DNA of 33,095 nucleotides, from contig CAMVKS010000030.1 of NCBI GenBank assembly GCA_947167995.1, positions 1 to 33,095 of the forward strand, given 5' to 3'. Each line of letters opens with the position of its first letter. The first letter of the stretch is position 1. Source of the DNA: an uncultured Prevotellaceae bacterium (GTDB lineage: Bacteria > Bacteroidota > Bacteroidia > Bacteroidales > Muribaculaceae). The notes beneath the pieces were generated by a model. That model worked only from the letters and a program-made list of their open reading frames with translations. It was not told where the DNA came from and searched no databases. A program made the translations under genes and the position numbers. Of this stretch, positions 1-33,095 are shown piece after piece.

Positions 1-249
1 GTGAGCCGAAAAGCGATGCAAAATTACAACCGATTTATGACATGGCAAAATATTTCAGGAAAAAAATTACGAAAAAAATCACTTTTTTGCGTTTTGGAGG
101 GGTTTGGGACACAAAGATGGCGATTTGGGACTCCAGCGGAGGGGGGAGGGCAGACTCCACCACCCGGACCCACTGGAGTCTCCGGAGTCTCCGGAATCAC
201 CTGACGGTGGAGAGGGAAGAGGGCCGTGGAATCACTGGAATCACTTGAT

Positions 250-283
250 TAAGTGTTAAGTTTTAAGTGTTAAATGTTAAGTG
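250..283. repeat. TTAAGTG/TTAAATG short tandem repeat
   Basis: Four to five copies of a 7-9 base unit (TTAAGTG, TTAAGTTT, TTAAATG) are arranged head to tail. Similar AT-rich short-period repeats occur after other genes in this window (25446-25480, 30343-30378). Confidence 0.55.
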
Positions 284-329
284 AAGCCGCGTTGCGGCTG
301 ATGGGTTTACACACTCACTTGACTCGGGC

Positions 330-349
330 GGACAAGGCACGCCTTGTCC
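330..349. repeat. Perfect 9-bp inverted repeat
   Basis: GGACAAGGC, a two-base spacer (AC), then GCCTTGTCC. It has no T tract on either side, so it is not an obvious intrinsic terminator. It may be a dispersed palindromic element. A second small hairpin (AGCCGC-GTT-GCGGCT) lies at 285-299. Confidence 0.6.
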
Positions 350-506
350 CTACAGTCCCTCACCTGACTCATTGGACTCACTGGACATGGAATCACTGGA
401 ATCACCGGAATCACCAGCTGGCCGGGGCGGCGGATATATATAATATATTATAATGTACGCGCGCGGGCGTGTGAAGGTAGTGTAAAGGAACTGAGGAATG
501 CAACAT

Positions 507-540
507 TAAAAAAATCACACCAGCCGCGAAGGGCTGGTGC
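507..540 (-). terminator. Intrinsic terminator of porX
   Basis: The stem is CACCAGCC (518-525) paired with GGCTGGTG (532-539). On the minus strand a run of seven T (A508-514 on the plus strand) follows directly. It lies 24 bases beyond the porX stop codon, in the orientation expected for porX transcription. Confidence 0.85.
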
Positions 541-563
541 GCTACATATATAAATAATGTGTG

Positions 564-2108
564 TTACTTGCTTGAGAGTGTTACTATGGGCACGAGCATT
601 TCTTCCATCGAGATGCCTCCGTGCTGGAAGGTGTCGCGGAAGTACTGGACATAGTAGTTGTAGTTGTTGGGGTAAGCAAAAAAGTCGCGATTGGTGGTAA
701 AGATATAGGTAGACGCGACATTGGGGCTTGGCAATCCCACCTTTTTAGGACTCTTGATTTCAAAAACCTGCTTAGGATTGTAACTGAGATTCTTGCTGAC
801 TTTGTATCGAAGGTTGGTGTTGGTGTTGCGGTCACCAATCACCTTGACAGCATTCTCCACTTTAATAGTACCATGGTCGGTTGTTATGACGACCTTTGCA
901 CCCCTGAGCGCAATCTGCTTGAAGATTTCAAGGGCATAGGAGTTTTTGAACCAAGATACAGTGAGCGAGCGATAGGCCTCGTCGGTGTTGGCGAGTTCCC
1001 GTATCATCTTTGACTCAGTTCTGGAATGTGACATCATGTCGATGAAGTTGAACACAATCACGTTGAGGTCGTTTTTTGCAAGCGAAGCAAAGTTCTGCAA
1101 CAGGCGTTCGCCGGCATTGGAGTCGTTGAGTTTGTTGTAAGAGAACTTATATGGCTTGCGATATCGCTCGAGGATGGTGCGCACGAGCGGTTCTTCGTTG
1201 ACGTTCTTTCCTTCCTCCTCGTCCTCGTCGACCCAGAGGTCGGGGAACATTTTTTCAATATCCACAGGCAGCAGTCCCGAGAAAATAGCGTTTCGCGCAT
1301 ATTGTGTCGCCGTGGGCAGAATCGATGTGTAGAGACCGTCCTCGTCGACATTGAAATACTCGCTCAGCAGAGGACTTATAGTCTTCCACTGATCCAGCCT
1401 GAAGTTGTCGATTACTATGAAGAAGACTTTCTCGCCATTGTCGAGATGTGGAAAGATGTGGGTTTTGAACACTTCGTTGCTTCGCAGCGGGTGTTTGTCG
1501 GAAGTGAACCAGTCTTCGTAGTTTCGTTTTACGAACTTTGCAAACATGCCGTTAGCTTCGTTCTTCTGCATCTTGAGCATTTCTCCCATTCCTGTGTCGG
1601 CACTTGTAAGAGTCAGCTCCCACCACACGAGAGTTGAATAAAGCTCATACCAGTCGTCGATAGTCTGGGCCTGCGAAATCATCTGACTGATTTTCATGAA
1701 CTCCTGCTGGTAGTCGCTTGTAGCCTTCTGAGCTACAAGCGCTTCGCTGTGCAAATTCTTTTTTATAGAGAGCAGGATCTGCATGGGGTTGACCGGCTTG
1801 ATGAGATAGTCGGCAATTTGGCTGCCGATGGCCTGGTTCATGATGTTTTCCTCCTCGCTCTTGGTAATCATGATTACCGGGACATTGGGCTGGGATATTT
1901 TTATGCGCTGCAATGCCTCGAGACCGCTGATGCCTGGCATGTTCTCGTCGAGGATGATGAGGTTGTAGTTGCGCGCAGCAAGTGCATCGAGAGCGTCGCG
2001 CCCGTTGGTAACAGTGTCGACCTCATATCCCTTGTTCTTAAGGAAAAGTATGTGTGGCTTGAGGAAATCTATCTCATCGTCGGCCCATAGAATCAATTCT
2101 TTACTCAT
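564..2108 (-). CDS. porX: PorX-type response regulator with PglZ domain
   Basis: Cytoplasmic two-component effector of 514 aa, full length for PorX. Residues 1-120 form a receiver domain with acidic pair D10/D11, phosphoacceptor D54 (in LILDENMPG), T82 and K104. The remainder is a linker and a PglZ domain of the alkaline-phosphatase superfamily, with metal-binding-type segments VIDNFRLDQW, NFIDMMSHSR and VITTDHGT. In Porphyromonas and Flavobacterium, PorX works with the kinase PorY and sigma factor SigP to control type IX secretion genes, and its PglZ domain is reported as a zinc phosphodiesterase acting on oligonucleotides. Neither PorY, SigP nor type IX secretion genes are in this window, and many Bacteroidales keep PorX without an obvious type IX system, so the local role is open. 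It is transcribed alone, from a -7 element at 2130-2137. Confidence 0.92.
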   Translation of the reverse strand: MSKELILWADDEIDFLKPHILFLKNKGYEVDTVTNGRDALDALAARNYNLIILDENMPGISGLEALQRIKISQPNVPVIMITKSEEENIMNQAIGSQIADYLIKPVNPMQILLSIKKNLHSEALVAQKATSDYQQEFMKISQMISQAQTIDDWYELYSTLVWWELTLTSADTGMGEMLKMQKNEANGMFAKFVKRNYEDWFTSDKHPLRSNEVFKTHIFPHLDNGEKVFFIVIDNFRLDQWKTISPLLSEYFNVDEDGLYTSILPTATQYARNAIFSGLLPVDIEKMFPDLWVDEDEEEGKNVNEEPLVRTILERYRKPYKFSYNKLNDSNAGERLLQNFASLAKNDLNVIVFNFIDMMSHSRTESKMIRELANTDEAYRSLTVSWFKNSYALEIFKQIALRGAKVVITTDHGTIKVENAVKVIGDRNTNTNLRYKVSKNLSYNPKQVFEIKSPKKVGLPSPNVASTYIFTTNRDFFAYPNNYNYYVQYFRDTFQHGGISMEEMLVPIVTLSSK

Positions 2109-2129
2109 AAGTTCATTAGTTTTATGTCA

Positions 2130-2137
2130 CAAAGATA
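2130..2137 (-). promoter_or_regulatory. porX promoter -7 element
   Basis: TATCTTTG on the minus strand matches the Bacteroidetes -7 consensus TAnnTTTG, 21 bases upstream of the porX ATG. No clear -33 element is visible. It diverges from the promoter at 2192-2199. Confidence 0.65.
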
Positions 2138-2191
2138 GTGATTTCTTATGAACTAAAAAAGAGAGAAAGCGTGAACATCAAAATTTTTAAG

Positions 2192-2199
2192 TATATTTG
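2192..2199 (+). promoter_or_regulatory. Serine hydrolase promoter -7 element
   Basis: TATATTTG matches TAnnTTTG and lies 22 bases upstream of the ATG at 2222. The ATG follows an A-rich stretch (CCAAATAATA), typical of Bacteroidetes leaders. Confidence 0.65.
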
Positions 2200-2221
2200 C
2201 AAGATAAAATACCAAATAATA

Positions 2222-3436
2222 ATGAGAGCAAAAACAAAGATTATAGTAATCATAGCGTTAGCATTAGGATGCGTGATGGGGGCAAGTGCAAAGAGAGTGA
2301 ACATGAAACGTTTGGAAGTCAGGCTCGACTCATTGCTGCAGGCGCATTACGATCCACAGTCGCCTGGTGCCGCCCTGCTCATCGCCAAGAACGGCAAAGC
2401 GATATATGACAAGGGCATAGGCATCGCCGACATGGCTACCGGCGAGAAGATTGACGGCAACACTGCATTCAACATCGCCAGCATCAGCAAGCAGTTCACG
2501 GCGATAGGTGCCCTTAAGATGCAGGAAATGGGGTTGATAGACCTCAACCAGAGTGTCGCTCACTATTTTCCTGAGTTCAAAGGCGACATTTGGAAGAAAG
2601 TAAAGCTATGGCACCTGCTGAGCCACAGTTCAGGAGTTCCCGACGCCCGCCCCCGCGACAACCTCGACTTCATGCTCACCGCTACCGACGAGCAGAGCAT
2701 CCAGTACATGAAAGACTTGAACGAACTCCACTTCGAGCCTGGCAGCGACTATGAATACATCAACCCCACCTTCGACTTGTTCTACTTTCTTGTAGAGCGG
2801 TTGACAGGCATGAAATTTGTTGATTTCCAGAAGAAATATCTATTTGACAAAGCAGGAATGGCTAACGTGCAATATTTCACTCCCGATGCCACCATCGCAC
2901 ACATGGCTCACGGCTACATAGTGAACGAAGACGCCTTGATAGAAGGCAGCGACAGCGACTATGCCAAGAAGCGCGAAAAAGTTGAGAATGACTACGTCGA
3001 CGGCAAAGGTGTTCACTGGGCCGAGTGCGACTATGGCGAGGAGACGTTCTTCGCCACCAAGGCCGACGGCGGTATCTACACTACGACCCATGATTTTCTG
3101 AAATGGGAGAATGCATTGAGCAGCAACATCCCTGTAAAGAAATCATCGAAACGCAAAGCCTACACTCCCCACACCAAGGTCACCGGCAGCAAGTGGAGCG
3201 GCTATCAAAACCGCGAGTACACATGGTATGGCTACGGATGGTTTATCGACAAGACACCAGGACGCGAGATAAAAATCTACCACACCGGCGACAATGGCGG
3301 CTTCCAGGCCTATGCCGCAAAATATGAGCGCAGCCGCGTCAATGTCATCATGCTTGAGAACCAAAACACCGTCGACCGCTGGACGCTGCAACTCGAGATT
3401 GAAAGGATTTTGAGAGAAGAAGGAATGCTTCGTTAA
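2222..3436 (+). CDS. Secreted serine hydrolase, class C beta-lactamase fold
   Basis: A 404-residue protein with a signal peptide (about 1-23, ending ASA) and a beta-lactamase/transpeptidase-like domain. The SxxK motif is S87-I-S-K90, where S87 is the nucleophile. The YxN motif is Y179-I-N181 in DYEYINP, and the third motif is HTG near the C-terminus (IYHTGDNGG). This serine-hydrolase family includes D-aminopeptidases, DD-peptidases and esterases; most Bacteroidales members have no proven substrate and few are true beta-lactamases. It probably acts in the periplasm. An upstream in-frame start at 2138 would place 28 non-signal-like residues before the signal peptide and precede the -7 element, so 2222 is preferred. 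Confidence 0.88.
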   Translation: MRAKTKIIVIIALALGCVMGASAKRVNMKRLEVRLDSLLQAHYDPQSPGAALLIAKNGKAIYDKGIGIADMATGEKIDGNTAFNIASISKQFTAIGALKMQEMGLIDLNQSVAHYFPEFKGDIWKKVKLWHLLSHSSGVPDARPRDNLDFMLTATDEQSIQYMKDLNELHFEPGSDYEYINPTFDLFYFLVERLTGMKFVDFQKKYLFDKAGMANVQYFTPDATIAHMAHGYIVNEDALIEGSDSDYAKKREKVENDYVDGKGVHWAECDYGEETFFATKADGGIYTTTHDFLKWENALSSNIPVKKSSKRKAYTPHTKVTGSKWSGYQNREYTWYGYGWFIDKTPGREIKIYHTGDNGGFQAYAAKYERSRVNVIMLENQNTVDRWTLQLEIERILREEGMLR

Positions 3437-3485
3437 TGCATATATAACTATATTATTTACAATTGTTTTCGGCACAAAAACAAAA

Positions 3486-3503
3486 TGTAACCAAAACGTA
3501 ACA
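3486..3503 (+). promoter_or_regulatory. Pho-box-like 7-4-7 direct repeat
   Basis: TGTAACC, a four-base spacer AAAA, then CGTAACA: two 7-bp half-sites with an 11-bp period. That is the architecture bound by tandem OmpR/PhoB-type winged-helix domains (the E. coli Pho box is also 7-4-7). It lies about 33 bp upstream of the -7 element of the gene at 3569, whose product itself ends in such a domain. Binding is inferred. Confidence 0.5.
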
Positions 3504-3535
3504 GACGGTTTATTTAATCTATATACATTTTTCTA

Positions 3536-3543
3536 TACCTTTG
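3536..3543 (+). promoter_or_regulatory. -7 element of the NptA-like gene
   Basis: TACCTTTG matches TAnnTTTG, 25 bases before the ATG at 3569. No TTTG-type -33 element is visible at the usual spacing, which would fit a promoter needing an activator. Confidence 0.6.
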
Positions 3544-3568
3544 TTTCCTAATTAAGACGACAAGCAAA

Positions 3569-5527
3569 ATGACTATTGGCTTAATATTCCGGCTTCTCGG
3601 ATCGTTGGCGTTGCTCATTTATGGAATGAAGATAATGAGCGAAGCTCTTCAAAAAATGGCAGGTTCCAGTTTGCGTCACATCCTCGGGCGGATGACATCC
3701 AACCGCTTCAGTGGAATGCTGACAGGCACTTTCGTGACTTGTGCAGTGCAGTCATCTTCGGCCACAACGGTGATGACGGTCTCGTTTGTCTCGGCTGGAC
3801 TATTGACATTGGCACAGGCAATATCTGTCATAATGGGCGCCAACATCGGCACGACCCTCACGGCATGGATTATGTCATTGGGCTACAATGTAGACTTGAC
3901 TTGTGTGGTCTTTCCTGCATTCCTCGTCGGTATGGTTCTCATTTATAAGAAACGACACCGATATGTGGGAGATTTCCTTTTTGGAATTGCATTTCTTTTC
4001 TGGTCTTTGGTGATGTTAAGCAGTGTGGGCAAGGACTTAGATCTTGAGCATAATGCCGAAGTTGTGGCATTCTTTGCCTCATTCGACACCAACAGTTATC
4101 TCACTATCCTCGCTTTTCTTGGAATTGGCACCATTATCACCTGTATTGTTCAGTCGTCGGCAGCAGTTATGGCCATTACCATCCTGCTCTGCTCCACTGG
4201 AGTGGTTCCCATTTACATGGGAATTGCATTAGTTATGGGCGAGAATATTGGCACCACCGCCACTGCCAATCTCGCAGCACTCAAAGCAGGTGTGAGGGCA
4301 CGACAGGCAGCATTTGCCCATCTGCTTTTCAATGTGTTTGGTGTGATTTGGGTGCTATGCGTGTTTTACCCATTTGTTGATATGGTATGCAAGATGGCAG
4401 GCTATAACCCTTCTCTTCCGGGTCAAAATGAAAGTCTCCCCATCGTATTAGCTCTATTCCACACATGTTTCAATGTGATAAATACCGCGATTCTCATCAG
4501 TTTCATTCCACAGATGGAGCAAGTTGTGAAGTGGGTCATCAAGGATAAGCCAAAGGTCAAAACAGTCAAACGTCTTCAGTATATTGACAACGGGCTGATG
4601 GCAACCCCAGAGATTTCAATACTTCAGGCTCAGAAAGAGATTGTGCTCTTTGCTGAACGCCTGCAGCGCATGTTTGGCATGGTGTGCGTACTACTCGACG
4701 AGAAAGACAAGAAAGAATTTGAGCGTCAGTACGAACGCATTGCCAAGTATGAAGACATTGCCGACAACATGGAATTTGAAATCGCTTCTTACCTGAAAGA
4801 AGTAAGCAACAAGCACCTATCTGACGAATCAAAAAGTAAAATTCGTGGCATGCTTCGCCAAATCAGCGAATTAGAGTCTATAGGTGATGCTTGTTATACA
4901 CTGGCCCGCGCCATCCAGCACAAGCACAATGGACGTGAGGACTTCACCCAGCAACAATATACCAATCTTCATGAGATGCTGCGCTTGGTAAACGAGGCAT
5001 TGACACAGATGATGGTCGTCATCAGTGGGCGACGCGAGGATTTAACCATTGACATATCGCAAGAGATAGAGCATGACATCAATGTGCTTAGAGACAAACT
5101 CAGGGCAGAAAGCTTAAACGACATCAACGAACATAAGTATTCTTACGCCCTTGGTTCTTACTATGATGACATCATAACAAGATGCGAGGAACTTGGTGAC
5201 TACGTGATGAACGTCATTGAGGCTCGATTAGGAAAGCGCTTCCTCACATTCCGTGGCTTGCGGGTGAATCTTGACCGCAAAACTGTCACCATCGACGGCA
5301 CTTCAACAAACCTCACTCGAACCGAATTTAACCTACTATGCGAACTCCTGTCTAATAGTGGTCAAGTGCTATCACGACAACAACTCATGAATAGCATTTG
5401 GGATGGTGTAATTGTCACCGAGCGCACAGTGGATGTCAATATAACTCGACTGCGAAAGAAGCTTGGCCCTTATGCCCAAAACATCGTCAGCCGTCAAGGA
5501 TTTGGCTATGTTTTTGAAAAGAAGTGA
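3569..5527 (+). CDS. Na+/phosphate cotransporter fused to OmpR/PhoB-type DNA-binding domain
   Basis: A 652-residue three-part protein. Residues 1 to about 330 are the inner-membrane Na/Pi cotransporter (NptA/PNaS, SLC34-like) domain with its two inverted repeats: QSSSATT with MGANIGTT in the first, QSSAAV with MGENIGTT in the second. Residues about 345-550 are a charged helical region resembling PhoU, as in ordinary NptA homologues of about 560 residues. Residues 557-652 form a winged-helix transcriptional regulator C-terminal domain: the recognition-helix region RTVDVNITRLRKKL is followed by the wing IVSRQGFGYVF. The frame is open throughout and no start-like ATG with a leader precedes the winged helix, so it reads as a genuine fusion. 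If the order holds, a membrane-tethered, cytoplasmic DNA-binding domain is coupled to phosphate transport, comparable in layout to CadC/ToxR-type regulators. Sensing and target DNA are inferred. Confidence 0.9.
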   Translation: MTIGLIFRLLGSLALLIYGMKIMSEALQKMAGSSLRHILGRMTSNRFSGMLTGTFVTCAVQSSSATTVMTVSFVSAGLLTLAQAISVIMGANIGTTLTAWIMSLGYNVDLTCVVFPAFLVGMVLIYKKRHRYVGDFLFGIAFLFWSLVMLSSVGKDLDLEHNAEVVAFFASFDTNSYLTILAFLGIGTIITCIVQSSAAVMAITILLCSTGVVPIYMGIALVMGENIGTTATANLAALKAGVRARQAAFAHLLFNVFGVIWVLCVFYPFVDMVCKMAGYNPSLPGQNESLPIVLALFHTCFNVINTAILISFIPQMEQVVKWVIKDKPKVKTVKRLQYIDNGLMATPEISILQAQKEIVLFAERLQRMFGMVCVLLDEKDKKEFERQYERIAKYEDIADNMEFEIASYLKEVSNKHLSDESKSKIRGMLRQISELESIGDACYTLARAIQHKHNGREDFTQQQYTNLHEMLRLVNEALTQMMVVISGRREDLTIDISQEIEHDINVLRDKLRAESLNDINEHKYSYALGSYYDDIITRCEELGDYVMNVIEARLGKRFLTFRGLRVNLDRKTVTIDGTSTNLTRTEFNLLCELLSNSGQVLSRQQLMNSIWDGVIVTERTVDVNITRLRKKLGPYAQNIVSRQGFGYVFEKK

Positions 5528-5561
5528 AACAACCCAATATACTGAATTAAATCTATTGTCA

Positions 5562-5726
5562 TCAATACTTGATCAAGAAGTAGTCGAGCATAGCCTCGAA
5601 AAGGCCTTGTGCTGTTAAACAGGTGTCGAGCAAGTAACCCTGCACTCGTGTCCATTCTCTTAGTCCTCGATAATAGAACAACTTCAACTCATCGGTGATT
5701 ATAAACGGAACAATGCACACAAAAAA
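5562..5726 (-). pseudogene. Fic-family protein C-terminal remnant
   Basis: On the minus strand an open stretch of 54 codons ends in TGA at 5562-5564. It reads IVPFIITDELKLFYYRGL, then REWTRVQGYLLDTCLTAQG and LFEAMLDYF. I recognise this as the extreme C-terminus of Bacteroidales Fic (filamentation induced by cAMP) proteins, which typically end LFYYRGL, DTC, AQD and LDYF. An in-frame stop at 5727-5729 and unrelated sequence beyond it cut it off: the catalytic HPFxxGNGR motif and the rest of the gene are missing. It is a decayed fragment with no active product. Confidence 0.72.
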
Positions 5727-5784
5727 CTAAAAAATATCCTTCTATTGACTAATCAGCGATGCCTTGCCATTTGGAAATATTTAT

Positions 5785-5792
5785 TATCTTTG
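5785..5792 (+). promoter_or_regulatory. -7 element four bases before a start codon
   Basis: TATCTTTG matches TAnnTTTG and ends only four bases before the ATG at 5797. Transcription normally starts a few bases after this element, so the mRNA would be leaderless or nearly so. The same arrangement is kept in the duplicate gene at 8900. Confidence 0.6.
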
Positions 5793-5796
5793 CAAC

Positions 5797-6885
5797 ATGA
5801 TAAAAGTGGCAAGAATAATATTGCTTTTTGCGGCTTTATTGTTGTCAAGCACATGCTGCATCTACTCACAAACTTATATAGTTAGTGGAGCAGTTAGTGC
5901 TATGGATAGCATTGACCTTAAAGATAAATACTGCGAGAATTGCCATGTTTTTCTGAATGACACGCTTGAAACTATTACTGATAAATACGGCGAATTTGAA
6001 TTCACAAACATACCTAATGGAATACATAAGCTATTAATACAAACACCTACTTGTTCAAGGAGCTACAATGTAATAGTTGAAGACAAAGATTATTTTAATG
6101 TTTATACACTCGACTTTAATCACGAGAAATATATAACCCAAGCTAAATCAAACATAGAAAATAACACTCCAGTTATATATGAAATAGGTTCCATTGCCCC
6201 TGTCAGTATACCTGGAGAATATGGCTTTGAATCATTTCATAAAAAATTCAACACAAAAGTGGAAGTTATAGGCTGTACTATAGATACTGACTATGAGACT
6301 TATGTTGAATGTAACTTCTTAGCTTTTGAATGGTTAAGCAATCATTTTGGCACATGGTGGCGTAGCGGAAAATGGCGAGAAATGCTAAAATACATTGATG
6401 GCTTTAGCGATTGGGAGAAAATTCATGACCATGACTTTCAAATTAAACTGTATCCTAATCTTAATCGTAACCCTTCAGTAGTAATTGACGGATTGATTAT
6501 TGAGTATAATCCAGCAATTGCTTCCGACCCTGACAGCCCAACAGCATTTGTCACTCAAATATGCCCCATCATTCAAGAAAACGATATTGATAGTTGCTTT
6601 ATAGTTAGTCCAACAATATTTTGCAGACCTGGGAATGTAATCGTTGTTAAAACTAAACCTGAGTCAGGAATAGATACCATTTTATTGAATGGACATGTGT
6701 CTAAAAGAAAGAACAAAGCTGAATTGACTAATTTTATTTCATCTAATCCACCAAAATTTTCTTTATTAGAAAAGAAATGGAAGCTTAATAGAATAACATC
6801 ATTGAAGATTTATCCTAATGGAAAAGAGGTAATAGATGACAATAACAACAAACACATTATTTTTGTTGAAGTTGAAGCCAAGTAA
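5797..6885 (+). CDS. Secreted protein with carboxypeptidase-regulatory-like domain (full-length copy)
   Basis: A 362-residue exported protein of unknown role. A hydrophobic signal peptide (about 1-25) is followed by an Ig-like fold resembling CarboxypepD_reg domains (about 26-105, with ITDKYGEFEFTNIPNG typical of that family). A middle region (about 135-225) has FHKKFNTKVEVIGCTID, like a domain seen in Bacteroides exported proteins. A C-terminal part (about 230-330) with VVIDGLIIEYN and ENDIDSCFIVSP recalls the plug segment of SusC/TonB-dependent receptors, but no beta-barrel follows. The start at 5797 is chosen because the signal peptide begins there and the duplicate starts at the same residue. 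A shortened duplicate lies at 8900-9463. Base composition is AT-rich compared with recO or the glycan operon, which suggests an accessory gene. Confidence 0.75.
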   Translation: MIKVARIILLFAALLLSSTCCIYSQTYIVSGAVSAMDSIDLKDKYCENCHVFLNDTLETITDKYGEFEFTNIPNGIHKLLIQTPTCSRSYNVIVEDKDYFNVYTLDFNHEKYITQAKSNIENNTPVIYEIGSIAPVSIPGEYGFESFHKKFNTKVEVIGCTIDTDYETYVECNFLAFEWLSNHFGTWWRSGKWREMLKYIDGFSDWEKIHDHDFQIKLYPNLNRNPSVVIDGLIIEYNPAIASDPDSPTAFVTQICPIIQENDIDSCFIVSPTIFCRPGNVIVVKTKPESGIDTILLNGHVSKRKNKAELTNFISSNPPKFSLLEKKWKLNRITSLKIYPNGKEVIDDNNNKHIIFVEVEAK

Positions 6886-6909
6886 AGGCCTTGCTTTCTT
6901 TAGAACAAA

Positions 6910-6958
6910 TTTAATTTCACGTTTTTGCGTAGGACTAATCGCAGAATTACTAAAATTA
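6910..6958 (+). terminator. 3' hairpin, degenerate member of TTTTGCG/CGCAGAA family
   Basis: TTTTTGCG and CGCAGAA flank a ten-base loop after the gene ending at 6885. The inner seven pairs include a T-G wobble at the same position as the better-formed hairpins at 7721 and 9493; the outer arms pair only in part. It is probably a 3' end or stability structure of the upstream transcript. Confidence 0.5.
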
Positions 6959-6963
6959 TAAAT

Positions 6964-7680
6964 ATGAAATCATATATAAAGAGTTTCGGTTTTCTTATTT
7001 TATTCTTCTTTCTTGTTGGTAATTGTTATTCTTTTGCCAAGAATAAAGAGATTAAGACTCAATGTATTGAAATAAAATCCCCTCAGAACGATAGCCTATA
7101 TTGTAAATTTACTTTAAGGGATTTGAAACTTGACACTACTTTTGTTTTTAAAACTGGCAATATTGATAGTGTGTTGTCTTGTAGAAATGATTACGACTGG
7201 GAAAAAATTTCCTCCGACATCAAAATTGCTCAACAGGCCAATGTTGACAAATCGGCATATACCTATTTATATCTTGCTGAAGAGTATCATAAAATGAGAA
7301 ATTATGTTAACCTATTGGCATTACATGATTGTCAGGTTGGCGATACTCTATTTATAATGGACAACATGAATACTATAGAATTCACAAAATCTGAAGTTTC
7401 ATGGAAAAATAGTGACATAAACAATTATTATATAACCCAAATAGACGATTATTATGTATTTGTCATACCATCATCTTCATATGACACAAATTTCTACACT
7501 AATCAGCAGTCTTTAATATGTAACTGGAATTTGTCTGGATTAATTCAGGAGTATAATTCTAAAAAAGAAATAATGCAGCAATACACATATAACTTTGGTG
7601 AAATTTTTGTTTCAAGGATAATATTACAAGAAGATGGAATATATAAGTTCGATACCATGAACTATAACGACTATCCATAG
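6964..7680 (+). CDS. Hypothetical exported protein
   Basis: A 238-residue protein that I do not recognise. It begins with a clear signal peptide (FGFLILFFFLVGNCYSFA), then a soluble, AT-rich-coded region. Visible segments are a beta-rich start (YCKFTLRDLKLDTTFVFKTG), a helical middle (SAYTYLYLAEEYHKM) and an aromatic C-terminal half (NNYYITQIDDYYVFVIP). No catalytic motif stands out. The ATG at 6964 sits behind an A-rich leader; an alternative start at 6925 lies inside the preceding hairpin and is unlikely. It follows the full-length secreted gene by 78 bp on the same strand and has a hairpin of the same family after it, so the two may belong to one accessory unit. Confidence 0.7.
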   Translation: MKSYIKSFGFLILFFFLVGNCYSFAKNKEIKTQCIEIKSPQNDSLYCKFTLRDLKLDTTFVFKTGNIDSVLSCRNDYDWEKISSDIKIAQQANVDKSAYTYLYLAEEYHKMRNYVNLLALHDCQVGDTLFIMDNMNTIEFTKSEVSWKNSDINNYYITQIDDYYVFVIPSSSYDTNFYTNQQSLICNWNLSGLIQEYNSKKEIMQQYTYNFGEIFVSRIILQEDGIYKFDTMNYNDYP

Positions 7681-7717
7681 ATTTGTAGCAATATTGTCTT
7701 TTATAATAAGAATACAA

Positions 7718-7757
7718 CTCCATAATTTTGCGCAAACAAAATCGCAGAATTATGGAG
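7718..7757 (+). terminator. 3' hairpin with conserved TTTTGCG/CGCAGAA core
   Basis: CTCCATAATTTTGCG pairs over 15 positions with CGCAGAATTATGGAG across a loop of about ten bases. The only non-Watson-Crick pair is a T-G wobble, allowed only if the plus strand is transcribed. The arms differ from those of the hairpin at 9493 yet both pair fully, so base pairing is conserved rather than sequence. It lies about 40 bases after the stop at 7680. No long T tract follows, so processing or stability is possible as well as termination. Confidence 0.6.
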
Positions 7758-7889
7758 TTAAATTTTCATAGTGTAGAGACTATTGCCAACTTGAATGCTT
7801 CAGCGGTGTTCCAGGTTGACAGCGGGAAGGTGTTTAAGGATGATGTGGACATCTATCCTGTGATTATCGACAAGAAACTCAAGCAGTAA
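7752..7889 (+). CDS. Small open reading frame, possible gene remnant
   Basis: A 45-codon frame beginning MELNFHSVETIANLNASAVF and ending DIYPVIIDKKLKQ. The ATG lies inside the right arm of the hairpin, so initiation there is doubtful. The codon use (GTG, GAC, CTC, AAG) resembles the core genes of the window more than the AT-rich neighbours, suggesting a fragment of a larger, lost coding region. I do not recognise the family. Confidence 0.3.
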   Translation: MELNFHSVETIANLNASAVFQVDSGKVFKDDVDIYPVIIDKKLKQ

Positions 7890-7971
7890 ATGGATTACTT
7901 ACTTCTTGTTTTAATCGTTTTGCAAAAAATCGAGTAAAAAGGACCGAGCATTTTGTTCGAAATTAGCTTTT

Positions 7972-8049
7972 TGTTGTTATTTTTCGTTTTTTGTGCAACA
8001 TTTTTGCTGCTTGTTGCGTCTAATGACAAAACGAACAAAAATAACAACA
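7972..8049 (+). promoter_or_regulatory. Long structured leader before the head-GIN lipoprotein
   Basis: Three stacked helices can form: TGTTGTTATTTTT (7972-7984) with AAAAATAACAACA (8037-8049), 13 bp; CGTTTT (7985-7990) with AAAACG (8028-8033), 6 bp; GCAACA (7995-8000) with TGTTGC (8012-8017), 6 bp. The outer helix ends three bases before the ATG at 8053 and would tie up the A-rich initiation region. No known riboswitch class is recognised. A very short inverted-repeat mobile element is the alternative. Confidence 0.55.
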
Positions 8050-8052
8050 GCT

Positions 8053-8751
8053 ATGAAAAATTTCAAGACTATTGCAATCGCTTTATTCGCGTCAATTTTA
8101 TTAAGTTCATGCGTACACAAAACCGAAGTGAGAGGACTCAACACCCTGACATCCATGAAAGACTTCAGCGCCATCTGTGTGGCAGGAGCAATGAATGTTA
8201 TCCTGAATCAAGGTGATAAACCTTGTGTGCTTATAAAAGGCAATGACAAAGATATACTTGACAAGATTGTCATCTATGTCAAAAACAACACTTTGAACAT
8301 TGAAAGCAAGAAGAAATTTTTGGGATTTTACGATTCCATTAATTGGGAAGATATCACGATTTATGTAACAACGCCCAATATCGAATCGATCGAGCTGGCC
8401 GGCTCAGGTAATATTACTGCAGAAAAATCCATTACTGCCGACAATGTTGATGTTGAGATAGCTGGTTCGGGTGACATCAATATCTCAAATGCCTTCACTT
8501 GCAACTCGCTCGTTGTTGAAGTGGCAGGGTCGGGAAACGTAAGTTTTGACCAGCTCAAAGCCAATCGTTTAAGAACGTCGATTGCCGGTTCGGGCGACGT
8601 GTCCTATAATAATATGGAGGTCACAAACGCATCTAGCGAGATTGCCGGTTCGGGCAACATAATCATGAAAGGCAAAGCTTCACACCACTCCGAGAACGTT
8701 CTCGGCACTGGAAACGTCGACACCTCAGGACTAACTTCGATGGTTCTTTAA
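8053..8751 (+). CDS. Head-GIN (DUF2807) lipoprotein
   Basis: A 232-residue lipoprotein. The lipobox LLSSC gives a lipidated C20. The mature part matches the putative auto-transporter adhesin head-GIN family: an N-terminal strand-rich region (VAGAMNVILNQGDKPCVLIKG) is followed by a right-handed beta-solenoid with regularly spaced AGSGN or AGSGD turns (ELAGSGNI, EIAGSGDI, EVAGSGNV, SIAGSGDV, EIAGSGNI, then VLGTGNV), roughly every 20 residues. The family is common in Bacteroidetes envelopes; its function is not established. The start at 8053 is chosen because lipobox distance and leader fit; an in-frame ATG at 7993 would lie inside the stem-loop and spoil the signal peptide. A terminator follows at 8817. 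The gene sits between the two copies of the duplicated secreted gene. Confidence 0.87.
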   Translation: MKNFKTIAIALFASILLSSCVHKTEVRGLNTLTSMKDFSAICVAGAMNVILNQGDKPCVLIKGNDKDILDKIVIYVKNNTLNIESKKKFLGFYDSINWEDITIYVTTPNIESIELAGSGNITAEKSITADNVDVEIAGSGDINISNAFTCNSLVVEVAGSGNVSFDQLKANRLRTSIAGSGDVSYNNMEVTNASSEIAGSGNIIMKGKASHHSENVLGTGNVDTSGLTSMVL

Positions 8752-8816
8752 GCGGGATAAAATGAAATTCATTACACTCTTGAAAAGTAGAAAAAATCCT
8801 CAATAAAGCTTTAATT

Positions 8817-8841
8817 ACCACGACTCGGCCGTGGTTTTTTT
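8817..8841 (+). terminator. Intrinsic terminator after the head-GIN gene
   Basis: Stem ACCACG (8817-8822) with CGTGGT (8830-8835), followed by a run of seven T. It lies 65 bases after the stop codon at 8751. Confidence 0.82.
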
Positions 8842-8887
8842 GTTTATCAAAATCTTGATTAAAATTAGTATCTTTTAAAAAAAGTAT

Positions 8888-8895
8888 TATCTTTG
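8888..8895 (+). promoter_or_regulatory. -7 element of the truncated duplicate
   Basis: TATCTTTG ends four bases before the ATG at 8900, identical in sequence and spacing to the parent gene. Duplicated identity begins at about this element, so the copy carries only the -7 part of the promoter. Confidence 0.55.
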
Positions 8896-8899
8896 CAAC

Positions 8900-9463
8900 A
8901 TGATAAAAGTGGCAAGAATAATATTGCTTTTTGCGGCTTTATTGTTGTCAAGCACATGCTGCATCTACTCACAAACTTATATAGTTAGTGGAGCAGTTAG
9001 TGCTATGGATAGCATAGGCATAAAAGATAGGCTATATCCTAATCCTAAACCTTTAGTAGTAATTGACGGATTGATTATTGAGTATAATCCAGCAATTACT
9101 TTCGACCGTGACAGCCTCACAGCATTTGTCACCAAAACATGCCCCATCATTCAAGAAAACGACATTGATAGTTGCTTTATAGTTAGTCCAACAATATTTT
9201 GCAGACCTGGGAATGTAATCGTTGTTAAAACTAAACCTGAGTCAGGAATAGATACCATTTTATTGAATGGACATGTGTCTAAAAGAAAGAACAAAGCTGA
9301 ATTGACTAATTTTATTTCATCTAATCCACCAAAATTTTCTTTATTAGAAAAGAAATGGAAGCTTAATAGAATAACATCATTGAAGATTTATCCTAATGGA
9401 AAAGAGGTAATAGATGACAATAACAACAAACACATTATTTTTGTTGAAGTTGAAGCCAAGTAA
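8900..9463 (+). CDS. Truncated duplicate of the secreted protein at 5797
   Basis: A 187-residue protein. Its first 35 residues (signal peptide and AVSAMDSI) equal those of the 362-residue protein at 5797, and from LYPN onward it matches the C-terminal part, with the last 100 or so residues identical. About 175 residues (525 bp, a multiple of three) are missing, removing the carboxypeptidase-regulatory-like domain and the middle domain but keeping the signal peptide, the VVIDG segment and the stop. Most differences cluster near the junction (ITFDRDSLTAFVTKTC versus IASDPDSPTAFVTQIC). The duplicated block extends about 35 bases past the stop. It could be a functional short isoform or a decaying copy; the intact frame favours the former slightly. 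Confidence 0.72.
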   Translation: MIKVARIILLFAALLLSSTCCIYSQTYIVSGAVSAMDSIGIKDRLYPNPKPLVVIDGLIIEYNPAITFDRDSLTAFVTKTCPIIQENDIDSCFIVSPTIFCRPGNVIVVKTKPESGIDTILLNGHVSKRKNKAELTNFISSNPPKFSLLEKKWKLNRITSLKIYPNGKEVIDDNNNKHIIFVEVEAK

Positions 9464-9492
9464 AGGCCTTGCTTTCTTTAGAACAAATTTAA

Positions 9493-9530
9493 TTCCAAAT
9501 TTTTGCGTAAGACTTCGCAGAAATTTGGAA
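9493..9530 (+). terminator. 3' hairpin with conserved TTTTGCG/CGCAGAA core
   Basis: TTCCAAATTTTTGCG (9493-9507) pairs over 15 positions with CGCAGAAATTTGGAA (9516-9530), with one T-G wobble at the same place as in the hairpin at 7718. It lies 30 bases after the stop of the truncated duplicate. Confidence 0.62.
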
Positions 9531-9561
9531 AAAGTTTATATTGAGGTATAATAGCAGTTAA

Positions 9562-9589
9562 GAGCGTTAAGTTGTTGAACTTAACGCTC
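9562..9589. terminator. Perfect 12-bp hairpin after tRNA-Glu
   Basis: GAGCGTTAAGTT (9562-9573), loop GTTG, then AACTTAACGCTC (9578-9589). It begins six bases past the 3' end of the minus-strand tRNA-Glu gene. No T run follows on the minus strand, so it may be a processing or weak termination structure for the tRNA/rpsT transcript. Confidence 0.55.
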
Positions 9590-9595
9590 ATGAGG

Positions 9596-9667
9596 TAGCC
9601 CATAGCAGAGTCGAACTGCTCTTTCAAGAATGAAAATCTTGCGTCCTAACCGATAGACGAATGGGCC
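9596..9667 (-). tRNA. tRNA-Glu (TTC), copy 2
   Basis: A 72-base tRNA on the minus strand. The acceptor stem is GGCCCAT with ATGGGCT and discriminator A. The anticodon stem CAAGA/TCTTG encloses loop TTTTCAT, giving anticodon TTC. The T arm reads GAGCAGTTCGACTCTGC. CCA is not encoded. It is identical to the copy at 10053-10124, and the two bracket rpsT. Confidence 0.95.
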
Positions 9668-9722
9668 ATCATGTGAAGATCTGGCCAAAATTGCCAGGAT
9701 CTCCATGAGAAAGTATGCTAAA

Positions 9723-9743
9723 CTGAGAGGGCTAAACTCTCAG
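9723..9743 (-). terminator. Hairpin downstream of rpsT
   Basis: CTGAGAG (9723-9729) pairs with CTCTCAG (9737-9743), ten bases after the rpsT stop on the minus strand. The T tract is weak, so it may only partly terminate, letting transcription reach the second tRNA-Glu, or it may protect the rpsT mRNA 3' end. Confidence 0.5.
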
Positions 9744-9754
9744 GGAGAAACCTA

Positions 9755-10015
9755 TTAGGCAACTTCGAGCTTGTTAACGTGCTTAGCGAGCTTGCTCTTG
9801 AGGTTAGCAGCTTTGTTCTTGCTGATAGTTCCCTTGCGACCCAGCTTGTCGAGCATAGCCGAAACTTTCTTATAAGCAGCAGCAGCTTCCTCTTTGTTCT
9901 CCATTTTGCGCAGGTTGCGAACAGCGTTGCGCATAGTCTTTGCGTAATAACGGTTACGCTCGTTTCTTGTCTTAGTTTGACGAATACGTTTGATAGATGA
10001 TTTATGGTTTGCCAT
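9755..10015 (-). CDS. rpsT: 30S ribosomal protein S20
   Basis: An 86-residue protein, typical length for bS20. It begins [20 protein letters not shown], is very basic and all-helical, and carries the family segment [20 protein letters not shown]. It binds 16S rRNA early in small-subunit assembly. The gene lies between two identical tRNA-Glu genes on the same strand, with the upstream tRNA ending 37 bases before the rpsT start, so tRNA and mRNA probably come from one primary transcript cut by RNase P and 3' processing. Confidence 0.97.
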
Positions 10016-10052
10016 AATTTATGTGTAAAAAATTTAATTGTTTGATTATTAG

Positions 10053-10124
10053 TAGCCCATAGCAGAGTCGAACTGCTCTTTCAAGAATGAAAATCTTGCG
10101 TCCTAACCGATAGACGAATGGGCC
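10053..10124 (-). tRNA. tRNA-Glu (TTC), copy 1
   Basis: Identical in all 72 bases to the copy at 9596-9667: acceptor stem GGCCCAT/ATGGGCT, anticodon loop TTTTCAT, no encoded CCA. It is the first gene after the promoter at 10156-10186 and precedes rpsT. Confidence 0.95.
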
Positions 10125-10155
10125 AAGCTATTTGAGCGGTTTTCAAAAGCGACTG

Positions 10156-10186
10156 CAAAATTAGGTCAAATTTTTGAAATGGCAAA
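10156..10186 (-). promoter_or_regulatory. Promoter of the tRNA-Glu/rpsT/tRNA-Glu unit
   Basis: On the minus strand the -33 element is TTTG (10183-10186) and the -7 element TAATTTTG (10156-10163), separated by 19 bp. This is a near-ideal Bacteroidetes housekeeping promoter, about 30 bases before the mature tRNA. Confidence 0.75.
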
Positions 10187-10200
10187 ATTTATTTTCCATA

Positions 10201-10226
10201 AAACTTTAAAAGACAAAGTTTTTTTA
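10201..10226 (+). terminator. Hairpin with T tract upstream of recO
   Basis: AAAACTTT (10201-10208) pairs with AAAGTTTT (10216-10223) and runs into T10220-10226. No plus-strand gene ends nearby, so it may insulate recO from read-through or act in its leader. Confidence 0.4.
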
Positions 10227-10273
10227 GTTTTTTAGGGTATAAATTGAGTAAAAAGGTGTAACTTCGCACAATC

Positions 10274-10999
10274 ATGGAAGAGAAACTCGAAGGCATAGTG
10301 ATCAACGTTATCAAGTATAACGAGAAGCACAACATCGCCCACATCTACACCGACAAGTTGGGGATGCTTCCGTTTCTTGTGCGCCAAGGCACGACCCATG
10401 CCTCGAGGATGCGCAACGCAATGTTCATGCCCCTGTCTCTGCTCGAATTTGAGGCTCGGCTTCAGCCCGGCCGTGAGTTGGGGACCCTGCATGACGTGCG
10501 TCGCACTGCCATGCTGATGTCGATATATAACGACCCGATGAAGAACGCCATAGCGATGTTCCTGAGCGAACTGCTCTCTCACACCATCCACGAGCAGGAG
10601 CAGAACATGGTGCTTTACAGCTACATCAAGAGTTGCATCATGCGTCTTGAACGCTCCCAGAGCAGCGTTGCCAATTTCCACATCTGCTTCCTGTACCGCC
10701 TGGGCCAGTTCATTGGCATCCAGCCCGACATCGACAGTTACCACGAGGGTTACTGGTTCAACATGAACGAGGGTGTGTTCACCCAGTCGCCGCACGCCGG
10801 CATGAAATCGTTGCCCCCGGCACAGGCACAGGTGCTGCCACTGCTCTCTCGCATGACCTTTGACAACATGCACCACTTCAAGTTCACCCGCGACCAGCGC
10901 AACGAGATGCTCGAGATTATCCTGGGCTACTATCGCCTGCACCACTCCACCTTGGGCACCTTGCGGTCGCCCGATGTCCTGAAGCAGCTTTTTGTATAA
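10274..10999 (+). CDS. recO: DNA repair protein RecO
   Basis: A 241-residue cytoplasmic protein of usual RecO length. The N-terminal OB-fold begins KLEGIVINVIKYNEKHNIAHIY, with the following segment GMLPFLVRQGTTHASRMRNA. The C-terminal helical domain contains ENMVLYSYIKSCIMRLE and FLYRLGQFIGIQPDID. RecO works with RecR to load RecA on SSB-coated single-stranded DNA in gap repair. The gene is monocistronic here, and recR/recF are not in the window. The opposite strand is also open over most of its length, a codon-composition shadow. Confidence 0.9.
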   Translation: MEEKLEGIVINVIKYNEKHNIAHIYTDKLGMLPFLVRQGTTHASRMRNAMFMPLSLLEFEARLQPGRELGTLHDVRRTAMLMSIYNDPMKNAIAMFLSELLSHTIHEQEQNMVLYSYIKSCIMRLERSQSSVANFHICFLYRLGQFIGIQPDIDSYHEGYWFNMNEGVFTQSPHAGMKSLPPAQAQVLPLLSRMTFDNMHHFKFTRDQRNEMLEIILGYYRLHHSTLGTLRSPDVLKQLFV

Positions 11000-11041
11000 C
11001 ATCCATGAGGTTAAACTCAGCGAAAAGTGATTTAATAAATA

Positions 11042-11058
11042 ACATTTGTTTCAAATGT
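11042..11058. repeat. 17-bp perfect palindrome upstream of the PepSY-like gene
   Basis: ACATTTG-TTT-CAAATGT lies 34 bases before the ATG at 11093. Its size and position suit an operator or a small leader hairpin; no regulator can be assigned. Confidence 0.4.
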
Positions 11059-11092
11059 AATTGATATCTATTAATCAAAAATTTCAAATGAC

Positions 11093-11617
11093 ATGAAAAA
11101 GTTTTTCTTATTGCCAGTTGTAGCATTACTGGCCATTGTGATGATTTCGTGCACCGGCAACAACAACGCCAGCACAAGCCAACAACAGTCGGGGGCTTCG
11201 GCTACTGTCGATTCCACAGTCAGCCAAGCTCAAGACGCAAAAGCACAGCCTGGCGAGAGCAACCTTCCCGAGGAAATCACTTCTTTTATCAAGGAGCATT
11301 TTCCAAATGCAACAATCGCTAATGCGAAGACCGAAAAAGAGGCCAACGGCATGGAGTATGACGTGACGTTAAACGACAGCACTGAAGTTGATTTTGATGC
11401 CAACAAGCAATGGAACAAGGTTGAATGCAAAACAGGCGCAGTGCCCGAAAAGCTTGTTCCCCAAGCGATTGCCACCTACGCAAAGGAGAATTACAAGGGA
11501 CAAGCTATCACCGAAATCGACAAGGACGACAAAGGTGGATATGAAATCAAACTCGCTAATGGCATGGAGCTAAAGTTTGACAAAGATGGTAAATTCTTGA
11601 GTGTGGACAAAAAATAA
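11093..11617 (+). CDS. PepSY-like lipoprotein
   Basis: A 174-residue lipoprotein: lipobox VMISC puts the lipidated cysteine at C20. A low-complexity Ser/Gln/Ala linker (about 21-58) follows, then two PepSY-like (putative beta-lactamase-inhibitor-like) units. The first begins LPEEITSFIKEHFPNATI and ends EVDFDANKQWNKVEC; the second begins VPQAIATYAKENYKGQAI and ends ELKFDKDGKFLSVDKK. Such envelope proteins are frequent in Bacteroidales and their ligand is unknown. The gene is monocistronic, with a palindrome before it and a terminator after it. Confidence 0.83.
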   Translation: MKKFFLLPVVALLAIVMISCTGNNNASTSQQQSGASATVDSTVSQAQDAKAQPGESNLPEEITSFIKEHFPNATIANAKTEKEANGMEYDVTLNDSTEVDFDANKQWNKVECKTGAVPEKLVPQAIATYAKENYKGQAITEIDKDDKGGYEIKLANGMELKFDKDGKFLSVDKK

Positions 11618-11637
11618 TCCTCCTTAGACTAAAAAAG

Positions 11638-11673
11638 ATGGGCGATGCTTTTGTGATGCTTCGTCCATTTTTT
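11638..11673 (+). terminator. Terminator of the PepSY-like gene
   Basis: ATGGGCG pairs with CGTCCAT (one G-T wobble) around an imperfect loop, followed directly by a T run at 11668-11673. It lies about 20 bases after the stop codon. Confidence 0.7.
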
Positions 11674-11713
11674 AATATAATTACTCGTTAACTAAATGAT
11701 TTTGTAATGGTAA

Positions 11714-11743
11714 TTGGATTTTAGAGAATAATTAGTACTTTTG
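11714..11743 (+). promoter_or_regulatory. Promoter of the MBOAT/SGNH pair
   Basis: The -7 element TACTTTTG (11736-11743) fits TAnnTTTG and a TTGG (11714-11717) sits about 19 bp upstream as the -33 element. The ATG at 11777 follows after a 33-base leader. Confidence 0.65.
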
Positions 11744-11776
11744 CAGTCGCAAATCAGAGACGCTCTACAATAAATC

Positions 11777-13216
11777 ATGGTATTCAACTCGGTACAGTTT
11801 TTGGTGTTCCTGCCAATCGTTTTCCTACTTTACTGGCTGGTTTTCAAGCCCGTGAAGTGGCAGAACGTGCTTATTGTAGTCGCAAGTTATGTTTTCTATG
11901 GATGGTGGGACTGGCGGTTTCTTGGCCTGATTGCCTTCACGTCGTTGTGCAGCTATGCCAGCGGTGTGATGATTGAGAAGCACCGCGAGAAGGGCAAGAT
12001 TTTCAGTGCTGCCAATATCGTCTTAAACCTGCTGATCTTAGGATTTTTCAAGTACTTCAACTTCTTCACCGACTCGTTTGCTCAGGCCATGAACAGCTTA
12101 GGGTGGCACTGCGACGCCCCCACCCTGAACATTGTGCTGCCAGTGGGCATCAGCTTCTACACCTTTCAAGCGCTGAGCTACTCGATCGACGTTTACCGCA
12201 AGAAGCTCCCGGCAAGCCACAGCCTCATCGACGTGATGGCATTCATCAGCTTCTTCCCACAGCTGGTGGCTGGCCCCATTGAACGCGCCACCCATCTGCT
12301 ACCTCAGTTCCAGCACCCACGCACATTCTCACCAGCTAAAGCCACCGACGGCATGCGCCAGATGCTGTGGGGCTTGTTCAAGAAGATGATTGTCGCCGAT
12401 ACCTGCGGCATGATTGTCGACCGCATGTGGGAAGACTACGCCAGTCAAAGCGGCTTTGCCCTGATGCTGACGTCGACGCTCTTTGCATTCCAGATTTATG
12501 CCGACTTCTCGGGTTACAGCGATATCGCAATAGGCTGCGCACGCCTCTTCGGCTTTGAGCTTACCACCAACTTCAAAGTGCCCTACTTCTCACGTAGCAT
12601 CCGCGAATACTGGCGCCGCTGGCACATCACGCTCATGAACTGGTTCACCGAGTATGTCTACTTCCCCATGGGAGGCAGTCGCGGCACTAAGACCAAAACC
12701 ATCGCCAACACGTTCATCGTCTTTGCCCTTAGCGGCTTGTGGCATGGCGCCAACTGGACCTATGTGGTGTGGGGACTATATAATGCGATGTGGTTTGTTC
12801 CTCTCATCATTCTCAATCGCGGTAAATACCGCGATACCGTGGCGAGCGGCAAGAAATTGCCGTCGCTCAAGGAGGTGGGGTTGATGCTGATAAACTTTGC
12901 CATAGCAGCTCTGGGTTTGACCATCTTCCGTGCCCCAAGCATGGCACATTTTGGCAACTACATGAGCACTATGCTTTCGAAATCGTTGTTTAATGTGGGC
13001 TTTGGCCACGAGATGAAGGTCGCCCTTGCCTATTGTGCCCTGATGCTCGTGGTCGAGTGGATTTACCGCGAGAAACGATTTGCCCTCGACTTTGGCGATT
13101 CATCAACAGGCATCGTCAAGTATCGTGCCGTGCGATGGGCAATCTATATTATGCTGTTTGTATTCACCGTGCTGATGTCGGGACTTCATTCCAATTTCAT
13201 CTATTTCCAGTTTTAG
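11777..13216 (+). CDS. MBOAT-family O-acyltransferase
   Basis: A 479-residue inner-membrane protein with about ten hydrophobic segments, of the AlgI/DltB/PatA class. Family marks include LPVGISFYTFQALSYSIDVY, FFPQLVAGPIER, the segment REYWRRWHITL with H283, TEYVYFPMGGSR and the catalytic-type H323 in SGLWHGANWTY. These enzymes move an acyl group (usually acetyl) across the membrane to a sugar or teichoic acid acceptor, generally with a periplasmic SGNH or DltD/AlgJ-type partner. That partner is encoded six bases downstream. The acceptor is probably a surface or secreted glycan; nothing in the window identifies it. Confidence 0.92.
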   Translation: MVFNSVQFLVFLPIVFLLYWLVFKPVKWQNVLIVVASYVFYGWWDWRFLGLIAFTSLCSYASGVMIEKHREKGKIFSAANIVLNLLILGFFKYFNFFTDSFAQAMNSLGWHCDAPTLNIVLPVGISFYTFQALSYSIDVYRKKLPASHSLIDVMAFISFFPQLVAGPIERATHLLPQFQHPRTFSPAKATDGMRQMLWGLFKKMIVADTCGMIVDRMWEDYASQSGFALMLTSTLFAFQIYADFSGYSDIAIGCARLFGFELTTNFKVPYFSRSIREYWRRWHITLMNWFTEYVYFPMGGSRGTKTKTIANTFIVFALSGLWHGANWTYVVWGLYNAMWFVPLIILNRGKYRDTVASGKKLPSLKEVGLMLINFAIAALGLTIFRAPSMAHFGNYMSTMLSKSLFNVGFGHEMKVALAYCALMLVVEWIYREKRFALDFGDSSTGIVKYRAVRWAIYIMLFVFTVLMSGLHSNFIYFQF

Positions 13217-13222
13217 CCAGCC

Positions 13223-14164
13223 ATGAAGTCGTTCCTGAAGAAAATATTGATATTCTCGGTTATCGTGATGGTGATATTCATCGCCTACGAGGTGGCGCTG
13301 CTATGGGTGCCCAACGAGTTTTCCTACAAGAAACGCTACATCGAGAAACACAAGAACGAATTGCGCATTCTCGTGCTGGGAAACTCCCACCTTGCCGACT
13401 GCATCGACTGCTCGCTGCTGGGCGAGGGAGCATTCAACGCCGCTCAGCCAGGCCGCTCGTTCTACTATGACCTGCAACTTCTCAAGGAGTTCATCGACCA
13501 GATGCCCAAGCTGGAATGTGTGGTTATGCCCTATAGCTATGACTACCAGTATTGGGGGCATCTATATGAGAAAAAACACGAGCCAAAATTCAACACCTAT
13601 CGCTGCATGTACCTCAAGTATATGGGTTACCCCTACAGCGACGGCGAGTGGTGGCACTGGAGCGAAATCCTTAACTCCAACTACAACCACACTGGCAGAC
13701 TCTTTGATGCGTTGTTAAACAAACGACTTAGCGACCTCACGATGTGCGACTCATTGGGCATTGAACTCGATGCAAGTTATGACACACGCGGCGACGACTG
13801 GATGACAAGGCAATTGCCCGACACCGCCGCACTAGCCGACTCCACCGAGCATCATCTCAACTATCGTGACAACGTGAAACTATATAGCGAATTTGTCGCC
13901 ATTATGCGCTCACACCACAAGCGTCTCATCCTCCTTGCCATGCCTATTTACACCACAGCCCGCGAGCGAGTTAACCAGCAACGCCTTGACGAGATGAACG
14001 AGTTTGTGGCGATGCTCAAGCGCGTCAACCCCGACATTGAGTTCTACAACTTCATCGATGCACCAGGATTTGTTGAGCGCGACTACTACAACTCCATCCA
14101 CCTGAACAACACCTACGGCGCCCGCAAGTTCACGCCATTGCTGCGCGAGATCATCGAGAAATAA
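13223..14164 (+). CDS. SGNH-hydrolase-like partner of the MBOAT protein
   Basis: A 313-residue protein anchored by one N-terminal membrane helix (about 8-30), with a periplasmic domain. The segment LRILVLGNSHLADC gives the SGNH block I, with S55 as nucleophile in GNSH. The C-terminal block is DYYNSIHLNNTYGARKF, where H293 would be the catalytic histidine; the residue three before it is N290, where DxxH proteins have aspartate, with D287 three further back. Tight coupling to the MBOAT gene (6-bp gap) fits the AlgI/AlgJ, PatA/PatB and DltB/DltD two-protein arrangement, in which this protein hands the acyl group to the glycan. Whether N290 is tolerated is unknown. Confidence 0.75.
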   Translation: MKSFLKKILIFSVIVMVIFIAYEVALLWVPNEFSYKKRYIEKHKNELRILVLGNSHLADCIDCSLLGEGAFNAAQPGRSFYYDLQLLKEFIDQMPKLECVVMPYSYDYQYWGHLYEKKHEPKFNTYRCMYLKYMGYPYSDGEWWHWSEILNSNYNHTGRLFDALLNKRLSDLTMCDSLGIELDASYDTRGDDWMTRQLPDTAALADSTEHHLNYRDNVKLYSEFVAIMRSHHKRLILLAMPIYTTARERVNQQRLDEMNEFVAMLKRVNPDIEFYNFIDAPGFVERDYYNSIHLNNTYGARKFTPLLREIIEK

Positions 14165-14174
14165 GACACCCCAT

Positions 14175-15302
14175 CTAAGCCAAATTACGAAGCCACATCG
14201 CGAAGAAATGGTCATAGATGAAGTAACCGCTGGAGTTGCGCAAGACTATTTGGTTCGCTTCCAATTTCTCGAGTGACGTTTGCACACTGCTGGGCGACGG
14301 CAGCCTGTAGCGTGCAATGAAATCCTGCGATAGAGGCTTTGCCACCTTCTGTTCACGAGCGATAGCCACAGCGACTGCCGCTTGATTAACTGTCATGGCA
14401 TTGTAATAGTTTTGGAAAACAGGAGACTGTTCTTCAACGAGTTCTCTCATCACTTGATCAATCAACTTGTGAGTAATAGGTTTCTCTACTTCTTGATAAA
14501 CTCTGTTGAGCACTACGTGCACATACCATGTGACACCATGCATAGTTTCATATAATTGGTGAAACAATTTTGTTGAAATCTCACGGTTTTGCACTTTAAA
14601 GAAATCGTTGGCAAATTTTCGATATTTTGACTCGTCAAGTGGTCCCAGGTGTATCATTTGAGTGCTCTGGAAGAATGGGCGGTTCACCGACGAGAACATC
14701 TGCTCAAGTACATGGTGCTGACTACCGGCAAAAATAAAATACACGTTGGGCAAGAACTGGATATAAGAGCGAATAAGCGCCTCAATACCTGTGTCACTGT
14801 ATTGCAGTATCTGCTGAAATTCATCTATGGCTACATAGCAACGGACTCCCGACTGATGCATATATTCAAAAATCTGCTTCAACGTGTTGCGCTCTTCATT
14901 GGGTGCAATGTCGAGGCTGACTGTAGGAGTTCCTGTTATTTCATCATAGGTCACAGTGGGACGGAAACGACCAAAGAACTGCGAAACCTTGCGCATGGCA
15001 GTTTGCGAGGGGCTATCAAGTTTTCCCAATATAGCTCGTGCCATCGCTTGAACCATCTGCTGCAGGTTTTTAGTGGGAAAGATATCTACATAGAAACAGC
15101 GCACATCGGGTTGCGTCTGATCAATCTGGTTAAACACATGATGTATCAAACCTGTCTTGCCCATGCGACGAGGAGCAACAAGCGTGATGTTGCGTTCATT
15201 GTGCAGAGCTGTAATGATAGACTTTGTCTCTTGCTCACGGTCGCAAAAGTATTCAGGGCCCTTATAGCCATAAGTAACAAATGGATTATTCAGTGCTTTC
15301 AT
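14175..15302 (-). CDS. AAA ATPase of the archaeal-type ATPase_2 family
   Basis: A 375-residue P-loop protein. Walker A is APRRMGKT (43-50), with alanine where most P-loops have the first glycine. Walker B is CYVAIDEF, and a sensor-like segment is IFAGSQHHVLEQMF. The C-terminal third resembles a winged helix (SQDFIARYRLPSPSSVQTSL, then LEANQIVLRN and YFIYDHFFAMWLR). Bacteroidales genomes carry many such ATPases as single genes, often variable between strains and of unsettled function. It converges on the SGNH-like gene with a 10-bp gap and no visible terminator between them. A 19-bp imperfect palindrome (15329-15347) lies just upstream of its start. Confidence 0.82.
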   Translation of the reverse strand: MKALNNPFVTYGYKGPEYFCDREQETKSIITALHNERNITLVAPRRMGKTGLIHHVFNQIDQTQPDVRCFYVDIFPTKNLQQMVQAMARAILGKLDSPSQTAMRKVSQFFGRFRPTVTYDEITGTPTVSLDIAPNEERNTLKQIFEYMHQSGVRCYVAIDEFQQILQYSDTGIEALIRSYIQFLPNVYFIFAGSQHHVLEQMFSSVNRPFFQSTQMIHLGPLDESKYRKFANDFFKVQNREISTKLFHQLYETMHGVTWYVHVVLNRVYQEVEKPITHKLIDQVMRELVEEQSPVFQNYYNAMTVNQAAVAVAIAREQKVAKPLSQDFIARYRLPSPSSVQTSLEKLEANQIVLRNSSGYFIYDHFFAMWLRNLA

Positions 15303-15328
15303 ATCAATATTTTCATTACATAAAATCT

Positions 15329-15347
15329 GTTGCGGAATTTCCGTAAC
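15329..15347. promoter_or_regulatory. 19-bp imperfect palindrome upstream of the ATPase gene
   Basis: GTTGCGGAATTTCCGTAAC is symmetric except for one position in each arm. It lies 27 bases upstream of the ATPase ATG. A second palindrome, ATTACGTAAT, is at 15352-15361. Either could be an operator; no regulator can be named. Confidence 0.4.
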
Positions 15348-15430
15348 GCAAATTACGTAATAATTTTTGAATTGAACAAATTGTCACACAGATTTTTTTG
15401 GAATTTTCTCCTTAAAAATTAATCCTTCGT

Positions 15431-15450
15431 GCAAAAATCATTATTTTTGC
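15431..15450 (+). promoter_or_regulatory. Promoter with overlapping inverted repeat
   Basis: GCAAAAAT-CATT-ATTTTTGC is a perfect 8-bp inverted repeat whose right arm covers the -7 element TATTTTTG (15442-15449). A dimeric regulator bound there would block transcription. The ATG at 15481 is preceded by AGAGGAATTCAC, one of the few Shine-Dalgarno-like leaders in the window. Confidence 0.5.
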
Positions 15451-15480
15451 CACCAGATAGAACATAAAAGAGGAATTCAC

Positions 15481-16248
15481 ATGAAATATTATTATCCATT
15501 TGGAGAGGTTGTTCATCCATTAGTGCAGACAGACAGAAGTCCCAAGCAGTTTTTTGTGCTTGGGGTGTATGCCAGCGCTGTTCATGCAAGGTGGCTGAAA
15601 GGCAATAAGGTTGTGAGTGCGGCTATTGCGGTAGCGAGCGAACCACGCATTTTCTGGGACGGCAACCCTGAAGAAGCTGCCGAGATTATTAGCAAGATTC
15701 ACATTCCTGAAGAAATGGGAACACTCGAACCTGCAGGGAATCATCTTAATGGTCCCTCGGCAAAAGTCTTAGACAATAATATTCTTGCCCCATTAGGATT
15801 CACACGTGACGATGCTTGGCTATGTGATCTCCTACCTGAAACAAGGTTGAACCGCAGCCAACAGCATGTCATAAAGGAAAAATACCGATCGGAAGCCAAA
15901 AAATATGGACTTAATGATGTGAACATTCCACCCAGGCCTGCGGTGTTCTGTGACAAGGCCCGCTGTGCCGAGATTGTCACGGAACTTGAAGAATCACAGA
16001 CCACAACATTGATTCTACTTGGAGACATTCCAATTCGCCAGTTTATAAATCAAGTTGCTGATGTTAAGTACAAGACTTTACAGGAATATGTGGAATTGTA
16101 TGGCTATGGAAATTGTTCTCCTGTCACCATTAATGGAAAAACCTACAAAGTGCTACCATTGGCTCATCCTCGACAAATAGGCGCTTTAGGCTACCACAGC
16201 TCTAAATGGCACAAGCTTCATCAAGACTGGGAAAACAGTCTAAAGTAA
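15481..16248 (+). CDS. Uracil-DNA-glycosylase-superfamily-like protein
   Basis: A 255-residue cytoplasmic protein. An N-terminal strand FFVLGVYASAVHARW, the segment DAWLCDLLPETRLN, the strand-turn TTTLILLGDIPIRQF and the C-terminal LPLAHPRQIGALGYHSSKW are spaced like the core motifs of the uracil-DNA glycosylase fold (active-site loop near the start, HP motif near the end). The usual catalytic glycine-rich loop and aspartate/asparagine are not obvious, so enzymatic activity is uncertain. It is a single gene with its own promoter and terminator. An unrelated DUF with the same alpha/beta fold is the main alternative. Confidence 0.5.
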   Translation: MKYYYPFGEVVHPLVQTDRSPKQFFVLGVYASAVHARWLKGNKVVSAAIAVASEPRIFWDGNPEEAAEIISKIHIPEEMGTLEPAGNHLNGPSAKVLDNNILAPLGFTRDDAWLCDLLPETRLNRSQQHVIKEKYRSEAKKYGLNDVNIPPRPAVFCDKARCAEIVTELEESQTTTLILLGDIPIRQFINQVADVKYKTLQEYVELYGYGNCSPVTINGKTYKVLPLAHPRQIGALGYHSSKWHKLHQDWENSLK

Positions 16249-16275
16249 AATGTGATTTGCACATTCACGGTATGT

Positions 16276-16316
16276 AAAAAATGGGCGACCTTCATTTTGA
16301 AGAGCCGCCCAATTTT
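16276..16316. terminator. Bidirectional terminator between convergent genes
   Basis: TGGGCG (16282-16287) pairs with CGCCCA (16306-16311), with an inner CTTC/GAAG helix. A runs precede and T runs follow, so it can serve both the glycosylase-like gene (plus) and the glucan operon (minus). Confidence 0.8.
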
Positions 16317-16338
16317 GTGTAATTTCAAGTTTTAGTAT

Positions 16339-18249
16339 TTAGAACTCGAGCACTAACGTCTGTCGTGGAGTGAGCTTGATGTCGCTCACGAGGCTGACGT
16401 GGTTGCTGGTGGGGATGTCGCGTGCTACCAGTGCGTTGCCTATTATCTCGGCATATCGCTTTACTGGCATTGTAGCGTTCTCGTCGGTTCCGTTGACGAT
16501 GGTCATCACGGTTTTGCCGTTGTATCGACGTGCCACTACATAAACACCGTTATAAGGCAAGAACTGAGTCTGCTTTCCCTTGGTTATCAGATCGTTGCCT
16601 GGTCCCTTGCGCCAGTGAAGCAGGGCACGGAGCCAGTTGAACATATCGTTCTCCTCCTGAGTGCGTCCCTGAGCCGTAAAGGCATTGTGGGCATCGCCTG
16701 GGAAGCCGCCAGGGAAGTCCTTGCGCACGTTGCCGTCGGTGACCTGCTTAGTGCCGTTCATCAGCACCTCGGTGCCGTAGTAAAGCTGCGGAATGCGGTT
16801 GATGGTGAGCAGCAGAGCGAGTGCCTGCTTGAGAGTGAGGTCGTCCTTGCCGTCCTTGAGGAAGCGGTCGGTGTCGTGGTTCTCGATGAAGGCCATCACG
16901 CTGCTTGGGTTGGGATAGAGATAGTCGAAAACCAAGCTGTTATAGACGCGGTTAAAGCCACGCCACTGACCATCGGTACGCTCGATGCGTGCTGAATCCA
17001 TGCATGCATAGAACGAGAAGTCCATCACGGTCTTGAGGTAGCTGTTCTCGCGTGCAATCTTGCTGTCGCGCTGCCAAGCGGCTGTGTAAGGAGGCTGCTC
17101 AAACCAGGTCTCCCCCACTACGTTGAAGTTGGGATATTCCTTGTCGATAGTCTTCATCCAACGCGCCATGGGTCCTGCAAAGGCATAGGGATAGGTGTCC
17201 ATTCGAATGCCGTCGATGCCCACTGTTTCAATCCACCAGATGCTGTTCTGGATGAGGTAGTTCATCACGTGTGGGTTGTTCTGGTTGAGGTCGGGCATGG
17301 TAGAGACGAACCATCCTTCAACAGTCTCTTTCTTGTCAACCTCGCTGGCATAAGGGTCGAGCACTGGAGCAAGCTTGTAGCTCGTCTGCATGAAGCTGGT
17401 GCCTCGCGAATCGCTTGTCCCCTTCGATTCCTGCAGCCACTCATGAGAGTTGAACCAGTCATTGCTGGGCATGTCGGCAACCCAGGGGTGCTCAAAGCCA
17501 CAGTGGTTGAAAATCATGTCCATGACCACCTTGAGGCCCTTGCTGTGAGCTTCGTCAACGAGACGACGGTAGTCGTCGTTGGTGCCGAAACGTGGGTCAA
17601 CGCGGTAGTAATTGGTAGTGGCATAGCCGTGATAGGTATCATTCCAAGGGCTCTCGGGCGAGTCGTTCTCAAGTACCGGAGTAAACCAAAGCGCAGTCAC
17701 GCCCAGGTCGGTGAGATAGTCGAGGTGCTGACGAATTCCCTCCAAGTCGCCGCCATGACGGTAGCTGGGCTTGTTGCGGTCGCACACCTGGCTGCGCATG
17801 CCTGCCACACGGTCATTGGCCGGGTTGCCGTTGGCAAAACGGTCGGGCATGAGCATGTAGAGCACGTCGGCGTTGGTAAATCCCATGCGCTGGTCCCCGC
17901 TCATCTCACGGGCTTTGAGCTCATATTTCACCTCCATGGCGAGTTTCCCGACCTTGAAGTTGAGTGTCATGATACCGGGCTGTGCGCCAGTGGTGTTGAG
18001 ATAAACGAGCAGGTAGTTTGGACTCTCAAGTCGCACAAGGGAGTCGATTTTCACTCCTGCATAGCTGGTAGTGACCTCGGCATCGCGCACGTTCTTGCCA
18101 TAGACCATGAGTTGGAGCGATGGATCTTTCATACCCACGAACCAGTTGGTAGGCTCGATTCGGTCAACCTTAAAATCGGGCGTCATGGGTACAGCCCATG
18201 CGCCGAGGGTTGTGATAGTTGCTATTGCTATTAAAAGTATCTTTTTCAT
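16339..18249 (-). CDS. GH13 neopullulanase/cyclomaltodextrinase (SusA-like)
   Basis: A 636-residue exported enzyme. The signal peptide is residues 1-19 (ending GAWA). A cyclomaltodextrinase N-terminal beta-sandwich (about 24-115) precedes the GH13 barrel (about 125-540) and a C-terminal beta domain. The four GH13 regions are visible: MIFNHCG, GIRMDTY with nucleophile D351, VVGETW with acid/base E380, and FIENHDTD with D459. YHGYATTNYYRVDPRFG is typical of this subfamily. SusA of Bacteroides thetaiotaomicron is a periplasmic neopullulanase of similar size, and hydrolysis of alpha-1,4 bonds in maltodextrins, cyclodextrins or pullulan is expected. It is the last gene of the operon, 57 bp after the pullulanase gene. 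Confidence 0.9.
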   Translation of the reverse strand: MKKILLIAIATITTLGAWAVPMTPDFKVDRIEPTNWFVGMKDPSLQLMVYGKNVRDAEVTTSYAGVKIDSLVRLESPNYLLVYLNTTGAQPGIMTLNFKVGKLAMEVKYELKAREMSGDQRMGFTNADVLYMLMPDRFANGNPANDRVAGMRSQVCDRNKPSYRHGGDLEGIRQHLDYLTDLGVTALWFTPVLENDSPESPWNDTYHGYATTNYYRVDPRFGTNDDYRRLVDEAHSKGLKVVMDMIFNHCGFEHPWVADMPSNDWFNSHEWLQESKGTSDSRGTSFMQTSYKLAPVLDPYASEVDKKETVEGWFVSTMPDLNQNNPHVMNYLIQNSIWWIETVGIDGIRMDTYPYAFAGPMARWMKTIDKEYPNFNVVGETWFEQPPYTAAWQRDSKIARENSYLKTVMDFSFYACMDSARIERTDGQWRGFNRVYNSLVFDYLYPNPSSVMAFIENHDTDRFLKDGKDDLTLKQALALLLTINRIPQLYYGTEVLMNGTKQVTDGNVRKDFPGGFPGDAHNAFTAQGRTQEENDMFNWLRALLHWRKGPGNDLITKGKQTQFLPYNGVYVVARRYNGKTVMTIVNGTDENATMPVKRYAEIIGNALVARDIPTSNHVSLVSDIKLTPRQTLVLEF

Positions 18250-18306
18250 ATATCAAGAGTAAACGAATTAAAAACTAATAACTGTGAACCATTAATAATG
18301 AACTGC

Positions 18307-20250
18307 TTAATCGTGCATGATGATAGCCGAGCGTGCAGGGACTATAATCTCGTCGGTAGTGATAGTGTAAAGTCCTTGCTCATTTATCACATCGCCGTCG
18401 CCCACGATGGTGTAGGTCGACTTGGGCAGTTTCACCGTGCGTCGCTCATTGTTACCGTTCAGGATTACAATGATATCATTCCATGAGTCGCCAAGCACTT
18501 TGAGGTCTTTGTAACGATAAACCACCAGGCAGTCGCCGCCCGGCAAGAATTCAAGATGCTGAGCGAGGATGTTGCTTTGTGGCATTCCACCCATCTTGAA
18601 AGCGACATGATTCTTTCTCAAGGCAATGAGGTTCTTGTAGTACTCAAAGACTTGTGGATAGCGGTTCAGGTTGTTCCAGTCGAGGTGGTTGATGCTGTCG
18701 GGGCTCTCATAGCTGTTGTGTACACCCTTCTTGTCGCGCAACATCTCCTCTCCGCTGAGCATAAAGGGAATGCCTTGTGAAGTGAAGACCGCTGTCTGCG
18801 CCATGAGGTCGAGCTTGATGAGGTCTTTCGTGGTGAGGTTAGGAATGCTTGCCCTGAGTCGGTCAACGAGGCACATATCGTCGTGGCAGCTCACGTAGGC
18901 AATCATTTGATTGGGATTGTTGGCAAACGGTTCCTTGCTGTAATTCACCTTGCTGTAATCGATCTGCGGATGCAACGAAGCTCCTGCGATACCAAATTTG
19001 ATGCTTTCCTCATAGCCAGGCACACCACCCAAGAATGCTGCTTTGTCATCACCGTCCCATGGTCCACGAAGCGCATCTCTGAGGTCGTCGCTGAAAGCGG
19101 CAATGCCCGGCATCTGCTTCATGTTGGCTTTCATGCCGAGTCTCTCGTTGGGTATAGCGCATCCGCCTGCACTCCATCCCTCGCCATATATCAAGCTCTG
19201 TGGAAATTGCTCATGCACCATGTCGGCAATAGCATTCATGGTCTCGATGTCGTGCACTCCCATGAGGTCGAAGCGGAATCCATCGATACCATATTCGTCC
19301 ATCCAATACTTCACACTTGCGAGCATGTAGGCACGCATTATCTCCTGATCGCTTGCTGTCTCGTTGCCACATCCACTGCCATTGCTCCAAGAGCCATCGG
19401 GGTTCTTGCGGTAGAAGGCATCGGGGCAGGTGCGCTGGAAATTGCCGTCGTCGATGCTGTAGGTGTGATTATAAACAACGTCGAGCACCACCTGAATGCC
19501 GGCATTGTGCAAAGCCTGCACCATCATTTTAAACTCACGGATTCGTGTAGCAGGGTCGTAGGGATTGGTTGAGTATCCACCCTCGGGAACGTTGTAGTTG
19601 AGCGGGTCATAACCCCAGTTGTAACGATTCTGCTCCAGGTGCTCCTCGTCGATAGACGCATAGTCGTAGGAAGGCAAGATGTGAATGGTGTTCACACCCA
19701 AAGTCTTGAGATATTCAATGGCTTTGGGCTCGGTGAGAGCGAGGAACTTGCCCTTGTATTGCAATCCGCTTGAAGGGTCGATAGAGAAATCACGATGATG
19801 CATCTCATAGATGATGTGGTCGCCCAACGCTATCAAGGGAGAACGTCGCCCTATGTCCCATCCTTCGGGATTGGTCTCGGCCATATCGATGATGGCGCCA
19901 CGACGGCCGTTCACACCCACCGCCTTGGCAAAGATGCCAGGGTTCTCGCCCGCAAAGACACCGTTGTATTTCACATCGAAGGTATAGAAGCGTCCCTTGA
20001 GATCGCCCTTGACAGTGGCGTGCCACTCGCCGGCGATTTTCTTGTCACGTTTCATGTTGACCTTCTTTATCATATTGCCATCCTTGCCTGCATCGTAGAT
20101 GCGCAGCACCACTTCTTGAGCGTCATCGTTGGTGTTGAGCAAGAATTGGGTGGCCTTGGGGGTATAGGTCATCTCGTTGAAGTTATAGTCGCGAGCACCT
20201 GCTGTAGCCATAGTCAATGCGATGATTGCTGTTAATAGTATTTTTTTCAT
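18307..20250 (-). CDS. pulA: Type I pullulanase (GH13)
   Basis: A 647-residue exported debranching enzyme. The signal peptide is residues 1-19 (ending TAGA). A CBM48-like N-terminal domain (about 30-115) precedes the catalytic barrel. The type I pullulanase signature YNWGYDP is at 210-216. GH13 regions are DVVYNHTY, GFRFDLMG with nucleophile D328, IYGEGWS with acid/base E357, and VSCHDDMCL with D457. It cleaves alpha-1,6 branches of pullulan and amylopectin-derived limit dextrins. It has no transmembrane anchor or lipobox, so it is likely periplasmic. The gene is 22 bp downstream of the GH97 gene. Confidence 0.92.
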   Translation of the reverse strand: MKKILLTAIIALTMATAGARDYNFNEMTYTPKATQFLLNTNDDAQEVVLRIYDAGKDGNMIKKVNMKRDKKIAGEWHATVKGDLKGRFYTFDVKYNGVFAGENPGIFAKAVGVNGRRGAIIDMAETNPEGWDIGRRSPLIALGDHIIYEMHHRDFSIDPSSGLQYKGKFLALTEPKAIEYLKTLGVNTIHILPSYDYASIDEEHLEQNRYNWGYDPLNYNVPEGGYSTNPYDPATRIREFKMMVQALHNAGIQVVLDVVYNHTYSIDDGNFQRTCPDAFYRKNPDGSWSNGSGCGNETASDQEIMRAYMLASVKYWMDEYGIDGFRFDLMGVHDIETMNAIADMVHEQFPQSLIYGEGWSAGGCAIPNERLGMKANMKQMPGIAAFSDDLRDALRGPWDGDDKAAFLGGVPGYEESIKFGIAGASLHPQIDYSKVNYSKEPFANNPNQMIAYVSCHDDMCLVDRLRASIPNLTTKDLIKLDLMAQTAVFTSQGIPFMLSGEEMLRDKKGVHNSYESPDSINHLDWNNLNRYPQVFEYYKNLIALRKNHVAFKMGGMPQSNILAQHLEFLPGGDCLVVYRYKDLKVLGDSWNDIIVILNGNNERRTVKLPKSTYTIVGDGDVINEQGLYTITTDEIIVPARSAIIMHD

Positions 20251-20272
20251 ATCAAAAATCTTTTATCTTCCT

Positions 20273-22495
<2,223 letters not shown>

Positions 22496-22502
22496 TTAAA
22501 TT

Positions 22503-22547
22503 AGAGGTTCTAGATTTTCTAAAATTCCTAGAATGTCTAGAACCTCT
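22503..22547 (-). promoter_or_regulatory. Intercistronic hairpin between malQ and the GH97 gene
   Basis: AGAGGTTCTAGA (22503-22514) and TCTAGAACCTCT (22536-22547) form a perfect 12-bp stem; TTCTA/TAGAA inside can extend it. It sits between the malQ stop and the next start. On the minus strand an A-rich, not T-rich, sequence follows, so it suits mRNA processing or differential stability better than termination. Confidence 0.6.
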
Positions 22548-22558
22548 TGGTTAAAATT

Positions 22559-25240
22559 TTAACGGTTGCTTTGAGCGATGAGCTGCTTTACCTTAGCGTT
22601 GAACTCGCTATTGTCCATCAGGTCCTCGATAGTCATGTGCATGCGATAACGCCAGTAGTGGCGCGGGTTGGCAGGCACATTGATGCGCTCGGCATCGGCA
22701 TCGGGCAAGCGAAGTTCCTCGTCAATCGACAACCAGTCTTGCAGACTTATCAAGCAGAGCATCGACGGGCTGTAGAGGTGCTGAGCCACTATGTCACGAG
22801 CAAGCCATCCTGGCAGTGGATGAGGAGCAGGTCCCGATTTCCACATCACTTCGTTGTAGTACTCCTGCGAGAGCTGCCAATCCTCGTCCCACCATTGGCG
22901 CAGAGTGCTCATGTCGTGTGTGCTGATAGTGCTCACCGAGCGGTAAGGATTGCTCTGGAGGTTGCCAAACTTGAGAGTGTTGTCCTTGGGCATAGACTGG
23001 ATTTCGAGGCTCAGAATCTTGAGCTCGTTCATCACCCAGGGCACGCAGTCGGGCACCATGCCAAGGTCCTCGGCACACACGAGCATGCGTGTTGCCTGAA
23101 CCAGACGTGGCAACTTCTTCATCGCCTCGTGATACCAGAAGCGGTTGTTGCGACGATAGTAGTAGTCGTTATAGAGGCGGTTGAAGGCGTCCTTGTCGCT
23201 ATCCCACAAAGCCTCATAGATGAGTGCCAGCTGTGCAGTGATGCGTGGATGGAACTTGTTGGGGTCCTTGCGGTCGCGCACAAAGAGCACATTGTTGATG
23301 AGCGAGAACAATCCATCGCGCACCCACTTGTCGTCGTCGGTGGTCTTGCCGGCAAATGCTGCTTCAACCTTGCGCTGAGTGTCATACTCGGGACGCATCA
23401 CCCAAATGTCGTCGTGAGAGTGCTGCAAGAAGGTGTCGCGCACGCGCTGAGCGTGAGGACCAAAGACGCGGTCGATAATCCAGTCGGAGATGAATGGCTT
23501 GGTGAAGAAATCTTCCTGCCAGTGCAGTCCGTAGCCCTCAACTTCCTCGCGAGTCATGCCAAGGGCTGGTGAGAACTGGCCCAGAAGACCTTGAACCGAG
23601 CTGATGGGAATCTCCCAGATGCGGAAGAAACCGAGTACGTGGTCTATGCGATAGGCGTCGAAATACTCGCTCATGTTCTGGAAGCGACGCACCCACCACT
23701 GGCAGCCGTCTTTGAGCATCTCGTCCCAGTTGTAGGTGGGGAATCCCCAGTTCTGACCGTCGGCGCTGAAGGCATCGGGTGGAGCACCCGCCTGGCCGTT
23801 CATGTTGAAGTAGTTGGGCTCTACCCATGCATCGCAACCGTTGGGGCTGATGCCAATGGGGATGTCGCCCTTCAATATCACGTGCTTGCTGCGTGCATAC
23901 TCATGAGCAGCTTTCATCTGCTTGCTGAGCTCAAACTGGACAAACATCCAGAAAGCAGCCTCCTTACCCATTGTGGTGGTAGCGTCCTCCACGCTCTTCT
24001 TGAGCGAGGGAGTGAACTGGCGATGGTTGGGCCACTCTTTGAAATTGGCAGTGCCGAACTTGTCGCGCAGCACACAGAATGCAGCGTAAGGCACAAGCCA
24101 ACGCTTATTGGCTGCATAGAATTTCTTGTAATCATTACCCTTGACAATCTTCTCGCCATCCTGAGCCCACACGTCGCGCAGATAGCTCAACTTGAGCTTA
24201 TTGACACGCTCATAGTCAACTTGTGCCAGCTTGTTGAGCTCCTTGCCCTGAGCCAGGTAGTTCTTCATCTTCTCCACATCTTTTAGAGCTGGGAGCTGAC
24301 GCAGGTCAACATACATGGGGTGCAGGGCGTAGATCGAGATGCTGTTGTAGGGGTAGCTGTCGGTCCACGTTTTGGTGATGGTGGTGTCGTTGATGGGCAG
24401 CACCTGCAGGGCGCGCTGGCCGGTGCGCTCCATCCAGTCGATCATCTTCTTGAGGTCGCCAAAGTCGCCCACACCACAGCTCTGCTGGCTGCGCAGCGAG
24501 AAGATGGGAATTACAGTACCCGCGATGCGCCATGCAGGCAGTGGGAATGTGGCCTGAGGAAGCTCATAGCACACCACCTCGCCTGTGGCCAGATCGGGAA
24601 GCTCTATGCTTCGATTGTCGCACTCTTCCCAGCAGATGCCACCCTTGTCGTCGATAGCAACAAATTTAAAGACGATGGTGTTGCCAGCTAATTTTGAGGT
24701 ATTGAGCTTGATGGCCCACTGGTTATGGGTCACCTCGGTCATCTCCAAGCCTCGCTTGGCACTCCAGTCGCCCAGGGCAGGCCCCTCACCGCACAGCACC
24801 AAGTGCTGGTTGCTTGCCAGCTGTGGAGCACGCACATTGATAATGGCAGTCTTGCCATATCCTGTGCTTGCCAGCTTACGCTCTGGGCGCTCGGCAAGGC
24901 AATCGGTGAATGCACTGCTGTAGAGGTAGCTGTCCTCGGGCAGGTCGAGCCAGTGGTCATAGATAGTGTAGCGCTTGGCTTTGGCGCAGGAGAAGATGAG
25001 GCGGTGAGGCACCGTCTGCCACTCATGTCGCACTTCCTCATCGCCACGGTTCACTGTGTAGTAGTAATCGATGTGACGGCCGCTCACTCCCGGATAGGAC
25101 ACCTCGCAGGTCCATCGGCGACCGTCGGTTGTGGTCATCTTGTGAGCACTGTCAAGGAAGTCGAGCTTGCTGTCATCAATGTGCAGCACTATCTCCTCGC
25201 CAAAGATAGTCTGGTAATCAAGATTGAAAATAAGTTTCAT
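22559..25240 (-). CDS. malQ: 4-alpha-glucanotransferase with tandem CBM20 (GH77)
   Basis: An 893-residue cytoplasmic enzyme with no signal peptide. Two N-terminal starch-binding CBM20 domains (about 1-110 and 130-225; the second contains HLVLCGEGPALGDWS) precede a GH77 barrel (about 245-890). Catalytic residues are nucleophile D533 in AYRIDHVLGF, acid/base E724 in CAEDLGMVP and D776 in STHDMSTLRQW. This long CBM20-bearing form (DPE2-type) is usual in Bacteroidetes and transfers maltosyl or maltodextrin units between glucans. It leads the operon, so it is the gene closest to the LacI-type operator at 25339-25350. It would disproportionate imported maltodextrins inside the cell after the exported enzymes have cut them. 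Confidence 0.95.
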   Translation of the reverse strand: MKLIFNLDYQTIFGEEIVLHIDDSKLDFLDSAHKMTTTDGRRWTCEVSYPGVSGRHIDYYYTVNRGDEEVRHEWQTVPHRLIFSCAKAKRYTIYDHWLDLPEDSYLYSSAFTDCLAERPERKLASTGYGKTAIINVRAPQLASNQHLVLCGEGPALGDWSAKRGLEMTEVTHNQWAIKLNTSKLAGNTIVFKFVAIDDKGGICWEECDNRSIELPDLATGEVVCYELPQATFPLPAWRIAGTVIPIFSLRSQQSCGVGDFGDLKKMIDWMERTGQRALQVLPINDTTITKTWTDSYPYNSISIYALHPMYVDLRQLPALKDVEKMKNYLAQGKELNKLAQVDYERVNKLKLSYLRDVWAQDGEKIVKGNDYKKFYAANKRWLVPYAAFCVLRDKFGTANFKEWPNHRQFTPSLKKSVEDATTTMGKEAAFWMFVQFELSKQMKAAHEYARSKHVILKGDIPIGISPNGCDAWVEPNYFNMNGQAGAPPDAFSADGQNWGFPTYNWDEMLKDGCQWWVRRFQNMSEYFDAYRIDHVLGFFRIWEIPISSVQGLLGQFSPALGMTREEVEGYGLHWQEDFFTKPFISDWIIDRVFGPHAQRVRDTFLQHSHDDIWVMRPEYDTQRKVEAAFAGKTTDDDKWVRDGLFSLINNVLFVRDRKDPNKFHPRITAQLALIYEALWDSDKDAFNRLYNDYYYRRNNRFWYHEAMKKLPRLVQATRMLVCAEDLGMVPDCVPWVMNELKILSLEIQSMPKDNTLKFGNLQSNPYRSVSTISTHDMSTLRQWWDEDWQLSQEYYNEVMWKSGPAPHPLPGWLARDIVAQHLYSPSMLCLISLQDWLSIDEELRLPDADAERINVPANPRHYWRYRMHMTIEDLMDNSEFNAKVKQLIAQSNR

Positions 25241-25338
25241 AATGTATCTATTTTAGTTAATTTTTTCCAGTGAGTAAAATTAGTAATAATCAGACTATAT
25301 ATATCAATTAATTATTATAATAATGTTGTTTTAAATGT

Positions 25339-25350
25339 GAAAACGTTTGC
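25339..25350. promoter_or_regulatory. LacI-family operator upstream of malQ
   Basis: GAAAACGTTTGC fits the LacI/GalR-family operator pattern GnAAnCGnTTnC at every fixed position, including the central CG. It lies 98 bp upstream of the malQ start, in the only long non-coding gap before the glucan operon. A MalR/CcpA-like repressor or activator responding to maltose or glucose is a reasonable guess; no LacI-family gene is in the window. Confidence 0.62.
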
Positions 25351-25400
25351 AAAGTCGGCAGTCAAAATCAAGATTTTGAAGGTTAGTGGTTGCCGACTTT
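25351..25400. repeat. Nested inverted repeat next to the operator
   Basis: An outer stem AAAGTCGGCA (25351-25360) with TGCCGACTTT (25391-25400) encloses an inner stem TCAAAATC (25362-25369) with GATTTTGA (25372-25379). Both are perfect. It directly abuts the LacI-type operator. Neither side has a T tract. Confidence 0.55.
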
Positions 25401-25410
25401 CCTTAACAAT

Positions 25411-25445
25411 AAAAAACGCCGCCAAAGAAGTTGGCGACGTTTTTT
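25411..25445. terminator. Terminator of the first BspA-like gene
   Basis: AAAAAACG-C-CGCC, a nine-base loop, GGCG-A-CGTTTTTT: a GC-rich stem flanked by A and T runs, functional in either direction. It lies 31 bases after the minus-strand stop at 25476 and separates the surface-protein gene from the glucan operon downstream. Confidence 0.82.
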
Positions 25446-25475
25446 ATGCATTGAGCATTATGAATTATGCATTGA

Positions 25476-28400
25476 TTAATTGCCCAGCAGGATGTTGTAG
25501 ATGAAGGTGATGTCGCCTGTGGTGATGTAGCCGTCGCCGTCCACATCGCTGGTGGTGATGAATGTCTCGTCGCCGTTGAGCAGGTAGTTGTAGATGGCAG
25601 TGATATCTACTGTGGTCACCTCGCCGTCGCCGTCCACGTCGCCAGGAACAACCACCACTGCATTCGGGTCGGTGAAATAGCCTGGGTTGTCGGGGCCGCC
25701 GTCGATGTGGGCATATTCCTTGTCGGTGTGGCTGGGGTCATAGGTTGTGCCCATGCCGCCCACCAGCGAGGTGCAGCCGTAGAACATGCTATTGGAGCTC
25801 AAGGCAATCTGTGTGGTCCATCCTCCACCGACATAGATAGTTCTCAGTTTTGAACAGCCGCAGAACATCCTACTCATATCTGTGCCATTGCGAGTGTCCC
25901 AACCCGAGAGGTCGAGCCTTACGAGACTTGAGCAGCCTTCGAACATGGAGTACATTGTGTAAACCATAGAGGTGTTGAAGTTCGAAATGTCAACATTACG
26001 CAGGCTCGTGCAAGACTTGAACATATTGTTCAAGATATTCACATCGTCAGTATTCCAGTTCGAGAAGTCGAGCGAAGTCAAGCTTGAGCAGTTTTCGAAC
26101 ATATTGCTCATGTTGGTGACACTGCTGGTATTGACATTATTCAAGTCCATGCTTGTGCAATTGCTGAAGCCTTTGAACAACTCCGAGCAGTCGCCCATGA
26201 AGCTCACATCGCTGGTGGCTGTGACGCTCGTGACTGCAGTGGCAATCACCTCGCTGCCCCACTTGTCGCCATTGTTGAATGTGCCCCAGTTGAGCGAAAG
26301 GGCGCCCGTGGTGCTGTCGTAGGTGTAGCGCGGCGTCTTGGCGCTTAAGTAGCCGGGATTGGCTAAACCGCCGTCGATGTGGGCATATTCCTTATTTGTG
26401 TGGTACATGTCATAGGTCGTTCCCATGCCGCCTACCAGCGATGTGCAGCCATCGAACATAAACCCTGACCTAGTAACTTTCTCGGTGCTCCAATCCGCGC
26501 CAACATAGATGGTGGTCAAATATGAGCAGCCTCTGAACATGGCGTACATGCTGGTGACATTGCCAGTGTCCCAGCCCGAGAGGTCGAGTGAGGTAAGACC
26601 AGTACAGTTTTCGAACATACCGCTCATGTTGGTGACATTGGTGGTGTTCCAGCCCGAGATATCGAATGACGTCATGCTTGAGCAATAGTAGAACATCTCA
26701 CTCATGTTGGTGACATTGCCCATGTTCCAACCTGAGAGGTTGAGCGAAGTCAAGGAATCGCAAAATGAGAACATGCTTTCCATGCTGGTGACACTGGCGG
26801 TATTCCAGCCAGAGATATCGAATGACTTCATGCTTGAACAATAGAAGAACATGCCAGTCATGTTGGTAACAGCGCTGGTGTTCCAGCTTGAGATGTTGAG
26901 CGTGGTTAATGCTTCGCATTGCATAAACATTTCGCATGCACTCGTCATCGCACTGGTGTTTACATGATTCAAGTCCATGCTTTCACAAGATTCAAAGTTA
27001 TAGAACAGCTGCGAGCAGTCGCCCGTGAAGCTCACCTCACTGGTGGCGGTGACGCTCGTGACGGCCGAGGCTGGCACATCGTCGCCCCACTTGTTGTCCT
27101 TGTTGAACTCGCCCCTAAGAAGCGCCAGTGTACCGGTCGCGCTGTCGTAGGTGTATCGCAGCTCCTGAAGCTCAACGGTCACGGTGGCATCGTCTAACGG
27201 CATTTGGAAGGTGTTGCCCTCGATGTCTGTGCCGTTCACCGAATACTTCGGGACATAACCCTCAGGCACATTGCCTGTGTAGGTGAGGGTGACAGGGGTG
27301 CCAGCGGCGTAGTAGATGGAGTCGCCAATTGTGCAGACAGGGGTTGCCGAGGTGGTCACATCTTCGGGCAGGATGAGCTTGAACACACCCGTGAAATAGC
27401 CCGGTTGCTCTGCGCCGTGGTCGATGCGGGCATATTCCTTATCGGTGTGGTTTTCGTCGTAGGTGGTGCCCATGCCGCCCACCAGTTTTGTGCAACCGCT
27501 AAACATGCCTGATGAATAATCAACATTCCCGGTATACCAGCTTGTAGTCGTGTAGATGGTGGTGAGTTGATTGCAATTTTGGAACATTTTGTTCATAGTC
27601 CACCTGCCAACCCAGCCCGAGAGGTTGACCGATTTGAGCGAAGAGCATCCTTCAAACATGCCAAACATATTATAAACCATGTGTGTGTCCCATCCCGAGA
27701 GGTCGAGCGAGGTGAGTTGATTGCAATATGCGAACATTAAGTCCATTTGGTTTACACGAGTTATGTTCCATCCCGAGAGGTCGAGCGAGGTGAGGCTTAA
27801 GCAATTAGTGAACATATGGTCCATAGATTCGACATTGCCAGTATCCCATCCCGTGATGTCGAGCGAGGTGAGATGGGAGCAATCCATGAACATAAAGCTC
27901 ATGGAGATAACATTGGCGGTGTTCCAACTTGAGATGTCGAGCGAGGTGAGGATTTCGCAACCCATGAACATATCACTCATATCAGTGACATTGGCAGTGT
28001 TCCAGCTCGAGATATTGAGCGAGGTTAGTCTTACGCAGTTTTCGAACATACTCCTCATATTGGTGACATTGCTGGTGTTAACACTATTCAAATCTATGCT
28101 TGTGCAGTAACTGAAATCCTTGAACAGCTCCGAGCAGTCACCAGTGAAGCTCACCTGGCTGGTGGCAGTCACGCTCGTGACAGCCTCGGCTGGCACATCG
28201 CCGCCCCACTTGTTGTCCTTGTTGAACTCGCCTTTGATAAGTGCCAGCTCGCCAGTTGTACTGTTGAAGGTGTAGCGCACATCCCATTTGGCATAGAGCG
28301 TCATGTCGCCTGGCACCACAGTGTTGAAGTCCCATTGATTGATGCAGGCCGCCTCGGTGTACCAGCCCTGGAAGATGTAGCCATTGGCCGTTGGAGCGGT

Positions 28401-30080
28401 GGGCACAGTGGCCTTGTCCTGGTTGCTCCATAGGGTCTGTGCCGCGGGGTCTGTGCCGTGCCCGTTAGTGTTGAATGTCACGGTGCAGCGCCAGTGCTCT
28501 GTAAAGTCATCTGACACGTAATTATTCCAGCCTGTGCCCTTTGTCACATTGCCCCATTGTTGTTGTGTACCATTGAAGAAAAGGTCAGTCAGGAGTTCGC
28601 AGTTCCTGAATGCATATTCCCCGATACTTGTCAAACACGATGGCAGATATACTTTTTCAAGTTTAGTACAACTGTTGAAAGCGAAGTTTCCTATATTGGT
28701 CACTCCTGATTTCACATCTAAAGTGACAAGATTGGTGTAACTCTGGAATTCATATTGAGCAATGGAATAGACATGTTCAATAGTGAGATTAATCACTTTA
28801 TTCTTGTTCCAATTATGGGTGGTGATTACCTGATTGGTGGGATGATTGCTCCAACTGTTGTCGGCACAGTCTATTTTCAGATTTCCAGCTGCATCAAGAG
28901 TCCAACACAGAGTGTTATTGCTGGAAGAGTTTCCACCGCACCAACCGCAATTCCATGCGCTGGAACCACTACCGCCATTAACAACCAAGTTTGGCGAATA
29001 CATATACTTACTATGTCCCCAGACATTCATTGAGCCTGGATAAGTGATTTGACAATTGCTGCTTATGTTGGAAAAAGCCCCATCTCCTATAGAGACATTT
29101 GATTGAGAAAAAATGACCGATGACAGGCTGCATCCATTGAACGCATTGGCCCCAACACTGGTGACCGATGTGAGCGTGATATTCTCGATGGCAGTGCTCA
29201 TGAAGGCCGAAGCCGGGATGCTTGTCATGGAAGCAGGAGTCTTGTCGTTGGTGCTGCCGGTTTTCACATGTTTGAAGTTGGTGCACCCCTGCATTGACGG
29301 CATTTGGCTGACTATGGTGTTGTCATAGAAAGCCAGAGTTACAAGACTGGAGAACCCGCTGAAGACATTGCCCGAGAAGTTCGTCACCTGCACTCCGTCG
29401 ATGTTGAGAGGTACGGTGAGAGAGGTCCAGCTGCTTTTAGAGCCTTGATACCCCGTGATGTTGCCTGAGCTCGAGTTGATGACCCACCCCTTTGCGGCGG
29501 TGGCGGCGTGCATGTAGATGTAGTCGCTGCTCGAGCCGCAACCCGTGTTCAGGTCATAGCCCGTGGAGCCGCCATTCACGCCAACAGCGCCACTCTGGGT
29601 GGCATCGAAGGAAATGGAATTCACAGCCGTGGAACTGTAATTCTCAGCGTTGTCCTTAGTGTAGTAGAGGTGGATGTAGGCACTGCTTGCGCCGCAATGG
29701 CTGTTAAGGTCTCCCTTGGTGCCCTTGAAATAGTCGCTGCCATCGCAGGACACAAGGGTATAAGTGTGCCCACCGTGTGTGACATTATCGGGGGCGGTTC
29801 CACTTGCATTGCTGATGTAGAAGCCGGTGATAAACGCGCCGGCATCCCGGCCCGAGTTACTCGCCGCCTTGTAGAGCAGGTAGATGTAGTCGCTGCTTGA
29901 GCCAGCACCGGCGTTCAGGTCCTGGTCGATGACCGTCCAGCCCTGAGACGTGTAGGTATTCTTCAAGCTGTTAACTTCACTTTTCGAGCCGCCAATCACC
30001 ATCACATCGGTGATGAAATCCGCGGCCCAGACGGTGGTAGTGGCAAGAAGAGCCACAAGCAATAGTAAAATCTTTTTCAT
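25476..30080 (-). CDS. Giant BspA-like surface protein with MABP-like beta-prism and dockerin-like end
   Basis: A 1534-residue exported protein. The signal peptide is 1-19. Residues 22-192 hold three repeats, each ending DLN-x-G/H-x-G-x-SS-x-YIY/H (DLN at 54, 124, 176), resembling the MABP beta-prism. BspA-type leucine-rich repeats occupy about 221-360 and 430-520, and an InlB-type Listeria-Bacteroides repeat about 533-600 (FQGWYTE, ending LYAKW). Three DUF285 cassettes span about 607-900, 977-1245 and 1252-1470, each with an N-cap (GEFNKDNKWG, then FTGDCS), 24-25-residue repeats of type NTSNVTNMSSMF and LTSLDLSGW, and a C-cap (LVGGMGTTYD, KEYA, PGYFT). Residues about 1478-1534 are a dockerin-like pair of calcium loops (DVDGDGEVTTVD, DVDGDGYITTGD). 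No type IX sorting domain or lipobox is visible. Binding of host or microbial partners is inferred from the BspA family. Confidence 0.9.
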   Translation of the reverse strand: MKKILLLLVALLATTTVWAADFITDVMVIGGSKSEVNSLKNTYTSQGWTVIDQDLNAGAGSSSDYIYLLYKAASNSGRDAGAFITGFYISNASGTAPDNVTHGGHTYTLVSCDGSDYFKGTKGDLNSHCGASSAYIHLYYTKDNAENYSSTAVNSISFDATQSGAVGVNGGSTGYDLNTGCGSSSDYIYMHAATAAKGWVINSSSGNITGYQGSKSSWTSLTVPLNIDGVQVTNFSGNVFSGFSSLVTLAFYDNTIVSQMPSMQGCTNFKHVKTGSTNDKTPASMTSIPASAFMSTAIENITLTSVTSVGANAFNGCSLSSVIFSQSNVSIGDGAFSNISSNCQITYPGSMNVWGHSKYMYSPNLVVNGGSGSSAWNCGWCGGNSSSNNTLCWTLDAAGNLKIDCADNSWSNHPTNQVITTHNWNKNKVINLTIEHVYSIAQYEFQSYTNLVTLDVKSGVTNIGNFAFNSCTKLEKVYLPSCLTSIGEYAFRNCELLTDLFFNGTQQQWGNVTKGTGWNNYVSDDFTEHWRCTVTFNTNGHGTDPAAQTLWSNQDKATVPTAPTANGYIFQGWYTEAACINQWDFNTVVPGDMTLYAKWDVRYTFNSTTGELALIKGEFNKDNKWGGDVPAEAVTSVTATSQVSFTGDCSELFKDFSYCTSIDLNSVNTSNVTNMRSMFENCVRLTSLNISSWNTANVTDMSDMFMGCEILTSLDISSWNTANVISMSFMFMDCSHLTSLDITGWDTGNVESMDHMFTNCLSLTSLDLSGWNITRVNQMDLMFAYCNQLTSLDLSGWDTHMVYNMFGMFEGCSSLKSVNLSGWVGRWTMNKMFQNCNQLTTIYTTTSWYTGNVDYSSGMFSGCTKLVGGMGTTYDENHTDKEYARIDHGAEQPGYFTGVFKLILPEDVTTSATPVCTIGDSIYYAAGTPVTLTYTGNVPEGYVPKYSVNGTDIEGNTFQMPLDDATVTVELQELRYTYDSATGTLALLRGEFNKDNKWGDDVPASAVTSVTATSEVSFTGDCSQLFYNFESCESMDLNHVNTSAMTSACEMFMQCEALTTLNISSWNTSAVTNMTGMFFYCSSMKSFDISGWNTASVTSMESMFSFCDSLTSLNLSGWNMGNVTNMSEMFYYCSSMTSFDISGWNTTNVTNMSGMFENCTGLTSLDLSGWDTGNVTSMYAMFRGCSYLTTIYVGADWSTEKVTRSGFMFDGCTSLVGGMGTTYDMYHTNKEYAHIDGGLANPGYLSAKTPRYTYDSTTGALSLNWGTFNNGDKWGSEVIATAVTSVTATSDVSFMGDCSELFKGFSNCTSMDLNNVNTSSVTNMSNMFENCSSLTSLDFSNWNTDDVNILNNMFKSCTSLRNVDISNFNTSMVYTMYSMFEGCSSLVRLDLSGWDTRNGTDMSRMFCGCSKLRTIYVGGGWTTQIALSSNSMFYGCTSLVGGMGTTYDPSHTDKEYAHIDGGPDNPGYFTDPNAVVVVPGDVDGDGEVTTVDITAIYNYLLNGDETFITTSDVDGDGYITTGDITFIYNILLGN

Positions 30081-30137
30081 AAGCTGAAAGTTTATGAGTT
30101 ATTAGTTGATTAATCGTTTTTAGCATTGTTATAGTTG

Positions 30138-30168
30138 CAAATATAAAGAAATAAGCTCAAAAACACAA
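30138..30168 (-). promoter_or_regulatory. Promoter of the first BspA-like gene
   Basis: On the minus strand the -7 element is TATATTTG (30138-30145), with a TTG at 30166-30168 about 20 bp upstream as the -33 element. It is followed by a 57-base AT-rich leader before the ATG. Confidence 0.62.
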
Positions 30169-30252
30169 GCATTTCTTTAAAAAAATTGTAATATGGTTAA
30201 ACTTTTTTTTGAAAAACGAGGAAATCAACAAATTCTTTGCCACACAAAACAA

Positions 30253-30282
30253 GCGTGGAGAATTGTCCTAAATCCCCCACGC
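30253..30282 (-). terminator. Hairpin after the second BspA-like gene
   Basis: GCGTGG (30253-30258) with CCACGC (30277-30282). On the minus strand it is followed by TTGTTTTGTG, a moderate T-rich run. It lies about 95 bases after the stop at 30378 and is the best terminator candidate in this gap. The remaining sequence between 30081 and 30377 is AT-rich with no gene. Confidence 0.45.
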
Positions 30283-30342
30283 GAAGCGTTAACAATATGT
30301 CCTTATATTTCTTAAAAAAGATTATCTATAGATCAAGCCCAA

Positions 30343-30378
30343 CTATGAACTATAAACTATAAACTGTGAACTATGAAC
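30343..30378. repeat. AACTATGA/AACTATAA short tandem repeat
   Basis: Four to five head-to-tail units of 8-9 bases lie directly beyond the stop codon of the second BspA-like gene. Comparable repeats (ATGCATTGA type) lie beyond the first BspA-like gene at 25446-25480. Confidence 0.55.
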
Positions 30379-33095
30379 TATTTCTTGTTTCCCAGCAGGA
30401 TGTTGTAGATGAAGGTGATGTCGCCAGTGGTGATGTAGCCGTCGCCGTCCACGTCGCTGGTGGTGATGAATGTCTCGTCGCCGTTGAGCAGGTAGTTGTA
30501 GATGGCAGTGATATCTACTGTGGTCACCTCGCCGTCGCCATCCACGTCACCTGGCACAACCACCAATGCGGGATTAAATGTAACAGTGACGGTGGCATCG
30601 TTTAACGGCATCTCGAAGGTGTTGCCATCAATTGCGGTACCGTTCACGGCAAAGACGACCACTTTGCCCTCGGGCACATTGCCGGTGTAGGTGAGGGTGA
30701 CAGCGGTGCCAGCGGTGTAGTAGATAGAGTCGCCAATTGTGCAGACAGGGGTTGCCGAAGTGGTCACATCTTCGGGCAGGATGAGCTTAAACACACCCGT
30801 GAAATAGCCCGGTTGCTCTGCGCCGTGGTCGATGCGGGCATATTCCTTATCGGTGTGGTTTTCGTCGTAGGTGGTGCCCATGCCGCCCACCAGTTTTGTG
30901 CAACCGCTAAACATGCCTGATGAATAATCAACATTCCCGGTATACCAGCTTGTAGTCGTGTAGATGGTGGTGAGTTGATTGCAATCTTGGAACATATTGG
31001 AAATACTCCACCTGCCAATGACCCAGCCCGAGAGGTTGACCGATTTGAGCGAAGAGCATTCTGAAAACATGCCAGACATATTAGAAACCATGTGTATGTT
31101 CCACCCCGAGAGGTCGAGCGAGGTGAGATTTGTGCAAAATTGGAACATCATGCCCATGCTGCATCCAGGAGCTATATTCCAGCCCGATAGGTTGAGCGAA
31201 GTGAGGCTTGAGCAATTAGTGAACATATTGTTCATAATAATGGCTTTGCCAGTGTCCCATCCCGAGATGTCGAGCGAGGTGAGGCTCGTGCAAGTTTGAA
31301 ACATTATGCCCATGTTGTTAACGTTGCTGGTGTTCCATCCCGAGATGTTGAGCGAGGTGAGGCTATAGCAACCACTGAACATAGCGCTCATGTTGGTGGC
31401 ATTGCTGGTGTTTACACTGTCCAAATCCATGCTAGTGCAATTGGTGAAGTTACTGAATAGCTGTGAGCAGTCGCCGGTGAAGCTCACCTGGCTGGTGGCG
31501 GTGACGCTCGTGACGGCCTCGGCGGGCACATCGTTGCCCCACTTGTTGTCCTTGTTGAACTCGCCCCACAGGAGTGCCAGCTCACCGGTCTCGCTGTTGA
31601 AGGTGTATTGTGCCAAACCCCATTTGGCATAGAGCGTCATGTCGCCAGTGACCACTGTGTTGAAGTCCCACTGATTGATGCATTCCGCCTCGGTGTACCA
31701 CCCCTGGAAGATGTAGCCATTGGCAGTTGGAGCCGTTGGAGTAGTGGCCTTGTCATAGTTGCTCCAGAGGGTCTGTGCTGCTGGAGCGGTGCCGTGGCCG
31801 TTGGCGTTAAAAGTCACCGTGGAGCGCCAATGCTCGGTGGCGGCGCTGGGATTCCAGTTGCCTCCCTTGTCAACGGCTTCCCATTGTGACAGTGTGCCGT
31901 TGAACCAAATATCGGTCAAAGAACTACAACCCAAGAACGCGTTACTGTCTATAGAGTGCAAAGTGGGGTTGATGTACACATTCTTTAGATTGGCATGGTT
32001 AGTGAATTCCATAACTCCTAAAGAGTAAACATGCTCTAAAGTGAGCGATTTCACAAGATTCTTAGTCCAGCCTTTGTAAACTATGACCTGTTCGGAGGGA
32101 TGATTAGACCAATTGTTGTCGGCACAATCTATTTTCAGCTGCCCGGCAGCATCAAGCGTCCAGTATAGACGGTTATAGCTACTTGAGGACCCTCCGCCAC
32201 ACCAGCCGCAGGACCATGTGTTGCTGCCGCTTCCGCCATTGACAACCAAGCTTGGCGAATACATGTACTTACTGGGGCTCCAGGCATTAATAGAGCCTGG
32301 ATAAGTGACTTGGCACATGGCACCGCCTTCTCTTACTATGTAAGAAAAAGCGCCATCACCGATAGTGACATTTGATTGATTAAACACTACACTGTTTAGC
32401 ACTGTGCTTCCAGCGAAAGCATTGCTCCCGACGTTGGTGACCGACGTGAGCGTGACATTCCTAAGGTCTGTGCCCACAAACGCTGAGGCAGGGATGCTTG
32501 TCATTGAAGCCGGAGTTATGTCATATTGATTACCAGTTCTTATACTTCTGAATTTAGAGCATCCTTGCATCGACGCCATTTGGGTGACTCGGGTGTTCTC
32601 ATAAAAAAACATTGTCTCAAGGTTGGTGAACCCGCTGAAAACCGAGCCCGAGAAGCCGATTACCGGTGCGCCGTCTATGTAATTAGGTATATAGACTGTT
32701 GTCTTGTTATTCTTAGTGCCCTGATACCCCGTGATAGTGCATTGGGTATGGTTTGAGTTCATGCTGATTACCCATCCCTTATTGCCCGTGCCGGCATGCA
32801 TGTAGATGTAGTCGCTGCTGGAGCCGCAGCCGGTGTTGAGGTCATAGCCCGTGGTGCCGCCATTCACACCTACAGCCCCACTCTGAGTATCGTTGAAGGA
32901 GATAGAATTCACAGCCGTGGAACTGTAATTCTCAGCGTTGTCCTTAGTGTAGTAGAGGTGGATGTAGGCACTGCTTGCGCCGCAATGGCTGTTAAGGTCT
33001 CCCTTGGTGCCCTTGAAATAGTCGCTGCCATCATAGTCAACAAGAGTGTAGGTGTGCCCGTCGTGCGTGACATTGTCGGGGGCGGTGCCACTGGC
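30378..33095 (-). CDS. Second BspA-like surface protein, 5' end outside the window
   Basis: A paralogue of the 25476-30080 protein; the frame is open to the window edge, so the N-terminus is missing (at least 905 residues remain). Translation from the edge begins ASGTAPDNVTHDGHTYTLVD, equal to residues 92-111 of the paralogue apart from a few changes, so the signal peptide and first prism repeat lie beyond the edge. The GTG at 32912 is not a start: it is an internal valine. Order of domains: rest of the MABP-like prism, BspA leucine-rich repeats, InlB-type repeat (about 31830-31620), one DUF285 cassette with caps (about 31610-30800), a beta linker (about 30780-30560) and the dockerin-like pair (30545-30381). 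It has one cassette where the paralogue has three. Long blocks of DNA are identical to the neighbour. Confidence 0.88.
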   Translation of the reverse strand, partial: ASGTAPDNVTHDGHTYTLVDYDGSDYFKGTKGDLNSHCGASSAYIHLYYTKDNAENYSSTAVNSISFNDTQSGAVGVNGGTTGYDLNTGCGSSSDYIYMHAGTGNKGWVISMNSNHTQCTITGYQGTKNNKTTVYIPNYIDGAPVIGFSGSVFSGFTNLETMFFYENTRVTQMASMQGCSKFRSIRTGNQYDITPASMTSIPASAFVGTDLRNVTLTSVTNVGSNAFAGSTVLNSVVFNQSNVTIGDGAFSYIVREGGAMCQVTYPGSINAWSPSKYMYSPSLVVNGGSGSNTWSCGWCGGGSSSSYNRLYWTLDAAGQLKIDCADNNWSNHPSEQVIVYKGWTKNLVKSLTLEHVYSLGVMEFTNHANLKNVYINPTLHSIDSNAFLGCSSLTDIWFNGTLSQWEAVDKGGNWNPSAATEHWRSTVTFNANGHGTAPAAQTLWSNYDKATTPTAPTANGYIFQGWYTEAECINQWDFNTVVTGDMTLYAKWGLAQYTFNSETGELALLWGEFNKDNKWGNDVPAEAVTSVTATSQVSFTGDCSQLFSNFTNCTSMDLDSVNTSNATNMSAMFSGCYSLTSLNISGWNTSNVNNMGIMFQTCTSLTSLDISGWDTGKAIIMNNMFTNCSSLTSLNLSGWNIAPGCSMGMMFQFCTNLTSLDLSGWNIHMVSNMSGMFSECSSLKSVNLSGWVIGRWSISNMFQDCNQLTTIYTTTSWYTGNVDYSSGMFSGCTKLVGGMGTTYDENHTDKEYARIDHGAEQPGYFTGVFKLILPEDVTTSATPVCTIGDSIYYTAGTAVTLTYTGNVPEGKVVVFAVNGTAIDGNTFEMPLNDATVTVTFNPALVVVPGDVDGDGEVTTVDITAIYNYLLNGDETFITTSDVDGDGYITTGDITFIYNILLGNKK

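Follow-up and report, generated by a model that had tools for sequence, protein, structure and literature searches.

We describe a gene in which a Na/Pi cotransporter, a PhoU-like helical part and a PhoB-type winged helix (WH) are read as one chain, and we consider it fairly probable that its product is a one-component, autoregulated phosphate transceptor that arose when a local two-component operon for phosphate collapsed. The gene lies in the window, i.e., the whole stretch of 33,095 nucleotides analyzed here, and is composed as follows:

3569..5527, + strand: fusion gene, Na/Pi cotransporter + PhoU + PhoB-type WH, 652 aa (ORF listing, translation, Pfam, NCBIfam)
3569..4558, + strand: transporter half, residues 1-330, with the QSSSATT/QSSAAV repeats (Pfam Na_Pi_cotrans; match to solved SLC34A2 chains)
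4607..5230, + strand: PhoU-like helical part, residues 347-554 (Pfam PhoU 362-448; helices in the AlphaFold model)
5231..5239, + strand: joint, residues 555-557, from the last PhoU helix to the first WH strand (motif spacing; AlphaFold model)
5237..5524, + strand: PhoB/OmpR-type WH, residues 557-652 (Pfam, NCBIfam, AlphaFold, Foldseek)
5420..5482, + strand: recognition helix alpha-3, residues 618-638 in the model (AlphaFold model; conservation)

The open reading frame is single and uninterrupted over its 652 residues, and both QSSSATT and QSSAAV, the motifs claimed in a preliminary description of this DNA, can be read in its translation. The same description had proposed a Na/Pi cotransporter, PhoU and a WH on a single chain with no receiver, an arrangement that Pfam, NCBIfam and AlphaFold bear out. 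A domain search, which it had put forward as a check, placed Na_Pi_cotrans (two stretches, 188.1 bits), PhoU (residues 362-448, 33.7 bits) and Trans_reg_C (residues 578-649, 71.9 bits) above their gathering scores, with no Pfam match of the protein to the receiver (Response_reg). The transporter half also matches solved SLC34A2 chains (best E 1.7e-17), and the fusion protein scores 225.3 bits against TIGR00704 (cut-off 210.1). Its top two-component match in NCBIfam is the Bacteroidetes PhoB model NF053854, which is reached by the C-terminal part only (residues 556-650; 108.2 and 110.4 bits) and short of the full-length cut-off of 270. Like transmembrane one-component regulators, the protein carries transmembrane (TM) segments and a DNA-binding domain on one chain; the marks of a PhoB response regulator, namely a full-length score and a receiver with a phospho-acceptor Asp, are missing from it. 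As to the OmpR/PhoB WHs that read 11-bp repeats, the fold matches and such a repeat is present at the promoter, binding being putative.

The AlphaFold model (30-sequence alignment, mean pLDDT 80.7, pTM 0.51) runs through the PhoU helices (347-554) and three joint residues into a PhoB fold, in which the strand and helix order from residue 558 onward is that of OmpR/PhoB. Foldseek ranks 1gxp, the effector domain of PhoB bound to pho-box DNA, first among its PDB matches (rmsd 1.4, TM-score by target 0.87). Thus, the structure prediction that had been suggested for the WH yields a PhoB-like fold, whereas a pTM of 0.51 is too low for a reliable reading of domain placement. The positive-inside pattern of loop charges suggests that the C-terminus, on the WH side, is cytosolic. 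Membrane regulators that act after cleavage exist, and with M547 as a possible internal start the WH could be envisaged as a soluble factor, freed by proteolysis or internal initiation. We hold this to be highly improbable, because the M547 position is I in five of 30 aligned proteins (L047, L058, L059, L080, L083) and a joint of three residues in the model offers little space for a cleavage linker.

The fusion recurs in relatives. From a genome-contig scan we kept the best 80 of at least 559 matching loci; 58 of these 80 are fused in one frame, a proportion that, given this choice, is no frequency, and in the other 22 the transporter is without a WH. The fused carriers are mostly rumen bacteria, and five of the fused records (L039, L051, L061, L070, L076) have titles without the words MAG or uncultured. 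The conservation that the preliminary description had proposed to check is thus found among the best-matching loci, and the two outcomes that it had named as fatal to the fusion did not materialize: the WH is neither always separate nor degenerate, being fused in these loci and under purifying selection, and a frameshift joining two genes is excluded by the same open fusion in so many of them. The window's genome is in 121 contigs, which could favor an assembly or frameshift artefact; against the open fusions of the kept loci and the five records labeled neither MAG nor uncultured, the probability of such a joining of two genes is negligible.

In the broader samples, among the matches listed, the WH is covered in two of 149 genomes of the family (G000, G095), in one of 295 of the order (G000; E 1e-100, 98 genomes) and in one of 395 of the phylum (G000; E 1e-90, 44 genomes); fusions to more distant transporters may lie beyond the E thresholds of the latter two. 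None of the 17 other long transporter frames among those listed (at least about 640 residues) has a WH, in a check for which the window protein served as positive control (155 bits). Judged from coordinates alone, no conserved neighbor gene of the fusion is obvious. On the minus strand of the window lie a gene for a response regulator with a PglZ domain (564-2108; Pfam), whose product we take to be PorX-like, a starch-type cluster (16339-25240) with cyclomaltodextrinase, pullulanase-like, GH97 and CBM20-bearing GH77 genes, and two genes for large BspA-type LRR/DUF285 proteins with a dockerin type I domain at the end (25476-30080 and 30378-32912). A contig edge of the same genome (C78, L002) carries the C-terminus of another PhoU-type transporter, which is unfused and 49% identical.

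The preliminary description had compared the fusion with Pst, PhoU and PhoB of E. coli, but a nearer comparison is the unfused Na/Pi-PhoU transporter of near relatives, which is followed by separate, adjacent phoB and phoR genes. Sixteen unfused loci encode a full-length receiver-WH protein downstream on the same strand (gaps of -58 to 466 bases), and in 13 of the 16 a histidine kinase similar to that of L094 follows. The kinase of L105 is cut by the contig end, and at L021, L025 and L027 no kinase match was found within the available 627 to 749 bases. Seven of the 12 operon transporters compared end in E/Q-ARFGK; at this place the fusion has EARLGK, after which the chain runs on into the first WH strand. 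The spacing from the EARLG-type motif to LTxxE is 26 residues in all 59 fused ORFs, i.e., the joint has a fixed length. Since those seven transporters end where the fusion enters the WH, the fusion looks like a collapsed operon, and we consider the local transporter-phoB-phoR operon its likely source. We infer a direction from operon to fusion because the unfused forms spread more widely. The fusion and the complete operon, transporter, PhoB and PhoR with a box of their own, occur together in one genome, G095 (L197, G095:C8).

In the phylogenetic analysis the fused PhoUs form one clade (support 99/99). The fused TM parts do not, with L081, L082 and L090 placed elsewhere, and a single origin of the whole protein is ruled out for the TM half (p-AU 1.4e-6 when the fused TMs are held together). 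In these three loci the transporter half and the PhoU-WH half differ in lineage, which looks like an exchange of the TM part. A first WH tree, which held no other Bacteroidales PhoB, gathered all 56 distinct fused WHs in one clade (99/87). A wider tree, to which 23 PhoBs taken whole were added, grouped the fused rows with the operon PhoBs L006, L009, L097, L101, L102 and with L228 (88/88, short of the star awarded by the tool); the fused rows need two changes there, against one in the first tree. A clade of the fused WHs with all 17 operon or neighboring PhoBs is rejected (p-AU 0.003), and so L021, L025, L027 and L029 belong to another story. It is likely, on a comparison that rests on few columns, that the WH shares its origin with the operon PhoBs of the same genus.

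Upstream of the fusion gene, the window contains three elements:

3486..3502, + strand: Pho-box-like direct repeat TGTAACCAAAACGTAAC with an 11-bp period (motif searches)
3513..3516, + strand: -33-like element, TTTA (consensus TTTG), 19 bases before the -7 element (read from the sequence; group statistics)
3536..3543, + strand: Bacteroidales -7 element TACCTTTG, 50 bases after the box start (sequence; group statistics)

Here the Bacteroidales -7 consensus is presumed to be TANNTTTG. Sixty upstream regions were scored, i.e., 59 loci and the window, L004 and L059 being identical in sequence and L036 and L037 almost identical. The motif YGTARCCNAAWYGTARY is found with no mismatch in 44 of them, with one in eight, with two in four and with at least three in four (L079, L090, L072 and L063, the upstream of the last being short); among 3000 single-base shuffles, none reach one mismatch or fewer and seven reach two. 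All 57 regions with at most three mismatches have a TANNTTTG element at a distance of 49-51 bases, counted from the first base of the box (55 exact, two with one mismatch), so that box and -7 element occur at this distance in 57 of the 60 fused promoters. Exact TTTG at -33 was observed in 24 of the 57, against 4.7 expected. The half-sites of the fusion promoters lie 11 bases apart, matching those reported for Pho boxes (PMC4415409). Because the box was derived from fused promoters, its presence there is partly built in; its near-uniqueness and its spacing are not.

The operons have a comparable arrangement: in 12 of the 13 loci with a kinase, a box with at most three mismatches lies 49-50 bases from the -7 element, and the thirteenth, L108, also has a box. 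At L021, L025 and L027 the box is absent (4-5 mismatches), and the unfused transporters L099, L106 and L110, beside which no PhoB was found, have it with one mismatch each. In four unfused genomes (L172, L179, L180, L181) a second, inverted box lies 26 bases from the first. A common target of paired boxes was considered and rejected, as the three readable divergent ORFs among L097, L098, L101 and L102 differ, L097 and L101 sharing one.

The motif YGTAACCNAAWYGTAAY matches the window's genome exactly at a single place, the fusion's own promoter, and nowhere with one mismatch. A genome-wide count, covering 50 of the 58 fused genomes, found the strict motif exactly once in 40, and in 38 of these it is located at the fusion (tblastn of the transporter placed 28 of 30 fetched loci there, and coordinates 10 of 10 others). 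The exceptions away from the fusion are L158 and L163, and a reversed-pattern control gave three matches. As the motif was taken from these very promoters, matches at the fusion are expected, and the finding is the scarcity of other sites. A Pho regulon in the window's genome is rejected, 16 sites at two mismatches or fewer comparing with 24 for the reversed control; since the control outnumbers the sites, only the single exact site counts in this genome. When the pattern was relaxed, 24 sites turned up in 17 fused genomes, compared with 14 for the control. By their coordinates, 12 of these sites belong to the fusion and one to the operon that accompanies it in G095, which leaves 11, a number expected by chance. 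Judged by these counts, the site comes close to being reserved for a single gene in the fused genomes covered by the search. We regard it as likely that the WH binds this box of its own promoter.

The WH itself appears to be maintained. In 166 pairs, which are non-independent, the WH has a dN/dS of 0.084, compared with 0.050 for the TM part and 0.052 for PhoU; by this measure the WH is under purifying selection. The equivalents of T194, V197 and R201, reported as base contacts of PhoB (PMC3973317), are kept in 55, 56 and 56 of the 56 distinct fused WHs, respectively. R219 of E. coli PhoB, another reported contact, and E191, part of its acidic patch (PMC3973317), are conserved in neither the fused nor the operon proteins. 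The loop after W611, equivalent to the PhoB transactivation loop, is one residue shorter in all 56 fused WHs, although the place of the gap is uncertain, and in none of the 17 operon or neighboring PhoBs. Among the 23 added PhoBs, the shorter loop is present in one of the 15 that could be scored (L225), a PhoB of a fused genome. In E. coli PhoB, the change G185R in this loop is reported to abolish activation (PMC3973317). The shorter loop could alter the contact with RNA polymerase, and activation may be changed or lost. Moreover, receiver-less PhoB is reported to bind DNA constitutively (PMC4415409), and the fused WH may thus escape Pi gating. Together, these two points would be compatible with a dosage counter blind to Pi or with a repressor.

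Stand-alone PhoB was found above the NF053854 cut-off in eight of 50 fused genomes versus 133 of 149 genomes of the family; in the window's genome the best score stays below it (183.9, cut-off 270). A strict anticorrelation of fusion and PhoB is rejected, as those eight fused genomes retain PhoB. A search for PhoR with L094 as query (E at most 1e-40) found it in three of 37 fused genomes and in all eight operon genomes; PhoR of the operon type was not found by it in the window's genome. The set of 37 omitted six of the eight PhoB-positive fused genomes, among them G160, and in five of these six (G169, G170, G178, G189, G195) a PhoR-like gene lies near PhoB. With PhoR next to PhoB in such genomes, the pair tends to stay or go together. 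PhoB and PhoR are both below the thresholds in the five fused records titled neither MAG nor uncultured (G154, G165, G173, G182, G187). The Pst system was searched through PstB, whose best score in the window's genome is 136.6 bits (cut-off 343.2). None of 34 genomes is above this value, although two fused genomes, at 327 and 315 bits, are not far short of it; absence of Pst is therefore claimed for the window's genome only.

Several loci with a stand-alone pair deserve mention. G195 is the genome of L086, whose fusion is 97% identical to the window protein. It has a PhoB-PhoR pair (L234, G195:C11:49500-57500) with an operon-type box about 740 bases upstream; no transporter was found between box and pair, and the fusion is elsewhere in the genome. 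A second PhoB-PhoR pair in a fused genome (L196, G183:C70, about 385-2276) shows a frame change in PhoB between receiver and WH, and a diverged transporter adjoins it on the other strand. In three fused genomes (L237, L238, L239, from G189, G169 and G178, respectively) a more distant PhoB-PhoR pair has a transporter adjacent on the opposite strand. One could envisage from such genomes that the WH has no DNA role, being a structural or protein-contact module while another regulator reads the box: PhoB is retained in eight of 50 fused genomes, the R219 equivalent is missing from the wing, and the genome of L086 has its PhoB-PhoR pair and operon-type box besides the fusion. Nevertheless, this is very unlikely, given that the recognition-helix residues are near-invariant, that dN/dS is low, and that 42 of the 50 fused genomes are without a PhoB above cut-off, yet most of the 50 keep the box.

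In this context, we put forward the following circuit. The transporter half would import Na+/Pi, and the cytosolic PhoU domain would report the transport state or the cytosolic Pi state. The WH, held to the last PhoU helix by the fixed-length joint, would bind two half-sites 11 bp apart in its own promoter, about 7 bp ahead of the -33 element, with two proteins placed head-to-tail just upstream of -33. Through the joint, PhoU would couple promoter binding to the transport state, and binding to the box would activate transcription when Pi is low. That the fusion protein is gated by Pi via PhoU seems reasonably probable, and that the WH acts by activation only slightly better than an even call; activation at low Pi is favored because the box keeps the position that it has in the operon. 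The preliminary description had suggested a one-component, membrane-tethered regulator: the architecture, the promoter box and the maintained WH support this idea, while the Pi-sensing mechanism attached to it keeps its conditional form.

A possible, though doubtful, alternative is that the protein counts its own dosage. The WH would then bind the box at any Pi, the tethered protein would repress or activate its own gene by its amount in the membrane, and PhoU would regulate transport only. Constitutive DNA binding by receiver-free PhoB (PMC4415409), a transactivation loop shorter by one residue in every distinct fused WH, which fits lost activation, and a target that seems to be one promoter all agree with such a counter. 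On the other hand, the box keeps the operon position upstream of -33, an activator-type place, and two observations suggest that PhoU matters to the WH, namely the fixed length of their joint in 59 of 59 fused ORFs and the fact that PhoU and WH stay paired when the TM half differs. To return to the Pi-gated circuit in its boldest form, the transporter conformation, read by PhoU, would set the binding of the attached PhoB domain at its own promoter, a nutrient-homeostasis loop in one polypeptide derived from the operon minus receiver and kinase; we judge the case for it to be evenly balanced.

Two-component systems are often said to derive from one-component regulators. Here the likely reverse step, from two- to one-component, is visible with both states alive, as a three-gene operon and as a one-gene fusion; the two coexist in G095 and have the type of promoter elements and their spacing in common. 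The fusion would offer a minimal system for how PhoU-type domains pass the state of a transporter to a regulator and for how a membrane-tethered factor reaches its DNA site, and since a single gene and a single site appear to make up the circuit, a laboratory strain can be used to reconstruct it. If this is true, a solute carrier would be its own transcription factor.

Several known systems resemble the fusion in part. The Na/Pi-cotransporter II-related proteins with PhoU (TIGR00704) have the same repeats and PhoU tail as its residues 1-556; among the matches listed for such relatives in the family, order and phylum samples, only those of G000 and G095 run on into a WH. The WH is nearest to the operon PhoBs of the same genus (support below the star), and the promoter box and its spacing are common to both; in contrast, the receiver and the interdomain linker are missing in the fusion, and its W611 loop is one residue shorter. 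We take ToxR, CadC and TcpP to be transmembrane transcription regulators. Proteins of this class, of which the single-pass ones are reported as the most prevalent kind, have like the fusion a membrane part and a DNA-binding domain on one chain, with no phosphorelay (PMC10269533); the membrane part of the fusion, however, is a whole solute transporter, and its WH is C-terminal, behind PhoU. Among the open-licence papers listed, no title or opening of an abstract reports a Na/Pi transporter fused to the DNA-binding domain of PhoB, and PF02690 and PF00486 occur together in none of the full texts searched, although the tables of PMC10269533 may hold such proteins. Membrane-tethered one-component regulators and transporter-kinase fusions are thus known already, and the union of a transporter with the PhoB DNA-binding domain is the part for which no report was found. 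An ammonium transporter-kinase fusion of Kuenenia bears the name Ks-Amt5. In Kuenenia, as here, a transporter is joined to a signaling output; in that protein the partner is a histidine kinase (PMC5764959), whereas the Na/Pi transporter described here has the DNA-binding domain itself attached.
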